The position numbers and the translations under genes were made by a program. A stretch of DNA of 64,000 nt from Flavobacteriales bacterium ALC-1 (GTDB taxonomy: Bacteria > Bacteroidota > Bacteroidia > Flavobacteriales > Flavobacteriaceae). The stretch lies in assembly GCA_000171875.1 (NCBI GenBank), contig ABHI01000002.1, positions 434,001 through 498,000 on the forward strand, in the 5' to 3' direction. The notes below the pieces were generated by a model. That model saw only the letters and a list, made by a program, of their open reading frames with translations, made no database searches and was not told the DNA's origin. Below, piece after piece: positions 1 to 64,000 of the stretch. Every line of letters starts with the position of its first letter. Positions within the stretch are counted from its first letter, which is position 1.

Positions 1-859
1 CAATTGGGTCGTGCTGTTCTGCACAATCTCCAATGGCATAAACATCAGGAATATTAGTTTCTAAATAGCGGTTGACTTTAACTCCACGGCCAGTTTCTAT
101 TTCAGAATCTTTTATAAAATTAATATTTGGTGAAACACCAGCAGTAAGCCCAACCACATTACAATCTAGCTCTTCACCTGTTTCTTCAATGATTACAGAT
201 TTTACCTTTCCGTTTTTATCTGATTTTATTTCTTTTAAATTAGTTGAAAGTCTTAAGTCGATATGATGATTTTTTATATGTCTATTAATCATTTCGCTTT
301 CACCTTCTGGTAAAACACCATTCCAAAAACTCGATTCGCGTACTAAAAAGGTCACGGGAATACTTCTACTATTCAACATCTCGGCAAGTTCAATTCCTAT
401 TAGTCCACCACCAACAATCACAGCACGTTTACATACGTCTTTATTAGGTGCATGTTTTTCGAGATTTTCTAAATCTTGTTTATGATACATACCCATTACA
501 CCATCTAAATCTTGACCTGGCCAACCAAACTTATTAGGTTTACTTCCTGTGGCGATTACTAATTTATCGTATTGCAAAATATCTCCTTCAGCAAAATGAA
601 GTGTCTTTGACTTGGTTTCAACAGTTTTTACATACCCTTTTTTGAGGTTAATTCTGTTCTTTTTCCAGAACCAATCTTCGTAAGGTTGGGTGTGTTCAAA
701 CTTCATATGCCCCATATAAATGTACATTAAAGCTGTACGTGAGAAGAAGTAATCCGTTTCGGCAGAAACTATGGTGATCTTTTTATCGGAAAGTTTTCGG
801 ATATGTCTAGCTAGTGTAACTCCAGAAATTCCGTTGCCTATAATGACGATGTGTTCCAT
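1..859 (-). CDS. NAD(P)/FAD-dependent oxidoreductase, C-terminal end cut by window
   Basis: Reading leftwards from the ATG at 857-859 the frame is open to the window edge (about 286 codons), so the C-terminus is missing. The N-terminus carries the FAD-binding glycine motif GNGISGVTLARHI (residues about 8-20). A second nucleotide-binding motif, GGGLIGIELAEML, follows about 150 residues in and should bind NAD(P)H. A third FAD-contact motif (YAIGDCAE) is visible just before the edge. This is the two-dinucleotide-binding pyridine nucleotide-disulfide oxidoreductase fold, of the NirB-N-terminus/rubredoxin-reductase-like type without an obvious CxxxxC redox pair in the part seen. The electron acceptor cannot be told from this fragment. 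It is divergent from the glycosidase gene at 957. Confidence 0.85.
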   Translation of the reverse strand, partial: MEHIVIIGNGISGVTLARHIRKLSDKKITIVSAETDYFFSRTALMYIYMGHMKFEHTQPYEDWFWKKNRINLKKGYVKTVETKSKTLHFAEGDILQYDKLVIATGSKPNKFGWPGQDLDGVMGMYHKQDLENLEKHAPNKDVCKRAVIVGGGLIGIELAEMLNSRSIPVTFLVRESSFWNGVLPEGESEMINRHIKNHHIDLRLSTNLKEIKSDKNGKVKSVIIEETGEELDCNVVGLTAGVSPNINFIKDSEIETGRGVKVNRYLETNIPDVYAIGDCAEQHDPI

Positions 860-956
860 ATAATATGTTTGGTATAGTTAGGCTTTATGTCGAAGGTTTT
901 GTTAAAACCTTAAACAAGTAATCGATTTTCTTTAAATTTAGGCATAATTTTAAAGT

Positions 957-1964
957 ATGCGCCGTTATTTCTATGCCCTTTTAGTTTTGATTTTTATAGG
1001 TTGTGCCGCAGTGCCATATAAACCTTATAAAATAAATGGAGTAAGTTTTGTTGCTGCAGGTGGTAGTGTTGATAGTACACATACAAAACCAGTGGTTAAT
1101 GTAAATGCTAATGCAGCAGCTATTATGCCTTTTGGTTTTATAAGAAATAACGATAATCCTGAAATTATTCATAATACTGAACGGCAATGGTTTGGGGAGA
1201 CAAGAGCTGGAGCAAAGCAATATATTGAAGAGTTAAAAAAAGACAACATAAGCATAATGATTAAGCCACAGTTATGGCTTCGTCATGGTGAGTTTACAGG
1301 GTTTTTAAAAATGGAAACTGAAGCCAATTGGAAGCTCCTCGAAGCATCTTACTCAAGCTTTATTTTAGAGTATGCAGAATTAGCCGAAGAGGTAAATGCC
1401 GAAGTTTTGTGTATTGGTACTGAACTTGAGGCATTTATAAAAAATAGACCTGATTATTGGAAGAATCTTATTAAAACCATTAGAACAATCTACAAAGGGA
1501 AGTTAACGTATGCTGCCAATTGGGATGAGTTTTGGCGTACACCATTTTGGGCTGATGTTGATTATATTGGGATTGACGCTTATTTTCCTGTGAGTGATAT
1601 GCAAACACCAACTGTTGAAGATTGTATAAAAGGATGGGAAAAACATAAAAAAGGCTTAAAAGAATTTTCTAAAAAATTAGATCGACCAATTTTATTTACT
1701 GAGTTTGGTTACAGAAGCGTAGATTATACAGGTAAAGAGCCATGGAGATACGACCGTTCTATGACTTCTGTTAATCTCGAAGCACAAAATAATGCCATAC
1801 AAGCTCTATTTGATGCGGTCTGGAAAGAAGATTGGTTTGCTGGAGGCTATCTTTGGAAATGGTTTATTATGCATGATAAAGTCGGTGGTTTAGAAAACAA
1901 TCAGTTTACACCTCAGAATAAACCAGTCGAAGAAATTATTAAAGTTCATTATAAGAAAAATTGA
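957..1964 (+). CDS. Lipoprotein glycoside hydrolase, GH113-like (beta-mannanase-type TIM barrel)
   Basis: 335 residues with a lipoprotein signal: hydrophobic N-terminus ending LIFIGC, so Cys16 would be lipidated and the enzyme anchored to a membrane, probably the outer one. The rest reads as a single TIM barrel of the GH113/GH5-like clan. LCIGTELEAF (Glu156 the likely acid/base, at the end of a beta strand) and ILFTEFGYRS (Glu249 the likely nucleophile) are spaced as expected for this clan. IGIDAYFP and WGG-like aromatic motifs near the C-terminus line a sugar cleft. GH113 members studied so far cut beta-1,4-mannan, but the substrate here is inferred from fold only. The gene stands alone, meeting the minus-strand gene at 1966 tail to tail, so it is not part of a visible polysaccharide locus. 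Confidence 0.75.
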   Translation: MRRYFYALLVLIFIGCAAVPYKPYKINGVSFVAAGGSVDSTHTKPVVNVNANAAAIMPFGFIRNNDNPEIIHNTERQWFGETRAGAKQYIEELKKDNISIMIKPQLWLRHGEFTGFLKMETEANWKLLEASYSSFILEYAELAEEVNAEVLCIGTELEAFIKNRPDYWKNLIKTIRTIYKGKLTYAANWDEFWRTPFWADVDYIGIDAYFPVSDMQTPTVEDCIKGWEKHKKGLKEFSKKLDRPILFTEFGYRSVDYTGKEPWRYDRSMTSVNLEAQNNAIQALFDAVWKEDWFAGGYLWKWFIMHDKVGGLENNQFTPQNKPVEEIIKVHYKKN

Positions 1965-1965
1965 T

Positions 1966-3495
1966 TTAATCACTTTCTATTGCTTTAAAGGATTTTATAG
2001 CTTCATTAGGTTCTATAATATTATACCCTTTCCAAAAATTAGGATCGTATTGTTTAAGGTAAGTTGGAGTCACTAATGCTTTTTCTTTAAAATTTTTAAA
2101 ATCAGCTTCAGATATAGTTTTAGTTTCAAAGATGACGAGTTCTGTTTTATCAATATTTCTTACTATAAAATGCACATCACCTTTTAATTCATTCTGTTTG
2201 CGTCGCCCTCTAACATTTTTGTTTTTTTCAACAATTTTAAATGGCCGTTTAATACCAACTTGTTCACCTAAGGTTTCATCAATATATTTTAGTACATACT
2301 TTTCTTTGTCATTCTTTTGAAAAATGATAGTACCTACTTTTAAATATTTTTTCATAGAAATACCAAGTAAGGAAAATCGACTTAAAGGTTTTACATTTTT
2401 ATAATCAACCCTTACAATAGCAAAATCTTCAGTGTTTACATAAATAGTGCCTTCAAAATCCTCACTACGTTTGGGTTTAAACGTTATCACATAAACAAAC
2501 ATATCATTGATATAGGCATAATCGGTAATTTCAAACTCATATCGTCTAGATTTATGGATAAAATTCAGGTCATTATCTTCATCAATAAAATTGTTGTTTT
2601 CAACATTATGAATCATCATTTTTCGCCAGCGTAAAAAACCAAGTTTTCTTATGGAATCTTTTTTATTTTGTTCGGCAATTATAGCATCTGTTACAGCTTT
2701 TTCTTTCTTTTTTTTATCGCCAAATAATGAAGAATCCATTTGTTCTTTTACACTAAACCAACCTGATTTTATTTTAAAGTAAGAATCGCGCTTTACATAT
2801 TTTTTAAAGATATCGTTGAATCGCTTTTCGTAATTATTTAGATTTATATCTGCAGATTTATCATATAAACGACAAGCTTTTAGAATTTCCATTTTTTGAT
2901 ACTGTTGAGGTTCTATTTTACCATAGAGCTCGCCTAATATTTCAGTATAGTCACCTCTATTTTTTGGTACAATTTGAAGTAAACTATCTATTAATTTTTG
3001 ATTAATTTCTGGAATGCTAGATTTCTCTAATTTAACATCGTATTTGTCCATTTTAGTGTAATACGATTCTCTAAAAAAGAGCTTTCGTTTGGCATAATCA
3101 AAGTCATAATTAGAAATAAGGTTCTCCTTTATCTTTTCTATAATTTCATCAACAGTATAGTCTTTACTGGTGACTAATACTTCGTCTAAATCAAAGGTTT
3201 TAGATTTTAAATGGATAATAGAATTGTCGAAATTTAATAAAGGAATGCGTTTTTCCTCATAGCCTAAACAGTTTATGACTAAATAATCTTCTGCTTTAAT
3301 ACGTCGTTTGATAGTAATATTAAAATCACCATTATCATTGCTAATTACTCCAGTTTTTGAGTTGAATTGAATAGTGGCAAAAGCAATTGGTTTTTTAGTT
3401 ATTGAATCTAAGAGTTTAGAAGAAAATGTCTGTTGTCCGTAAGAAATAGAAATAACAAAAAAGGTTAAAACAGCAATAATTTGATTGGTTTTCAT
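1966..3495 (-). CDS. Secreted protein with N-terminal CarboxypepD_reg-like domain
   Basis: About 509 residues. I place the start at the ATG at 3493-3495 because it begins a clean signal peptide (MKTNQIIAVLTFF...SYGQ); a start seven codons earlier is possible. After the signal comes a carboxypeptidase-regulatory-like beta-sandwich (roughly residues 25-105, with ATIQFNSKTGVISNDNGDF), the domain also found at the front of SusC proteins. The large remainder is rich in charged residues and beta strands and resembles the uncharacterised Bacteroidota proteins that carry this domain; I recognise no catalytic motif. Probably periplasmic or outer-membrane associated. It is monocistronic, converging on the GH113 gene. 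Confidence 0.7.
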   Translation of the reverse strand: MKTNQIIAVLTFFVISISYGQQTFSSKLLDSITKKPIAFATIQFNSKTGVISNDNGDFNITIKRRIKAEDYLVINCLGYEEKRIPLLNFDNSIIHLKSKTFDLDEVLVTSKDYTVDEIIEKIKENLISNYDFDYAKRKLFFRESYYTKMDKYDVKLEKSSIPEINQKLIDSLLQIVPKNRGDYTEILGELYGKIEPQQYQKMEILKACRLYDKSADINLNNYEKRFNDIFKKYVKRDSYFKIKSGWFSVKEQMDSSLFGDKKKKEKAVTDAIIAEQNKKDSIRKLGFLRWRKMMIHNVENNNFIDEDNDLNFIHKSRRYEFEITDYAYINDMFVYVITFKPKRSEDFEGTIYVNTEDFAIVRVDYKNVKPLSRFSLLGISMKKYLKVGTIIFQKNDKEKYVLKYIDETLGEQVGIKRPFKIVEKNKNVRGRRKQNELKGDVHFIVRNIDKTELVIFETKTISEADFKNFKEKALVTPTYLKQYDPNFWKGYNIIEPNEAIKSFKAIESD

Positions 3496-3634
3496 TGTGG
3501 TTGATTTTGAAACCAAAGTAGAAGATTAAAGCAAACACAAAACACCATTTATAATTTCATTAAGTAAGATTTACCTTAAGTTTAACAACTTTAAGAGTAT
3601 TTAAGAAATAATAAGAATGTGTTTAGTTTATATT

Positions 3635-3642
3635 TAACTTTG
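3635..3642 (+). promoter_or_regulatory. Candidate -7 box for the metallophosphatase gene
   Basis: TAACTTTG matches the Bacteroidota sigma-ABfr -7 consensus TAnnTTTG and lies 24 bases before the ATG at 3667, giving a short leader. No matching TTTG lies at the expected -33 distance, so the call rests on one half of the promoter. Confidence 0.4.
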
Positions 3643-3666
3643 TAGGTTTTTAGAAACGAATTTAAT

Positions 3667-4395
3667 ATGCGAAGACTTGTTTTTGGGGATATTCACGGAG
3701 GGCTAAGGGCTCTCGTTCAACTTATGGAAACAGCTAAAGTTTCATCAGAAGACAAGCTGATTTTTGTTGGTGATTATGTAGATGGTTGGAGTGAATCTGC
3801 ACAAGTGATTCAGTATTTAATTGAATTATCTAAAACTAACGACTGTATTTTTATTAAAGGTAATCACGATGTTTGGTGTGAGCAATGGTTGGCATCGGGT
3901 ATTATAAATGATATTTGGTATAGACATGGCGGAAAGGAAACTATAGAAAGCTATGATGGTTTTTCTAAAGAAGAAAAATTAAAGCATTTAGACTTTTTTG
4001 AAGGAATGCCTTTGTACCATATTGATTCCAAAAATCGACTTTTTGTACATGCGGGTTTTACCTCTATGCATGGTGTTGAAAGAGAATATGAAAAAATCAA
4101 TTTCTATTTTGATAGAACTTTATGGGAAATGGCCTTGACTATGGACAAAAGAATAGATGAGAATTCTGAGATTTATCCCAATCGTTTAAAGCATTATTCT
4201 GAAATCTACATAGGCCATACACCAACAATTAATTTTAAGCAAGATATACCTATGAATGCGATTAATGTTTGGAATGTAGATACAGGTGCAGCATTCACAG
4301 GAAAATTATCTGCCATAGATATTGAAACAAAAGAAATCTTTCAAAGTGATACTCTGAAAGATTTATATCCTAATGAAATAGGGAGAAATAAATAG
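3667..4395 (+). CDS. Metallophosphoesterase, serine/threonine protein phosphatase-like
   Basis: 242 residues, no signal peptide, so cytoplasmic. The PPP-family metal-binding signature is complete: GDIHGG at residues 7-12, GDYVDGW near 36-42, GNHDVW near 66-71 and two later histidines in FVHAGF and YIGHTP. These residues bind the dinuclear metal centre of PPP phosphatases and of the related bis(5'-nucleosyl)-tetraphosphatases (ApaH). The bacterial members act on phosphoproteins or on diadenosine polyphosphates; sequence alone does not choose. It meets the yceI gene tail to tail with no gap, and is preceded by its own promoter-like box. Confidence 0.8.
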   Translation: MRRLVFGDIHGGLRALVQLMETAKVSSEDKLIFVGDYVDGWSESAQVIQYLIELSKTNDCIFIKGNHDVWCEQWLASGIINDIWYRHGGKETIESYDGFSKEEKLKHLDFFEGMPLYHIDSKNRLFVHAGFTSMHGVEREYEKINFYFDRTLWEMALTMDKRIDENSEIYPNRLKHYSEIYIGHTPTINFKQDIPMNAINVWNVDTGAAFTGKLSAIDIETKEIFQSDTLKDLYPNEIGRNK

Positions 4396-4956
4396 TTAGT
4401 CTAATTTCAAATTCCCTTTTAACTTAAACTCATCTGCAATAGCATTTTCTTTCATTTTTTTAAAGAAACTGGGTGAATTAAATTTTACACCATAGTCTGT
4501 TCTATCAATAGAGATATTAAATGATAGCTCTGAATAATTTTCGTTCAGTTTGATTGTAAAAGATTCTGTTTTAGAAATATCTTTAATGGTCATTTCACCA
4601 GTTATTTGAGCTTCATTATTACTAATTGAAACTGCTTTTGAGAGCTTAAATGTAGCTTGACTATAGGTTTTGACCTCGAAGAAATCGTTACCTCTAAGAT
4701 GTGTTTTTAAATCTTTGTTTTCATGATCTAAACTTTTCATATCTATAACTATGTTTAGTGATTTAATAGAATCATTTTCAATGGTGATTGCACCACTTTT
4801 TACTTTTAATGTTCCAGAAAGTGAATAAGTGTTAAATGCAGCTTTCCCTGTCCAGTTTAATGTGCTTTTGTAAGTGTCGATAGTTTTGCTTTGCCCGAAT
4901 GTAAATGCAGAAATCAAGCATAGTATAACAAAAATTGTTAGCTGATTCGTTTTCAT
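4396..4956 (-). CDS. YceI family periplasmic lipid-binding protein
   Basis: 186 residues beginning with a signal peptide (MKTNQLTIFVILCLISAFTFGQ). The mature part follows the YceI pattern of an eight-stranded lipocalin-like barrel: STLNWTGKAAFNTYSLSGTLKV at the front, a central block with DLKTHLRGNDFFEVKTY, which is the family hallmark before the TFKLSK strand, and ITGEMTIKDISKTESF after it. YceI proteins bind isoprenoid or other apolar ligands in the periplasm. Only two bases separate its start from the stop of the upstream unknown secreted protein, so the two are surely co-transcribed and probably co-translated. Confidence 0.88.
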   Translation of the reverse strand: MKTNQLTIFVILCLISAFTFGQSKTIDTYKSTLNWTGKAAFNTYSLSGTLKVKSGAITIENDSIKSLNIVIDMKSLDHENKDLKTHLRGNDFFEVKTYSQATFKLSKAVSISNNEAQITGEMTIKDISKTESFTIKLNENYSELSFNISIDRTDYGVKFNSPSFFKKMKENAIADEFKLKGNLKLD

Positions 4957-4958
4957 AA

Positions 4959-5453
4959 TTACTTGTTTAATAGATTAGAAGTTGTATTAATAGTTTCATA
5001 ACCGCATATGGTATCTCCATTGTGATTTATGCCAATAAAATACCACATGGCCCACCCACCAAAAAGACGATTGTCAATACGCCAATTTTTTGACCATACG
5101 TAGGGCTCCCCTTGAAGCATGATTTGTTTTTTCGTACCGAAGTTATTATCCAAATCTTTTAAATTATAAGACTTGCGTAAATTCCATGTGTTATTATAAA
5201 AGAGATAAGCGCCAAACTCTATAATCTTAACATCTCCTTTTTTAGAAAGAATGGCTGTAGCATGTTTCCAATAATATTTGTCTTTAATTTTAATAGGATC
5301 ATTCTCTTTTGGAAAATGCTTCACTTCAATTTCGATGTCTAGGTTCTGTAGTTTTTCTGGTATGTCTTTATTTGATGGTGTGCCATATTCTACTTGCGCA
5401 AAAGATATTTGAAATAGAAATAATAATAATAAGTAAGTGGTTTTTGTTTTCAT
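4959..5453 (-). CDS. Secreted protein of unknown function, upstream partner of YceI
   Basis: 164 residues with a signal peptide ending ...FQISFAQ. I do not recognise a characterised family. The mature region is rich in Trp and Tyr (WKHATAILS, NTWNLRKSYNL, WSKNWRIDNRLFGGWAMWYF) and has a single strand of short motifs suggesting an all-beta fold; there is one cysteine (TICGYETINT) near the C-terminus. Gene order says most: it is first in a two-gene operon with yceI, two bases apart, so a shared role in envelope lipid or ligand handling is a fair inference but nothing more. Confidence 0.7.
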   Translation of the reverse strand: MKTKTTYLLLLFLFQISFAQVEYGTPSNKDIPEKLQNLDIEIEVKHFPKENDPIKIKDKYYWKHATAILSKKGDVKIIEFGAYLFYNNTWNLRKSYNLKDLDNNFGTKKQIMLQGEPYVWSKNWRIDNRLFGGWAMWYFIGINHNGDTICGYETINTTSNLLNK

Positions 5454-5581
5454 CGTTACAGATATTTAAAATTGATGAAACAAAGATGCTGTAATACCTA
5501 ATGCAAGTCGTCTCGATTATAGATTTGAGACCTATTTGAAATGGTAATTATGTATCAGTTATAAAATTGATACCTTAAAAG

Positions 5582-6691
5582 TTAGTTTTTTAAAGCACTA
5601 GGCGGCCTTCCTGTCAATTTCTTTACAGCACGGTTAAATGAAGCTTTCGAATTAAAACCAGCTTCAAATGCAAGACTTAGTAGTGTGAAATTGTTGTTTT
5701 TAGGATCTCTAAGTAATGATTTTAACTCTTCAATGCGGTAACCATTAACGAAGTCATTGAAGTTTTTTTCAAAAACAGTATTTAAACATTTTGTAGTTAG
5801 GTATGATTTTTCGCCAATGTCCTTAGATAAACTAGAGAGCGTGATATCTGGATTTTTAAATGCTTTCTCTTCAACCATAAGATTAGTAAGTTTTGAAGCA
5901 ATACTTTCTAACTGAAGCTTTTCTTTTGGATCTAAAATGGATTTTAGCTTAATGACTTGTTTGTCTTTTTTATTAAAACCCTCAATACCAATCCAATAGG
6001 TGATTAATGCCATTCCAATAAAAATTGGATAATGATAGAAACGATTAAAAGCATAATTGAAGAAGACATAATCAATACTCACTATTACAATGACTGCAAT
6101 AGAATAATATTTCATCAACTTTAAGACGCGTCTAATCCATTTTGTGTTTTCTACTATTATTTCATGGGTTTCTGAGTTTGTTTTAGAAAATAATTTTTCG
6201 GATTTGTAGATATAAAAAAGAATTAAGGCTGCACTAACAATATATTGTGTCGGTAACTGCATCCAAACTACATAACCCCAATATCCTAACCAAGATAAAC
6301 TCTCTTTACTACCATCCCAGAAAAAGTTTTGCGATTTGATAAAGTTACTCCATACGAATTCTATAATAACGGGCACAAAATGAATCCAGTCTTGCTTTAG
6401 AATTAACCTAAACTTAGGTGTAACATAAGCTTTAACAAAGAAGAAAATTAAAGCGCCATATATCCAATTGTATTCTAGTAATATATGATACCAAGCATCA
6501 TAATAACCAATGCCAAATAGTTTTAATACCTCTACAAAAAGGCGATAAGCAAAAAAACAAAGAATTACAGCTAAGAATTTATTAGCTGTTTTATTGATGT
6601 TCTTATTTTTCCAGAGTATGACACCATAAATTACACCTTGAATGGCTCCAATAGATAAGAGAATGGCAAGAAGAATCTCTGAAGTTTTCAT
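5582..6691 (-). CDS. Membrane-anchored AraC family transcriptional regulator
   Basis: 369 residues. The N-terminal two thirds (about 1-240) is a string of six to eight hydrophobic helices (for example LLAILLSIGAIQGVIYGVIL and YNWIYGALIFFFVKAYV). The C-terminus is an AraC/XylS DNA-binding domain with both helix-turn-helix units: LSSLSKDIGEKSYLTTKCLN and the conserved second unit LSLAFEAGFNSKASFNRAVK followed by TGRPPSALK. This 7TM-like plus AraC layout is common in Bacteroidota and is thought to sense a membrane or extracytoplasmic signal, with no phosphorelay. It lies upstream of and on the same strand as the secreted protein/yceI pair, 128 bases away, so that pair is a plausible target. Confidence 0.85.
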   Translation of the reverse strand: MKTSEILLAILLSIGAIQGVIYGVILWKNKNINKTANKFLAVILCFFAYRLFVEVLKLFGIGYYDAWYHILLEYNWIYGALIFFFVKAYVTPKFRLILKQDWIHFVPVIIEFVWSNFIKSQNFFWDGSKESLSWLGYWGYVVWMQLPTQYIVSAALILFYIYKSEKLFSKTNSETHEIIVENTKWIRRVLKLMKYYSIAVIVIVSIDYVFFNYAFNRFYHYPIFIGMALITYWIGIEGFNKKDKQVIKLKSILDPKEKLQLESIASKLTNLMVEEKAFKNPDITLSSLSKDIGEKSYLTTKCLNTVFEKNFNDFVNGYRIEELKSLLRDPKNNNFTLLSLAFEAGFNSKASFNRAVKKLTGRPPSALKN

Positions 6692-6715
6692 TACTCTAAA
6701 GATACATAAGAAGAT

Positions 6716-7417
6716 TTATGAAGCAATATACTTTTTATAATAAGCCAATAGCTCATCAGCTGAAGCACCAAACCAGCGTTTTACATAAATGGCCCAAAAG
6801 TGGTACTGCAGTTTCCAAATTCCTATTGTTTTATAGAGTCTGGCTGAGGTTCTGATTTTTTTATTGATAACGACAAATTGCTTTCTTGCATAAAGTTCAT
6901 TGATGAGGATATTATCTTCATATATAATGTAGCTTTCATCATAACCACCAATGGTATCAAATAAGTCTCGTGTTATAAACTGACTTTGATCACCTCCTCT
7001 ACAAGCGCGCCAAGAAAATTGTGTTAACCAACTTGCTAAGCGTAACCACCAATGGTTGCTGTCAAACTGCATTCTAAAACAACCAGCTTTATTTCCTTTG
7101 TTGACTTCGTCTAAAATGAGTTGATCATAGCGATGAGGTGGAAAGGAGTCGGCATGTAAAAAATAAAAAATATTCCCTTTAGCATGCTTAGCACCAAGAT
7201 TCATTTGCTTAGCTCTCCCTTTATCCGAGTTAAGAAGTACAATGTTTAAATCTAAGGACTTTACAATGTCTTGAGTGCCATCAGTACTACCACCATCTAC
7301 AACAATTAGTTCTGAAATTGAATGTAGTGAAGCATTATCAATAAGGTGAAAGAGTAAGTCTTTTATGGTTGCTGACTCGTTTAAAACAGGAATTATTATA
7401 GAGATTCTATATGCCAT
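6716..7417 (-). CDS. TIGR04283-type glycosyltransferase 2, arsenosugar biosynthesis
   Basis: About 233 residues, a compact GT2 fold: ISIIIPVLNESATI at the start, VVDGGSTDGTQDIV (the nucleotide-sugar DxD-region motif), FYFLHADSFPP, and a GGDQSQF segment that fits TIGR04283. That family, originally named rSAM-associated transferase 2, occurs with radical-SAM ArsS in arsenosugar clusters. The start is placed at the ATG at 7415-7417 (MAYRISI), because the ATG five codons upstream lies inside the edge of a palindromic repeat. It is the last gene of the minus-strand arsenic island and probably adds or processes the sugar part, or builds a lipid-linked sugar. It is separated from the core operon by three genes. 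Confidence 0.82.
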   Translation of the reverse strand: MAYRISIIIPVLNESATIKDLLFHLIDNASLHSISELIVVDGGSTDGTQDIVKSLDLNIVLLNSDKGRAKQMNLGAKHAKGNIFYFLHADSFPPHRYDQLILDEVNKGNKAGCFRMQFDSNHWWLRLASWLTQFSWRACRGGDQSQFITRDLFDTIGGYDESYIIYEDNILINELYARKQFVVINKKIRTSARLYKTIGIWKLQYHFWAIYVKRWFGASADELLAYYKKYIAS

Positions 7418-7427
7418 ACTTTTATGT

Positions 7428-7505
7428 GTCATTGCGAAGCTTTTGTAAAAAGCTGTAGCAATCTGTTTAATGAGATTACCACGTCACTTCGTTCCTCGTA
7501 ATGAC
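7428..7505. repeat. Intergenic palindromic repeat (REP-like element)
   Basis: The ends are inverted copies (GTCATTGCGA at 7428 and TCGTAATGAC ending at 7505, one mismatch), with AGCAATCT and AGATTACC as inner complementary arms. The motif CATTGCGAGGAACGAAG and its partner are familiar from dispersed intergenic repeats in Flavobacteriaceae genomes. The element fills the gap between the DUF547 gene and the glycosyltransferase and would fold into a long hairpin in the transcript. Confidence 0.8.
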
Positions 7506-7515
7506 AGGTTGTGTT

Positions 7516-8433
7516 TTAGTTATTTAAGTCCCAATTATAATCTTTGAAGCTTTTTTTAGCCTTATTAGAAATGACAACTTCAGAATATCCATTTAAAAAA
7601 TCAATCAGGCTTCCATTCTTTTCAAAGTCTTTTTTAAACCACTTAAATATTTTTGAGAGTTTAATGTTGTTTTTTGAAAGTTCATTCTTTGAGGTGTCAG
7701 ACAAGAAGCCTTTAGTTACTCTAGATAATTGTTCTTCCAAATTCTCTGAAGTAAATGCTTCGTTCAGGAGTTTAGGACACGATTCTGAAGCGCAAACAAT
7801 CGCAAAATGAATTCTTGGTTCGTTCATCTTACGTAAAATTTTATGTTCTATATCATTAAGGTTTTGCCATTTGTCTCCAAATTTCCAAAGGCGTTGATCC
7901 CAAGGATCTTTGATCTCTTTTATGCTTTTTAATGGGTAGTTTCTAATGATTAAATCTATAGTTAAGGCATTGTAAGTATTAATCCAATAGGCTAGTTTTT
8001 CATTTTTAGATAGGCTGTCTAATTTTAGATACATTTTTTTTAGTACACTTATATAGCCAAGTAAATCTTTCTGAGAACTCTTAAAACCTTTGTAATCTAC
8101 ATTTCCATTCTGTGTAACATGCTTTTGTAATAATTCACCAAACAACTGGTGTATATAGCCTTCACGTTTAGAAACATTTTGATGAAATGTCGAATCTTCT
8201 TCTATTTCAATAGTTTCAGTGCTATCAGTTTTAACAGCAATTTGAAATTCACCTTTAGATATAGTTACTAAAGAATCTTTGTTTTTGATAATTTTTGGTG
8301 CTTCAACCGCATCAGGAACTTCTGTTACAACAGCAATTTCCTTTGTTGGTTCTGGTTGAGTTTCAATAGCTTTTTTTGTTCCACAACAAGAAGTTGCGAA
8401 AAAGGTTAAGATAAATATGAGGACTATTTTCAT
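7516..8433 (-). CDS. DUF547 domain lipoprotein
   Basis: 305 residues. A lipoprotein signal (MKIVLIFILTFFATSC) puts the lipidated cysteine at residue 16. An acidic, low-complexity linker runs to about residue 85. The DUF547 domain fills the rest: YKGFKSSQKDLLGYI, LAYWINTYNALTIDLIIRNYP (the family signature, read in parts) and RIHFAIVCASESCPKLLNEAF, with a conserved Cys pair in CASESC. DUF547 has no established reaction; the conserved His/Cys residues suggest a papain-like or metal site, which is inference. It overlaps the upstream hydroxylase gene by ATGA, so both are made from one message within the arsenosugar island. Confidence 0.85.
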   Translation of the reverse strand: MKIVLIFILTFFATSCCGTKKAIETQPEPTKEIAVVTEVPDAVEAPKIIKNKDSLVTISKGEFQIAVKTDSTETIEIEEDSTFHQNVSKREGYIHQLFGELLQKHVTQNGNVDYKGFKSSQKDLLGYISVLKKMYLKLDSLSKNEKLAYWINTYNALTIDLIIRNYPLKSIKEIKDPWDQRLWKFGDKWQNLNDIEHKILRKMNEPRIHFAIVCASESCPKLLNEAFTSENLEEQLSRVTKGFLSDTSKNELSKNNIKLSKIFKWFKKDFEKNGSLIDFLNGYSEVVISNKAKKSFKDYNWDLNN

Positions 8434-9104
8434 TTTTTTAAAGGATATAATTCCTGACTTACAAAATCTTTAGGAAATGCTTCATCGCCTTCAAAACCTA
8501 ATTCAATGTCTCTGCCATCGTATGGTACAAAATCAGTTTTAAAGAGATAATCCCAAAGACTAAGTGTTAGTCCAAAATTAACACCATACCTTACATGCTC
8601 TGGTAAACCCTTAGCATGATGCCAAATATGCATTTTTGGATTGTTGAAGATGTACTTTAAAAACCCATAATCCCAACCTAAATTTGCATGATTAAGATGA
8701 CCAATGATAATTGTAAAGAAATATATAAAGGCAACATCTTGTGGACTATAATTAGCGATAATGGCAAGTGGAATGTATTTTATAGAATTATAGACTACAG
8801 GTTCCATCCAGTGATAACGCAAATGTGCTGCAAAACCCATTTCTTTAACACTATGGTGTACTTTATGGAAATTCCATAGCCAAGATACGCGATGTAACAA
8901 ACGATGCGTATTCCATTGTACAAAATCATAGACAAAAAAGAATATAAGTAAACCTAGCCATTTCGGTAAATCTGTAGAGTCAAATAACTGAAAATTAGAA
9001 AGTGAAAGTCCTAAAATACTTAATATATCATTTAAAAATTCAGCGGCTGTTTTAGATAATGCAATGAGCACAATTAAATTCAATAGAAAAAAATTGAAAA
9101 ACAT
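8430..9104 (-). CDS. Sterol desaturase/fatty acid hydroxylase family membrane protein (start uncertain)
   Basis: 224 residues from the first ATG, but the gene very likely begins upstream (see the 9105-9320 entry). Histidine boxes of the di-iron fatty acid hydroxylase superfamily are present in order: HRLLH, HKVHH, a HLNH segment and HIWHH near the C-terminus, between several hydrophobic helices (LIFFFVYDFV, YIPLAIIANY, VAFIYFFTIIIG). Members use O2 and a di-iron centre to hydroxylate or desaturate lipids in the cytoplasmic membrane. The stop overlaps the DUF547 start (ATGA). Sitting between ArsM/PiT and a glycosyltransferase, it may modify a lipid carrier or an arsenolipid; that is speculation. 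Confidence 0.85.
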   Translation of the reverse strand: MFFNFFLLNLIVLIALSKTAAEFLNDILSILGLSLSNFQLFDSTDLPKWLGLLIFFFVYDFVQWNTHRLLHRVSWLWNFHKVHHSVKEMGFAAHLRYHWMEPVVYNSIKYIPLAIIANYSPQDVAFIYFFTIIIGHLNHANLGWDYGFLKYIFNNPKMHIWHHAKGLPEHVRYGVNFGLTLSLWDYLFKTDFVPYDGRDIELGFEGDEAFPKDFVSQELYPLKK

Positions 9105-9320
9105 ATAAAAGGTATCTAGCCAAAAATCTTTACGAAATAAAGATTGTTCTTTTCTCCAAGGAAATGCAATTTCTAAAATCCAGACTAAAAGCGAAATAAT
9201 GATGAGACCATAAAAATAATTGTCCCAATGATTAAGGTCAATGAGTTCATATTTCAGATAATTCCAGTGATTGGAATAAGATTTTTTTATAATGTCAATA
9301 TATTTTTCGATACTTAATAG
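9105..9320 (-). other. In-frame upstream extension of the hydroxylase gene lacking an ATG
   Basis: From the stop of the PiT gene the same frame runs 72 codons into the first ATG without a stop. It encodes a soluble segment, one good transmembrane helix (YGLIIISLLVWILEIAF) and a basic run leading to RKDFWLDTFYMFFNF, which reads as genuine family sequence. Restoring it gives about 290 residues, the usual family size. It holds no ATG, GTG or TTG in frame, only ATT, ATC and CTG codons. Confidence 0.65.
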
Positions 9321-10436
9321 TTAAGTTAAAGTTTCTAGCAATTTATACAATAAACCACTTACAATTGCTGCCATTGGCAGTGTTAGTAACCAAGATAACA
9401 ATATTTTACTAATCATTTTATAATTGGCCTTTTTTGTTGCCGTACCAATACCAAATATTGATCCAACTGAAACATGAGTTGTAGAAACTGGCATGCCATG
9501 AAAACTAGCTGTAGTTACTAATAAACCCGTAATTAAATTAGCTGTAAACCCTTGACCTGAATTCATTGGTGTGATTTTTTTACTCATCGTTATGCCAACT
9601 TTCTTAGCGTTTACTAATCCTCCTAGAGCAATTACTATAGCTATAATAATCATACTTATTTTTATATCTATGGCATTTATAATAACTAATAGCCCAACAA
9701 TCTTTGGTGTATCATTTAGACCTCTTGCAAAGCTTACGATTCCTGCACTTATATAGTGAAGTGTATCTAATACTTTTTGAGAGTTTAATCCAAGAATTTG
9801 ACCTTCATAGGTTTCTATTTCATTTTCAATTGTAGCTTTGATAGTAGTTGAAGATTTTAAACTTGCGGCATTGTCCATTTGTAATGAAGCAACAGAAAGC
9901 GATTGTTCTTCATGAATATTTAAGGTTGTTGATTTAGTGACTCCAAATTGTTTTCGGAGAAACCTAAATATGAGATAAGCAATTAAACTTACAACAGCAG
10001 CCATTAATGGACTAACTATTAATGGTACTAAGAATTTATCTAATAGTTTATCGAAATTAAATTGAGAACCAACTGCTACAACTCCAGCTCCGAATAATGC
10101 ACCGACTAAACTATGTGTTGTAGATATTGGCATACCAATTTTAGTAGCAATAAAAACAGTTAAGGCTGCACCAAAAGCAATAGAAATGGCAAAAATAGGA
10201 ACTGTTATTAAGTCGTCTGGCACTAAGCCTTTACCAGAAAAGTTTTTCACCAATTCATTAGCCAAAAAAATAGCAGCGACTGAGCCAGATAATGTTGTAA
10301 CTGTTGCCCAGTTGATCGCTTTTTTAAAGTTTGTAGTGCCACTTCCGAAGAGTGTTGCAACTCCTTTGAAATTATCATTGGCGCCATTACTATAGGCTAA
10401 AAAACAGGCTGAAATAAATAAAAGAGTAAGAATCAT
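9321..10436 (-). CDS. PiT family inorganic phosphate permease
   Basis: 371 residues of an integral membrane protein built from two inverted PiT repeats. The first signature, YSNGANDNFKGVATL, is near residue 15; the second, SFARGLNDTPKIVGLL, near residue 240. Both GANDxxK/GLNDxxK motifs bind phosphate and cation. A short soluble loop (about 165-215) divides the halves. PiT carriers are low-affinity, proton or sodium coupled and take up arsenate as well as phosphate, which makes the neighbouring arsenic genes meaningful. The gene follows the terminator after arsM and reads directly into the hydroxylase frame, so it probably starts the second half of the island. Confidence 0.9.
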   Translation of the reverse strand: MILTLLFISACFLAYSNGANDNFKGVATLFGSGTTNFKKAINWATVTTLSGSVAAIFLANELVKNFSGKGLVPDDLITVPIFAISIAFGAALTVFIATKIGMPISTTHSLVGALFGAGVVAVGSQFNFDKLLDKFLVPLIVSPLMAAVVSLIAYLIFRFLRKQFGVTKSTTLNIHEEQSLSVASLQMDNAASLKSSTTIKATIENEIETYEGQILGLNSQKVLDTLHYISAGIVSFARGLNDTPKIVGLLVIINAIDIKISMIIIAIVIALGGLVNAKKVGITMSKKITPMNSGQGFTANLITGLLVTTASFHGMPVSTTHVSVGSIFGIGTATKKANYKMISKILLSWLLTLPMAAIVSGLLYKLLETLT

Positions 10437-10500
10437 AATCTATCGACTTAATAGTGTGTTTTGACGATAGTATATAGGATAGCTTACTTATAATTGTGTT

Positions 10501-10529
10501 AAAAAAAAGACTGTCTTTTCAGACAGTCT
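10501..10529 (-). terminator. Rho-independent terminator after arsM
   Basis: An 8-9 bp perfect stem (GACTGTCT / AGACAGTC, loop TTTC) is followed, on the minus strand, by eight T residues. It ends the ArsS-to-ArsM transcript and separates it from the PiT-hydroxylase-DUF547-glycosyltransferase unit. Confidence 0.85.
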
Positions 10530-10552
10530 CTATATGACTTAAGGTGAGTTTG

Positions 10553-11521
10553 TTAACAACAGCCTCCACCATCATAATGAAACGTGGATTCACTAAAATA
10601 AATATCATTTCTACCTAAAGCTTGTAAAGCACCTGCGGTTTTATCACAAATAGCCAAAGGTTGATTCTTTAATAAAACATGACCAGCCTTATCATCTAAA
10701 TAATCGTCGTCTCCATAGTAAATTGCAGCTTTGCCAGTAAAGATACAAGGACCATCAGCTGGCATAGGGTCTTTAATGGCTGCAACTTCGATAGACTCGA
10801 TATAAATTAATTCATCTGTTGGGTAATTTTTAGGATCTAGAATTCTGTAGGGTTTACGAGCTCTAATTTCTATAGTACCAAAACCAGCATCAGTTAATGC
10901 TTTTACGTACTCAGCAATTGGTAAACTTCCACTAAGACAAAGTGCTCTAAGTCTATCATCATTCCGTAATTCATCATTCATAGGCTGCTCACAAGTAGGA
11001 TCACTCATCACTAAACGCCCATGGGGTTTTAAAACACGATACATTTCTGCAATAGCTTTCTTTAAATCTTCAGCTTTAAATATGTTGAACAGACAATTTT
11101 GAGCAGCTACATCAATACTGTTATCTTCAACCGGAAGATTCATAGCATCTCCTTTTTTAAGCTCTACAAATTCAGACTTAAACCAATCATTTTGTTCCTC
11201 AGCTTCTTTAAAATTTTTTCTTGATGCTTCTAACATTTCATCGACAACATCAATACCAATAACTCCACCTTTTTGTCTGTTGAAATATGAAAATTGCAAT
11301 AATTCCATACCACCTCCAACACCAACATAAAGCATTTTTGGATTATTGGTCAAATCACGAGCATGCACTGTAGAACCACAACCGTAATTCATCTCTTGCA
11401 TTATTCTTGGGATTTTTAATCCAGGTAATTCCCAAATAGGGTTGGTAGTACAGCATAAACCAACATCTGGTGTTAGTGCTGCTTCTTTGTATAAGGTGTT
11501 TGTGGCTTCTAAATAGCTCAT
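10553..11521 (-). CDS. arsM: Arsenite methyltransferase of the arsenosugar pathway
   Basis: 322 residues. The SAM-binding motif VGVGGGMELL and the following acidic loop (VIGIDVVDEML) mark a class I methyltransferase; MYRVLKPHGRLVMSDP is the post-motif strand usual in ArsM. Cysteines suited to bind trivalent arsenic are at 23-24 (LCCTTNP), in QNCLFNIF and in LRALCLSG; the chain ends in GGGCC. ArsM uses SAM to turn arsenite into methyl- and dimethylarsenicals in the cytoplasm. In the arsenosugar branch dimethylarsenite is the substrate handed to ArsS. It is the last gene of the core operon, three bases after the phosphorylase gene and 24 bases before a terminator. Confidence 0.9.
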   Translation of the reverse strand: MSYLEATNTLYKEAALTPDVGLCCTTNPIWELPGLKIPRIMQEMNYGCGSTVHARDLTNNPKMLYVGVGGGMELLQFSYFNRQKGGVIGIDVVDEMLEASRKNFKEAEEQNDWFKSEFVELKKGDAMNLPVEDNSIDVAAQNCLFNIFKAEDLKKAIAEMYRVLKPHGRLVMSDPTCEQPMNDELRNDDRLRALCLSGSLPIAEYVKALTDAGFGTIEIRARKPYRILDPKNYPTDELIYIESIEVAAIKDPMPADGPCIFTGKAAIYYGDDDYLDDKAGHVLLKNQPLAICDKTAGALQALGRNDIYFSESTFHYDGGGCC

Positions 11522-11524
11522 GTA

Positions 11525-12337
11525 CTATAATGTTTTTATTAATTCTTTAAAAAGGGTTATCATATCAGGTTCTGCTTTACCTGCCATTGCAATAATTTCT
11601 GCAATATCTACAGGTTTTAGATTATTTGGGTCGCATTCATCAGTCAAAACTGACACTGCAGCAGCTTTTAAATTTAAATGATTGGCAACTATAATTTCAG
11701 GAACAGTACTCATACCTACAGCATCAGAACCTATAATTTTAAGCATTCTATATTCTGCTCTAGTTTCTAATTGAGGTCCAACTACAGATGCATAAACTCC
11801 TTTGTGTAATTTTATTTTATTCGATTTGGCGATACTTTCAAATTTTGCATTGATCTCAGTATCATAAGGTGCACTCATATCAGTAAAGCGTTCGCCTAAT
11901 TCTGAAACTCCTTTAAATGCTAAAGGCGAACCACCTTGTAAATTGATATGGTCATCGATGAGCATTAATTCTCCCTTTTTAAAGTTTAAATTAATAGCAC
12001 CAGCAGCATTAGAAACTAATAAGGTTTTAATACCAAGCTTTTCCATAATGCGAACAGGAAATGTTACATCTTGTAAACTGTAACCTTCATAAACATGAAA
12101 ACGACCTTGCATTACCACGACCTTTTTTCCTGCTAATAATCCATAAATTAATTTACCTTTATGAAACTCTACAGTTGCAGTAGGGAAATTCGGGATATGA
12201 TTGTAACTCGCTTCAGCAATAATCTCAATTTCATCAATAAGCTGTCCTAATCCTGTACCTAGGATAATACCAACTTCTGGGTTTTCAAAACCTTTGCTTT
12301 GTAAATATTCAGTACTCTCTGTAATAAATTTAATCAT
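11525..12337 (-). CDS. Purine nucleoside phosphorylase (trimeric PNP family) in the arsenosugar operon
   Basis: 270 residues, a PNP/MTAP family enzyme: GIILGTGLGQL, VVMQGRFHVYEGYS (phosphate and ribose contacts), LLVSNAAGAIN, VVGPQLETRAEYRML (Glu191 equals human Glu201). In most hypoxanthine/guanine-type enzymes the next motif reads S-x-x-T-N; here it is SVLTDECD with Asp233 where Asn243 is expected, a residue that in MTAP and engineered PNP favours 6-amino purines. That fits release of adenine from dimethylarsinoyl-deoxyadenosine, the ArsS product, but the change may also be normal for Bacteroidota. Ends eight bases inside the transferase gene upstream, so co-translated. Confidence 0.85.
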   Translation of the reverse strand: MIKFITESTEYLQSKGFENPEVGIILGTGLGQLIDEIEIIAEASYNHIPNFPTATVEFHKGKLIYGLLAGKKVVVMQGRFHVYEGYSLQDVTFPVRIMEKLGIKTLLVSNAAGAINLNFKKGELMLIDDHINLQGGSPLAFKGVSELGERFTDMSAPYDTEINAKFESIAKSNKIKLHKGVYASVVGPQLETRAEYRMLKIIGSDAVGMSTVPEIIVANHLNLKAAAVSVLTDECDPNNLKPVDIAEIIAMAGKAEPDMITLFKELIKTL

Positions 12338-12941
12338 TTTGTAAAATGAAACTTTTTAATGTTTGATTATGTTTTATATCGTCGTAAGTATCAATATCAT
12401 TTAATTCATCTAGCAAAAATACACTTTCGCTTTTTAAATCTTCTAATGTGTCTTTTCGAACAGTTTCTGTTCCCCAAGCTTTATTTTTAAAAACTTCTGG
12501 GTATAAATTTTTCATACCTAATAAATAATAACCTCCATCTTCGGCAGGGCCAATTACAACATTGTAGTTGTCTAATTTGTTTAAAGCTTTTTCTATATAC
12601 TTTGCTTCTAAATCAAATAAGTCGCTTCCAACAATTACTATTTTTTCATAATTATCCTCAAATCCATTCTTAAAGGCATTTAGCATTCTAATTCCTAAAT
12701 CTTCGCCTTCTTGCTGGTATTTTTGATAAATAGATGAATCCCAAATGTCATCCGCTCTTAGTTGTACTGAATAATAGATGGCCTTATCGGAATTGATATT
12801 TCTAATGGTTTTTTCAGTGTGCTCTAGAAGAAATTTGTAAATATTTAGTGCAGCTTCGTCACCTATAGTTTTTGCTAATCTAGTTTTTACTTTTCCAAGT
12901 TCAGGATTACGAGTAAAAACAATAATTAAATTTTTATTCAT
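12330..12941 (-). CDS. TIGR04282-type transferase, arsenosugar biosynthesis (DUF2064)
   Basis: 203 residues. The opening LIIVFTRNPELGKVKTRLAK is the nucleotide-binding signature of the DUF2064/TIGR04282 family, named rSAM/selenodomain-associated transferase 1; VIVGSDLFDLEAKYI and VVIGPAEDGGYYLLGM supply the metal and donor contacts of a GT-A nucleotidyltransferase-like fold. The family travels with ArsS and TIGR04283. Its reaction is not proven; a sugar- or glycerol-transfer step after adenine removal is the common suggestion. It overlaps the rhodanese gene by eight bases upstream and the phosphorylase gene by eight downstream. Confidence 0.85.
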   Translation of the reverse strand: MNKNLIIVFTRNPELGKVKTRLAKTIGDEAALNIYKFLLEHTEKTIRNINSDKAIYYSVQLRADDIWDSSIYQKYQQEGEDLGIRMLNAFKNGFEDNYEKIVIVGSDLFDLEAKYIEKALNKLDNYNVVIGPAEDGGYYLLGMKNLYPEVFKNKAWGTETVRKDTLEDLKSESVFLLDELNDIDTYDDIKHNQTLKSFILQND

Positions 12942-13425
12942 AAACTTTCACTCCTTTAAGAAGCCATTGGCTCCACTCCTTAGAAAATGCATGTACATTT
13001 TCGGTTTCTCCTTCAGAATTGTAGACTTTAAAGTCATTATTTTTCCATTCAAAAATGCCACCATAAAGATTGAATACATTGGTGTATCCTTCTTTTGTAA
13101 GTTGTTCTGCTATATCTTCAGAACGAACACCTAAAGAACAATACACCACTATCTTAGTTGATTTGTCAGTGACAATTTTAGTGACTGTTGAAATTTCAAA
13201 ATTATCATAGCCTACGTGAATTCCATTTTTAAGATGACTAACACCAAATTCATTAAATTCTCTTGCATCTAGAAGAATGGCTTCAGTCTTTGGCATTGCT
13301 AATTCTTGTACTGTAATATAAGGTACGCTTTCGGTATTGTATTTTTCTAGTAACTCAGATAGTGAGTTTTGAGAAAACACAAAGCTAGAAATAAAGATAA
13401 ATATGTAAAAAAAAGTTCTTTTCAT
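12934..13425 (-). CDS. Exported rhodanese-like sulfurtransferase
   Basis: About 163 residues. The start is set at the ATG at 13423-13425 (MKRTFFYIFIFISSFVFSQ), which begins a signal peptide; a TTG three codons earlier overlaps the arsS stop. One rhodanese domain follows, with AILLDAREFNEFGVSHL and the active loop VVYCSLGVRSEDI, Cys96 being the persulfide-forming residue. Export to the periplasm is unusual for a protein nested in a cytoplasmic pathway: it may handle sulfur or thiol chemistry of arsenicals outside the cytoplasm. One base separates it from arsS. Confidence 0.85.
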   Translation of the reverse strand: MKRTFFYIFIFISSFVFSQNSLSELLEKYNTESVPYITVQELAMPKTEAILLDAREFNEFGVSHLKNGIHVGYDNFEISTVTKIVTDKSTKIVVYCSLGVRSEDIAEQLTKEGYTNVFNLYGGIFEWKNNDFKVYNSEGETENVHAFSKEWSQWLLKGVKVYE

Positions 13426-13426
13426 A

Positions 13427-14482
13427 TTAAGCAACTACACCTTGACAACTACTTCCTGCACCAGCTGTACAGCCATAGCAGTGCTGTGAAATGACTATAT
13501 TTCGACCTTCTAGTAGTTCTTCATTATATTCAGAAATATGTTTCACTTTACTGTTCACAGGTAATTCTAACATCTGGTTAAAATCACAATCAAATAAATA
13601 GCCATCCCAACTTACTGAAAGTGTGTTAGTGCACATCACATTTTCAACAGCTGCAGGATTATAAGCTTCAACAAGTGAATACATATAATCTTCATAGTTT
13701 TCTGAAGCAATTAAATAATCCAAAAATCGACTGATTGGTAAATTTGTAATCGCAAACAAATTATGAAATTGAATACCAAAATCTTCCATCAACGCCTTTT
13801 TGAAATCTTTCTCCATGGATGCTTGGTCACCTGGTAAAAATGCACCAGAAGGATTATAAACCAAATCCAATCGTAAATCACTGTCAGGTATGCCGTAGCC
13901 AACAGCATTTAATTCTTGTAATGCCTTTATAGACTTGTCAAAAACACCATCACCACGTTGTTTGTCTGTTTTTCCACGTGTCCAGTGTGGCATTGAACTC
14001 ACAACATGTACATTGTGTTTTTTAAAGAATTCAGGTAAATCGTAATATTTTTTATTCGCTCTAATAATCGTTAAGTTAGAACGTACAATAAAATCTTTTA
14101 TTCCGGCTTTAGAAGCTTCTTCTACAAACCATCTAAAGTCCGGATTCATTTCTGGAGCACCACCAGTTAAATCTAAAGTATGGGCTCCTGTATTTTTAAT
14201 CACCTCAAGACATTGTCTCATAGTGTCGCGCGTCATGATTTCTTTGCGATCAGGACCAGCATCTACATGGCAATGGTCGCAAACTTGGTTGCACATATAA
14301 CCAACATTAATTTGAAGAATTTCAAGTTTCTTCGCTTTTAAAGGGAACTGACTTGTTTCAGAAATCTTAGCTTTAAAAGTTGGTAATTCTCCATCTTGAA
14401 AAATACCGTTAGACAAAATTTCTAATTGTCTATTACTTTTTGCTAAATCGCTATCGCGTTTTTTTAGGGACTTTGTTGCCAT
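13427..14482 (-). CDS. arsS: Arsenosugar biosynthesis radical SAM protein
   Basis: 351 residues from the ATG at 14480-14482. The longer open frame (24 more codons) runs through a palindromic repeat and is not coding in my view. The radical SAM cluster motif is CNQVCDHC at residues 64-71 (CxxxCxxC), followed by HTLDLTGGAPEMNP, the GGxP-type SAM contact. The C-terminal part has CTNTLSVSWDGYLFDCDFNQM and a final HCYGCTAGAGSSC, an auxiliary-cluster-like domain (DUF3641). ArsS attaches the 5'-deoxyadenosyl group of SAM to dimethylarsenite, giving the precursor of oxo-arsenosugars. Second gene of the operon, after the AhpD-like protein. Confidence 0.9.
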   Translation of the reverse strand: MATKSLKKRDSDLAKSNRQLEILSNGIFQDGELPTFKAKISETSQFPLKAKKLEILQINVGYMCNQVCDHCHVDAGPDRKEIMTRDTMRQCLEVIKNTGAHTLDLTGGAPEMNPDFRWFVEEASKAGIKDFIVRSNLTIIRANKKYYDLPEFFKKHNVHVVSSMPHWTRGKTDKQRGDGVFDKSIKALQELNAVGYGIPDSDLRLDLVYNPSGAFLPGDQASMEKDFKKALMEDFGIQFHNLFAITNLPISRFLDYLIASENYEDYMYSLVEAYNPAAVENVMCTNTLSVSWDGYLFDCDFNQMLELPVNSKVKHISEYNEELLEGRNIVISQHCYGCTAGAGSSCQGVVA

Positions 14483-14505
14483 GTATTTATATAAAAGTTG
14501 TCTCC

Positions 14506-14546
14506 TCGAGCGCAGTCGAGAGGTTTTAGGTCTCGACTGCGCTCGA
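14506..14546. repeat. Perfect inverted repeat between the AhpD-like gene and arsS
   Basis: Arms of 16 bases, TCGAGCGCAGTCGAGA (14506-14521) and its exact complement (14531-14546), with a 9-base loop and a partly paired extension TGTCT/AGACA outside. This is the CTCGACTGCGCTCGA type of dispersed intergenic palindrome seen in Flavobacteriaceae. It is far richer in G+C than its surroundings and creates a false N-terminal extension for arsS. Confidence 0.85.
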
Positions 14547-14553
14547 CCAGACA

Positions 14554-14889
14554 TTACCCATCTAATTTATTAACCTTGTTCATCATTTGCACACCATGTA
14601 CTAAAGTAGCTCCACTCTTTATAGCAGCACCAACATGTATCGCTTCCATCATTTCTTCTTTAGTAACCCCACGTTGCAAACCATCTTTTGTATAAGCATC
14701 TATACAATATGGACATTGTTCTGTATGAGCAACAGCCAAAGCAATAAGTGATTTTTCGCGAGCAGATAAGGCACCTTCTTCAAATACTTTTCCATAATAT
14801 TCAAAAAATTTGTTACCTAACTCTTCACTCCATTCTGTTATTTTTCCAAATTTTCTTAAATCAGCTGGATCGTAATACGTCTTTGACAT
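14554..14889 (-). CDS. Arsenosugar biosynthesis-associated AhpD-like peroxidase homologue
   Basis: 111 residues, one carboxymuconolactone decarboxylase/AhpD domain. The redox motif HTEQCPYCIDAY places the CxxC pair at Cys59 and Cys62 with the proton-relay histidines nearby (AVAHTEQ and EAIHVGAA). The sequence agrees with the TIGR04169 family, which is restricted to arsenosugar clusters. It may reduce a peroxide or keep an arsenic or thiol intermediate reduced; the actual reaction is unknown. First gene of the operon; the 131-base gap to xdhC must hold the promoter. Confidence 0.85.
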   Translation of the reverse strand: MSKTYYDPADLRKFGKITEWSEELGNKFFEYYGKVFEEGALSAREKSLIALAVAHTEQCPYCIDAYTKDGLQRGVTKEEMMEAIHVGAAIKSGATLVHGVQMMNKVNKLDG

Positions 14890-15020
14890 ATATAGTTTTT
14901 TAAAATTCTACGAAAAATCAATATAGCACTTTTTGTCGAAGTTAAATCTTAAAGATTACAGAAAAAACAGAAAATGTTTTCAGTTAAAATATCTTACATT
15001 TAGATTCGCTTTTAGTCAGT

Positions 15021-15800
15021 ATGAAGAATTGGGTAGAATTATTATCAGAATTTAAAGAGAAACGACAGCCTGTCGCTTTAGTTACAGTTACAAAATGTTC
15101 TGGTTCTGCACCTTGTGTAGTGTCTTCACGTATGATAGTTACCGAAGACAAAACGATTTATGGTACCATTGGAGGAGGAAAGTTAGAGTTTAAAGCTATA
15201 GATGAAGCCATTATTGCTTTAAAAGAAAATAGAATCATTGAGTCATCATACACTTTAGGGCCTGACTTTGCACAATGTTGTGGTGGAAAAGTTGAATTTA
15301 TTATAGAACCTATGAATCAATCACCAGAATTATTCTTGTTCGGAGCAGGACATATAGGCACCGAAATCGCCAATCTTTTAGTCGACACACCTTTTAAAGT
15401 GAAACTCATAGATTCTAGAGAGCATTGGTTTACTGAATTTAACATTCATGAAAGTATCGAACAATGTCAAGTAAAAGAAAACGATTTTAAAACCTTTAGA
15501 GATGCTGTAACATGGGGAAATAATTGCTATATATTAGTGTTAACACATAATCATGCTATTGATTTTGATATTGTAGCAATGGCTTTAGAAAATGAAACTA
15601 AATACTTAGGTTTAATAGGTAGTAAAACCAAAAAAGCACGTTTTAATAATATGCTAAAAAAGGAAATGAAAATTGAAGAGGGTATGAAAAATGTGGTTTG
15701 CCCTATTGGATTACCAATCGGTGGTGATACACCTAAGGAAATTGCTATTAGTGTTGTCGCACAATTACTTCAAGTGCATTATAATGCAGTTGCCGAATAG
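15021..15800 (+). CDS. xdhC: XdhC family molybdenum cofactor insertion/sulfuration protein
   Basis: 259 residues. The N-terminal XdhC/CoxI segment has VTVTKCSGSAPCVVSSRMIV and YGTIGGGKLEFKAIDEAI, then CGGKVEFIIEPM. A Rossmann fold follows (ELFLFGAGHIGTEIANLL, about residue 103 on) and the C-terminal family signature CPIGLPIGGDTPKEIAISV. XdhC binds the molybdenum cofactor, promotes its sulfuration and delivers it to apo-xanthine dehydrogenase. That enzyme is encoded 2 kb away on the other strand. The stop is followed at once by the ATG of the next gene, indicating tight co-translation with an unknown membrane protein. Confidence 0.9.
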   Translation: MKNWVELLSEFKEKRQPVALVTVTKCSGSAPCVVSSRMIVTEDKTIYGTIGGGKLEFKAIDEAIIALKENRIIESSYTLGPDFAQCCGGKVEFIIEPMNQSPELFLFGAGHIGTEIANLLVDTPFKVKLIDSREHWFTEFNIHESIEQCQVKENDFKTFRDAVTWGNNCYILVLTHNHAIDFDIVAMALENETKYLGLIGSKTKKARFNNMLKKEMKIEEGMKNVVCPIGLPIGGDTPKEIAISVVAQLLQVHYNAVAE

Positions 15801-16808
15801 ATGAAAAAAAACAAATCCATCATAGATAAACTTACAGCACTTTGGGCACTAAACGAATGTGGCTTAGGTGGTTTTCTACACGTTTTTAAAACACCTTTTA
15901 CAGGATTGATTGTTGGTGGAATCGCAATTTTGCTTATCAGTTTAATTGCTTACTATGCTGAGAACAAATGGCAAGCGATTTTAAAAGCATTAGTCATTGT
16001 ATTGATTATAAAAATGGCAGTGAGCCCATATTCGCCTTTCGGTGCTTATGTTGCAGTGAGTTTTCAAGCGGTTTTTGGTGCGTTGTTGTTTTCAAAATTT
16101 TCTTGGAGAGGCTTTACCATCATAATTTTAGGCTTGGTAACGTTTTTAGAATCTGCAATTCAGAAAGTATTTGTTCTCACTATTATTTATGGAGAAGAAC
16201 TTTGGGAAGCTATTAACCTATATGGGATTGAGGTCCAGAAGAAATTAAACTTCATTTCTGAGACGTCAACAACCTCATTTTTAATTACGCTTTACCTATT
16301 GATTTACGGAATTTGTGGCATTTTAGCAGGGATTTTTATTAAAAAAATAATTAAAATCATATCTGAGAAAAAGGAAACCGATTTTCATTTAGAATTAATT
16401 GAAAATGATTCTAAGACCAAAGCCATAAAAACATCTTTTAAAGCTAAAGTCATATGGGTTTGGTTGATTACGGTTGCAGTAATTGTTTTAGCATTTTCGC
16501 TTTTTGGTGGTGATTTATTCGGTTGGCAAAAAGCGATTTATATTTTATTAAGAAGTTTTTTAGTTCTGATGTTATGGTATTTAGTTATTGGTCCTTTTTT
16601 GTTGAAAATGATTCGGAAATACCTGAATAAAAAAGAATCACAATATAAAGAAGATATTACTAACGCAATGGATTTGTTTCCCTATTTCAGACAGATATTA
16701 TCTCATACTTGGAAGGAAACTAAACATCTCAAAGGCATCACACGCTTTAAGTATTTTATGGCGAATAGTATATCTAATTGTATTCATTTTAAAGCGCCTT
16801 CAGAATGA
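15801..16808 (+). CDS. Uncharacterised polytopic membrane protein coupled to xdhC
   Basis: 335 residues, no family recognised. The hydropathy shows at least six helices: around residues 28-50 (FTGLIVGGIAILLISLIAYY), 58-75, 80-100 (VSFQAVFGALLF), 103-135 (IIILGLVTFLESAIQKVFVL), 160-182 and, after a soluble stretch, 215-235 and 245-265. The conserved-looking NECGLGGFLHVFKTPFTG before helix 1 resembles the amphipathic lead of small-molecule transport subunits, a loose impression. The C-terminus (about 275-335) is soluble and basic. Its start abuts the xdhC stop and its stop overlaps the NTPase start (ATGA), so the three proteins probably work together, perhaps in moving or activating a cofactor or purine. 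Confidence 0.7.
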   Translation: MKKNKSIIDKLTALWALNECGLGGFLHVFKTPFTGLIVGGIAILLISLIAYYAENKWQAILKALVIVLIIKMAVSPYSPFGAYVAVSFQAVFGALLFSKFSWRGFTIIILGLVTFLESAIQKVFVLTIIYGEELWEAINLYGIEVQKKLNFISETSTTSFLITLYLLIYGICGILAGIFIKKIIKIISEKKETDFHLELIENDSKTKAIKTSFKAKVIWVWLITVAVIVLAFSLFGGDLFGWQKAIYILLRSFLVLMLWYLVIGPFLLKMIRKYLNKKESQYKEDITNAMDLFPYFRQILSHTWKETKHLKGITRFKYFMANSISNCIHFKAPSE

Positions 16809-17296
16809 TTTATATTCTCACAGGAGTTATACGAACAGGAAAGACAACTTCACTTTTAAATTGGAGTAAAAGCCGAAATGATGTAGACGGTGTGTTATGT
16901 CCTGATGATGAAAAAGGGAAACGCTATTTTCTGAAAATTAAATCGCAAAAAGAGTTTGAACTAGAACTTGAAGTTGAATCTGAAGACACCATCTCAATTG
17001 GTCCTTTTCATTTTCTAAAATCTGCTTTTGAAAAAGCTAATGAATTTCTAATAGCATTAAGCATTAAAACCAAAAGTCAATATCTCATTTTTGACGAATT
17101 AGGAAAATTAGAATTAAAGAATCAAGGATTACATGATGCAGCTGTAAAGTTGATTCCAGATTATATGTTTGATGATAATAAGCACTTGATTTTGGTGGTT
17201 AGAAGGTCTTTACTTGAAGAGATTATAAATCACTACCAAATAAAGGCTTATGCATTAATTTCTAAGGAAGATTTAGCTGAAAATAGTTTCGCTTAG
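16805..17296 (+). CDS. THEP1-like P-loop nucleoside-triphosphatase
   Basis: 163 residues. Walker A is ILTGVIRTGKTTSLL at the N-terminus (G-x4-GKTT) and Walker B is YLIFDELGKLELKNQG near residue 97-110, the layout of the NTPase_1/THEP1 family. These small cytoplasmic enzymes hydrolyse NTPs slowly; related proteins lie near molybdenum and cofactor genes. Start overlaps the membrane protein stop by ATGA. Its 3' end overlaps by 24 bases the 3' end of the convergent membrane gene on the minus strand. Confidence 0.75.
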   Translation: MIYILTGVIRTGKTTSLLNWSKSRNDVDGVLCPDDEKGKRYFLKIKSQKEFELELEVESEDTISIGPFHFLKSAFEKANEFLIALSIKTKSQYLIFDELGKLELKNQGLHDAAVKLIPDYMFDDNKHLILVVRRSLLEEIINHYQIKAYALISKEDLAENSFA

Positions 17297-17765
17297 AGCG
17301 TAATAAATTGCCATTAGCGCTGAAAAGATTGCAGATCCCAAAAAACGCCATTTCAATTTAAAGCGATTTTGAATGATATAATTCGCAATAAACGAAATAG
17401 GAATATTAACCAAAAACGACCAAAAGGCAATCTCTAAAATATTAAACCCAATAGCTTCAAACTGACCAGAAAATAATTTAATAAATAGTAAATGTCTAGC
17501 AATCCATAACGGATTGAAATACAATATGGCGAGAAGTGTTTTACTCAGGGTGGCTTTAATACCTTTTAAGAACTGTGTCTTTTTTACAATCCAATCAAAG
17601 TAATTTGGAATTTCAAAAGCGTAAAACGTAGCTCCGACAAGCATCATCCCAATAAGCGATACCAGAGACTCGCCAAGTATAAGCAGCAATAGTATCACCA
17701 GCACTATAAATTAGTGCACCTTTAATTATATTTGTTTTTGTAGTGTAGTGCGATAAGGCAATCAT
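17273..17765 (-). pseudogene. Small four-helix membrane protein with a frameshift near its N-terminus
   Basis: The natural start is the ATG at 17763-17765, which overlaps the xdhB stop as ATGA. It reads about 28 codons (KGALIYSAGDTIAA) and then fails. From about 17683 a second frame continues smoothly (LILGESLVSLIGMMLVGATF) to a stop at 17273. Joined, the product has about 160 residues and four hydrophobic segments, no recognised family. A one-base insertion or two-base deletion within GCTGCTTATAC explains the break. The open frame alone can be opened from a GTG at 17704, which gives a protein without its first, conserved-looking segment. Its coupling to xdhB suggests a purine-related role. 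Confidence 0.6.
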
Positions 17766-20086
17766 TTTTGATAAAGACCCATCAAAACTTTCTCTGGTGT
17801 CATAGGCGCATGAAATTTTAAATCATAATTTGGATTAAACGCTTTTATCGCATTTTGTATCGCAAAATAAGCACCAATACCATACATTAAAGGTGGTTCG
17901 CCAACAGCTTTAGATTTTAAAATTGCTAAGTCATGACCTTGTGTTTCCGCAGGTATGACTTCAACCTGTTTAGGTACCGAAAATATATCAGGAATCTTAT
18001 AGGTTGATAAGGCATTAGATAATAAACGACCTTCGTCATTATATGCAATTTCTTCCATCGTCATCCATCCAATACCTTGGGCTAAAGCACCTTCGACTTG
18101 ACCTAAATCTATGCCTTCACTCATGCTTTTTCCATAGTCATGAACAATCTTAACCGAATCAAATTCATAAGTGCCACGTGTGCAATCTACGATTGTGGTT
18201 ATAATCGCTGTGCCATATACATGGTAGGCAAAAGGATGTCCTTTTTCTTTAGTTTTATCAAAATGAATTTCTGGTGTTGCGTAATGTGCATTTTCAGTTA
18301 AAGCCACACGTTTTAGCATGGTTTTGCCAATGAGTTCATTCCAGCTTAGATCTGATTTCTTGTCATTGATATAAACAAACTCATTTTTCAATTCAATTTG
18401 GTCTTCAGGAATGTTTAAATCTTCAGAAGCCACTTTTTTCAATCGTACTAAAAGTGAGTTACAAGCCTTTAAAGTTGCTTTTCCATTTAAGTCTGCTGTA
18501 GAACTTGCCGCAGAAGGTGAGGTATTGGCAACTCTAGTTGTGTTGGTGGTTTCAATCTTAATTTTTTCAATAGGAATCGAAAACACATCAGCAGCAATTT
18601 GCATCATTTTGGTGTTTACTCCTTGCCCCATTTCAACAGCAGCTGTGCTAATGCCAACGCTTCCATCGAGATAAATATGAACCAATGCACGTGCATGATT
18701 CATTGGTGTGTTGGTAAACGAAATTCCAAAGCAAATAGGCATAAATGCTAGCCCTTTTTTGAAGGCTTTATTGTTCTTATTGAAATCTTTAACCTCTTGT
18801 TCTAAAACTTCGATATTGAATGTTGATTTTGCAGAATTCCAAGTGTTTTTAGCTTCAACTTTCTTCGCAATTTGGCCATAAGAAAACGTGTCGTCTTCAT
18901 CTAATAAATTTGCCTCTTGGATTTGTCTTGGACTGACTCCAATTTCGGAAGCTGCTTTTGCAATTGCAGACTCAATAACAAACATGCCTTGTGGTCCACC
19001 AAAACCTCTAAACGCTGTGTTTGGTGGTAAATTGGTTTTACAACTAATTACTGTTGTACCTACATTAGGTACAAAATAGCTATTAGTTGCATGAAACAAC
19101 GTTCGCTCAGCAATTGCTGGCGATAAATCGGCTGCAGCACCAGAGTTTTGAAGAAATTCAGCTTCGTAAGCTAGTATCTTTAAATCTTTTGAAAGTCCAA
19201 TTTTATATGTGCTTTCGTATGGATGACGTTTACCTGTCATGCGTAAGTCATCATGACGATTCAAGATTAACTTTACCGACTGATTCAAATGATAGGTTGC
19301 TAAAGCAGCCATGACTGCCCAGGGCGTTGCTTGGTCTTCTTTTCCGCCAAATCCACCACCAAGACGTGTAACATCGACTTCAATTTTATGCATCGCAATA
19401 CCCAAAACTTGCGCTACAGTTTTTTGCACAGCTGTTGGTCCTTGAGTAGAAGAGGTAATCTTTATATTTCCATTTTCAAGAGGTTCGGCATAAGCACCTT
19501 GCGCTTCTATATATAAATGTTCTTGTCCGTTTGAAAAGGTTTCACCTTCAAATATGTACTCACAATCTTGGAATGCTTTATTAGTATCACCTAGACTAAA
19601 TGAACGTGGTGCATTGATAAAACTACCTTTTGCTTTAGCTTGTTTTGCAGTTGTGATGACTGGAAGCTCTTCGATATCAATCTCAATTAATCCTCTTGCT
19701 TTTCTCGCAATAAATTCAGATTTGGCAACAATTAATGCAATTGGCATTCCCCAAAAATGAACTTCATCTTCGGCAAATAAAGGCTCATCAGGAATAATAC
19801 CACCAATCTGGTTTTTTCCTGGCACATCTTTATATGTAAAAATACGTTCAACACCTTCTAGCACTTCCGCTTTAGAATAGTCAATAGACTTTATTTTTCC
19901 ATGTGCTTTAGGTGAATCAAAAACTACGGCATGAAATGTACCTTGTCTAATATTTATATCATCAACATATAAAGATTCACCACGAACATGGGTGTAAGAA
20001 TCCATGTTTTTAATGCTCTGCTTTAGAGACATGGAAACCGCGTCTAATTTAGAGTCTAACTTTGTATGTGATTGGTTTTTATGCAT
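17762..20086 (-). CDS. xdhB: Xanthine dehydrogenase, molybdopterin-binding large subunit
   Basis: 774 residues from the ATG at 20084-20086, which overlaps the xdhA stop; the longer frame uses a TTG three codons earlier. Domain order fits the xanthine oxidase family: an Ald_Xan_dh_C hammerhead near 35-145 (RGESLYVDDINIRQG), then the molybdopterin domains with GGGFGGKEDQATPWAVMAAL, RGFGGPQGMFVIE, AVEMGQGVNTKM and the catalytic glutamate in KAVGEPPLMYGIGAY. With XdhA it oxidises hypoxanthine to xanthine to urate in the cytoplasm. It is translationally coupled on both sides. Confidence 0.93.
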   Translation of the reverse strand: MHKNQSHTKLDSKLDAVSMSLKQSIKNMDSYTHVRGESLYVDDINIRQGTFHAVVFDSPKAHGKIKSIDYSKAEVLEGVERIFTYKDVPGKNQIGGIIPDEPLFAEDEVHFWGMPIALIVAKSEFIARKARGLIEIDIEELPVITTAKQAKAKGSFINAPRSFSLGDTNKAFQDCEYIFEGETFSNGQEHLYIEAQGAYAEPLENGNIKITSSTQGPTAVQKTVAQVLGIAMHKIEVDVTRLGGGFGGKEDQATPWAVMAALATYHLNQSVKLILNRHDDLRMTGKRHPYESTYKIGLSKDLKILAYEAEFLQNSGAAADLSPAIAERTLFHATNSYFVPNVGTTVISCKTNLPPNTAFRGFGGPQGMFVIESAIAKAASEIGVSPRQIQEANLLDEDDTFSYGQIAKKVEAKNTWNSAKSTFNIEVLEQEVKDFNKNNKAFKKGLAFMPICFGISFTNTPMNHARALVHIYLDGSVGISTAAVEMGQGVNTKMMQIAADVFSIPIEKIKIETTNTTRVANTSPSAASSTADLNGKATLKACNSLLVRLKKVASEDLNIPEDQIELKNEFVYINDKKSDLSWNELIGKTMLKRVALTENAHYATPEIHFDKTKEKGHPFAYHVYGTAIITTIVDCTRGTYEFDSVKIVHDYGKSMSEGIDLGQVEGALAQGIGWMTMEEIAYNDEGRLLSNALSTYKIPDIFSVPKQVEVIPAETQGHDLAILKSKAVGEPPLMYGIGAYFAIQNAIKAFNPNYDLKFHAPMTPEKVLMGLYQK

Positions 20087-21473
20087 GCTGTACAAAGTCG
20101 TTTAATCTGAATGTTTCTGAAAATAACTCAATAAAATGTGCAAAGAATAATTGTCGTCCTAACAAACGTTTATAATCGACTGTCCCACGAACATCGCTAA
20201 TTGGCGAGATTTCATTTTGAAGCACTTTTGAGGCTTCAATAATAGTTTTAGAAGTCAATAGTTTCCCTGTTAAGAATGCGGAGGTTTTATGCAAATATTT
20301 CGGAATCGCAGCAACACCACCAATCGATACATGTGCTTCTGTAATTTGATTATCTTTAACTGAAATAGATATAGCAGAATTGACACTTGCAATGTCTAAA
20401 TGTGTGCGTTTACAGACTTTTTCAAAGTTGAAATAAGTGTGCTTTGAAGGCAATTTAAAATGAATGTCTTTTAATAGTTCTCCATCTTTTAGATCATAAG
20501 TTTTATAACCTTGATAAAAATCCTTGAAAGGAAGATGACGTTCTTTTCCATCTTCAGATGTAATTCCTATGTCACTATTTAAAGCTAAAAAGAAAATAGT
20601 CATATCACCATAGGTGAGCGTAAAAAGTCCCGCCAAGTGATGCCATGTTTCTAATTTTTCAGATGATACTAACTTTAAGTGTCTTTTAGGTCGGAAAATG
20701 ATTATTGATTTCAGCATGATTCCATAAATCGGAAACGGTTGAATTTGTGCCAATGAGCAAATTTCATCGTCAATCTTTATACCTTTTAGATAATCTTTTT
20801 CAGCAATAAGATGTACGTCATTATCTGCTAAATGATCAGCTTGTTGCACATATAAATCAGTTCCACCAGACACATATTTACCTTTTGGTTGATTTCTGTC
20901 TTTGGCTTCTAAATCTTTAAGACGTTTTGTAATACTTTCAAAATAGTCTGGAATAAATTCATTTTTAATTAACCAATCAATATCATTTTCATTTTCTAAT
21001 TTTACAACAACCTGATGCGCTGCTTTTTCAATGGCTTTATAACCTGTACATCTACATATATTCCCGCTAATCGCATCTAGTGCATTACTATAATTGTTTT
21101 CCGAATTTGATAAGGCAAAACCAGTCAAGGCAACTACAAAACCAGGAGTGCAAAACCCGCATTGTGTCGCGTAATTTGCTTTCATAGCTTCTTGAACAGT
21201 AGTTAATTTGTTTTTAAGGTTAGTGCCTTCAACGGTGACAATATGTTTACCGTGTGCATTTCCTAGTGGTGAAATACACGAAGTGATGCTTTGGTATTCT
21301 ATATGATCATTCTCTAATGTGCCTACTAAAACTGTACACGCTCCACAATCACCTTCGCGACAACCTATCTTGGTTCCTGTAAGACGTTGTTCGTAACGCA
21401 CAAAATCTAAGAGTGTCATCCCAGAATGTTCTTGGGTTGTTATGGTTTTGTTATTTAGGATGAATCGAATCAT
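20079..21473 (-). CDS. xdhA: Xanthine dehydrogenase, small subunit (2Fe-2S and FAD)
   Basis: 464 residues. The N-terminal plant-type ferredoxin domain binds the first [2Fe-2S] with Cys38, 43, 46 and 66 (GCREGDCGAC, SITSC). The helical domain binds the second with Cys105, 108, 140 and 142 (QCGFCTPG, GNICRCTGYK). The FAD-binding domain follows (GKYVSGGTDLYVQQ) and a CO-dehydrogenase flavoprotein C-terminal domain closes the chain (VSIGGVAAIPKYL). Electrons pass from molybdenum in XdhB through the clusters to FAD and NAD. Two-subunit organisation, as in many bacteria. Three bases separate it from the deaminase gene. Confidence 0.93.
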   Translation of the reverse strand: MIRFILNNKTITTQEHSGMTLLDFVRYEQRLTGTKIGCREGDCGACTVLVGTLENDHIEYQSITSCISPLGNAHGKHIVTVEGTNLKNKLTTVQEAMKANYATQCGFCTPGFVVALTGFALSNSENNYSNALDAISGNICRCTGYKAIEKAAHQVVVKLENENDIDWLIKNEFIPDYFESITKRLKDLEAKDRNQPKGKYVSGGTDLYVQQADHLADNDVHLIAEKDYLKGIKIDDEICSLAQIQPFPIYGIMLKSIIIFRPKRHLKLVSSEKLETWHHLAGLFTLTYGDMTIFFLALNSDIGITSEDGKERHLPFKDFYQGYKTYDLKDGELLKDIHFKLPSKHTYFNFEKVCKRTHLDIASVNSAISISVKDNQITEAHVSIGGVAAIPKYLHKTSAFLTGKLLTSKTIIEASKVLQNEISPISDVRGTVDYKRLLGRQLFFAHFIELFSETFRLNDFVQHA

Positions 21474-21476
21474 TTA

Positions 21477-21956
21477 CTAATACTCCGTCTTATCTTCTTT
21501 TTCACTCCACTTTTGAAATGGCTCTAGAGCAATATCTCTAGCCAATTGTTCAAAAGGGATGCTCCGCTCTTCGTAAGGTAATGGAATTTCTTTATAAATA
21601 AATTCATCATCAAAGCCAATATTGGCAGCATCAACTTGGTTACTTCCGTAATACACTTTATCTGGTCTTGCCCAATAAATGGCTCCTAAGCACATTGGGC
21701 ATGGTTCGCAAGACGTGTAAATCTGACAACCTTCTAATTGAAAAGAGTCTAGATTTTTACAAGCATCTCTAATTGCTGTAACTTCTGCATGTGCTGTTGG
21801 GTCATTTGTTGAGGTAACCTTATTATTTCCTCTTCCAACAATTTCTCCATCCTTAACAACTACGCATCCAAATGGTCCTCCCTCGTTGTTATTCATTCCT
21901 TTTAGAGCAGCATTTACTGCTTCCAGCATAAATTTTTCTTTCTTTTCTTTACACAT
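21477..21956 (-). CDS. guaD: Guanine deaminase-type nucleoside deaminase
   Basis: 159 residues from the ATG at 21954-21956 (MCKEKKEKF); the open frame extends 13 codons further but with no family-like sequence. Zinc site and proton shuttle of the cytidine deaminase fold are complete: His56-Ala-Glu58 (PTAHAEVTAIRDAC) and Cys86 with Cys89 (TSCEPCPMCLGAI). GGPFGCVVVKDGEIVGRGNN and DAANIGFDDEFIYKEI agree with small bacterial guanine deaminases such as B. subtilis GuaD. Guanine is turned to xanthine, the substrate of the XDH encoded immediately downstream, so the operon degrades guanine to urate. Confidence 0.82.
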   Translation of the reverse strand: MCKEKKEKFMLEAVNAALKGMNNNEGGPFGCVVVKDGEIVGRGNNKVTSTNDPTAHAEVTAIRDACKNLDSFQLEGCQIYTSCEPCPMCLGAIYWARPDKVYYGSNQVDAANIGFDDEFIYKEIPLPYEERSIPFEQLARDIALEPFQKWSEKEDKTEY

Positions 21957-22074
21957 GTATTTGTTGATTTTTAGAAGTTGTTTGATAAACACCAAACAAG
22001 CTAATATACTATTTTTTATAGTCTCTAAAGTGATTAAAAATTAACTATTTTTATAAAGTTAAACAATAGCTTTC

Positions 22075-24110
22075 ATGTTTTCAAATAATCACTTTAAGTA
22101 TTTCTGTATCAGACAAAAAGCCTTAATAGTTACTTTTTTATCACTTTCATTTTTTAGTTGTAAAAAAGAAAAAACTACAGCTAAAACTGATTACTCAAAA
22201 TTTAGTAAAAATATTTTAGATTATAGAATTACACCAAAACATGCTCTAGACAAATCTGGTTTAATGTTCTCAGATCAAGGTGCTTGGTTTGCTTATAGTT
22301 TGCCTGATTCTATAAATATAACTGAAGACTTTTCTGGGCCATTTTTACTCACAGAGCAGAATGGTGTTTGGAGTAGTTCATCACTATCTCCAATTAGACT
22401 TACAATTGGTGATCATCCTGTATATATAAAAAAAGAAAATATTATAAAGCAATCGAGTTATTCAAGCCATTTAGAACAAGAATTGGACTTAAATGGTGTC
22501 AGTTTAAAAGAAAGCTTATTTTTTTTAAATGGTAATACAGCGCTGATTAAATATGAGTTTACAAATAAAGAGGAATATCCTTTTACGGTAAGTTATTATT
22601 GGGAGAATCAAGATTTAATGATTAATAACCTAAAAATAAAACCGATAGGTAATGCCTTAGAGATAAAATCAAATAAAACTGATGCAATTGGTCACATTCT
22701 CTTTCCGAAAAATACAGTTGTAAAATCCTCTGATAGTTCTTTTGTGTCTAATTTTATGCACTTAGAACTTCCGCCAAATGAAACCAAATCATTTGTGATT
22801 TCACATACTTTTATTTTTCCAGAATATTCATGGGTAGATGAGCAAAGACTTATAGAATCTGTAGACTTCGATTCCGTTTTAAACGCTCGAAAATTAGAAA
22901 AAACTAACCAGCTTAAATCACTTATAGAGAGCAGAAAACCACAATTTCAAGATGATAAGTATGCGGAAGTATTAGCTAAAGCACACTTAACGCTTCAAAA
23001 TAATTGGCGTGTCCAGCTGGAGAGATTAAACATGAAGGTTTATTTCCAAGTTACCACTATAAATGGTTTAACGGATTTTGGTCTTGGGACTCATGGAAAC
23101 ATGCTGTTGGATTATCGCATTATGATTTGCGTTTGGCTAAAGAACAAATAAAATTGATGTTCGACTTCCAAAATGATGATGGTTTTGTAGCGGATTGTGT
23201 ATACAGAGATACATTGATTGAACGGCATAATTATCGTGACACAAAACCTCCTTTATCTGCTTGGTCTGTTGCAAAAATTTATGAAAAGGATAAAGATTTA
23301 GAGTTTGTAAAATATATGTACCCTAAACTTAAAAAGTATCATAATTGGTGGTATAATAAGAGAGATCATGATCAGGACGGTTTATGCGAATATGGTTCTA
23401 CAGATGGTAGCTTGGTTGCAGCTAAATGGGAGAGTGGGATGGACAATGCGATACGCTTCGATAACTCAAAAATTTTAAAAAATTCTGAAGGGGCCTATTC
23501 TTTAGATCAAGAAAGTGTGGATTTGAATGCCTATCTCTATGCAGAAAAAATGTGTTTGGCTGAATTATCTGATGTTTTGGGTTTAGATGATGCTCCTCGA
23601 TATAAAATGGAAGCTGAAAAATTGAAGAACAAAATTCAAGACCAGTTTTATGATAAAAAAGATGGTTGGTTTTATGATACTAACCTCGAGGGAAATACTT
23701 TTATAAAAGGGGAAGGTAGTGAAGGCTGGGTAGCACTTTGGGCAAATGCAGCAACTCAAGATCAAGCAGAAGCTGTGAAAAATAGAATGATGAATCCAGA
23801 AAAATTCCTCACCAGAGTGCCTTTACAAACCATGAGTGCAGATCATGAAAAATTCGATCCTCTAAAAGGCTATTGGAGAGGGCCAAATTGGTTAGATCAA
23901 GCATATTTTGGCGTTAAAGGGTTACGTAATTATGGTTTTAACAAAGAAGCAGACAAAGCTACTATCCAAATATTTGAAGGAGCCGAAGGTTTATTAGGAA
24001 AAGGTAAAGCAATTAGAGAAAACTATCACCCATTAACTGGTGAAGGACTGCATGCACAAAATTTTAGCTGGAGCGCAGCTCACATCATAATGTTGTTGTT
24101 AAAAGATTAA
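22075..24110 (+). pseudogene. Lipoprotein MGH1/GH63-like glycosidase, broken by one frameshift
   Basis: The first frame (22075-23151) begins with a lipoprotein signal (FLSLSFFSC, then KKEK) and a long beta-rich N-terminal domain. Near 23010 it drifts out of frame after QNNWR. The second frame (usable from 23004, ending 24110) resumes with PAGEIKHEGLFPSYHYKWF and continues through GFWSWDSWKHA, DGFVADC, DQDGLCEYGS, MDNAIRF and the C-terminal RGPNWLDQAYFG and NFSWSAAH. These are the (alpha/alpha)6-barrel motifs of mannosylglycerate/glucosidase-like GH63 and trehalase relatives. A single lost base in CGTGTCC rejoins both halves into about 678 residues. Real loss of function and a sequencing slip are both possible. 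Confidence 0.8.
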
Positions 24111-24111
24111 A

Positions 24112-25359
24112 CTAAAATTTCCTATCAGGATGAAACGTGTCTAAATTTAACGAGGTCTTTTTGTTAGAGATTAGCTCAGAAACTAATAGCCCAGTTGCAG
24201 TTCCCATACTCCAACCCATCATAGCGTGACCAGCAGCTATAGTTAAGTTTTTACATTTTGAAGATTTTCCAATATATGGCAATCCATCTGGTGATACAGG
24301 TCGTAAACCACAAGCTGCATTGTCTTTTTCTTCTTGTGTTAGCTTAAGATTTGGGTAATATCTGGTAGCTGCATTAGCAATAGCATCAACTCTCACCTTA
24401 TTAATATTGTGATTAATACCTGCAATTTCCATTGTTCCTGCAAAGCGTGTAAAACCATTCATTGGTGTTACAGCAGTTTTGGCTTCAGCTAAAATAGCTG
24501 GTACGTTTATGTTGGTATGCCTTTCTGTATTAATACGATACCCTTTTCCGGCTTGTAAAAGTAATTTTAAACCTAACTTTTTACTTAATAATGAGCTCCA
24601 AGACCCAGCTGCTAATACAATTTCATCAGCAGCTAAGTTTTGTTTATTGGTTTTTATTGAAGTAATTTTTTGATTACTTATAGTAATGTCTTCAACTTTT
24701 TCATTTGTGTAAAATGTAACACCATTGTTAGTTAGATGTGTTATCATTTCTGTCATGAACTCATGAGGTGTAGAGTGGTGGTCACATTCAAAATAAGCAG
24801 CTCCAATGGCGTTAATTTCTACATTAGGTTCTAGTTCTTTTATTTCTTTTGGTGTAACGCCTCTTGCTTTTAATCCCAGTTCAGAAGCCATTTCTGCTAG
24901 CTTTAATTCTTCATCTAAAAGCTTTTGAGTCTGACAAAGCATAAAAAGCCCTTTTTTTTCGTAATGTGCGGTAAAATCTTCTGAAGCTTTTATGTCTTCA
25001 TATAATTTCTGACTCAATACAGAAATATCCCTTATAACTGGTGCTGCTTTTTTAACGTGATTTGCATTACAAGATTTATTAAAAGCCCAAGTCCATTTCA
25101 AAAAATCAATATCTAAGCGTGGTTTTATATACAAAGGACTAGAAGAATTAAACATCCATTTGATCCCTTTTTTCATAACACCTGGTGCAGATAAAGGAAT
25201 GATATGACTTGGTGACAAATAACCAGCATTAACATAAGAAGCTCCAGAATCTAAATTAGATTGGTCTACGATTGTAACTTGATGACCTTCTTTTTGTAGG
25301 TAATAAGCTGAACATAGACCTATAATTCCTCCTCCAATAACTATTACTTTTTTACTCAT
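24112..25359 (-). CDS. FAD-dependent D-amino acid (cis-4-hydroxy-D-proline) dehydrogenase, DadA family
   Basis: 415 residues with an N-terminal dinucleotide motif VIGGGIIGLCSAYYLQKEG and an FAD-contact at the C-terminus (GLRPVSPDGLPYIGKS, HAMMGWSMG). In between are the DAO family regions EIVLAAGSWSSLLSK and RFAGTMEIAG. Such enzymes oxidise D-amino acids at the membrane, passing electrons to quinone. Next to a 4-hydroxyproline epimerase the substrate is almost surely cis-4-hydroxy-D-proline, giving Delta1-pyrroline-4-hydroxy-2-carboxylate. Two bases from the epimerase gene upstream; last gene of the cluster. Confidence 0.88.
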   Translation of the reverse strand: MSKKVIVIGGGIIGLCSAYYLQKEGHQVTIVDQSNLDSGASYVNAGYLSPSHIIPLSAPGVMKKGIKWMFNSSSPLYIKPRLDIDFLKWTWAFNKSCNANHVKKAAPVIRDISVLSQKLYEDIKASEDFTAHYEKKGLFMLCQTQKLLDEELKLAEMASELGLKARGVTPKEIKELEPNVEINAIGAAYFECDHHSTPHEFMTEMITHLTNNGVTFYTNEKVEDITISNQKITSIKTNKQNLAADEIVLAAGSWSSLLSKKLGLKLLLQAGKGYRINTERHTNINVPAILAEAKTAVTPMNGFTRFAGTMEIAGINHNINKVRVDAIANAATRYYPNLKLTQEEKDNAACGLRPVSPDGLPYIGKSSKCKNLTIAAGHAMMGWSMGTATGLLVSELISNKKTSLNLDTFHPDRKF

Positions 25360-25361
25360 AA

Positions 25362-26372
25362 TTAAATCACTTGAAATCCAAACGCATAAGGGTCATCTTC
25401 TGGGTCAATGGTTATTGTATTTTGTCCATATATTTTTGCCCAACCTTGTATGCTCGGAATAATTGCAAGATTTCCATCTAAAGTTGTTTCTTTCTCTACT
25501 CGACCAATAAATTTACTTCCAATAAAACTTTCATGAATAAAAGGGTCTCCAATTTTTAACTTTCCTTTTGCATGTAATTGTGCTAAACGTGCAGATGTAC
25601 CAGTACCACAAGGACTTCTATCTATGGCTTTGTCACCATAAAAAACGGCGTTTCTACCATGAGAATCTTGATGTATTGGATTTCCTGTCCAAAGCATATG
25701 ACTGACATTTCTGATGGTTTCATTTTCTGGATGAATAAATAGGCTTGGGTATTTCTCATTAATCTTTTTTCTAGCTTCTTGCGAAAATTTGATTATCTGA
25801 GAGGCCGTAAAATCGTGAACACCAGAAAAATTTTCTTGTGGATCTACAATGGCGTAATAATTCCCACCATAAGATACATCAAAACTAATACCACCCAAAT
25901 CATCTAGCTCTATAGTTAAATTCTCTGCAGCTAAGTAACTTTTTACATTAGTCAATTTTACCCAGTCTACTTTTTCTTCGGTTTGTTGATATTCAATTTC
26001 TACTAAACCAGCTGGAGCCTCCATTCTAATTTTTCCAGGAATTTTTGGTTGTACTAAACCTTCTTCAATAGCAATGGTGATCGTCCCAATGGTTCCATGG
26101 CCACACATGGGTAAACAGCCAGAAGTTTCAATAAACAGAATGGCGAAATCATTTTCAGGATGATGAGGAGGATATAAAATACTTCCGCTCATCATATCAT
26201 GACCTCGAGGTTCAAACATTAAACCTTTTCGAATCCAATCATACTCTTTTAGGAAGTGTTGTCGTTTTTCACTCATAGTTTTTCCAACGAGTTTTGGACC
26301 ACCTTCTTTAATCACTCTAACAGGATTTCCGCAAGTGTGTGCGTCGATACAAACAAAAGTTGATTTACTCAT
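25362..26372 (-). CDS. 4-hydroxyproline epimerase (proline racemase family)
   Basis: 336 residues. The two catalytic cysteines of the proline racemase family are present: Cys90 in CLPMCGHGTIG and Cys255 in DRSPCGTGTSARLAQL. Both being Cys marks an epimerase; the related trans-3-hydroxyproline dehydratases carry Thr at the second site. FVCIDAHTCGNPVRVI at the start and FIGSKFIGRVEKE near the end agree with the family. It inverts C2 of trans-4-hydroxy-L-proline to give cis-4-hydroxy-D-proline in the cytoplasm. Its start overlaps the end of the DUF885 gene by eight bases. Confidence 0.9.
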   Translation of the reverse strand: MSKSTFVCIDAHTCGNPVRVIKEGGPKLVGKTMSEKRQHFLKEYDWIRKGLMFEPRGHDMMSGSILYPPHHPENDFAILFIETSGCLPMCGHGTIGTITIAIEEGLVQPKIPGKIRMEAPAGLVEIEYQQTEEKVDWVKLTNVKSYLAAENLTIELDDLGGISFDVSYGGNYYAIVDPQENFSGVHDFTASQIIKFSQEARKKINEKYPSLFIHPENETIRNVSHMLWTGNPIHQDSHGRNAVFYGDKAIDRSPCGTGTSARLAQLHAKGKLKIGDPFIHESFIGSKFIGRVEKETTLDGNLAIIPSIQGWAKIYGQNTITIDPEDDPYAFGFQVI

Positions 26373-28092
26373 TTTTTGTTTTTTCTATATAATTGTTGAT
26401 TCGATTTTCAAGAATTGCTAAAGTCACTGTACCTTGTTCTAAAATGACTTCATGAAATACTCTGATATCAAATTTAGAACCTAATTCAATTTCTGCTTTT
26501 TTGCGTAGTTCTCTAATTTTTAATTCACCTATTTTATATGATAAGGCTTGTCCTGGCCAGGAAATATAGCGATCGGTTTCAGTATTAACTTCATGTAAAG
26601 ACAATGCAGTATTTGAGGACATATAATCAACGACTTGTTCTCGTGTCCAACCTTTTGAATGAATTCCTGTGTCCACTACAAGACGACAAGCGCGCCACAT
26701 CTCATAAGTTAGTTGACCAAATTCTTCATAAGGTGTGGTGTACATCCCCATTTCGGCAGCTAAAAATTCAGAGTATAATCCCCAACCTTCACCATAAGCT
26801 GATAGATATAAGTCTTTTCTAAACTGAGGAATGCTATCTCCTAATTCGTTATTTAAACTTCCTTGTAAATGATGTCCAGGAACGGCTTCATGTACAGTAA
26901 GTGAAGGTAATGTATATAATGTTCTACTTGGTAGATCATAGGTGTTAACCCAATAATAACCAGGATTTGTACTTTCTTTTGAAGTTCCAATATAACGTCC
27001 TCCTGTATATTTTGGCGCAATTGCATCAGGCACTGGTGCTACTCCATAAGGTTTACGAGGTAAGGTTTTAAAAAATCTTGGTAATTGAGCATCAGCACGT
27101 TTAGCCATATCTCTGGCAATCATTAATAATTCTTCGGGTGTTTTGGCATAAAATTGTTCATCAGTTCTTAAAAACTTCAAGAAATCTGCAAAGCTTCCTT
27201 TAAAGTTTAAACCTTCAATGATTTTCTCCATTTTAGCTTTAATGCGCGCCACTTCTTTTAACCCAATTTGATGGATATCATCAGCAGTATACTGCGTACT
27301 TGTAGTATAAAAATTAATGCGATCTTGATAATAGGCCTTTCCATTTGGTGTTTCAGAAACACCAATAGAAGTTCTCGTTTTAGGGAAATATTCAGTTTCA
27401 AAAAACTGTTTTATTCTCTTGAATTCTGGAGTTACTTTAGATGTAATAATGTATTCAGCTACTGATAAAACGGAATCTTTTTGCTCATTAGTTAAATCAC
27501 TTGGTAAATTTTTAAAAGGTGAATAATAAAAACTGTCTTCGAAATTATCAACGATATTGTCATTATATGTTGACTCATAACCTTTAAAAATAATGAGCGG
27601 TTGTGAAACACCTTTTTCTAAACCCTCTCTAAGATTAACCAAATGTTGATCTACAAAATCTGGAATAGCATTCAGTTTACTTAAGTATTTTTTTACTTGA
27701 TCGTAATTACTTAATGGTCTTACATTATAAGTTAAGCTACTGTGAAACCCAGCATCAGAAAGTAGTGGGTTTAAGTAGCGTTCAAACTCATAGTAATTGA
27801 TTTTATCTTGTAAGATAAAATTTAAGAGTTGAGCAGAAATACGTTCAGTCTCACTTAACATACTCACATCTATTTTATCAAGCTCTACAAGTTTATCTTT
27901 AGCAAATTGAGCTTCAGTTTTATAATACTCCTTGGTAAAAAGACCCAAAGGATATGTTTTTTTATCATACCCTTCGTTGTCTTGATAGCTATTAATAATG
28001 CGATTTAATTCTGTTGAAACCGTATTGGCTTCTTGTTTTTTACAGCTAAATACTGTTAGTATTATTAATGGAATAATTTTAAAACCTCTCAT
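26365..28092 (-). CDS. DUF885 lipoprotein, putative metal-dependent peptidase
   Basis: 575 residues. A short lipoprotein signal (PLIILTVFSC) places it outside the cytoplasm. DUF885 domain: the zinc-motif region TVHEAVPGHHLQGSL (an HExxxxHH variant) and the downstream LYSEFLAAEMGMYTTPYE glutamate-bearing helix. DUF885 proteins resemble gluzincin peptidases, though few have been assayed. Lying in the hydroxyproline operon (start ATGA-overlapping the dehydrogenase stop, end overlapping the epimerase start), it may release hydroxyproline from collagen-like or extensin-like peptides. That is inference from position. Confidence 0.82.
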   Translation of the reverse strand: MRGFKIIPLIILTVFSCKKQEANTVSTELNRIINSYQDNEGYDKKTYPLGLFTKEYYKTEAQFAKDKLVELDKIDVSMLSETERISAQLLNFILQDKINYYEFERYLNPLLSDAGFHSSLTYNVRPLSNYDQVKKYLSKLNAIPDFVDQHLVNLREGLEKGVSQPLIIFKGYESTYNDNIVDNFEDSFYYSPFKNLPSDLTNEQKDSVLSVAEYIITSKVTPEFKRIKQFFETEYFPKTRTSIGVSETPNGKAYYQDRINFYTTSTQYTADDIHQIGLKEVARIKAKMEKIIEGLNFKGSFADFLKFLRTDEQFYAKTPEELLMIARDMAKRADAQLPRFFKTLPRKPYGVAPVPDAIAPKYTGGRYIGTSKESTNPGYYWVNTYDLPSRTLYTLPSLTVHEAVPGHHLQGSLNNELGDSIPQFRKDLYLSAYGEGWGLYSEFLAAEMGMYTTPYEEFGQLTYEMWRACRLVVDTGIHSKGWTREQVVDYMSSNTALSLHEVNTETDRYISWPGQALSYKIGELKIRELRKKAEIELGSKFDIRVFHEVILEQGTVTLAILENRINNYIEKTKNE

Positions 28093-29670
28093 ATTCTTGT
28101 GTTAGTTTGCTCGTTATTCACCAATCTCGAAATTCCTAAAGGGTTATCACTTTTTAATTCATCTGGCAATAATTCATTTGGCCAATCTTGGTAGCTAAAA
28201 GGTCTCACCCAACGTTTTATTGAATGAATACCTACAGCTGTAAAGCGGCTATCCGTTGATGAAGGGTAAGGTCCACCATGAACCATAGATGGGCATACTT
28301 CAACTCCGGTTGGTACACCATTGTAAATAACACGGCCAACACGATTTTGTAATGCAGAAATCACTTCAGGATATCGTGATGCTTCATTTGGTTCAGCAAT
28401 TACTGTTCCAGTAAGTTGACCTTCTAGTTGTGAAATGATTTGCTCTAGCTGCGTTGCATCTTCACATTGTACTACCATAGAGAAAGGGCCAAATACTTCT
28501 TGATGAAGTGTTGGGTTATCTAAAAATGTTTTCCCTTCAACAGTTGTGATGGTTTGTCTTGCATAATTTGATTGTACATCACTATCATAGTCAGCAACAA
28601 CAGATAAATGAGGTTGTGAAATAGCAGTTTGTTTATTGTTTTGATATGCTCCAATAATATTTGGGTGCAACATACAAGATGGTTCAATTTTTATAATTTC
28701 ATCTGATAATGTATTTATGAAACTTGATAAATCATCACCTTTTATTCCTAATAATAATCCTGGATTTGTGCAAAATTGCCCTGTTCCGAGTGTGATGGAA
28801 CCAGCATAAGTTTTGGCTAAATTCTCACCTCTGTTTTGTAAGGCTTCAGGTAATATTATAACAGGATTAATACTTCCCATTTCTGCAAAAACTGGAATTG
28901 GTTCTTCGCGTTGCGCAGCTAAATCATATAAAGCTCGCCCACCTTTAATACTTCCTGTAAAACCAACTGCTTTCACACCAGAATGTTTTACCAATTCGCC
29001 TCCAACATGAATTCCACTAGAATTTATATTAGAAAACACACCATTTGGCATATTTGTCTTTTCAGCAGCTTTTACAATTGCAGAAGCAACTAATTCGCCA
29101 GTTCCTGCATGCATTGGGTGGGATTTCACAATGACAGGACAGCCTGAAGCTAAAGCGGCAGCGGTATCTCCACCTGCTGTTGAATATGCTAATGGAAAAT
29201 TACTAGCTCCGAATACGACTACAGGGCCTAATGGAATAAGCATTTTTCGTATATCAGATTTTGGCATGGGTTGACGCTCTGGTTGAGCTGTGTCGATAGT
29301 TGCTTCTACCCAAGAGCCTTCAGATACCAATTCTGCAAAACTTCGTAATTGTCCAACTGTTCTTCCACGTTCTCCTTTTGCTCTGCCTTCTGGTAAGCCA
29401 GTTTCTGAACAATACGCTTGAATGAGCTCATCATCTAGCGCTAAGATTTCATCAGCGATGGTATTTAAAAACGCTGCTTTTTGTTTTCCTGATGTCGTTC
29501 TAAATGTTTTAAAAGCTTCTGAAGCTAAAGCTACAGCAGCATCAATCTCTTCTGATGTAGCTTCATTATAAACAGGCTCGTTTCAATATTTAATTGCGGA
29601 TTAAAGGTCTTGTAAGTTTAGAGCCTTTAGCAGATAATTGATTTCCTATATAATTTTTTCCTGTAATCAT
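28089..29670 (-). pseudogene. Alpha-ketoglutarate semialdehyde dehydrogenase, two frameshifts in the N-terminus
   Basis: From the ATG at 29668-29670 the first frame reads MITGKNYIGNQLSAKGSK and breaks near 29616; a second frame gives YKTFNPQLNIET and breaks near 29580; the third carries EPVYNEATSEEIDAAVALAS to the stop at 28089. Each break is repaired by adding one base, the first within a run of A. The rest is intact: VFAEMGSINP (catalytic Glu), TGTGQFCTNPGLL (catalytic Cys) and GGDTAAALASGCPVIVK of the NAD(P) fold. The enzyme oxidises alpha-ketoglutarate semialdehyde to alpha-ketoglutarate, last step of hydroxyproline degradation. Usable downstream starts (for example at 29330) would lack the first 110 residues. 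Confidence 0.85.
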
Positions 29671-29741
29671 CCTTACTTATTTTTTAAATGTTTTTTTCAA
29701 ATTCACTGATTTGTAAGCTATTTTTTTAATATTTGAAAAGC

Positions 29742-30697
29742 TTAACCTATTAAGTCCAGAACTTCAAGTCTTTCTTTTGCTAGAATATATCTTGCACGGA
29801 CATCATAAATTTGCTGTTGAGTTAATTTCTTACCAAAAGTACGAAGCCCTCCAGCAACATCATTATGATGAATTCCCATAGCAAGCTTAAGATATTCCAT
29901 AAGCAACGGCTGAGCATCAAGATAGGATAATGAATTTAAAGCCTGAGAAATTTTGTTTGCCTCAGCCCATTCTCCATTTAAAACATATTCCTGCATAGTA
30001 ACACTAGCTTTTGGGAAGATACAACCTACACCTGTAATTCCACCAGATGCCCCGGCTAATCCTGCATGTACAGTAACTGTATCGACACCTGCTAAAACTT
30101 TTAAATCTTTGTTCTCTAACATCAGCGTTTCAATAATTGAAACATCTATAGTCGATATTTTAAGAGCAGTTACATTAGGGAGAACAGAAAGTCTTTTAAG
30201 AAGGTCTGTTGAGAGCGCATGATAACCGGCTGCATCAGGATTGTTATAAGGCATAACTGTTACGCCTACATCTTTTGCAGTTGCTTCAGAAAGTGCATAG
30301 TACTCATACATTTCTTTTTCAGAAGGAACCGCCTTAGTTTTTGGTGGCATGACCATGACTGTATCAACTCCAACTGTTGCAAGTCCTTCAACGATTTCAG
30401 CAAGTTCTTCCTTAGTTTCTGCTGCTGCTCCGCTAATCAACGGGACATTATATTCTTTAGCAACCTCAGAAAGGGATTTAAGTAAGGAAAGACGCTGCTT
30501 GGTGTTCAGGTAGCTATTCTCACCCAGAGTTCCAGACCGACAAGTCCGCTCATTCTGCTTCCGCCCTTTCCTTGAGCTTTTAAAATACCTGCTGCCTGTT
30601 TTTGTGTTATATCAAAGTCAATTTCAAGAGAGCCTGATTTTGATTCTTTCAACCATGTAAACACAGCTGGCATTACGCCATTCCATTGTATGCTCAT
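29742..30697 (-). pseudogene. DHDPS/NAL family deaminase (Pyr4H2C deaminase), one or more frameshifts
   Basis: The ATG at 30695-30697 opens MSIQWNGVMPAV and reads to GLVGLE, where it breaks near 30532. Adding one G to a GG pair yields GLVGLGTLGENSYLNTKQRL, the expected family motif, in frame with the remaining 232 codons. The catalytic Lys is in VTALKISTID and the Tyr in VMPYNNPDAAG. The segment GKGGSRM just before the break looks abnormal and may hide a second pair of slips. Family members in hydroxyproline clusters deaminate and dehydrate Delta1-pyrroline-4-hydroxy-2-carboxylate to alpha-ketoglutarate semialdehyde. It is the first gene of the minus-strand catabolic unit, divergent from the AraC gene. 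Confidence 0.83.
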
Positions 30698-30813
30698 AAG
30701 AATTTGTTTTGTTAAATAACTTTTGGCGTAAAATTAATTGAGTTGTATAAGAACAAATAATGATTTTTTATTCTATAATAATATTATATTATCCATTTTT
30801 AAATAATAAACTA

Positions 30814-30821
30814 TATTTTTG
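30814..30821 (+). promoter_or_regulatory. Candidate -7 box for the AraC regulator
   Basis: TATTTTTG fits TAnnTTTG and lies 24 bases before the proposed TTG start at 30845. No partner at -33 is evident. The 147-base divergent gap is more than 80% A+T, so chance matches are likely. Confidence 0.3.
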
Positions 30822-30844
30822 AATATTATTTAATCAAATTAAAT

Positions 30845-31678
30845 TTGAAAGTATTACCATTTATTATTCCGAAACCAGATAAAGCAGGCTTGATTTATCA
30901 GGTTGATAAGGTTGAAGTGTTTTATGATAAACTCCATCAGCATGAAGAAATACAATTGAGTTTTATTGTTGAAGGGAAAGGAACTTTGGTTGTAGGTGAT
31001 ACTATAAATAATTACTCAAAAGGTGATGTTTTAATTATTGGGAGTAATATTCCACATGTGTTTAAAAGCGATTCAAACGATCAACAGAAATCGCATATGC
31101 TAACACTATTTTTTACAGAACATTCTTTTGGTGATTCATTTTTTAATCTTGAAGAGTTAAAGAGTATCCAACCCTTTTTTGAGCGTTCTAAATATGGGTT
31201 TAAACCTCAATCTCATATTGAGGAAATGAGTAGCTTATTTCTCAAACTTGAAAAGGCTTCAAAGTTAAATCGATTTATAATTTTATTACAGTTGTTGAAT
31301 TGTATGGTGCATTCTGATTATGCGAGTTTATCTTCATTTGTGTATGATAAAAAATACAGTTTGGTTGAAGGTGATCGTATGCGAAATGTATTTGAGTATA
31401 CTTTAAATAATTACTCGGAAGATATTTCTCTTGAGTCAGTTTCTAAGATTGCAAATATGACTAAAAATGCCTTTTGCAAATACTTTAAAAAGCGAACCAA
31501 TAAAACGTATATTCAGTTCTTAAATGAGTTTAGAGTTGAACAGGCTAGTAAATTATTGTTAGAAAAAAGTGACTATTCTATTGCAGAAATTGCTTATCTC
31601 TCTGGCTTTAGAAATATTTCTAATTTTAATAGAATATTTAAGAAAGCTAAAGGTAAGTCACCAAGTCAAATAAAATAA
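30845..31678 (+). CDS. AraC family activator with cupin sensor, likely hydroxyproline regulator
   Basis: 277 residues starting at a TTG; the sequence from it (MKVLPFIIPKPDKAGLIYQV) reads as authentic family N-terminus and no ATG lies nearby upstream. Residues 20-100 form an AraC-binding cupin (HQHEEIQLSFIVEGKG, YSKGDVLIIGSNIPHVF). The C-terminal domain holds two helix-turn-helix units, ESVSKIANMTKNAFCKYFK and AEIAYLSGFRNISNFNRIFK, then KGKSPSQIK. It is divergent from the hydroxyproline operon and is the natural candidate to activate it, with hydroxyproline or an intermediate as the ligand. The non-ATG start implies low expression. Confidence 0.85.
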   Translation: MKVLPFIIPKPDKAGLIYQVDKVEVFYDKLHQHEEIQLSFIVEGKGTLVVGDTINNYSKGDVLIIGSNIPHVFKSDSNDQQKSHMLTLFFTEHSFGDSFFNLEELKSIQPFFERSKYGFKPQSHIEEMSSLFLKLEKASKLNRFIILLQLLNCMVHSDYASLSSFVYDKKYSLVEGDRMRNVFEYTLNNYSEDISLESVSKIANMTKNAFCKYFKKRTNKTYIQFLNEFRVEQASKLLLEKSDYSIAEIAYLSGFRNISNFNRIFKKAKGKSPSQIK

Positions 31679-31685
31679 ATATAAA

Positions 31686-31712
31686 AAAACCCGAACTTAT
31701 TGTTCGGGTTTT
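31686..31712. terminator. Bidirectional terminator between araC-type gene and metX
   Basis: An 11-bp perfect stem (AAAACCCGAAC / GTTCGGGTTTT, 5-base loop TTATT) with A-runs on one side and T-runs on the other serves both converging genes; it starts eight bases after the AraC stop. Confidence 0.88.
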
Positions 31713-31731
31713 AGGTTAATAGCACATTAAC

Positions 31732-32739
31732 TTAAGCTACACATTTGGAAATGGGTACAAAGGTATTAGTCTTAACTTTAAAGATTGGTTTCAAGAACCT
31801 TGCCAATTGATCAAATTCAATTAAAAAAGCATCATGACCGTGAATAGATTTAATTTCGTGAATGGTGACATTGTCCTTTACCCCCTTTAAGTCAACATAT
31901 GTATTCCAGTTTTCTTCAGGTTTAAAGAATAAATCTGAATTGATAGTAACAATATGAATATTTGAAGAAATTTTTGAAGCTACTTCTAAAACATCATCTT
32001 TATTCTCTGTAATATCAATAGTTCGTAATATCTGATTCATCATTTTGTAAGCAGACAAGTTAAAACGATTATTCAAGTTATCTCCATGATAATTCAACCA
32101 TGATTCAATATTAAAAAGTAAATCGTTTTTCTTTGTTCTATCAAACTTTTGAGTTAAAGACTCAGGTGTACGATATAATGTCATCGCATGCATTCTTGCA
32201 TCTGCAAGTGGTTTGCTCGAATGATTTAAAATTGCATCTTGAATATGACAATTAGCAATTAACCAATCTGTGGATTTCCAATCGGTTGCCACAGGAATTA
32301 AATGTTCTATTAAATCTGGTTTTAAAGCAGCGAGTTCCCATGCAATTCCTCCGCCAACAGAACCACCAATGACGGCAAAAAGATGTTCGATTTTTAATTG
32401 CTCTAATCCTAAAGCAAATAATTTCGCAATATCTCTAGCTGTAAAATCTTTGTAATTATCAATTAAATTTTCTGGTTTATTATCGTAACCATTTCCAGGA
32501 ATATTGAATGCTAAAATGGTATAGTTGTTTGTGTCAATGCATTTGTCTTTACCAATTAAATCATTCCACCAACCATTTTCGCCAATTACATTAGAGTTTC
32601 CTGTTAATGCATGATTAATTAAAATTATTGGTGCATCATAAAGCGCTTTACCAAAAGTTTGGTAAGACAGTTTTAATGTCACTGCCTTACCACTTTTGGT
32701 AGTATAATCTAGAATTTCAATATACTTTAAGTGTTCCAT
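31732..32739 (-). CDS. metX: Homoserine O-acetyltransferase
   Basis: 335 residues, an alpha/beta hydrolase. The nucleophile elbow is VIGGSVGGGIAWELAAL; the acid and histidine come at the C-terminus (INSDLFFKPEEN, and SIHGHDAFLIEFDQL with His). HALTGNSNVIGENGWWNDLIG near residue 43 and the downstream LYRTPESLTQKF are MetX hallmarks. It acylates homoserine, with acetyl-CoA expected, making O-acetylhomoserine for MetY. Being last in the riboswitch operon supports its role in methionine synthesis. Whether acetyl or succinyl is used cannot be read with certainty. Confidence 0.88.
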   Translation of the reverse strand: MEHLKYIEILDYTTKSGKAVTLKLSYQTFGKALYDAPIILINHALTGNSNVIGENGWWNDLIGKDKCIDTNNYTILAFNIPGNGYDNKPENLIDNYKDFTARDIAKLFALGLEQLKIEHLFAVIGGSVGGGIAWELAALKPDLIEHLIPVATDWKSTDWLIANCHIQDAILNHSSKPLADARMHAMTLYRTPESLTQKFDRTKKNDLLFNIESWLNYHGDNLNNRFNLSAYKMMNQILRTIDITENKDDVLEVASKISSNIHIVTINSDLFFKPEENWNTYVDLKGVKDNVTIHEIKSIHGHDAFLIEFDQLARFLKPIFKVKTNTFVPISKCVA

Positions 32740-32746
32740 TTTGTTC

Positions 32747-33199
32747 TTATATTGTATTATACTCTTTCTCTACAGCTATCTTTATTGGAGTGTTATTTTG
32801 CAGGTTATCTTTTACAGGACAACGCTCTTCAACAATTTGTAGCCATTCGGCTAAAACCTCAATACTCGCATCTGTATCAGGAATTAAACTAAGGGTAATA
32901 GATTTAAACCCTGCACGTTCTTCGTTTGATGTTCCTAAAAATCGATTTGGGTTTAATTCTCCAGAGACTTCAATTTTTAAGTTATTAATCGTGAACCCTA
33001 ATTCCTTAGCTACGACATGTCCTATAACATTGGTGCATCCAGCAAATCCAGCAAGAATATATTCTACTGGGTTTGCATCTTCGTCTGTACCGCGTAAACT
33101 TTGAGGTTCATCTACAACTAAAGTAAACTGTCTTGTCTTTCCTATAAATTGTGTGGCAGAAGAACTCTCCCCTTGCACACTAAATTTTAAATCACTCAT
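32747..33199 (-). CDS. OsmC/Ohr family protein within the methionine operon
   Basis: 150 residues. Two cysteines in family positions, Cys55 (LAGFAGCTNVIGH) and Cys127 (VEERCPVKDNL), form the peroxidatic thiol pair of OsmC/Ohr proteins. The strand-turn pattern around DEPQSLRGTDEDANPVEYI agrees with the general OsmC subfamily more than with Ohr. Such proteins reduce organic hydroperoxides with dihydrolipoamide-like thiols, or act as sulfur-compound handlers. Located between metY and metX in a SAM-riboswitch operon, a sulfur-related role is more likely than general stress defence; this is inference. Confidence 0.87.
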   Translation of the reverse strand: MSDLKFSVQGESSSATQFIGKTRQFTLVVDEPQSLRGTDEDANPVEYILAGFAGCTNVIGHVVAKELGFTINNLKIEVSGELNPNRFLGTSNEERAGFKSITLSLIPDTDASIEVLAEWLQIVEERCPVKDNLQNNTPIKIAVEKEYNTI

Positions 33200-33228
33200 T
33201 TTTCTGTTTTTTTAATTTGAAGAGATTA

Positions 33229-33255
33229 AACAGATGCCTTAAAAAGGCATCTGTT
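33229..33255 (-). other. Stem-loop in the metY-osmC intercistronic gap
   Basis: A 12-bp perfect stem (AACAGATGCCTT / AAGGCATCTGTT) with a three-base loop lies 26 bases after the metY stop. It is not followed by a clean T-run on the minus strand (TTAATCTC), so it may slow or partly stop transcription, or protect the metY message, instead of ending it. Confidence 0.6.
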
Positions 33256-33280
33256 ATAAACTAAACAACACTAATAAATG

Positions 33281-34579
33281 CTAATTTTGAACAGCTAACT
33301 GTTGTTTTACAACGGCAAAGGCTTCTTTTAAATCAGCTTTTAAATCTTCAATATTTTCTATTCCGACAGATAAACGAATAAGATCTTTTGTAACCCCTGT
33401 ACTTTCTTGGGCTTCATCACTTAGTTGTTGATGCGTTGTGCTCGCAGGATGTATAATTAATGACTTTGTATCACCAATGTTAGCAAGTAATGAAAATAGT
33501 TTCGTAGTATCTGCAATTGTTTTTGCTGCATCATAACCACCATCAACTCCAAAAGTTACAATACCACTTTGTCCTTTTGGTAAATATTTTTTTGCTAAAT
33601 TTTTATACTTACTTGTTTCTAACCCTGGATAGTTGACCCAATTTACTTCTGGTTGTTCTTGTAGCCATTTTGCTAATTCTAGAGCATTTTGACTATGCTT
33701 TTTAATACGTAGTTCTAAAGTTTCTAAACCTTGAATGATTTGAAATGCATTAAACGGACTCAACGCTCCTCCATAATCTCTAAGCCCTTCAATTCTTACT
33801 TTAGCAATAAATGCAGCAGCTTCTAAAGCTTCACTATAAACTAAACCATGGTAACCTGCAGATGGTTCTGTAAACTCAGGGAATTTACCATTGGTCCAAT
33901 CAAACGTACCAGCGTCAATGATAACACCTCCAAGAGCAGTTCCATTACCGTTAATATATTTGGTAAGTGAATGAATTACGATGTTAGCACCATATTCTAT
34001 CGGATTTAATAAATAAGGTGTAGCTACTGTGTTATCTACAATTAATGGCACTTTGTACGCTTTTGCTTCTTTAGAAATGGCTTCAATATCTAACACATCC
34101 AACTTTGGATTTCCTAGAGATTCAATAAAAAATGCTCTTGTGTTTTCTTGAGCTGCTTTATTGAAATTTTCAGGATTTGATGGGTCAACAAATGTTGTGG
34201 TAATACCATGTCTAGGTAAGGTTACGCTCAATAAGTTGTAGGTTCCACCATATAGACTACTTGAAGCTACGATGTGATCTCCAGCTTTTAATAGTGTTAG
34301 TAAACTTGTTGCTATGGCTGAAGTTCCTGATGCAGTTACAACTGCTGCAATTCCTCCTTCTAAATTAGCCAAACGTTGTTCTAAAATATCGTTTGTAGGA
34401 TTGTTGATTCTGGTATAAATATTACCAGTTTCAGCTAGGGAAAAAAGGTTAGCGGCATGATCTGAATCATTAAACACATAAGCCGTAGATTGATAAATAG
34501 GAACTGCTCTTGTTCCTCCATTGTTTTGGACATCGTGTCCTGCGTGCAACGCTTTTGTTGCGAATTTTTGTGTACTCAT
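33281..34579 (-). CDS. metY: O-acetylhomoserine aminocarboxypropyltransferase (sulfhydrylase)
   Basis: 432 residues, a Cys/Met metabolism PLP enzyme. The PLP lysine lies in VIHSLTKYINGNGTALGG, with the SSLYGGTYNLL phosphate-binding motif and the STTHQQLSDE segment near the C-terminus. The length and DVLDIEAISKEAKAY region fit MetY rather than MetB or MetC. It combines O-acetylhomoserine with sulfide to form homocysteine. It is the first gene after the SAM riboswitch and thus directly controlled by the end product of the pathway. Starts at ATG 34577-34579. Confidence 0.92.
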   Translation of the reverse strand: MSTQKFATKALHAGHDVQNNGGTRAVPIYQSTAYVFNDSDHAANLFSLAETGNIYTRINNPTNDILEQRLANLEGGIAAVVTASGTSAIATSLLTLLKAGDHIVASSSLYGGTYNLLSVTLPRHGITTTFVDPSNPENFNKAAQENTRAFFIESLGNPKLDVLDIEAISKEAKAYKVPLIVDNTVATPYLLNPIEYGANIVIHSLTKYINGNGTALGGVIIDAGTFDWTNGKFPEFTEPSAGYHGLVYSEALEAAAFIAKVRIEGLRDYGGALSPFNAFQIIQGLETLELRIKKHSQNALELAKWLQEQPEVNWVNYPGLETSKYKNLAKKYLPKGQSGIVTFGVDGGYDAAKTIADTTKLFSLLANIGDTKSLIIHPASTTHQQLSDEAQESTGVTKDLIRLSVGIENIEDLKADLKEAFAVVKQQLAVQN

Positions 34580-34671
34580 TTTTCTAGTTTTTGAGTTAAT
34601 AAATAATTAAACCAAAAGTCAAATGCGCCTTTGTTAAAGCGTACTTAATAGAAAAATGTTATAAAGAAATG

Positions 34672-34693
34672 CTAATTACAGATGAGTAATTAG
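34672..34693 (-). promoter_or_regulatory. Stem-loop downstream of the SAM riboswitch aptamer
   Basis: CTAATTAC and GTAATTAG form an 8-bp stem with a six-base loop, seven bases after the 3' end of the aptamer. It has no T-run, so it may be part of a translational expression platform; function not proven. Confidence 0.45.
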
Positions 34694-34699
34694 TCTTGA

Positions 34700-34819
34700 G
34701 TTATCTATCCGAATTTGCAAAAAATGACTTGCGCATTCAAGTAGAATTTAGCACCTTCTTAGTAAGTCTAAGGGTTGCTAAGGCTTCGTCGAGTCTATCT
34801 CTCCACCTTTCTTGATAAC
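34700..34819 (-). ncRNA. SAM-I (S-box) riboswitch upstream of metY
   Basis: On the minus strand the aptamer elements are in order: P1 5' arm GTTATC, then AAGAAAGGTGGAGAGA (the conserved P2 entry), GACGAAGCCTTAGCAACC, AAGGTGCTAAATTC, and the 3' arm GATAAC that pairs with P1. These match the S-box consensus, including the AGCAACC and AGGTGCTAA blocks that make the SAM-binding core. It lies about 120 bases before the metY start. In S-box control, SAM binding represses the downstream operon. Confidence 0.92.
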
Positions 34820-34878
34820 ATTTCAGTAAGTCTTTGAACTTTGTGAGCACAAATATTGCAACACAAAAATTTAAAATC

Positions 34879-34886
34879 CAAATTTA
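34879..34886 (-). promoter_or_regulatory. Candidate -7 box for the SAM-riboswitch met operon
   Basis: TAAATTTG on the minus strand fits TAnnTTTG and would start the transcript 50-60 bases before the aptamer. No -33 partner is obvious. Confidence 0.4.
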
Positions 34887-35179
34887 TTTTAGTTTTTATG
34901 ACTTTTTTATGAGATTCTTAGAAAAGGAATCGGTTTTTTACGTTTTAAGCAATAATTAAAAATAATATTTTGGATTAAATGTTAGTGACTTTGTTGTTGA
35001 ATAAAAACGTAAATTTTTAAAAAACGATTAAGTAATCTCCTAATTCGTTACAGAGTATTTTAATAGGTTATAAGATGCTTCATTTGTTTTATCAATTGCT
35101 CGATTTATAGCATTTCTGATTTTATATAGTATTACATTTAATTAAAATTTTAATACGAACTATTCTTTAATTATCAGCT
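34887..35179. other. AT-rich divergent spacer, nothing further seen
   Basis: Between the presumed met promoter and the MFS gene at 35180 I find no open frame, repeat or hairpin worth reporting. It must hold the MFS promoter, but no TAnnTTTG box stands at a convincing distance. Confidence 0.5.
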
Positions 35180-36562
35180 ATGTCTAAAAAATCTTTTTTA
35201 CTATTAATTACTGCAGTCTCAGCATTAGGGGGATTGTTGTTTGGTTATGATACGGGAGTCATTAATGGAGCACAATTTTACCTAAGTAAATATTTTATAC
35301 TAGATGATGTAATGAAAGGTTTAATAGTTAGTAGTGCCTTGTATGGCTGTCTGTTTGGAGCGATATTAGCTGGACCTTTAAGTATTAAATTAGGTAGAAA
35401 ACAGTCTTTAATTATTTCGGCAATATTATTTGCTATTTCAGCCTATGGTTCTGGATTGCCAGAATTATTTCCACAAACAATTTCTACATTAATTTTTTTT
35501 AGAGTATTAGGTGGTTTAGGTATCGGTATAGCATCTATGAATGCGCCTATGTATATTGCTGAAATGGCACCAAGTAGTATACGTGGTAAAATGGTTACTT
35601 ATTACCAGTTAGCTATTGTTGTTGGATTTTTTGTTGTGTTTTTAGCGACGTATTTTATTGGTAATAATTTATCTGAAGCTGATAATATAGAATTTGGTTG
35701 GAGGCGCATGTTTTGGTCTGAAATTATACCAAGCGGACTGTTCTTAATACTTATGTTTTTTGTTCCTAAAAGTCCACGTTGGTTAGCTTTAAAAGGGAAA
35801 GATACTGAAGCGTTAAATGTATTGAATAAAATATATGAGGAAGAAACAGCAATTTTAGAGCTTCAAGAAATTAAGAAATCTTTAAATAAAAATAATAAGC
35901 AAGAGAAAGTAAATTACTTTTCGAAAGTCATATTAGGTATTGTTGTTATTGGCACAGTATTGTCTGTGCTGCAACAATTTACAGGTATAAATGCTGTTTT
36001 ATATTATGGCGCTGATATTTTTGAAAAAGCATTAGGCTTTGGGAAAGAAGATATCCTTGCTCAGCAAATATTATTGGCTTTTGTAAATTTAATATTCACA
36101 TTTGTAGCTATGTTTACTGTAGACAGATTTGGTAGGAAACCGCTTATTTATATTGGTTCAATAGGTATGATTATTGGTTTTTTATTATTAGGAATTAGTT
36201 TGAAACAAGAAGCTGTTGGTCTCGTGTCTCTAATTGGTGTTTTAATATTTATAGCTTCTTTTGCTTTGTCAATGGGGCCAGTAGTTTGGGTGATATTATC
36301 AGAGATGTTTCCTAATAGAATTAGAAGTGTTGCCATGTCAGTAGCAGTAGCAGCTCAATGGGCTGCTAATATTGTTGTGTCTCAATCATTTCCTGTAGTA
36401 ATGGGAAGTGATGTCAACAATGGGTCAACATGGAATGGATCCTTACCTTATTTCATTTTTATTGTATTTATCCTTGTGATAGTTTTTGTTACTTATAAAT
36501 ATATTCCTGAAACAAAAGGCAAATCTTTAGAGGAAATTGAAGATTTTTGGAAGAAAGATTAA
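35180..36562 (+). CDS. Sugar porter family MFS transporter
   Basis: 460 residues with twelve hydrophobic helices. Sugar-porter signatures: LLFGYDTGVINGAQ in helix 1, LGRKQSLIIS after helix 2, PSSIRGKMVTYYQLAIV, PKSPRWLALKG before the central loop, QQFTGINAVLYYGADIF in helix 7, VDRFGRKPLIYIGS and the C-terminal PETKGKSLEEIE. Close in type to bacterial xylose, arabinose or glucose proton symporters. It precedes the HTCS-SusCD locus in the same direction, so it likely brings the released monosaccharide, perhaps glucose, across the inner membrane. The sugar cannot be fixed from sequence. Confidence 0.9.
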   Translation: MSKKSFLLLITAVSALGGLLFGYDTGVINGAQFYLSKYFILDDVMKGLIVSSALYGCLFGAILAGPLSIKLGRKQSLIISAILFAISAYGSGLPELFPQTISTLIFFRVLGGLGIGIASMNAPMYIAEMAPSSIRGKMVTYYQLAIVVGFFVVFLATYFIGNNLSEADNIEFGWRRMFWSEIIPSGLFLILMFFVPKSPRWLALKGKDTEALNVLNKIYEEETAILELQEIKKSLNKNNKQEKVNYFSKVILGIVVIGTVLSVLQQFTGINAVLYYGADIFEKALGFGKEDILAQQILLAFVNLIFTFVAMFTVDRFGRKPLIYIGSIGMIIGFLLLGISLKQEAVGLVSLIGVLIFIASFALSMGPVVWVILSEMFPNRIRSVAMSVAVAAQWAANIVVSQSFPVVMGSDVNNGSTWNGSLPYFIFIVFILVIVFVTYKYIPETKGKSLEEIEDFWKKD

Positions 36563-36576
36563 ACTAATAATTGCGT

Positions 36577-36584
36577 TATTTTTG
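36577..36584 (+). promoter_or_regulatory. Candidate -7 box for the HTCS gene
   Basis: TATTTTTG fits TAnnTTTG and sits 49 bases before the ATG at 36633, just after the MFS stop. The -33 half is not convincing. Confidence 0.35.
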
Positions 36585-36632
36585 AATTAAATATAACTTT
36601 AGACAGCATGGTAATTATAAATGGTATGTAAT

Positions 36633-39600
36633 ATGAAAATTAGAGCTTTCTTTTTTATGCTTTTTTTATGCTTATTGAACTATTATTCTTGGTCACAAGA
36701 AAAAGTGAAAGCGTATGATTTTGTAAGCATAAAAGAAGGTATTTCTAAAGTTGGGATTTATACCATTAATCAAGACGATTTAGGTTTTATTTGGTTGGGT
36801 ACCAATGGTGCTGGTTTGTATCGTTATGATGGGAATAGTTACCAGTCATACAAATACATTATTGATGATTCTGCTTCATTGAGTAATAATTTTGTTCAGT
36901 GTTCATATCTAGATGCTAAAAAAAGATTGTGGTTTGGTACAGAAAATGGACTTAATTTATACGATAGTGATAATGATAAATTTAAGCGAATTCCAAATAC
37001 AGCATTCAACTTAGATATTAGCGCAAACATTTCAGTTAGAAGCTTAAAAGAAGATTCAAAAGGAAATCTTTTTATAGGAACTTTAGACTCTGGTTTGTTT
37101 AAAATGGATATGGGGGACCTTACTATTGAAAGAGTTGTCAGCAGTGAGTATTTAGAATCTATCTCTTTGAATGTTAAGGCAATTCAGATAGATGAATCAG
37201 AGAAAGTATATGTTGGGACTAACAGAGGCGTAAAAGAATATGACTACAAAACAAATACGCTTCGACTTTCCGAATTTAAAAGTATTGATGGAAGTGTATC
37301 TATAGAAAAAGTTGTAGAATCCTTAATTATAGATGAACAAAATAATATTTGGATCGGAACAGAGAATGATGGTTTAATCAAGGTGGGTCCTATTGAAAAG
37401 ACTAATAATGAAGCATACTTTAAAATTGATAATTTTTCTTTTTCTACTAACAAAATTTTATCACTTGTAAACCTAAGTAACGGAACCATATTGTGTGGAA
37501 CAGAAAATGATGGACTAGTTCATGTAGATATAAATGGAAATATTTTAAAGAAATACCAAGCTAGCAAAACCAATGTTGATAGTATTTTATCTAATTCTAT
37601 ATGGTCTCTATTTATAGATAATGATGAAAGAGTTTGGCTAGGACATTATAATAAAGGTGTGTCAGTTTATGATAAATTGTATGATAAGTTTAATGAAATA
37701 AAGAGCTTGCCTCAAAATATAAATTCATTACAGCATGTTTCAGTAACAGCTATTGAGCAAGATGAAAATGAAAATTTATGGATAGCAATGGATGGTGGTG
37801 GAATAGACATTCTGAACAAGAAAAAAAATGAATTCACCCATATTAATAGTTTAAATGATCAATCATATTCTGCTTTAACAAGTGATTATATTGAAGCGCT
37901 TTTAATTGATAAAGATGAAAACGTTTGGGCAGGGAGTTGGGATAAAGGATTATTCTATTTAAAAAAAGGTTCAAAAAAATTTGTTAATTATAATGTAGAT
38001 AACACAAAAGGAGATTTAACTTCAAATAGAATTTTAACACTAGATGAAGATGCTGAAGGTATTATATGGATTGGCTCTTATGATAATGGGTTGCATTCTT
38101 TTAACCCAAAAACGGAAAAATTCATTCATTATAACTTTGGCCCTTTTCTAGAGAATAGATTGTCAAATATTGAAATAAGAAAAGTCGTTGTAGATTATAA
38201 GGATCATATATGGATTGGTACTGAAATAGGGCTTTTTAAGATAGAAAAACTTACTAATGGTAAACTTTCTGTGATTCCAATGTATGATAAAATGCCAGAA
38301 AAGTTTACTAATCATAATAGTTCTCATAAAATATTTTCAGTATTCGAAAGCGAGGATCATTCGATATGGGTTGGCACACGAGGTGCTGGAATGTGTAAGT
38401 ATAACCGTCAATCTGATACTTTTATTTGGTATAACATACTTAATGGTTTAGTTGAGGAAAATATTAATGGAATCACCCAAAGTAAAGACGGAAATATTTG
38501 GTTAGCAGGAAATTTAGGAATAACTAAATTAGATGTTAATGAGAATATTTTTACTAATTACACAAGCAACGATGGACTTTTGTCCAATGATTATAATATT
38601 AACTCAACGTTTAGAGATAAGGAAGGGCTTTTATATTTTGGAAACTTTCAAGGGGTAGATTATTTCAATCCGGCTGAAATTGAAATTAATGAGAATCTAC
38701 CATCTTTGTATTTAACAGACTTCAAATTATTTAATGAAAAAGTGCTTCCAGGTCAAGAGGGTGTGCCACTAGAAAAAGTAATTTCGAAAACTGATAGTCT
38801 AACACTGAATAGTAAGCAATCTGTTTTTACTATCGAATATTCGAGCATAAATTATACAAGACCAGAGAAGAATGAATATGCCTATTATTTAGAAGGTTAT
38901 GAAACGGCTTGGAATTATGTAGGTAAAAAGAGAAGTGCGACATACACAAATTTAGATGCTGGTGATTATGTTTTTAAATTGAAGGCTGCTAATAATGATG
39001 GCATATGGAATGAAACACCATTATTACTGAATATTACTATTTTACCGCCTTGGTGGAAAACAACTTGGGCTTTAATATCTTATGCATTATTAGTCTTGCT
39101 AGGTGTATATTTTTTAAACAAGATTACACAAACACGAATCAAAGATAAACAGTTAGTGGCAAATGAGCGTAACAATCGTAAATTAGAAAAAGGCTTAAAT
39201 GAAAAGAAAATACAATTCTTTACAAACATATCTCACGAGTTTAGAACTCCTCTTTCTTTAATAATTGGACCTTTAGAGGATATTATAAAAAATGATAGCT
39301 CATCTTTACCAGAAAGAGTAAAAGAAAAGCACAATACAATTCATAAAAACACCAAAAGACTTTATCGTTTGATTAATGAACTATTGGATTTTAGAAAGCT
39401 TGAATTAAATAAAGTGCGTATTAAGGTTCAAGAACTAAATTTGGTTTCATTTACTAAAAATGTAGCGAGTCATTTTAAAGAAGAAGCTTTTATTAAAAAT
39501 ATTCATTTAAGTATAGATACAGATATTCAAGACATTAGTGTTTGGGCAGATGAGAGAATGTTGGAAAAAATAATTTTTAATATACTTTCTAACGCTTTTA

Positions 39601-40814
39601 AGGTGACAACTGAAGGAGGTGCAATTTCGGTGGATCTATCTGCAAAAGAAGATTTAGTCGATTTACCATTAGCAAATGATAAAGAAAAAATAGAAGCTGT
39701 AGAGATCTCAATCTCAGATACAGGTCCAGGTTTAAAACAAGATCAAGTAGATAAAATTTTTAAGCGTTTTTATCAGGTTGAAAACCTAAATAAAACTTAT
39801 TATGGGGGTACTGGAATTGGTTTAGAAGTTGTACAAAATTTTGTCAAACTCCACAAAGGTAAAGTTGAAGTAAAAAGTAAGATAGGTACAGGAACAACAT
39901 TCACAATCATTTTACCAGCTAGTGGAAAATATTTTAGTAAAAATGAACGATTAGTAGAAAAAGTTATTGATCAAATTGTTAAAGAAGAAAATTTTGTGAT
40001 TCCAGCTGTTATTAAGGAAAAAGAGAATGAAGAGCAACATAAGATTAGTTCAGTTTCACAAACGCTTTTGGTTGTAGAAGACAATACCGAACTTCGCAAT
40101 TATTTAAAAAATGAGCTAAAGACTCAGTATAAGGTGTTATTAGCAAAAAATGGAAAAGAAGGATTGCAGGTGGCTAGAGAATTTTTACCAGATATTATTA
40201 TAACTGATGTTATTATGCCAGAAATGGATGGCTTTATATTTTGTAAGCATATAAAGAGTGATATTAAAACTAGTCATATTCCATTATTAATGCTAACTGC
40301 TAAAGCACGTGTCGAAAATAGAATGGAAGGTATAGAAAAAGGTGCTGACGCATATATGGTTAAACCTTTTGATGTCGGTTTGTTAAAACTAAGGCTCTCA
40401 CAGTTAATTACGAGTAGACAATTAATTTTCAATAAATATTTCAGTGTAATAAGTGATATAGATACGAAATCAGCTACTTCTATGGATAAAGAATTTATAG
40501 AAAAAGTGTTGAGTTTTATCAATGAAAGTATAGGTGACCCTAATTTAAATGTAGAATCATTGGCTTCGCAACTCAACTTAAGTAGAAGTCAGTTCTATAG
40601 AAAAATAAAAGCATTGACTAATCAAACTGCCAACGAATTTATTCGTAATATCAGATTGATCAAGGCAAAACAGTTAATAGAATCTGGTAATAATAATATT
40701 AGTGAAGTTTGCTATAAAGTTGGATTCTCATCACCTTCTTATTTCACTAAATGTTTCAAAAGTCATTTTGGTATACTGCCAAAAGAAGTTGAAAATAGTA
40801 CATCTCTAAACTAA
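36633..40814 (+). CDS. Hybrid two-component system (HTCS) sensor-regulator of the carbohydrate locus
   Basis: About 1393 residues; I start at the ATG at 36633 (MKIRAFFFMLFLC, a signal peptide); an ATG four codons earlier is also possible. Domains in order: periplasmic propeller repeats to about 730 (many WxGT-x-G-L units such as IWLGTNGAGLYRYDG), a Y_Y_Y domain near 738-805 (YAYYLEGYETAWNYVG), one transmembrane helix near 810-832, HisKA with NISHEFRTPLSLIIGPLED (phospho-His about 872), HATPase with NAFKVTTEGG and TGIGLEVVQNF, receiver with LLVVEDN and ITDVIMPEMDG (Asp about 1194), and an AraC domain at the end (EVCYKVGFSSPSYFTKCFK). HTCS proteins bind an oligosaccharide in the periplasm and switch on the linked SusCD genes. 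Confidence 0.93.
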   Translation: MKIRAFFFMLFLCLLNYYSWSQEKVKAYDFVSIKEGISKVGIYTINQDDLGFIWLGTNGAGLYRYDGNSYQSYKYIIDDSASLSNNFVQCSYLDAKKRLWFGTENGLNLYDSDNDKFKRIPNTAFNLDISANISVRSLKEDSKGNLFIGTLDSGLFKMDMGDLTIERVVSSEYLESISLNVKAIQIDESEKVYVGTNRGVKEYDYKTNTLRLSEFKSIDGSVSIEKVVESLIIDEQNNIWIGTENDGLIKVGPIEKTNNEAYFKIDNFSFSTNKILSLVNLSNGTILCGTENDGLVHVDINGNILKKYQASKTNVDSILSNSIWSLFIDNDERVWLGHYNKGVSVYDKLYDKFNEIKSLPQNINSLQHVSVTAIEQDENENLWIAMDGGGIDILNKKKNEFTHINSLNDQSYSALTSDYIEALLIDKDENVWAGSWDKGLFYLKKGSKKFVNYNVDNTKGDLTSNRILTLDEDAEGIIWIGSYDNGLHSFNPKTEKFIHYNFGPFLENRLSNIEIRKVVVDYKDHIWIGTEIGLFKIEKLTNGKLSVIPMYDKMPEKFTNHNSSHKIFSVFESEDHSIWVGTRGAGMCKYNRQSDTFIWYNILNGLVEENINGITQSKDGNIWLAGNLGITKLDVNENIFTNYTSNDGLLSNDYNINSTFRDKEGLLYFGNFQGVDYFNPAEIEINENLPSLYLTDFKLFNEKVLPGQEGVPLEKVISKTDSLTLNSKQSVFTIEYSSINYTRPEKNEYAYYLEGYETAWNYVGKKRSATYTNLDAGDYVFKLKAANNDGIWNETPLLLNITILPPWWKTTWALISYALLVLLGVYFLNKITQTRIKDKQLVANERNNRKLEKGLNEKKIQFFTNISHEFRTPLSLIIGPLEDIIKNDSSSLPERVKEKHNTIHKNTKRLYRLINELLDFRKLELNKVRIKVQELNLVSFTKNVASHFKEEAFIKNIHLSIDTDIQDISVWADERMLEKIIFNILSNAFKVTTEGGAISVDLSAKEDLVDLPLANDKEKIEAVEISISDTGPGLKQDQVDKIFKRFYQVENLNKTYYGGTGIGLEVVQNFVKLHKGKVEVKSKIGTGTTFTIILPASGKYFSKNERLVEKVIDQIVKEENFVIPAVIKEKENEEQHKISSVSQTLLVVEDNTELRNYLKNELKTQYKVLLAKNGKEGLQVAREFLPDIIITDVIMPEMDGFIFCKHIKSDIKTSHIPLLMLTAKARVENRMEGIEKGADAYMVKPFDVGLLKLRLSQLITSRQLIFNKYFSVISDIDTKSATSMDKEFIEKVLSFINESIGDPNLNVESLASQLNLSRSQFYRKIKALTNQTANEFIRNIRLIKAKQLIESGNNNISEVCYKVGFSSPSYFTKCFKSHFGILPKEVENSTSLN

Positions 40815-40989
40815 TATTCCTAATCTTTTTTGAGCATATATATGTCAATATTTTATTAATGTTAAAAATGTTGCATAGATAGTGTCTTATAGAGCTACAG
40901 CACTATCATTAATAGAAAACGCATCAAAAGTAATATGATATGCTACATAATTCATATTTGTTATTTAATATTTTTTTAACATTTGTTTA

Positions 40990-41088
40990 GTGAAGATTAA
41001 AAAGATTAAATGGAAAACAATGAATGAGTTATTTCTCATCATTGCGATTATTGGATTAATTATTTTCCTAGCAGTTTTTATTTTTTAA
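40990..41088 (+). CDS. Possible 32-residue single-helix membrane protein upstream of susC
   Basis: GTG at 40990 (or ATG at 41020) opens a frame ending TAA at 41086-41088. The product is basic at the N-terminus (KIKKIKWKTMNE) followed by an uninterrupted hydrophobic helix (LFLIIAIIGLIIFLAVFIF). That layout is typical of small bacterial membrane proteins. The rest of the 321-base gap before susC has only a short inverted repeat (ATAGTG at 40879 with CACTAT at 40901) and no other reading frame. Function unknown; chance cannot be excluded in AT-rich DNA. Confidence 0.35.
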   Translation: MKIKKIKWKTMNELFLIIAIIGLIIFLAVFIF

Positions 41089-41135
41089 AATATACAGAGT
41101 ATCTAAACTAACTAATTATTAAATCAATTTTATTT

Positions 41136-44100
41136 ATGAAAATCAAATTACCAAAAAAAATATTTTTTGCAATAATTATTTTTTGTGGCTGCTTTCTGCA
41201 AGCGCAAACAGTGACAGGTAAAGTAACGAGCTCTAATTTGCCGTTACCTGGTGCTAGTATCATTGTAAAAGGTACTAATAATGGATCGTCATCAGATTTT
41301 GACGGAAATTATACAATTAACAATGTGCCGTCTAATGCAATATTAGTAATAAGCTATTTAGGTTACGTTACAAGGGAAGTTGCTGTTGAAGGTAGATCTG
41401 TTGTAGATGTGTCTTTAGAAGAAGACGAAAATGCTTTAAGTGAAGTTGTTGTTGTAGGTTATGGTACTAAAAAGAAAAGTGTTGTAACTGGCGCAATATC
41501 AAGTGTAAGTTCAAAACAATTTGAGTCTGCATCAAATCAACGTGTAGAGCAAGTACTTCAAGGTAGAGTGTCTGGTGTAACCGTTTCAAGTTCTTCTGGT
41601 TCTCCAGGTCAAGGTGCTCAAATTCGTATTCGTGGAGCAGGTTCAAGCGGGAATTCTGAACCATTATATATTGTAGATGGAATGAAGACTAGTTCTATAG
41701 TAGATATTGCTCCTTCTGATATTGCGAATATAGAAATATTAAAAGATGCAGCATCTGCAGCTATTTATGGTACAGAAGGTGCTAATGGTGTTGTATTAAT
41801 AACAACTAAAGCTGGTCGTACAGGAGAATTAAAATTATCTTTTAATACGCAAATTGGTACCCAGTTTGCAAACACTGATTTAGAATTGATGGATGCTTCT
41901 CAATTTGTTCAATATATGAATGAAGCTGGTTTTACAAATGTTGTCGATAACGGTGTTAATACCAATTGGTTAGATGAGACTTTTACTAATGCTACTATTC
42001 AACGTTACGATATTAATGCATCAGGAGGAGGAGAAAAGACAAATTATTATGCTTCGGCTTCTGTTTTAGACCAAGATGGTATTGTAGGAGGTAAAAATTC
42101 AAATTTTAGAAGAACAACATTTAGATTTAATATAAAAAGTCAAGTTGCAAATTGGTTAGAACTTGGAGCAAATTCAACAGTGTCTTTTTCTGATCGCAAT
42201 GGTATTACTGAAAATAATGATACTAGAGGTGTTATACAGAATGCATTGATTTTAGACCCTTTAACCCCTGTCTTTTATGGAGATGGACAAGTGCCACAAT
42301 CTGTTATTGATAATTCTGCTAATGCAGGTGATAATGGAGTACCACTATTAACAAATAGTAATGGTCGAGTTTATGGATATCCAACTTATTCTACTGGTGA
42401 AGTTGTAAATCCTCTAGCTCTAGCTAATGCAATTAATAATAATACATTTGATTCAAGTAATTTTTTAACAACATTATACGCAAAGTTTAGTATTCTAGAA
42501 GGCTTGAATTTTACAACGCGTTATGGATATGAAAGAAGTATTGATGAAAATATTAGTACATCAAATCCATATTTTGTGTCATCTGAAGCATCAAATACGG
42601 CATATAACGGATCACAAAATGTGTTTAAAACCAATAGATGGTTATGGGAAAATTTTGCTAGTTACGATAAGTCATTTGGCAAACACAACTTCTCATTATT
42701 AGTAGGTTATTCTGCAGAAGAAAGAAATGTAGTGCAACCAATTTCTAGAAGTGGATCTATAGCTATTGAAGATTTTAATGGTTTTGATTTTGACTTACCT
42801 GAATTGAATGAGTTTAATAATATAACATTCCCATTCAAAGATAATTTAGTTTCTACTTTTGGTAGATTATCATATAATTTTGACGACAAATATTTGTTTG
42901 AAGGTTCTCTTAGAGCTGATCGTTCAGATAAATTCCCTACAGCAAATAAGACAGGTGTTTTTCCTGCAGCTTCTATTGGATGGGTAGCCTCTAAAGAAAA
43001 TTTTTGGGGTGACGATCCTATCTTTGATTTTTTTAAGGTTAGAGCAAGTTGGGGTGAAAACGGTAGTAGAGCAAATCTTGGAGGAAATTCTGATCAGACC
43101 TTTATCATTACAACTCTTAATGGCCTAGGTATTGATTATTTGGGTAATGTCGGTGCTCAAATTAGTGGTTTTGCAAATGAAAATCTTGTTTGGGAAACCT
43201 CAGAACAATTAAACTTTGGTATTGACCTTAGAGCTTTAGATAATAGGTTAAGATTTACTACAGAATATTATAAGAAAACAACAAGAGACTTAATTGTCTT
43301 AGATGGTGGCTTAATTACTCCTGGCTCTGCTGGTTTTACTTCTAATTCTTTTAATGCAGGCACAATAGTTAACCAAGGTCTAGAATTTGAAGTAGGTTAT
43401 AGTGACTCTACGGATAGTGGTTTTAGATATAGTATAAATGCAAATCTATCTACTTTAGATAATGAGGTTACTGAAATCTTATTTGTTCCAGAAGGAACGT
43501 CTTTAGTAGGTGCTGGAGCTCCTCAAAACCCTGATGGTGTTACAAGATTTGCAGAAGGTCAGCCTGCATGGTCATTCTTTGGATTTGAAACAGATGGTAT
43601 TGACCCAGCGACTGGTGAAGTCATTAGAGTTGATACCAATGGAGATAATGTAATTGATAATAATGATAAGACTTTTATTGGCTCACCTCATCCAGACGTA
43701 CTCTATGGGGGTAATATTAATTTAGGCTATAAGAATTTTGATTTTAACTTACAATTCCAAGGAACTATTGGGAATGAAATTTTTTCAACTTACCATCAAC
43801 CATCAAGACCTTTAAGTAATAAGCCAGAACATTTTTATACAGAAAGATGGACAGGACCAGGCGATACTAATGCCAATTTCCCTGGAGCATTAAATGTTAA
43901 TGACGCTTATGATTCTGATTTAGTTTTAGAAGATGGAACATATATGAGAATTAAGCAAATTCAATTAGGATACACTTTACCTGAAAGCATTACAAGTAAG
44001 TTAAAGATGTCAAACACAAGAATTTACGTATCTTTAGATGACTTTTTCACCTTTACAAAATATAGAGGATTAGACCCAGAAGTTGGAAACTTTGGATTCA

Positions 44101-44174
44101 ATTCTGTAGGAGTTGATCGTGGTTATTATCCAACAGCAGCAAAATTAATCTTCGGATTATCTGTCAATTTTTAA
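41136..44174 (+). CDS. SusC/RagA family TonB-dependent outer membrane transporter
   Basis: 1012 residues. A signal peptide (MKIKLPKKIFFAIIIFCG...LQAQ) is followed by a carboxypeptidase-regulatory-like domain (VTGKVTSSNLPLPGASIIVK), the TonB-box-like region near EVVVVGYGTKKKSVVTGA, the plug (RVEQVLQGRVSGVTVSSSSG, RIRGAGSSGNSEPLYIVDG, SAAIYGTEGANGVVLITTK) and a 22-strand barrel to the final LIFGLSVNF. SusC with SusD imports oligosaccharides through the outer membrane using TonB energy. Immediately followed by susD, 18 bases away. The ligand is not readable; the neighbours suggest a beta-glucoside. Confidence 0.93.
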   Translation: MKIKLPKKIFFAIIIFCGCFLQAQTVTGKVTSSNLPLPGASIIVKGTNNGSSSDFDGNYTINNVPSNAILVISYLGYVTREVAVEGRSVVDVSLEEDENALSEVVVVGYGTKKKSVVTGAISSVSSKQFESASNQRVEQVLQGRVSGVTVSSSSGSPGQGAQIRIRGAGSSGNSEPLYIVDGMKTSSIVDIAPSDIANIEILKDAASAAIYGTEGANGVVLITTKAGRTGELKLSFNTQIGTQFANTDLELMDASQFVQYMNEAGFTNVVDNGVNTNWLDETFTNATIQRYDINASGGGEKTNYYASASVLDQDGIVGGKNSNFRRTTFRFNIKSQVANWLELGANSTVSFSDRNGITENNDTRGVIQNALILDPLTPVFYGDGQVPQSVIDNSANAGDNGVPLLTNSNGRVYGYPTYSTGEVVNPLALANAINNNTFDSSNFLTTLYAKFSILEGLNFTTRYGYERSIDENISTSNPYFVSSEASNTAYNGSQNVFKTNRWLWENFASYDKSFGKHNFSLLVGYSAEERNVVQPISRSGSIAIEDFNGFDFDLPELNEFNNITFPFKDNLVSTFGRLSYNFDDKYLFEGSLRADRSDKFPTANKTGVFPAASIGWVASKENFWGDDPIFDFFKVRASWGENGSRANLGGNSDQTFIITTLNGLGIDYLGNVGAQISGFANENLVWETSEQLNFGIDLRALDNRLRFTTEYYKKTTRDLIVLDGGLITPGSAGFTSNSFNAGTIVNQGLEFEVGYSDSTDSGFRYSINANLSTLDNEVTEILFVPEGTSLVGAGAPQNPDGVTRFAEGQPAWSFFGFETDGIDPATGEVIRVDTNGDNVIDNNDKTFIGSPHPDVLYGGNINLGYKNFDFNLQFQGTIGNEIFSTYHQPSRPLSNKPEHFYTERWTGPGDTNANFPGALNVNDAYDSDLVLEDGTYMRIKQIQLGYTLPESITSKLKMSNTRIYVSLDDFFTFTKYRGLDPEVGNFGFNSVGVDRGYYPTAAKLIFGLSVNF

Positions 44175-44192
44175 TTAAAAAAAATAGTTATT

Positions 44193-45737
44193 ATGAAAAA
44201 AGTTTTTTTAGGTTTTATAGCCTGTACATTTCTCGCAATTTTTGCGTGTAGTGACGAATTCACAACAAACCCTAGCCCTAATGGACAGGATTTAGAATCA
44301 TTCTTCCTTAGTGAATCAAATGTAGAACAAGCTTTAATAGGTGTTTATGACATTATGCAGCTAACTTATGGTAGAGATTGGCATAGTGCATTTTTAGTAA
44401 AGTTACTCCCTGGTGATGATGCAAATGCTGCTGGTGGAAATTCTGCAGATCAACAACAACTACAAGATATTGATGATTATACGGCTGTAGCTTCGTCAAA
44501 TGCATCTATTACTGTTATGTGGAACACATTTTATCAAGCAATTGCACTATCAAACCTTATTATAGAAAATATGGAAAATAGTACATTGCCTAATAGAGAA
44601 CGGGTTTCTGCAGAAGCTAAATTTATGAGAGCTTGGTGTCACTTTGAGTTAACAACAATGTTTGGAGATATTCCTTTACGAAATACAGTGCCTAGTGGAG
44701 CAGAGGATTTTGGTATACCTAAATCACCTCGTGCAGATGTTTATGCTCAAATAGAGTCAGATTTATTAGACGCTATGTCTGGATTACCAAATAGAGCAGG
44801 AATAGCAGATAATTTTAGAGTTTCTAACGGTGTTGCTGAAGCACTTTTAGGAAAAGTTCTTGTATTTCAAGAAAAATATAGCGAAGCAATACCTCATTTT
44901 CAAAATGTTATAGGTGGAGGAGAATTTGATTTAGAGCCTAACATAGATAATGTTTGGAGCATTGATAAAGAGTTTGGTATGGAATCTTTATTCGAAATCG
45001 GCTATATTTCTACATTTGGATATAATTGGGACGGTAATGTTGCTTGGGGTGGACGTACTGAAAGTAACTTGCATATTCAATTAATGGGTCCTCGTGGTGA
45101 TGGTATTTTTGGACTAGATGGTACTGGATTAATTAATGGCTGGGGATTTAACTTACCAACTGCAAAGCTTTTAACTGCATTTGATACTGCCGGTGATGTT
45201 ACAAGAAAAGCCGCTACTGTTATGACGGAAGCTGAATTAATAGCTGCTGGAGGTTCTGTAGATCAATCTGCAGCACCAGGTGGTTCAGTATGGGATTATG
45301 AAGGGGGTATAAGAATTAAATATGCTACAAAGGCTGAAGATACTAGTCCTGGTGGGGTTAGAGAATTAAATTACAGTACTAATTTTAGATTATTCCGTTA
45401 TGCTGAGGTATTATTATTAGCTGCTGAAGCATACAATAAATCTTCTCAAGACGGTTCGGCTAGAACAGAATTAAATAAAATTAGAAATAGAGCTGGATTA
45501 GCAGATATAGATTCTTCTATATCTGGAAACGATTTATTTGAAGCTATAGTTGATGAAAAATATCTTGAATTAGCTCATGAAGGACAACGTTTTTGGGACT
45601 TAGTACGATGGGGTAAAGCAGCAACAGAATTAGCTGGTACCGGATATAGTGCTAAAAACGATTTGTTTCCAATTCCTATTACTGAGATTGAGAAAAATTC
45701 TGAATTGACTTTAGACGATCAGAATCCTGGTTATTAA
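44193..45737 (+). CDS. SusD/RagB family outer membrane lipoprotein
   Basis: 514 residues. Lipoprotein signal LAIFACSDEF. SusD features: ALIGVYDIMQLTYG, the TPR-containing SNLIIENMEN and EAKFMRAWCHFELTTMFGDI, VAEALLGKVLVFQEKYSEAI, and the C-terminal family mark EKYLELAHEGQRFWDLVRWG. It is the surface-exposed glycan-binding lid of the SusC partner. No obvious departures. A strong hairpin follows the stop. Confidence 0.93.
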   Translation: MKKVFLGFIACTFLAIFACSDEFTTNPSPNGQDLESFFLSESNVEQALIGVYDIMQLTYGRDWHSAFLVKLLPGDDANAAGGNSADQQQLQDIDDYTAVASSNASITVMWNTFYQAIALSNLIIENMENSTLPNRERVSAEAKFMRAWCHFELTTMFGDIPLRNTVPSGAEDFGIPKSPRADVYAQIESDLLDAMSGLPNRAGIADNFRVSNGVAEALLGKVLVFQEKYSEAIPHFQNVIGGGEFDLEPNIDNVWSIDKEFGMESLFEIGYISTFGYNWDGNVAWGGRTESNLHIQLMGPRGDGIFGLDGTGLINGWGFNLPTAKLLTAFDTAGDVTRKAATVMTEAELIAAGGSVDQSAAPGGSVWDYEGGIRIKYATKAEDTSPGGVRELNYSTNFRLFRYAEVLLLAAEAYNKSSQDGSARTELNKIRNRAGLADIDSSISGNDLFEAIVDEKYLELAHEGQRFWDLVRWGKAATELAGTGYSAKNDLFPIPITEIEKNSELTLDDQNPGY

Positions 45738-45773
45738 AAATAAATTTTCATATAGTTTGAGTTTAGTTTGATT

Positions 45774-45805
45774 AAAAAACAACGTAGTTTACTACGTTGT
45801 TTTTT
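45774..45805 (+). terminator. Rho-independent terminator after susD
   Basis: A 14-bp perfect stem (AAAAAACAACGTAG with CTACGTTGTTTTTT, loop TTTA) ends in a T-run. It should lower transcription into the FG-GAP gene, leaving susC and susD more abundant. Confidence 0.9.
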
Positions 45806-45835
45806 CGTTTATTTACAATAATAAAATACCTAAAA

Positions 45836-48800
45836 ATGAACAGAAAAGTTCTGATTATATTTATTTTGATTTTAGCCTCAAGTTGCTATCCTAATACTGA
45901 TGATCCTTCAAGCACTAAGATCTTTAGGTCATTGTCAGAAAAGTTCACAGGCATTAGTTTTAGTAATACTCTAACTGAGAATGATACAATGAACTATTTT
46001 AATTATACTTCAATATACATGGGCGGAGGTGTTTCTGTTGGTGATATCAATAATGATGGTCTTATTGATGTTTTTTTTACAGGTAATCAAGTTAAAAACA
46101 AACTCTATTTAAATAAGGGCAACTTAAAATTTGATGACATAACAGAGATAGCGGGTGTAGGAGGTGATGAGAGATGGTATACAGGCTCAACTATGGCCGA
46201 TGTTAATGGTGATGGTTATCTTGATATTTATTGTTCAGTAGCTGGTCTTGCAAGCGAAAGAAGAAATCAACTTTATATAAATAACCAAGATGGTACATTT
46301 AAAGAAATGGGAATGGTGTTTGGAGTTGATGATGCAGCAAATTCAACTCAAGGTACTTTTTTTGATTATGATAATGATGGGGATTTAGATTTATATGTAG
46401 CAAATTATCCATTAGCTAATGTGAATACTCCAAACCATATTTATAAAAGTAGAATGAATACTGTATCTGACCAAGAATCTGATAAGCTCTATAGAAATGA
46501 TGGGGATAGATTTACTAATGTGTCAGATATTTCTGGGGTTAAAAGCTATGGTTTTTCTTTAGGAGCCACAGCTGGTGACCTTAATAATGATGGTTTACAA
46601 GATCTTTATATCTCCTCTGACTATAGTATTCCTGATTACATGTATATCAATAATGGTGATGGTACGTTTAAAAATGTTTTTAAAGAAGCAACTAACCATA
46701 CCTCATTTTATGGTATGGGAGTAGATATAGCCGATGTTAATAATGATGGGTTTTTAGATATTTTTCAAGCCGATATGGACTCTAATAGTAGTCGAAGGCA
46801 GAAAGCTAATATGAGCAGTATGAATCCTCAGGTGTTTAATGAAATAATATATATGGGCTTTCATTACCAATATATGCATAATTGTTTACAGTTAAACACA
46901 GGAGTCCTTCAAGATGATGTGCCTCAATTTTCAAATATATCTCGTCTAACAGGCACATCTTCTACAGATTGGAGTTGGGGACCAGTTTTTGCGGATTTTG
47001 ATAATGATGGATACAAGGACCTATTTGTCACCAATGGTGTCCGTCGAGAGATAAATAACACAGATTTTTTTAATAGCTATTCAAAAACTGATAATTCTAA
47101 TTTATCAGACCTAGAAAAGAGTTTGAAAATTCCTTCTGAAAAGACCGATAATTTCATGTTTAAAAACAATGGACGATTAAATTTTGAAAACGTTAATAAA
47201 GATTGGGGGATAGAATATAAAGGTTTTTCTAATGGTGTTGCCTATGTTGATTTAGATAATGATGGTGATTTAGAGTTGATTACAAATAATGTAGATGACT
47301 ATGCTTCAGTTTTTGAGAACACCAGTTCAAGTAAAAGAAATTTTTTATCCTTAACATTTAGAGGAGATTCTAAAAATAAATTTGGACTAGGTGTAAGAGT
47401 ATATCTTACAAACGGTGAACAAACACAAATGCAAGAGCTGACACAGACTAGAGGTTTTCAATCCTCTGTTGCACCTAGACTGCATTTTGGTCTAGATAAA
47501 AATGAAATTATTGATCAATTGAAAGTGGTTTGGCCAGGTGGTAAATTCCAGATTCTTAAGAATATAAAAGCTAATCAATTTTTAGAATTGTCTTTTGCAA
47601 ATGCGAATCAAGTTGCAGAAGATGAAAAACAAGAAGCCACTTTATTTACAACAATTGAAAATAATGAGTTGCCAAAACATAAACATATAGAGAATGATTA
47701 TGATGACTACTTAAAGCAAGTATTACTTCCTCATAAAATGTCGTCTTTTGGCCCTGCAATTGCTGTTGGTGATCTTAATGGTGATGGAAAAGAAGATTTT
47801 TTTATTGGCGGCTCTCATGGTAATTCAGGAAAAATATTTATGCAAACGTTTAATGGTTTTTTAGAGATAATTCCAGAGGTTTTAAATAAGGATAATTTAA
47901 GTGAAGATACAGGTGCAATGATTTTTGATGTTGATGCTGATGGTGATAATGATTTGTATGTTGTGAGTGGTGGCTATGAGTTTTCTAAAAATTCGCAATT
48001 TTATCAGGACAGGTTATATCTTAATGATGGCTTTGGAAACTTTTCAAAATCATCATTACCAAATATGATTACTAGTGGCTCTAGAGCCTACCATGCAGAC
48101 TTTAATAAAGATGGTAAAGAAGATATTTTAGCTTTAGGAAGGCAAACACCAGAACATTATCCTTTACCAGTTAGTAGTTATTTATTAATTAATAAAAGTA
48201 GAGGTGGAGAAGTCATCTTTTCAGATGAAACAGAAAATATGGCAAGCGCTTTTAAAGATATAGGAATGGCTACTAGCGCAGTTATTACGGATTTTGATAA
48301 TGATACATGGGAAGATATTATTATTGTTGGTGAGTGGATGCCAATAAGAGTGTTTAAAAATATGAAGACGCATTTTGAAGAGGTCTCTTCGAGATTAGGT
48401 ATCACTGATGATTCTACAGGTTGGTGGTGGAGCATCAAAGCTGGTGATTTTGATAATGATGGAGACCAAGATTATATTGTTGGAAACAATGGATTAAATT
48501 ATAAATATAAAGCTACTGAAGAGGAGACATTTGATATTTATGTCAAAGATTTTGACAATAATAATAGCGAGGACATCGTACTTAGTTATTATAGTGAGGG
48601 AGTACAAGTTCCTTTAAGAGGACGTTCTTGTTCTTCTCAACAAATTCCTGCTATAAAACAAAAATTTAAAGATTATAATAGTTTTTCTGAAGCGACCTTA
48701 ATAGATGTTTATACAAAGGAAGAATTAGACAATTCGCTTCATTATCAAGTAAAGTCATTTGCCAGTATATATCTTGAAAATAAGGATGGTCAATTTGTTA

Positions 48801-49120
48801 TACATCAGCTTCCTGTAGAAGCACAGTTTTCGAGTATTAATCAAGTTTTAGTTGAAGATTATAATGAAGATGGAAATTTAGATATACTCATTGCTGGTAA
48901 TTTATATGTGTCTGAAATAGAAACACCTCGTAATGATGCAGGTTTTGGATATTATTTTGAAGGTAATGGGAAGGGTAGTTTTAAAGCAATTCCTCCAACC
49001 CAAAGTGGTGTTTTTATTAAAGGAGATATTAAAGATTTAGTGAAGATTAAAGTCAATAACCAAGATTATATTATTGCTGCTAAGAATAATGATTATTTGC
49101 AATTTATTAAAGTGCAATAA
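45836..49120 (+). CDS. FG-GAP/VCBS repeat lipoprotein with ASPIC/UnbV domain
   Basis: About 1094 residues from the ATG at 45836 (MNRKVLIIFILILASSC, a lipobox with Cys17); the frame's first ATG lies inside the terminator T-run. Many FG-GAP repeats carry calcium-binding DxDxDGxxD loops: GDINNDGLIDVFFTG, DVNGDGYLDIYCS, DYDNDGDLDLYV, DFDNDGYKDLFV, DLDNDGDLELIT and again GDLNGDGKEDFFIGG after an ASPIC_UnbV domain (GLGVRVYLTNGEQ, PRLHFGLDKNEIID). Predicted beta-propeller on the cell surface. Such proteins follow SusCD in some Bacteroidota sugar loci; their job, perhaps glycan binding, is unproven. Confidence 0.88.
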   Translation: MNRKVLIIFILILASSCYPNTDDPSSTKIFRSLSEKFTGISFSNTLTENDTMNYFNYTSIYMGGGVSVGDINNDGLIDVFFTGNQVKNKLYLNKGNLKFDDITEIAGVGGDERWYTGSTMADVNGDGYLDIYCSVAGLASERRNQLYINNQDGTFKEMGMVFGVDDAANSTQGTFFDYDNDGDLDLYVANYPLANVNTPNHIYKSRMNTVSDQESDKLYRNDGDRFTNVSDISGVKSYGFSLGATAGDLNNDGLQDLYISSDYSIPDYMYINNGDGTFKNVFKEATNHTSFYGMGVDIADVNNDGFLDIFQADMDSNSSRRQKANMSSMNPQVFNEIIYMGFHYQYMHNCLQLNTGVLQDDVPQFSNISRLTGTSSTDWSWGPVFADFDNDGYKDLFVTNGVRREINNTDFFNSYSKTDNSNLSDLEKSLKIPSEKTDNFMFKNNGRLNFENVNKDWGIEYKGFSNGVAYVDLDNDGDLELITNNVDDYASVFENTSSSKRNFLSLTFRGDSKNKFGLGVRVYLTNGEQTQMQELTQTRGFQSSVAPRLHFGLDKNEIIDQLKVVWPGGKFQILKNIKANQFLELSFANANQVAEDEKQEATLFTTIENNELPKHKHIENDYDDYLKQVLLPHKMSSFGPAIAVGDLNGDGKEDFFIGGSHGNSGKIFMQTFNGFLEIIPEVLNKDNLSEDTGAMIFDVDADGDNDLYVVSGGYEFSKNSQFYQDRLYLNDGFGNFSKSSLPNMITSGSRAYHADFNKDGKEDILALGRQTPEHYPLPVSSYLLINKSRGGEVIFSDETENMASAFKDIGMATSAVITDFDNDTWEDIIIVGEWMPIRVFKNMKTHFEEVSSRLGITDDSTGWWWSIKAGDFDNDGDQDYIVGNNGLNYKYKATEEETFDIYVKDFDNNNSEDIVLSYYSEGVQVPLRGRSCSSQQIPAIKQKFKDYNSFSEATLIDVYTKEELDNSLHYQVKSFASIYLENKDGQFVIHQLPVEAQFSSINQVLVEDYNEDGNLDILIAGNLYVSEIETPRNDAGFGYYFEGNGKGSFKAIPPTQSGVFIKGDIKDLVKIKVNNQDYIIAAKNNDYLQFIKVQ

Positions 49121-49136
49121 TAATTATTAATGTGAG

Positions 49137-50480
49137 TTAGAACAAGATAGATAATAGACTTACTGAAATAAAACCAACTAGAGCAAGTAAAGTTGTCATT
49201 ATGGTCCAACTTTTAAAAGTCTCTTTTTCATTTAGGTATAAATATTTACTGACTAGCCAAAAACCACTATCATTAACGTGAGATGCTATAGAAGCACCAG
49301 ATGCTATGGCAATAACGAGTAAAGCTTTATCTATTTCCGAAACACCAATACCCATAAGTGGTGCAGTTATTCCTGCCGCTGTAATCATTGCTACTGTTGC
49401 TGAACCCTGTAATAATCTAACAATAGCGGCTGCTAAAAAGGCAAATAAAATAATACTAACCCCTTTGTCTGCAAAATAATTAGCTAGCATTTCACCAGTA
49501 CCAGTATTTACCAATACTTGCTTAAAAACACCACCAGCCCCAGTTAGTAAAATGATAATTCCTGCTGGTCCCATTGATTTTGTTGTAATATCTAATAGCT
49601 TTTTTTTTGTAAAATTTCGTCTTACACCTAAAAAATACCAAGCAATTAAATTAGCAATGATTAAAGCTGAAAACGGGTGTCCAATCATACCTAACCAATT
49701 TTTTAACCCTGTTGGAATTGTATTCGTTTCGAATAAACTACTATTTAGAACTGTATTACTAACTATTAACACTATAGGGATACTTATGATTGCAATTATC
49801 ATTCTTACAGTAGGATGATTAATTGTGTGTACATTGTCTATCCCAAGTTTAGGTGCTTCAATAAAAATCCGCTTAGCTATATACTTTCCAAATAAAGGAC
49901 CGCAGATTATTGCTGTTGGTATGCCTACTAAAAACCCGAATAAAATTACCCAACCTAAATCAGCATTTAAAATATCAGCAACGGCAACTGGCCCTGGTGT
50001 TGGTGGGATAAACGCATGTGTTATTGCCAAACCTGCAAGTAATGGAATAGCATAAAGTAGTAACGACTTCTTTGTTTTACGTTGAAGTGAATAAATTATA
50101 GGGACTAAGATTATAAAAGCGACATCGAAAAACACTGGAATAGCAATAAAAAAACCTGTAAATACCATGGCCCAAGACGCATTCTTCTCACCAAAAGTTT
50201 TTAATAGATATGTAGCTAAAGCTTTAGCACCACCAGAATGCTCTAAAATAGCACCAAACATAGCACCTAAGCCTACCACCACAGCTACAAAGCCTAGGGT
50301 ATTTCCCATACCTTGTTTCATTGTTTCAATTATGCTTGTTGGATTCATTCCTGAAATAATTCCAACAGCAATACTTGCAATAAGCAATGCAATAAATGCT
50401 TGAATCTTGAGTCTAAGGATTAAAAATAATAAAATGAAAATGCCTATAAAAACTGCCAATATTAAAGAAAAGTCTATCAT
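49137..50480 (-). CDS. gntP: GntP family gluconate:proton symporter
   Basis: 447 residues, twelve or more hydrophobic segments. GntP family motifs: the N-terminal FILLFLILRLKIQAFIALL, AMFGAILEHSGGAKALATYL, FIPPTPGPVAVADIL and VARLLQGSATVAM-type sequence (IVRLLQGSATVAMITAAG) and the C-terminal SHVNDSGFWLVSKYL. It carries gluconate into the cytoplasm with protons. The last gene of the minus-strand block, six bases after gnd, and the clear partner of gluconokinase. Tail to tail with the FG-GAP gene (16-base gap). Confidence 0.9.
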   Translation of the reverse strand: MIDFSLILAVFIGIFILLFLILRLKIQAFIALLIASIAVGIISGMNPTSIIETMKQGMGNTLGFVAVVVGLGAMFGAILEHSGGAKALATYLLKTFGEKNASWAMVFTGFFIAIPVFFDVAFIILVPIIYSLQRKTKKSLLLYAIPLLAGLAITHAFIPPTPGPVAVADILNADLGWVILFGFLVGIPTAIICGPLFGKYIAKRIFIEAPKLGIDNVHTINHPTVRMIIAIISIPIVLIVSNTVLNSSLFETNTIPTGLKNWLGMIGHPFSALIIANLIAWYFLGVRRNFTKKKLLDITTKSMGPAGIIILLTGAGGVFKQVLVNTGTGEMLANYFADKGVSIILFAFLAAAIVRLLQGSATVAMITAAGITAPLMGIGVSEIDKALLVIAIASGASIASHVNDSGFWLVSKYLYLNEKETFKSWTIMTTLLALVGFISVSLLSILF

Positions 50481-50486
50481 GTTAGA

Positions 50487-51878
50487 TTACCAATTTGTGT
50501 GAAAAAATATAGAGTTATCAGTATCATTTCGTTGATACGTGTGTGCTCCAAAATAATCACGTTGTGCTTGAATAATATTAGCTGATGATTTTTCTGTTGT
50601 CATAGAAACCCAGTAATTGTATGCAGTACTGAAGGCATCTAGAGACACTCTGCTTGCTAATCCATATTGTAGAATTGTTACCAAATCCTTTTCCGAAGAA
50701 ATAAGAGATTTAAATATATTTTGATCTTCAAAATAATTAGAATTCTTATTTAGAATTTCTATAGACTGTTCAATTAATTTAGAACGGACAATACAGCCAT
50801 TCGTCCAAATACGTGCAACTTCAGATAGGTTTATATTCCAGTTATAATCTTTGGAAGCTTTTTGTATTAATTCAAACCCTTGATGATGATTTATGATTCT
50901 AGCGAAACCGTATGCACGTTCTAAACTTTTATATTTAATACGTTTTGAATTATTCTTTTTCTTTATGGACTTAGAATACTGAACACGTTTTTCTTTAAAA
51001 GTAGAAATATATCTTGCAAAAACTGCAGAAGAAATCATAGTAGATGGGGTGCCTAAATCTAGAGCAACTTTGCTAGACCAGGATCCAGTTCCTTTACTTA
51101 AAGCTTTGTCCAATATGAGATCAATGATATAATCATTCTTTTCTTTTTTGCGAAGAATATTAATTGTAATCTCTAATAGATAACTCGTCTCGTTCCTCGA
51201 ATTCCAATCACTTAAAATGCTTGCAATTTCTTCGTTATTATGACCAGTTCTTAGTAAAGCATATATCTCGGATAACAATTGCATTTCAGCATATTCAATA
51301 CCATTATGTACCATTTTTACAAAATGTCCAGCACCACCAGTTCCAATATGAGCGCAACATGGTATATTATTTTTGTCTTTCGCAGCAATCTTTTCTAAAA
51401 TTGGCGCTATTAGTTTATAGGCTTTATTGTTTCCCCCTGGCATTATGGATGGGCCTTTTCTTGCTCCTTCTTCTCCTCCTGAAATTCCACAGCCAACAAA
51501 ATAAATGTTTTTAAAAGTTAAGCATCTAGATCTACGAATTGTATCTGTATATAAAGAGTTGCCGCCATCAATAATAATATCATTTTTATCAAGGAACGGA
51601 AGTAATTGCTCAATGACTACATCGATTGCATTGCCAGCTTTAATCATTAATAATATTTTGCGTGGTCTTTGGATAGAATTTACAAATTCAAAAATGTCGG
51701 TATATCCATAAAGATTTTTATAATCTAAGTTTTCGTTAATGAATTCCGAAACAACATGCTCCTCATTGGCTTCAGTTCTGTTATAAACAGATATAGAAAA
51801 ATTATTATCAGCAATATTTAGACTGATACTTTTTCCCATAACACCTAAGCCAATTAGGCCAAAATCTGTTTTATGCAT
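50487..51878 (-). CDS. gnd: 6-phosphogluconate dehydrogenase, decarboxylating
   Basis: 463 residues. NADP-binding start GLIGLGVMGKSISLNIAD, the conserved YFVGCGISGGEEGARKGPSI and IMPGG, and the catalytic lysine in GAGHFVKMVHNGIEYAEMQL. The C-terminal tail IIQAQRDYFGAHTYQR is also the expected one. It turns 6-phosphogluconate into ribulose 5-phosphate and CO2 with NADP. Its overlap with gntK and placement before gntP commits gluconate carbon to the oxidative pentose phosphate route; no Entner-Doudoroff gene lies in the window. A second, housekeeping copy may exist elsewhere. Confidence 0.92.
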   Translation of the reverse strand: MHKTDFGLIGLGVMGKSISLNIADNNFSISVYNRTEANEEHVVSEFINENLDYKNLYGYTDIFEFVNSIQRPRKILLMIKAGNAIDVVIEQLLPFLDKNDIIIDGGNSLYTDTIRRSRCLTFKNIYFVGCGISGGEEGARKGPSIMPGGNNKAYKLIAPILEKIAAKDKNNIPCCAHIGTGGAGHFVKMVHNGIEYAEMQLLSEIYALLRTGHNNEEIASILSDWNSRNETSYLLEITINILRKKEKNDYIIDLILDKALSKGTGSWSSKVALDLGTPSTMISSAVFARYISTFKEKRVQYSKSIKKKNNSKRIKYKSLERAYGFARIINHHQGFELIQKASKDYNWNINLSEVARIWTNGCIVRSKLIEQSIEILNKNSNYFEDQNIFKSLISSEKDLVTILQYGLASRVSLDAFSTAYNYWVSMTTEKSSANIIQAQRDYFGAHTYQRNDTDNSIFFHTNW

Positions 51879-52368
51879 TATTTGCCCTTAATTTTTCTAT
51901 TATTTCGGTAATAATCTCTTTTTCTTCTTGTTCAATATCTATATGAATTCCATAAGAAGGAATTTCAAGTGTGTCAAATTGTGATTGTAACAAAATTGAT
52001 TTCATAAAATGCTGTTCGCGATTCTCAATTCTTTTATTAATAGTTTCAAAGCTACCTGTTAGGTATATCCATTCTATCTTACCTGTATACTTTGAGAGTA
52101 TTTTTCTATAAGATTCCTTTAGTGCAGAACATGCTAACACAATTCCATTGAATTTAGACGATTCTTTTATTAGCATTGACAAGGTTTCTAGCCAAGGCTT
52201 TCTGTCATCATCATTTAAAGGAGTATTATTTTTTAATTTGGTGATATTAGATTTTGGATGAAAATCATCTGCATCACAAAATTGAATAGCTAATTCAGTG
52301 GCTAATAATTTTGCAATAGTTGTTTTTCCACAGCCACTAACTCCCATTATAATTATAATTTTTTTCAT
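51871..52368 (-). CDS. gntK: Gluconokinase
   Basis: 165 residues, an adenylate-kinase-like fold. Walker A MGVSGCGKTTIAKLL at residues 8-22, then CDADDFHPKSNI and the family PLNDDDRKPWLETL, which positions gluconate, and LACSALKESYRKIL. ATP-dependent phosphorylation gives 6-phosphogluconate. Its stop overlaps the gnd start by eight bases and its own start directly follows the GH3 stop. Confidence 0.93.
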   Translation of the reverse strand: MKKIIIIMGVSGCGKTTIAKLLATELAIQFCDADDFHPKSNITKLKNNTPLNDDDRKPWLETLSMLIKESSKFNGIVLACSALKESYRKILSKYTGKIEWIYLTGSFETINKRIENREQHFMKSILLQSQFDTLEIPSYGIHIDIEQEEKEIITEIIEKLRANNA

Positions 52369-54660
52369 TTATTCCTTCAAATAAAATGATCTTTTCAAGC
52401 CAGAAGATGCATTAGGACCAACCCAAAGATTGAATTTTCCTTCCTCAGCAGCATTTATCATTTTTGAATTGACAAATTTTAAATCTCCTGATGAAATTTT
52501 GAATGATACTTCTTTGGTTTCTCCACTTTTTATATCAACATGTTGAAAACCTTTTAGCTCTCGTATTGGCCTTGTAATGCTTCCGACAATATCCTGTAGG
52601 TAAAGTTGCACCAATTCTTTCCCATCTCTTTTTCCTGTGTTAGTAATAGATGCTTTAACTATTAAGTCTTCAGAAAAAGTAATTGTGTCTTTTGAAATAG
52701 AAATATTTTCGTATTTAAAATTGGTATATGATAAACCGTAACCAAACGGAAAATGTGGTGCGTATCCAATATCTAAATAGTGAGAATCATTCCCTAAGGA
52801 ACTTTGCCAAGCCCCAATAGGAATACTATCCATTTGTACAAACTGCCCAGTTTCAGCGGGTCTTCCTGTATTTTTATGATTATAAAAATAGGGCAATTGC
52901 CCTGCATTTTTGGGCCAAGAAATAGGTAGTCTTCCTTCTGGATTACTAATTCCAAAAATGATATCGTATAACGCTTCACCACCCATAGTTCCTGGATGCC
53001 ATGCCATGATTACAGCATCTACCTTATTGATGATATTTGTAATTGTAATAGGTCTACCAGCCATAATAACCATTACAATTGGTTTTCCTGTTTTAGCCAA
53101 TTCATTTAATAATTGTACTTGTGCACCAGGCAAATCTATATTTGATCTACTATGAGCTTCTCCTGATAAAATGGCTTCTTCACCACCAAAAAACAAAATG
53201 ACATCAGAACTTTTAGCAGCTCTAATTGCATCATTAAATCCTCTAGTTGTTTTATCTCTACTATAAGTTAACCCTTCTACAAATTCATATTTAGCATTTG
53301 CTTTTTTGAAAGCGTCAACGGGTGTAATAGTATGATCGCGTTCACCATCAAATGTCCATGTGCCTAATTGCTCATGAGGTTTATTTGCTAAAGGACCTAT
53401 TACTGCAACTTTTGTGTTATTTGATAACGGAAGAATGTTTTCATTTTTTAATAATACAGCACTTTTAATTACTGCTTTTTTTGCTTCTTCTAAATGTGAA
53501 TCTGCGTAAAGATTTCCTGTGTGATCTTCTGGAATATATGGGTCTTCAAATAGGTTTAGTTTTAGTTTTATACGAAGTATATTTTTGACCATAGTATCTA
53601 ATTCATCCATACTTACCTTATTTTCTTCAATGAGTATTTTTAAATGATGTTCATATGCCTTACTTGTCATTTCCATATCTAAGCCAGCATTTGCTGCTAA
53701 TTCAGCGACGTGTTTTTCATCTCTTGCATAGCCATGAGAAATCATTTCTACAGTAGAATCCCAATCGCTTACTGTAAATCCATTAAAATTCAATTCATTT
53801 CTTAAGACTTCCTTTAACAGAAATTCATTTCCTGTTACAGGGATTCCATTAACTTCATTGAATGAGGTCATTACAGTCGCTGCATTATTATTAATAGCGG
53901 CAGTAAAAGGGGGTAAGTAAACATTTCGTAATAATGGTTCGGACATGTTTACTGTATTGTAGTCACGCCCACCTATAGCAGCACCATATCCTATAAAGTG
54001 TTTTGCGCAAGCTGCCATACTAGTAGGGTTACTTAGATCATTACTTTGAAAACCTTCTACATATGCTTTGCCTAAAATAGAAGCTAAGTATGGATCTTCA
54101 CCTGGTGACTCTGCTATCCGTCCCCAACGACTGTCTCTTGCAATATCTAGCATTGGTGCAAACGTCCATCTTATTCCTGCTGAACTAGCTTCGAAAGCGG
54201 CAATTTCTGAGGACTTTCTTGCAGTTTCTGCATCCCAAGAAGCTGCTAGACCCAAAGGAATAGGGAAAATAGTTTTGAATCCATGAATAACATCACGTGC
54301 AAAAATTAAAGGAACTCCATTTGGACTTTCTTCAACAGCAATACGCTGTAATTCTTTTACGTATTCAAGGTTCATTACATTCAAAAAGGCGCCGATTTCG
54401 CCATTTCTCACTGCAGTTTTTAGTTCTTCGGGTAATTCACCATTAACTCTGCTAGACGAACCTCTTAAATTGGTTTGTCCAATTTTTTCTTCAAGAGTCA
54501 TTTTTGATAATAATTCATTGATTTTTAACTCAATTGCATCATTCTTATTAGGTGTTTTTAAATCAGAAGATTCATTATTCTTACAGTTTGTATGAAGAAA
54601 AATGAATACAATTAAAATGAGAGTTTTTGTATAATATTTGATTCGTTTTAATAATTTCAT
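52369..54660 (-). CDS. GH3 family beta-glucosidase (BglX-like lipoprotein)
   Basis: 763 residues. The signal LIVFIFLHTNCKNN indicates a lipoprotein. Domain 1 is the GH3 TIM barrel with IFARDVIHGFKTIFPIPLG, MAACAKHFIGYGA and NGFTVSDWDSTVEM, Asp being the nucleophile. The (alpha/beta)6 domain has NSAVLLKNENILPL-type sequence (VIKSAVLLKNENILPL) and FFGGEEAILSGEAHSRSNI. The C-terminal fibronectin III-like domain ends LWVGPNASSGLKR. It removes terminal beta-glucosyl (or related) residues in the periplasm or at the surface. In the same direction as GntK, adjacent with no gap, so co-transcribed. Confidence 0.9.
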   Translation of the reverse strand: MKLLKRIKYYTKTLILIVFIFLHTNCKNNESSDLKTPNKNDAIELKINELLSKMTLEEKIGQTNLRGSSSRVNGELPEELKTAVRNGEIGAFLNVMNLEYVKELQRIAVEESPNGVPLIFARDVIHGFKTIFPIPLGLAASWDAETARKSSEIAAFEASSAGIRWTFAPMLDIARDSRWGRIAESPGEDPYLASILGKAYVEGFQSNDLSNPTSMAACAKHFIGYGAAIGGRDYNTVNMSEPLLRNVYLPPFTAAINNNAATVMTSFNEVNGIPVTGNEFLLKEVLRNELNFNGFTVSDWDSTVEMISHGYARDEKHVAELAANAGLDMEMTSKAYEHHLKILIEENKVSMDELDTMVKNILRIKLKLNLFEDPYIPEDHTGNLYADSHLEEAKKAVIKSAVLLKNENILPLSNNTKVAVIGPLANKPHEQLGTWTFDGERDHTITPVDAFKKANAKYEFVEGLTYSRDKTTRGFNDAIRAAKSSDVILFFGGEEAILSGEAHSRSNIDLPGAQVQLLNELAKTGKPIVMVIMAGRPITITNIINKVDAVIMAWHPGTMGGEALYDIIFGISNPEGRLPISWPKNAGQLPYFYNHKNTGRPAETGQFVQMDSIPIGAWQSSLGNDSHYLDIGYAPHFPFGYGLSYTNFKYENISISKDTITFSEDLIVKASITNTGKRDGKELVQLYLQDIVGSITRPIRELKGFQHVDIKSGETKEVSFKISSGDLKFVNSKMINAAEEGKFNLWVGPNASSGLKRSFYLKE

Positions 54661-54692
54661 ATCTTAAATATTAATGCTAGGGTTATAGATTT

Positions 54693-55655
54693 TTACTTAA
54701 AGAAATTGCTTTTTACTCCTTTTACACCGGGGTTTATTTTAAATACAGAACCAGCAAGCGGATATTTTTCTAGTTCTTCTTCTGTCATATCTAGTTTAGC
54801 AGATGTTATGTATAAGGTTTCTAAATTCTCTCCACCAAATGCACATGAAGTAACATTATGAGCCGGTACTTCTATTTTTTGAAGTAATTTTCCAGTTTTA
54901 GGGTTAAATCGAATGACTGCATTTCCATTCCACATACCTACCCAAACCATATCTTCAGCATCTATTGTCATCCCATCAGGAAACCCTAATTCTTCAGGGA
55001 TTTCAACAACAACACGTTCATTCGAAATATCTCCAGATGCATTATTATAGTCATATGCTTTTATTTGAGATGTTGGAGTATCTATATAATACATGGTTGT
55101 TTTATCTTTTGTCCAAACAATTCCATTTGAAATAGTAACACTATTAATTTTAGTGGTTACTGAACTATCATTTTTAATTGTGAATAGTTTTGCTTTTCCT
55201 GTCTCTTGCTGCCAATTCATAGAGCCTACCCATAATCTTCCTGAAGGGTCACATTTCCCATCATTTAGTCTACTGTTGGTTAATACTTCTCTCATGTCAG
55301 AAAAAAGTATAGTTTTTCCAGTTTGTAGATTCATTGTATATATACCATCTGTTAATGCTATCAATGCTTCATCTTTATCTTTAGGGACTACTGTACCAAT
55401 TTGTGAAGCTGTTGAGAAAGAGCGATTTTGGTTTGTTTTTGGGTTGAATATATTTAGTGACTTACCTTCAATATCAATCCAATACAATTCACTTGTTTTA
55501 TAATTCCAGATGGCTCCTTCACCTAATTTTGAGTCAATTTTATAAGCGACTGTTACTACATTAATTTCTGCAGTATCGTTTTTTTTCTGTTGTTTTTCAT
55601 TTGAGTTACAACTCATTAATACAATAGCTAAGATGATAAGACTATATTTTTTCAT
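54693..55655 (-). CDS. SMP-30/gluconolactonase-like lipoprotein
   Basis: About 320 residues from the ATG at 55653-55655 (MKKYSLIILAIVLMSC, lipobox Cys16); the longer frame is not used in my view. A six-bladed propeller of the SMP-30 family: LGEGAIWNYKTSELYWID with the metal-ligand Glu, LNDGKCDPSGRLWVGSM with Asn/Asp ligands, TISNGIVWTKDKTTMYYID and GFPDGMTIDAEDMVWVGMWN. The family opens sugar lactones such as glucono-1,5-lactone. Lying between two GH3 enzymes and the gluconate genes, gluconolactone from oxidised oligosaccharide or glucose is the likely substrate, exported to the periplasm. Confidence 0.87.
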   Translation of the reverse strand: MKKYSLIILAIVLMSCNSNEKQQKKNDTAEINVVTVAYKIDSKLGEGAIWNYKTSELYWIDIEGKSLNIFNPKTNQNRSFSTASQIGTVVPKDKDEALIALTDGIYTMNLQTGKTILFSDMREVLTNSRLNDGKCDPSGRLWVGSMNWQQETGKAKLFTIKNDSSVTTKINSVTISNGIVWTKDKTTMYYIDTPTSQIKAYDYNNASGDISNERVVVEIPEELGFPDGMTIDAEDMVWVGMWNGNAVIRFNPKTGKLLQKIEVPAHNVTSCAFGGENLETLYITSAKLDMTEEELEKYPLAGSVFKINPGVKGVKSNFFK

Positions 55656-55777
55656 GATTAAGTTTATAGAGTTTTGTTTTTTGTTAATAGAAGCCTCATC
55701 ATGTAGTATGACGAGGCTAACTAAAGCTATTAACACAAAAAAAATGACTACTCTCATTTTTTGTTTATGAGAAATTC

Positions 55778-58039
55778 TTAATTAATAGTGATACTTAATT
55801 TCTTTGAAATATTGTTTGATGCATTCCCAATATATATATCATAGTCACCTTTTTCTAAATTCCAATCTGAAATGGATTCATCATAAAAAGCTAAATCACT
55901 CTTTTCTATAGTAATTGAAATAGATTGTTTCTCTCCTTTATCTAAATAAACTTTAGAAAATCCTTTTAGTTCTTTTATAGCGCGTTCTACCTCAGAATTT
56001 GGCTTACCTACATAAACTTGAACAACTTCGGCACCGTTTACTTGTCCAGTGTTTTCAACATTACAAGTCACAGTAAAACTATCTGTATTATTGTTTACCG
56101 TAATATCACTTACTTCAAAATTTGTATAAGATAAACCATACCCAAAAGCAAATTGCGGTTTTATATTTTTTGTATCGTGCCAACGGTAGCCTACAAGAAT
56201 ACCTTCTTTATATTCTTGTGTTGGTGATACTGGTGTATTAGATTCTAAATTAAGCGAAGCGTTTTTATTGTCTTTTTTTAATTCTACGCCAGGATAGGAT
56301 TCTACACCAAAAGAAACTGCAGCATTATCCTGAAGTTTTTTAGGAAATGAAAAGGGAAGTTTACCAGAAGGATTAACATCTCCACTAATAACATCTGCAA
56401 TTGCATGACCAGCCATTGAACCTAAATACCAAGTTTGTAATAGACCATCGACAGAATCTATCCAAGGCATTTCTACGGCATTTCCTGAGACAAGTATGAA
56501 GCCTATTTTTTTGTTGAGAGCTTTGATATCGTTTAATAATTCTATTTGACCAAATGGTAAATCAAATTGTTCCCTATCTAGATTACCTTCAGAATCTTGT
56601 AAGTGACTCTTTGATAATCCACCAACAAACAATACGATATCTGCGGTTTTAGCTACTTTAATAGCTTCGGTTTTTAAAGAATCTGCATTGTAAGGTGATG
56701 GTAAAACTTGATCATAAACCGATGCTCCTGAGCCATAACCCATGGAATAAACTATTTTGGCATTTTTATAGCGTTCTTGTAAGCCTTTTAGGGGAGAAAT
56801 TTCAAATTTTGGCTTTAACTCTGATGAACCCCCGCCTTTAGTCATAGAGCGTGTTGCGTTTTCGCCAATAACTGCAATTGTTAATCCAACGTTATCTTCA
56901 ACTGGGAAAAAACTATTGTCATTTTTAAGAAGCACAATACCTTCAGTTGCTACTTTTCTGGCAACATCATGGTGCTCTTTATTGTTTGCTCTTCCAAAAG
57001 ATTGATTATTACTCATATTGGTTCTGTATCGTAACCTTAAAACACGTCTCACCTTATCATCTAGAACACTTTCAGGAATTTCACCTTTTTTAATGGCTTC
57101 TAAAAATGGATTAGCTAAGTAATATTGACTGTAATGATTTGCAGTTGTTGTTCCTAAACCATCTGTACCAGTTCCCATTTCTATGTCTAGTCCTTTAAGA
57201 GCGGCTTCTTTAGTATTATGAGCAGAACTCCAATCGCTAATTACTACACCATCAAATTTCCAATCACCTTTTAATATTTTATTAGTTAACAACTCATGGT
57301 GCGTCGTATATTCTCCTCTAAACTTATTATATGCTCCCATTATAGACCATACTTTACCTTCAGTTACAGCAGCTTTAAAAGCAGGTAAATATATTTCGTG
57401 TAAAGCTCTATCACTAACTTCTACACTGATTTTGTCTCTCCAATGTTCTTGATTGTTTAATGCATAATGTTTCACACAAGCCGCAACTCCATTTTTTTGA
57501 ACGCCTTTTACATAAGGAACAACCATAGTAGAAGCTAAAAATGGATCTTCTCCCATGTATTCAAAATTTCTCCCATTCATAGGTGTTCTATAAATGTTTA
57601 CTCCAGGCCCAAGAAGCACATCCTTTTTGCGATATTTTGCTTCTTCTCCTAATGCTATACCAAATTGACTTGCTAAATCCGGATTAAAAGTTGAAGCTAA
57701 GCACGTTAACGCTGGGAAAGCTGTTATTGAATCATTTGTCCAGCCAGCATAAGCCCAATCATCCCAACTTATTTCTGCTCTTACGCCATGTGGTCCATCT
57801 GACATCCATATCTCAGGAATACCAAGTCTATCTACTCCTTTTGTACTAAATTTTGATTGCGCATGGCATAAATCAACTTTCTCCTCTAAGGTAAGTAATG
57901 AGATTATAGAATCTATCTTAGTTTCAATTTCTGCGGAATTTGACTCTATAGTATTTGTAGCTATATTTTTAGATTTATTACATCCTGTAACTATGAAAAG
58001 AATGAGAATAAAAAAATGTAATTTAGAACTGTTATTCAT
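55778..58039 (-). CDS. Second GH3 family beta-glucosidase-type lipoprotein
   Basis: 753 residues. Signal peptide LILFIVTGCNKSKN with lipobox. GH3 motifs: IPEIWMSDGPHGVRAE, RNFEYMGEDPFLAS, VAACVKHYALNNQEHWRD, YNKFRGEY and GVVISDWSSAHNTKEAAL, where Asp is the nucleophile. The second domain has EGIVLLKNDNSFFPV and KGGGSSELKP, and the C-terminal fibronectin III-like domain ends near GDYDIYIGNAS. It differs clearly from the other GH3 at 52369 and probably takes a different linkage or chain length. First gene of the minus-strand block, transcribed toward gluconolactonase, GH3, gntK, gnd, gntP. Confidence 0.9.
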   Translation of the reverse strand: MNNSSKLHFFILILFIVTGCNKSKNIATNTIESNSAEIETKIDSIISLLTLEEKVDLCHAQSKFSTKGVDRLGIPEIWMSDGPHGVRAEISWDDWAYAGWTNDSITAFPALTCLASTFNPDLASQFGIALGEEAKYRKKDVLLGPGVNIYRTPMNGRNFEYMGEDPFLASTMVVPYVKGVQKNGVAACVKHYALNNQEHWRDKISVEVSDRALHEIYLPAFKAAVTEGKVWSIMGAYNKFRGEYTTHHELLTNKILKGDWKFDGVVISDWSSAHNTKEAALKGLDIEMGTGTDGLGTTTANHYSQYYLANPFLEAIKKGEIPESVLDDKVRRVLRLRYRTNMSNNQSFGRANNKEHHDVARKVATEGIVLLKNDNSFFPVEDNVGLTIAVIGENATRSMTKGGGSSELKPKFEISPLKGLQERYKNAKIVYSMGYGSGASVYDQVLPSPYNADSLKTEAIKVAKTADIVLFVGGLSKSHLQDSEGNLDREQFDLPFGQIELLNDIKALNKKIGFILVSGNAVEMPWIDSVDGLLQTWYLGSMAGHAIADVISGDVNPSGKLPFSFPKKLQDNAAVSFGVESYPGVELKKDNKNASLNLESNTPVSPTQEYKEGILVGYRWHDTKNIKPQFAFGYGLSYTNFEVSDITVNNNTDSFTVTCNVENTGQVNGAEVVQVYVGKPNSEVERAIKELKGFSKVYLDKGEKQSISITIEKSDLAFYDESISDWNLEKGDYDIYIGNASNNISKKLSITIN

Positions 58040-58118
58040 TTTTGACTTTTTGATAATTTGTTAGTTTCTTAAAAAAGTTATTTAAGAATTTATGATGAAG
58101 TAAAACTACTTTAAAAGC

Positions 58119-58126
58119 CAAATTTA
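58119..58126 (-). promoter_or_regulatory. Candidate -7 box for the GH3-gluconate block
   Basis: TAAATTTG on the minus strand fits TAnnTTTG, about 80 bases before the GH3 ATG. A perfect palindrome AACAATTGTT lies upstream at 58154-58163, near where a regulator might bind. No -33 partner is seen. Confidence 0.35.
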
Positions 58127-58236
58127 GAATAAAACTAATGTGGCGAACAGTGAAACAATTGTTGCATTGACCTTTTGGTTAGTGTATTATTTTAGATTAA
58201 GAATTAAATATAAGGACAGAGGTAATAGTCTTTTTG

Positions 58237-59784
58237 CTATTGAATCTTTGATAAGTACTTGTCTTTAATTATTTGTCCAACAGGTTTGTTTTCAATCTTA
58301 CTCTCTAACCAAGAGATAATATCTAAATACAAAAATGCTCTACGCTCAAAAGGATGATCCTCATACACTTTAAGTCGTTCTAATAAATCTCTAAAGGCAT
58401 TTTTTAAATCGTGTGGATAAATATCCTGAAGTCCTCTAATAAACTTTATCATTTCTTTTTGCACTTCGTGCAAGTCGTTCATTTTTATTAAAAACTTGTA
58501 GGTGCTTCTAAGTAAAGTTTCTAAATGATAATCTAAACCGGCTTCATAATGAGCTACAAGATTCAATACTCTAGAAAAACAAAGCAAATCTTCACGCATG
58601 GAGAGTGATTTGTTAGATATAATTTTAGCTAAATATTTAATACAAGCTTTGTTGTTTCCTGCTCCAAAATGTAGACTAGCAAACTTGTAATAAAAAATCA
58701 TTTTATGATGCGGATCAATTCTTGAATCATACAAAACTAATTCCTTTTCAATTTTTGGGATCAATTCTAAACCTTCCTCAAAACTACCATCTATAAAATG
58801 CTGATTGATGCTGTGAAAGTTAGTATACAAGAAAACTAGCGTCGAAACGTTTTCATCTTTGTTAAATTTAGGATTGTCAACTATAGCTTTAAAGTGCTCT
58901 AATTTTTTTACAAATTTTGGTTTATTGTTAATGAAATAGATAGACTCTAATAAGTAGTTATTTCCTTTTAAAAAGAAGACAGGATTAAGATTAATCATGC
59001 TTGGATTCTGATGGAATAAATCTACCCATTTAGCTGCGTATCTATAACAGTTTAAAAAATCTTGAAGCAAAAAATTATACCATAAATGTGCTTTGTAGTA
59101 CCATAATTTTTCTCTAAAACCTAGCTTTTTATCTTTTACCTCAGGAAGCCTATCATTAAAGTATTCGGTAACATCATTACTCTCTTTTTCATTCTTAACA
59201 TAGCCCGTTTTTAAAATAATACTGTAAAGTTGTAATGATAAATTTGAGAGCTTACTGGCAATAACATTTTGAGCGCTCAAATCACGTGCCTGAATAGCTA
59301 ATTCGTCTGCTCGTGTACTAATGCTTCGAGTAATATATTGGGACTCAATTATTTTTTCGAGTTCAACAATTTCAAAAGCCATGTTTTTTTCTTCATTAGT
59401 AATGGCTAAATCTTTGGCTTTGTCTAATATTTTTAGACTCTGTTTATATAAACCTTTATGATACAGAATAGATGCGAAATCGAGTTGTTCTCTTATTTGG
59501 GAACGTATATTTTGGTGAGAAGGATTTAGCTTAAGGCTTATTAGGACTTGCTTATATAAATGTGCTTTTACATTGGCCAATTGTTGTTTTTTAACAATGC
59601 CGCTTTTTATAATTAATGCTTCATTGTAATTTTTTGCCTTGTCTAGAAGGTTAAAAAGATTTAAAAATTTAGAATCAGAATTTACACCAAGTCTTCCTAC
59701 ATAAAGTTTAAACTGCCGTTTTTCAGACTTAGTCAGTGACTTTACGAGTGAGAATAAATTATCTTTTTGGTCTTTAGTTGTCAA
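58237..59784 (-). CDS. Conserved TPR-like helical protein of unknown function
   Basis: 515 residues, no signal peptide. The opening SLVKSLTKSEKRQFKLYVG is a typical start of a widespread Bacteroidota family with no assigned function. The rest is alpha-helical with repeats (YHKGLYKQSLKILDKAKDLA, FHFGAGNNKACIKYLAKI) that suggest tetratricopeptide-like solenoids for protein binding. No catalytic motif. The start is a TTG at 59782-59784; no ATG is available upstream in frame. Divergent from leuA, with about 140 bases between. Confidence 0.7.
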   Translation of the reverse strand: MTTKDQKDNLFSLVKSLTKSEKRQFKLYVGRLGVNSDSKFLNLFNLLDKAKNYNEALIIKSGIVKKQQLANVKAHLYKQVLISLKLNPSHQNIRSQIREQLDFASILYHKGLYKQSLKILDKAKDLAITNEEKNMAFEIVELEKIIESQYITRSISTRADELAIQARDLSAQNVIASKLSNLSLQLYSIILKTGYVKNEKESNDVTEYFNDRLPEVKDKKLGFREKLWYYKAHLWYNFLLQDFLNCYRYAAKWVDLFHQNPSMINLNPVFFLKGNNYLLESIYFINNKPKFVKKLEHFKAIVDNPKFNKDENVSTLVFLYTNFHSINQHFIDGSFEEGLELIPKIEKELVLYDSRIDPHHKMIFYYKFASLHFGAGNNKACIKYLAKIISNKSLSMREDLLCFSRVLNLVAHYEAGLDYHLETLLRSTYKFLIKMNDLHEVQKEMIKFIRGLQDIYPHDLKNAFRDLLERLKVYEDHPFERRAFLYLDIISWLESKIENKPVGQIIKDKYLSKIQ

Positions 59785-59833
59785 TGTAAAACAAATATAT
59801 ATTATTGATAATCAATACGTTATAATGTAAATT

Positions 59834-59841
59834 TAATTTTG
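59834..59841 (+). promoter_or_regulatory. Candidate -7 box for the leucine operon
   Basis: TAATTTTG fits TAnnTTTG and leaves a leader of about 80 bases before leuA. The -33 element is not clear (a TTG lies seven bases too far). Confidence 0.3.
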
Positions 59842-59928
59842 AACATCGTAAAATTATATTAAAGTCATGGTCTTTAGATAAAATCAAAACATAAATTCGT
59901 AAGACAATACTAATCTATATTTTGATAA

Positions 59929-61104
59929 ATGTCAAATAACAATATTCAAATCTTCGATACAACACTTCGCGATGGAGAGCAAGTTCCGGGTTGTAAACTC
60001 AATACGGATCAGAAAGTTGTCATCGCTGAGCAGCTAGATACACTTGGAGTTGATGTCATTGAAGCAGGTTTTCCAGTTTCGAGTCCAGGTGATTTTAAAT
60101 CTGTTGAGGCGATTTCAAAAATTGTTAAGAATGCCACAGTTTGTGGTTTAACACGTTCAGTACAGAATGATATTAAGGTTGCAGCAGAAGCTCTAAGGTA
60201 TGCTGTGAAACCTAGGATTCATACAGGTATAGGGACTTCAGAATCACATATCGTTCATAAATTTAAAACGACTCAAGAAGATATTTTAGAGCGTGCTTAT
60301 GCAGCTGTAAAATATGCAAAATCGTTTGTTGAGGATGTGGAGTTTTATGCCGAAGATGCTGGTAGAACTGATAATGAATATTTGGCAAGAGTATGCGAAG
60401 CAGCTATAAGGGCTGGTGCAACAGTATTGAATATTCCAGATACAACGGGCTATTGTTTACCAAGTGAATATGGTGAAAAAATTAAATACTTAAAAGAAAA
60501 TGTAAAAGGTATTGAAAAGGCCATATTATCATGTCACTGTCATAATGATTTAGGCTTAGCAACAGCAAACTCTATAGAAGGAGTAATTAACGGAGCGCGT
60601 CAAATAGAATGCACTATAAATGGTATTGGTGAACGCGCAGGAAACACAGCTTTAGAAGAAGTAGTAATGGTGTTAAAACAACACCCTTACCTAAATTTAG
60701 ATACAAATATTAATACCTCTATGCTTTACGGAATGAGCCAATTGGTGAGTGATAGCATGGGGATTTATACGCAACCTAACAAGGCTATTGTTGGAGCAAA
60801 TGCCTTTGCTCATAGCTCTGGAATTCATCAAGATGGTGTGATTAAGAATCGCGAAACTTATGAGATTATAGACCCAAAAGATGTTGGTGTCACAGAATCT
60901 GCAATTGTATTAACAGCAAGAAGTGGCCGTGCAGCTTTAGCTTACAGAGCTAAAAATGTAGGTTATGAATTAACCAAGTTGCAATTGGATGAGGTCTATG
61001 CTAACTTTTTAAGTTTTGCAGATCAGAAGAAAGAAATTAATGATAATGATATTCATCAAATCATTGAAACGAGTAAAGTTTATCAAGAAATTCTTTCAGC
61101 ATAA
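59929..61104 (+). CDS. leuA: 2-isopropylmalate synthase, short form
   Basis: 391 residues. The HMGL-like TIM barrel begins [20 protein letters not shown] with metal and substrate residues, and has [17 protein letters not shown] (HxH metal ligands) and [17 protein letters not shown]. Common LeuA proteins have about 510 residues with a C-terminal allosteric leucine-binding domain; this one stops after the catalytic and subdomain region, so classical leucine feedback is not expected. It condenses acetyl-CoA and 2-oxoisovalerate, first step of leucine synthesis. Ends TAATG into leuC. Confidence 0.93.
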
Positions 61105-62489
61105 TGAGTAAAAAAACATTATTTGATAAAGTCTGGGATTCGCATGTGGTCAGTAGCATTGATAACGGTCCGCAGATATTGTATATAGATAAGCACTTAA
61201 TCCACGAGGTTACAAGTCCGCAAGCTTTTAATGAATTAGAAGATCGCGGAATTCCTATTTTTAGACCAGACCAGATTGTGGCGACTGCAGATCATAATAC
61301 ACCAACTTTAAATCAAGATCAACCAATTAAAGATGCGTTGTCTAGAAATCAATTAGAACAACTTTCAGAAAATTGTAGAAAAAACAATATTACATTATAT
61401 GAGTTAGGACATCAATATAATGGAATTGTGCATGTAATGGCTCCTGAGTTAGGAGTGACACAACCAGGCTCTACCATGGTCTGCGGAGATAGTCATACTT
61501 CAACTCATGGTGCCTTTGGAGCTATTGCATTTGGTATAGGAACAAGCCAGGTCGCGCAAGTTTTTGCAAGCCAGTGCTTGTTACTTACCAAGCCAAAAAG
61601 TTTAAGGGTTACCGTTAATGGAAAATTGCAGCATGGCGTCTTGCCAAAAGATGTCATTCTTTATATCATTTCAAAATTAGGAACTAATTCTGGTACAGGA
61701 TATTTCTGCGAATATGCAGGAAATGTTTTTGAAGAGATGAGTATGGAAGGTCGTATGACCGTTTGTAATATGAGTATTGAAATGGGAGCTAGAGGAGGAA
61801 TGATAGCGCCAGATGAAACTACATTTGAATATGTAAAAGGTCGAAAATTCGCGCCTCAAGGTGAAGATTTTGATAAGAAAGTGGATTATTGGAAAACGTT
61901 GCCAACAGATGATGGAGCTCAGTTTGATAAAGAATATCATTTTGAAGCTGAAGATATTGAACCAATGGTAACGTACGGAACTAATCCAGGAATGGGAATT
62001 AAAATTTCTGAAACTATTCCTGTAGATGAAAATCCGTCATTCAAAAAGTCATTAGCTTATATGAATTTTGAAGCAGGTGAAAGCTTAATCAACAAGCCTA
62101 TCAATTTTGTGTTTATAGGTAGTTGTACCAATTCTAGAATTGAAGACTTTAGAGTTGCTGCAGATTTTATAAAAGGTAAAAAGAAAGCAGATAATGTTAC
62201 GGCTTGGTTAGTGCCAGGTAGTAAACAAGTTGAAGCTCAGATTATAGAAGAAGGTTTAAAGGTTGTTTTTGATGAAGCTGGATTTGAACTCCGTCAACCA
62301 GGATGTTCGGCATGTTTGGCGATGAATGATGATAAAATCCCACAAGGAGAATATTGTGTATCTACATCCAATAGAAATTTTGAAGGACGACAAGGTCAAG
62401 GTTCTAGAACAATATTAGCAAGTCCTTTAGTAGCAGCTGCTACTGCAGTTGAAGGAAAAATAATTGATATCACTAAACACTTAAATTAA
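61104..62489 (+). CDS. leuC: 3-isopropylmalate dehydratase, large subunit
   Basis: 461 residues of the aconitase family. Substrate-binding [19 protein letters not shown] near residue 130 and the iron-sulfur ligands in [13 protein letters not shown] and [13 protein letters not shown], giving the three Cys of a [4Fe-4S] cluster. It isomerises 2- to 3-isopropylmalate with LeuD. Overlaps leuA and leuD by one base each (TAATG), so the operon is translationally coupled. Confidence 0.95.
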
Positions 62490-63079
62490 TGGAGAAGTTT
62501 ACAACATTAAAGTCAACAGCCATTCCATTAAATATTGAGAATGTGGACACAGATCAGATTATACCAGCACGTTTTTTAAAAGCGACAGATAAAAAAGGAT
62601 TTGGAGATAATGTATTTAGAGATTGGAGGTACAATAAAGATGGTTCTGAGAATTCAGAATTCATTTTGAACGATTCAAAATATTCTGGAAGCATTTTAGT
62701 TGCTGGGGATAATTTTGGTTGTGGTTCTAGTAGAGAGCATGCAGCATGGGCAATTGTAGGTTATGGATTTAAAGTTGTAGTCTCTAGTTTTTTTGCAGAT
62801 ATTTTTAAAGGGAATGCATTAAATAATGGGTTATTGCCAGTTCAGGTTTCTGAAACTTTTCTTAGTGACTTATTAAGTAAAATTGTATCCAATCCTGAAA
62901 CAGAGATTGATGTAAATCTTGAAAAACAAACCATTTCTATAGTGGGTTCAGATACTTCTGAAGATTTCGAAATAGACGCCTACAAAAAAACATGTATGAT
63001 TAATGGTTACGATGATATCGATTACCTAATCAATAATAAAGAACAAATTGAAGCTTTTGAAGCTCATAAGATATACTAA
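62489..63079 (+). CDS. leuD: 3-isopropylmalate dehydratase, small subunit
   Basis: 196 residues, the swivel domain of the heterodimer. [19 protein letters not shown] near the start and [20 protein letters not shown] near residue 75 are the family signature; [19 protein letters not shown] follows. Length is usual. Four bases lie between its stop and the leuB start. Confidence 0.95.
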
Positions 63080-63082
63080 AAT

Positions 63083-64000
63083 ATGAAATTAAATATAGCA
63101 GTTTTGCCAGGTGATGGTATTGGCCCAGAAGTTACTAATCAAGCAATAAAAGCTTTGAAAGCTATTGCTTTAGAATTCAATCATAATTTTAAATTTGTAA
63201 CAGCAAATGTCGGTGCTATGGCTATAGATAAGCATAACGACCCTTTGCCAGAAGAAACTTTAGATTTATGTAAATCTTCAGACGCTATTTTATTTGGTGC
63301 TATTGGTCATCCTAAATATGATAATAATCCTACAGCCAAAGTGCGTCCAGAACAAGGCTTGCTCAAACTGAGAAAAGAATTAGGTTTATACGCTAACATT
63401 AGACCTGTAAAAGCTTATGAAACGTTGTTAGATAAGTCGCCTTTGAAAAAACATATTGTCCAAGGAACAGATATTAGTATTTATAGAGAGTTGACTGGAG
63501 GAATTTATTTCGGCGAAAAGCAATTGAGTGCTGATGGTAATGTGGCTTCAGATTTATGTATGTATTCTAGAGAAGAAATAGAACGCATTGCGCATTTAGC
63601 GTTTCAAGCGGCTCAAAATAGGAATAACAAAGTTACTTTGGTTGATAAGGCTAATGTTTTAGAAAGTTCAAGACTATGGAGGAAAGTTGTTGCTGAAGTG
63701 GCTGAACAATATAAGGATGTTGAGCTAGATTATTTATTTGTTGATAATGCGGCTATGCAAATGATATTAAACCCAAAACAGTTTGATGTTATTTTAACCG
63801 AAAATATGTTTGGAGATATTATAAGTGATGAAGCTAGTGTTATTGGTGGCTCAATTGGACTATTGGCCTCAGCTTCTGTTGGAGAAAAATATGCGATGTT
63901 TGAGCCTATACATGGTTCCTTTCCTCAGGCAACAGGTAAAGGAATTGCAAACCCAATAGCTTCAATATTATCGGCGGCGATGTTGTTAGAACATTTTGAT
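63083..64000 (+). CDS. leuB: 3-isopropylmalate dehydrogenase, 3' end cut by window
   Basis: 306 codons are inside the window and the frame is still open at the edge. LPGDGIGPEV at residues 8-17 starts the family fold; IRPVKAYETL, YRELTGGIYFGEK and LTENMFGDIISDEAS mark the substrate and metal sites and EPIHGSFPQATGKGIANP the NAD loop. It oxidises and decarboxylates 3-isopropylmalate. A full enzyme of this type has about 350-370 residues, so only the last 45-65 are missing. Fourth gene of the leucine operon. Confidence 0.95.
   Translation, partial: MKLNIAVLPGDGIGPEVTNQAIKALKAIALEFNHNFKFVTANVGAMAIDKHNDPLPEETLDLCKSSDAILFGAIGHPKYDNNPTAKVRPEQGLLKLRKELGLYANIRPVKAYETLLDKSPLKKHIVQGTDISIYRELTGGIYFGEKQLSADGNVASDLCMYSREEIERIAHLAFQAAQNRNNKVTLVDKANVLESSRLWRKVVAEVAEQYKDVELDYLFVDNAAMQMILNPKQFDVILTENMFGDIISDEASVIGGSIGLLASASVGEKYAMFEPIHGSFPQATGKGIANPIASILSAAMLLEHFD

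Follow-up and report, generated by a model that had tools for sequence, protein, structure and literature searches.

A trimeric-type purine nucleoside phosphorylase with a hydrophobic 5' site in a bacterial arsenosugar gene cluster: probable action on an arsenic nucleoside

Arsenosugars, a group of organic arsenic compounds, are widely found in algae and in food from the sea, and their pathway is started by ArsM and ArsS. In Flavobacteriales bacterium ALC-1, a gene for a trimeric-type purine nucleoside phosphorylase (PNP; the protein is here called P0001) is situated among genes of this kind, which raises the question of what a nucleoside phosphorylase would split there and how far its active site gives the answer. 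The original prediction, made from the window (i.e., the whole stretch of 64,000 nucleotides analysed here, positions 434,001 to 498,000 of contig ABHI01000002.1), had regarded an Asp in the base site as the mark of an adenine-accepting enzyme serving the arsenosugar pathway. The linkage to ars genes on which it built is well founded: The cluster markers ArsM, ArsS, TIGR04282 and TIGR04283, as well as TIGR04169, all match above their curated cut-offs in the window, all genes of the cluster lie on the same strand (Table 1), and the start of the PNP gene overlaps the end of the TIGR04282 gene by 8 bases. Concerning ArsS, many homologues match the window protein only from residue about 25, such that its first start codon appears to be set too early and the real start may lie about 24 codons later.

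Table 1. Genes of the arsenosugar cluster in the window, and loci that keep the module in genomes with neither ArsS nor arsenosugar-type ArsM
Feature	Position or locus	Strand	Basis or remark
TIGR04283 family GT2 glycosyltransferase	6716-7432	minus	above curated cut-off
DUF547 protein	7516-8433	minus	profile match; relatives in L244, L247, L248, L249, L250
Fatty acid hydroxylase / sterol desaturase family	8430-9104	minus	profile match; relatives in L246, L247
PHO4-type phosphate transporter	9321-10436	minus	profile match; relatives in L247, L248 clusters
ArsM, arsenosugar type (AsSugarArsM, NF038099)	10553-11521	minus	above curated cut-off
Trimeric-type purine nucleoside phosphorylase (PNP; P0001)	11525-12337	minus	270 aa ORF, family scores, fold
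TIGR04282 / DUF2064 protein, CofC-like	12330-12941	minus	profile matches, predicted nucleotidyltransferase-like fold
Rhodanese-domain protein (NF045521)	12934-13434	minus	profile match
ArsS radical SAM enzyme (TIGR04167)	13427-14554	minus	above curated cut-off
AhpD-like protein (TIGR04169)	14554-14889	minus	above curated cut-off
Module without ArsS and arsenosugar-type ArsM	L150, L151, L152, L155, L157, L158		

P0001 scores above the curated cut-offs of PRK08202 (339.1 vs 218 bits) and TIGR01697 (293.3 vs 197.1 bits), just under that of the inosine/guanosine-specific PNP model TIGR01700 (289.3 vs 293.35 bits), and far under that of the MTAP model TIGR01694 (90.8 vs 274.85 bits). On its predicted model (pLDDT 89), solved PNPs superpose over 257-270 residues among the 50 matches listed, with values of Z 41.3 and 1.3 A for 4m1e and of Z 37.7 and 1.6 A for human 3k8o. 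The nearest solved trimeric PNPs of the PRK08202/TIGR01697 type are those of Planctomyces limnophilus (4m1e), Bacteroides fragilis (8swt), and Spirosoma linguale (4lna). P0001 shares with the solved trimeric enzymes the fold, the base-site Glu, and the conserved residues His81, Tyr83, Glu84 and Met209, which presumably correspond to His86, Tyr88, Glu89 and Met219 of human PNP; with the three nearest structures it also shares the Asp at position 233. It differs from 8swt, which possesses His at the 5'-hydroxyl site, by an Ile at this place, and from known trimeric PNPs by its location in an arsenosugar module.

Concerning the base site, alignment with human PNP (chain 1m73) places Asp233, situated in the motif LTDEC, at human Asn243, and alignment with human MTAP (1cb0) places it in the TDYD motif, such that the Asp originally assigned to this site by eye is confirmed. 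The accompanying notion that Asp reads 6-aminopurines is borne out as well, as far as the excerpts of the sources go: Exchange of Asn for Asp leads to the use of adenosine in the PNP of K. lactis (N256D; PMC5074518), human N243D, as cited in the same paper, likewise takes adenosine, and the human double mutant Glu201Gln:Asn243Asp splits adenosine-based prodrugs (PMC2799393). The proposed likeness to the MTAP base site holds for one of its residues: Whereas Asp233 agrees with MTAP, Glu191 aligns with Glu201 of human PNP, where MTAP has Ser, and the surrounding motif is TDEC in P0001 vs TDYD in MTAP. A Glu occupies this position in all 162 PNPs of the tree described below. Judged from the alignment, Glu191, as in 6-oxopurine enzymes, is evidence against a role on an arsenic nucleoside. 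For the PNP of B. fragilis, which combines Asp with His, a measured adenosine activity was not found in the literature listing.

Concerning the 5' site, Ile245 aligns with His257 of human PNP and with a Val of MTAP, i.e., P0001 resembles MTAP in having a hydrophobic residue there. Human PNP contains two extra residues between Asn243 and His257 compared with the alignment of P0001, and other bacterial PNPs exhibit a His at the same spacing as Ile245. The last helix begins at residue 245 in the predicted model and, according to an excerpt of PMC4308819, at residue 257 in human PNP. His257 is described as touching O5' in the available part of PMC5147791, and this contact is weak in the simulations of PMC4308819.

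The Asp itself does not distinguish the arsenic-linked enzymes. It is present at position 233 in 232 of 233 extracted PNPs (227 of 228 distinct ones), of which 73 come from ars loci (including the window), 69 from a family sample, and 91 from a class sample; six further PNPs, truncated where the locus ends (L005, L009, L042, L043, L050, and L069), were left out. Sorted by context, all 140 distinct ars-linked PNPs, all 54 lpxK-linked ones, and 33 of the 34 others carry it, where 'other' may conceal an ars or lpxK label because the flanks of the class loci measure only about 1.5-3 kb. The family sample is assigned to Flavobacteriaceae and the class sample to Bacteroidia from the named loci among the ArsS matches, and 60 stretches of the class sample are a non-random choice, picked by hand down the match list. 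Since nearly all PNPs of the class sample have the Asp, whether ArsS is present or not, this residue is not an adaptation to arsenic, and as an arsenic-specific mark it is ruled out by the lpxK-linked and other PNPs. The step from Asp to an ars role therefore fails on the very observation that the original prediction had named as speaking against it, namely the same Asp outside ars clusters. The narrow claim that Asp233 arose as an adaptation to the arsenic pathway, which the complete set of ars-linked PNPs would fit, is already contradicted by its equal presence elsewhere and is almost certainly wrong. The near-universal Asp is no sign that the enzyme rejects adenine; it rather hints that adenine may be accepted generally by the trimeric PNPs of this class.

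The sole Asn at this position is encoded by the second of two tandem PNP genes (locus L100 of genome G014, 657-2307), which with one Asp and one Asn at 233 constitute a natural base-specificity pair.

More is gained from the phylogeny and the 5' site. In a quick tree of 162 PNPs, calculated with SH-aLRT support and no bootstrap, a branch with a support of 98 separates clade A (65 rows) from clade B (97 rows). All 77 ars-linked rows are situated in clade B and all 51 lpxK-linked rows in clade A (the identity of lpxK being based on TIGR00682, above cut-off for one representative), and 34 rows bear neither label in the DNA covered. Loci with both ars and lpxK markers were not found among those labelled. 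At residue 245, clade B has Ile in 80 sequences, Leu in 10, Val in 6, and Phe in one, with His in none of the 97; clade A has His in 28, Leu in 22, Val in 8, and Ile in 7, such that 37 of its 65 members are without His. Inside clade A, a tie between a hydrophobic residue 245 and ArsS was not significant (9/12 vs 27/49, p 0.33). Because residue 245 is hydrophobic in clade B, the corresponding human His257 contacts O5', and MTAP has Val at this place, the clade B enzymes look, from these residues, built for adenosines without a free 5'-hydroxyl, which is not proof.

The clean separation of ars and lpxK contexts in the tree also speaks against general purine salvage, i.e., against an ordinary broad PNP for adenosine and inosine that settled in the ars operon by chance. 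This explanation would agree with the Asp common to the lpxK-linked PNPs, with P0001 being the sole trimeric PNP detected in the ALC-1 genome, and with the existence of homologues of 64-82% identity to P0001 in genomes lacking ArsS; yet the four PF01048 matches of ALC-1 already include two DeoD-type phosphorylases above cut-off (besides a uridine-phosphorylase-like match below cut-off), and MTAP fills the same place in three Pseudomonadota genera (see below). Salvage by chance settlement is thus clearly improbable.

A role in the arsenosugar pathway is indicated by the gene neighbourhood. A PNP match exists in 78 of the best 80 (of 588) loci resembling the window ArsS, a choice that leans to close relatives, and the two loci without a match are pieces of 4.5-4.8 kb. 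Across the 199 family genomes, 148 possess ArsS and 175 a PNP match. Among the 150 PNP rows listed, 110 are within 15 kb of ArsS and 87 of these within 3 kb (distances from gene positions transcribed by hand), 25 belong to genomes whose ArsS is on a different contig or at a distance of more than 300 kb, and 15 to ArsS-negative genomes; 13 further ArsS-positive genomes lie outside these 150 rows. A strict dependence of the PNP on ArsS is ruled out by the 15 last-mentioned rows. In the 25 genomes with unlinked ArsS, TIGR04282 is situated directly upstream of the PNP gene in every case, TIGR04283 is near it in 23, a rhodanese in 20, and ArsM in 19 (neighbour families named via representatives). 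PNP and TIGR04282 thus remain joined as a unit where ArsS is located elsewhere.

In the 15 ArsS-negative genomes, all with a clade B PNP, arsenosugar-type ArsM was found in none (12 of the 15 are at least 90% complete, and three of three positive controls were found). The module of PNP, TIGR04282, rhodanese, and TIGR04283 is nevertheless kept in six of them (Table 1), for which decay or another substrate may be considered.

These six genomes would also agree with a rather unlikely alternative, according to which P0001 phosphorolyses 5'-deoxyadenosine from uncoupled radical SAM turnover, or MTA, and in this way relieves product inhibition of ArsS, instead of acting on the arsenic nucleoside. 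The same pocket residues would suit both compounds, and neither MTAP nor MTAN is among the four PF01048 matches of the ALC-1 genome. By-product salvage would, however, need no sugar activation, so that the tight coupling to TIGR04282 in all 25 loci with unlinked ArsS, and that to the GT2 enzyme, count against it and are left unexplained.

NCBI lists the TIGR04282 protein as a glycosyltransferase. It passes the Pfam model CofC (guanylyltransferase) with 29.1 vs 22 bits, and remains under the cut-off of the CofC equivalog TIGR03552 (32.5 vs 105 bits). Its predicted model (pLDDT 88.6) is nearest to a member of its own family, 3cgx (TIGR04282/DUF2064, Z 27.1), and further matches are the 3-phosphoglycerate guanylyltransferase 7p97 (Z 19.4, 2.5 A over 185 residues), the probable nucleotidyltransferase 2i5e (Z 18.9), and Rv2983 (Z 17.2), whereas the best glycosyltransferase among the fold matches listed is mannosylglycerate synthase with Z 13.9. 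The protein is thus like CofC and 3-phosphoglycerate guanylyltransferase in its predicted fold and its Pfam match, and unlike CofC in belonging to a family of its own. A nucleotidyltransferase fold fits the model best, although a shared fold shows no function, and the glycosyltransferase name, which many databases have copied, may denote the wrong type of enzyme. From the coupling of a nucleotidyltransferase-like protein with a phosphorylase one may suspect that the former activates the sugar-1-phosphate which the latter would release.

The median identity to counterparts in the best 80 of 588 ArsS loci is 52% for TIGR04282, 84% for PNP, 90% for ArsM, and 89% for ArsS; the low similarity of TIGR04282 may reflect fast change or replacement.

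Of the ArsS-positive genomes of the class, 10 of 32 have a linked PNP, as judged by eye from match lists. In 20 ArsS loci (12-19 kb each) of the 22 class genomes without it (G072 and G136 being left out), queries for PNP, MTAP, DeoD, and uridine-phosphorylase-like genes, a set without MTAN, gave no match, and TIGR04282 is present in nine of the 20; there the reaction would depend on a phosphorylase encoded far from ArsS. Concerning plasmids, ArsS is found in 52 records, of which 47 belong to Burkholderia and one each to Hymenobacter, Pseudanabaena, Cupriavidus, Acinetobacter, and Candidatus Thiodictyon. Among the six records examined for neighbours, MTAP accompanies TIGR04282 and TIGR04283 in three clusters, those of Acinetobacter portensis, Cupriavidus sp. 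KK10, and B. glumae BGR1; all three MTAPs score above the TIGR01694 cut-off, and MTAP thus takes the place of PNP in three of the four Pseudomonadota genera that have ArsS clusters on plasmids. The MTAP gene of Cupriavidus comes directly after TIGR04282; in Acinetobacter and B. glumae it is situated about 5-7 kb from ArsS. With the window these clusters have in common the DUF547 gene (all three), the phosphate transporter (Acinetobacter and Cupriavidus), and the sterol desaturase (Acinetobacter). After subtraction of the 47 Burkholderia records, five ArsS and 26 MTAP records among 72,509 overlap in two, where 0.002 would be expected, a post hoc statistic in which the MTAP record of Cupriavidus is counted without a listed accession. 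Phosphorolysis of a 5'-modified adenosine is supported most strongly by the occurrence of MTAP in the place that a clade B PNP takes in Flavobacteriaceae.

In the ArsS stretches of the Hymenobacter, Pseudanabaena, and Thiodictyon plasmids, no phosphorylase was found by the same queries that detect the three MTAPs, and together with the 20 class loci they rule out a linked phosphorylase as a universal part of ArsS clusters. The Hymenobacter plasmid (L244, 7318-11056) combines ArsS and TIGR04283 with two dehydrogenase/epimerase-type genes, and perhaps follows a different sugar route.

Taken together, P0001 probably phosphorolyses the arsenic nucleoside 5'-dimethylarsinoyl-5'-deoxyadenosine. ArsS would form 5'-deoxy-5'-dimethylarsinoyl-adenosine, which we take to be its exact product; P0001 would use phosphate to split this into adenine and 5-deoxy-5-dimethylarsinoyl-ribose-1-phosphate; the TIGR04282 protein would attach a nucleotide to this sugar phosphate, and transfer of the arsenosugar to an acceptor would be the task of the TIGR04283 GT2 enzyme. 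We infer all these reactions, their order, and all substrates from sequence, residues, predicted folds, neighbourhood, phylogeny, and the replacement by MTAP. The original observation was hence right, the inference drawn from Asp was wrong, and the conclusion of an adenine-accepting phosphorylase in the pathway is likely for other reasons, namely the neighbours, the clade split, the hydrophobic 5' site, and MTAP. GT2 enzymes invert. According to excerpts of the sources, oxo-arsenosugar biosynthesis involves a radical SAM enzyme that adenosylates arsenic (review, PMC12159101), nucleoside phosphorylases yield alpha-ribose-1-phosphate (PMC7226091), and arsenosugars are beta-ribosides (PMC10456119). 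An alpha product followed by an inverting transfer would therefore fit the stereochemistry of the pathway.

The phosphate transporter of the window cluster would agree with a very unlikely reading, in which the PNP uses arsenate in place of phosphate and thereby aids arsenate reduction, as mammalian PNP is stated to do in vitro in the available part of a review (PMC12608789); any PNP would do for this, and both the coupling to TIGR04282 and the hydrophobic 5' site are left unexplained by it. For phosphorolysis of the arsenic nucleoside, our limited literature search found no statement of the phosphorylase step, which the primary ArsS papers (Xue 2019, Cheng 2021) may already mention, nor, in the same literature and with those papers outside it, an enzyme assigned to the exchange of adenine for the final aglycone. 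For this exchange the present study offers named genes and an order of reactions.

It is possible, though somewhat doubtful, that the module represents a general route from 5'-modified adenosines to glycosides, in which a clade B PNP, or in Pseudomonadota MTAP, performs the phosphorolysis, TIGR04282 activates the product with a nucleotide, and TIGR04283 transfers it with inversion. Different phosphorylases would then have been recruited in two separate assemblies of the route, which, where ArsS and arsenosugar-type ArsM are missing from the genome, may serve a non-arsenic 5'-deoxyadenosyl compound.

In three loci (L248 13446-14918, L249 11087-12484, and L250 9514-10893), a second radical SAM protein, weakly TrsS-like with scores below the cut-off, is situated beside DUF547; in Roseomonas it is found together with TIGR04282 and without ArsS above cut-off.
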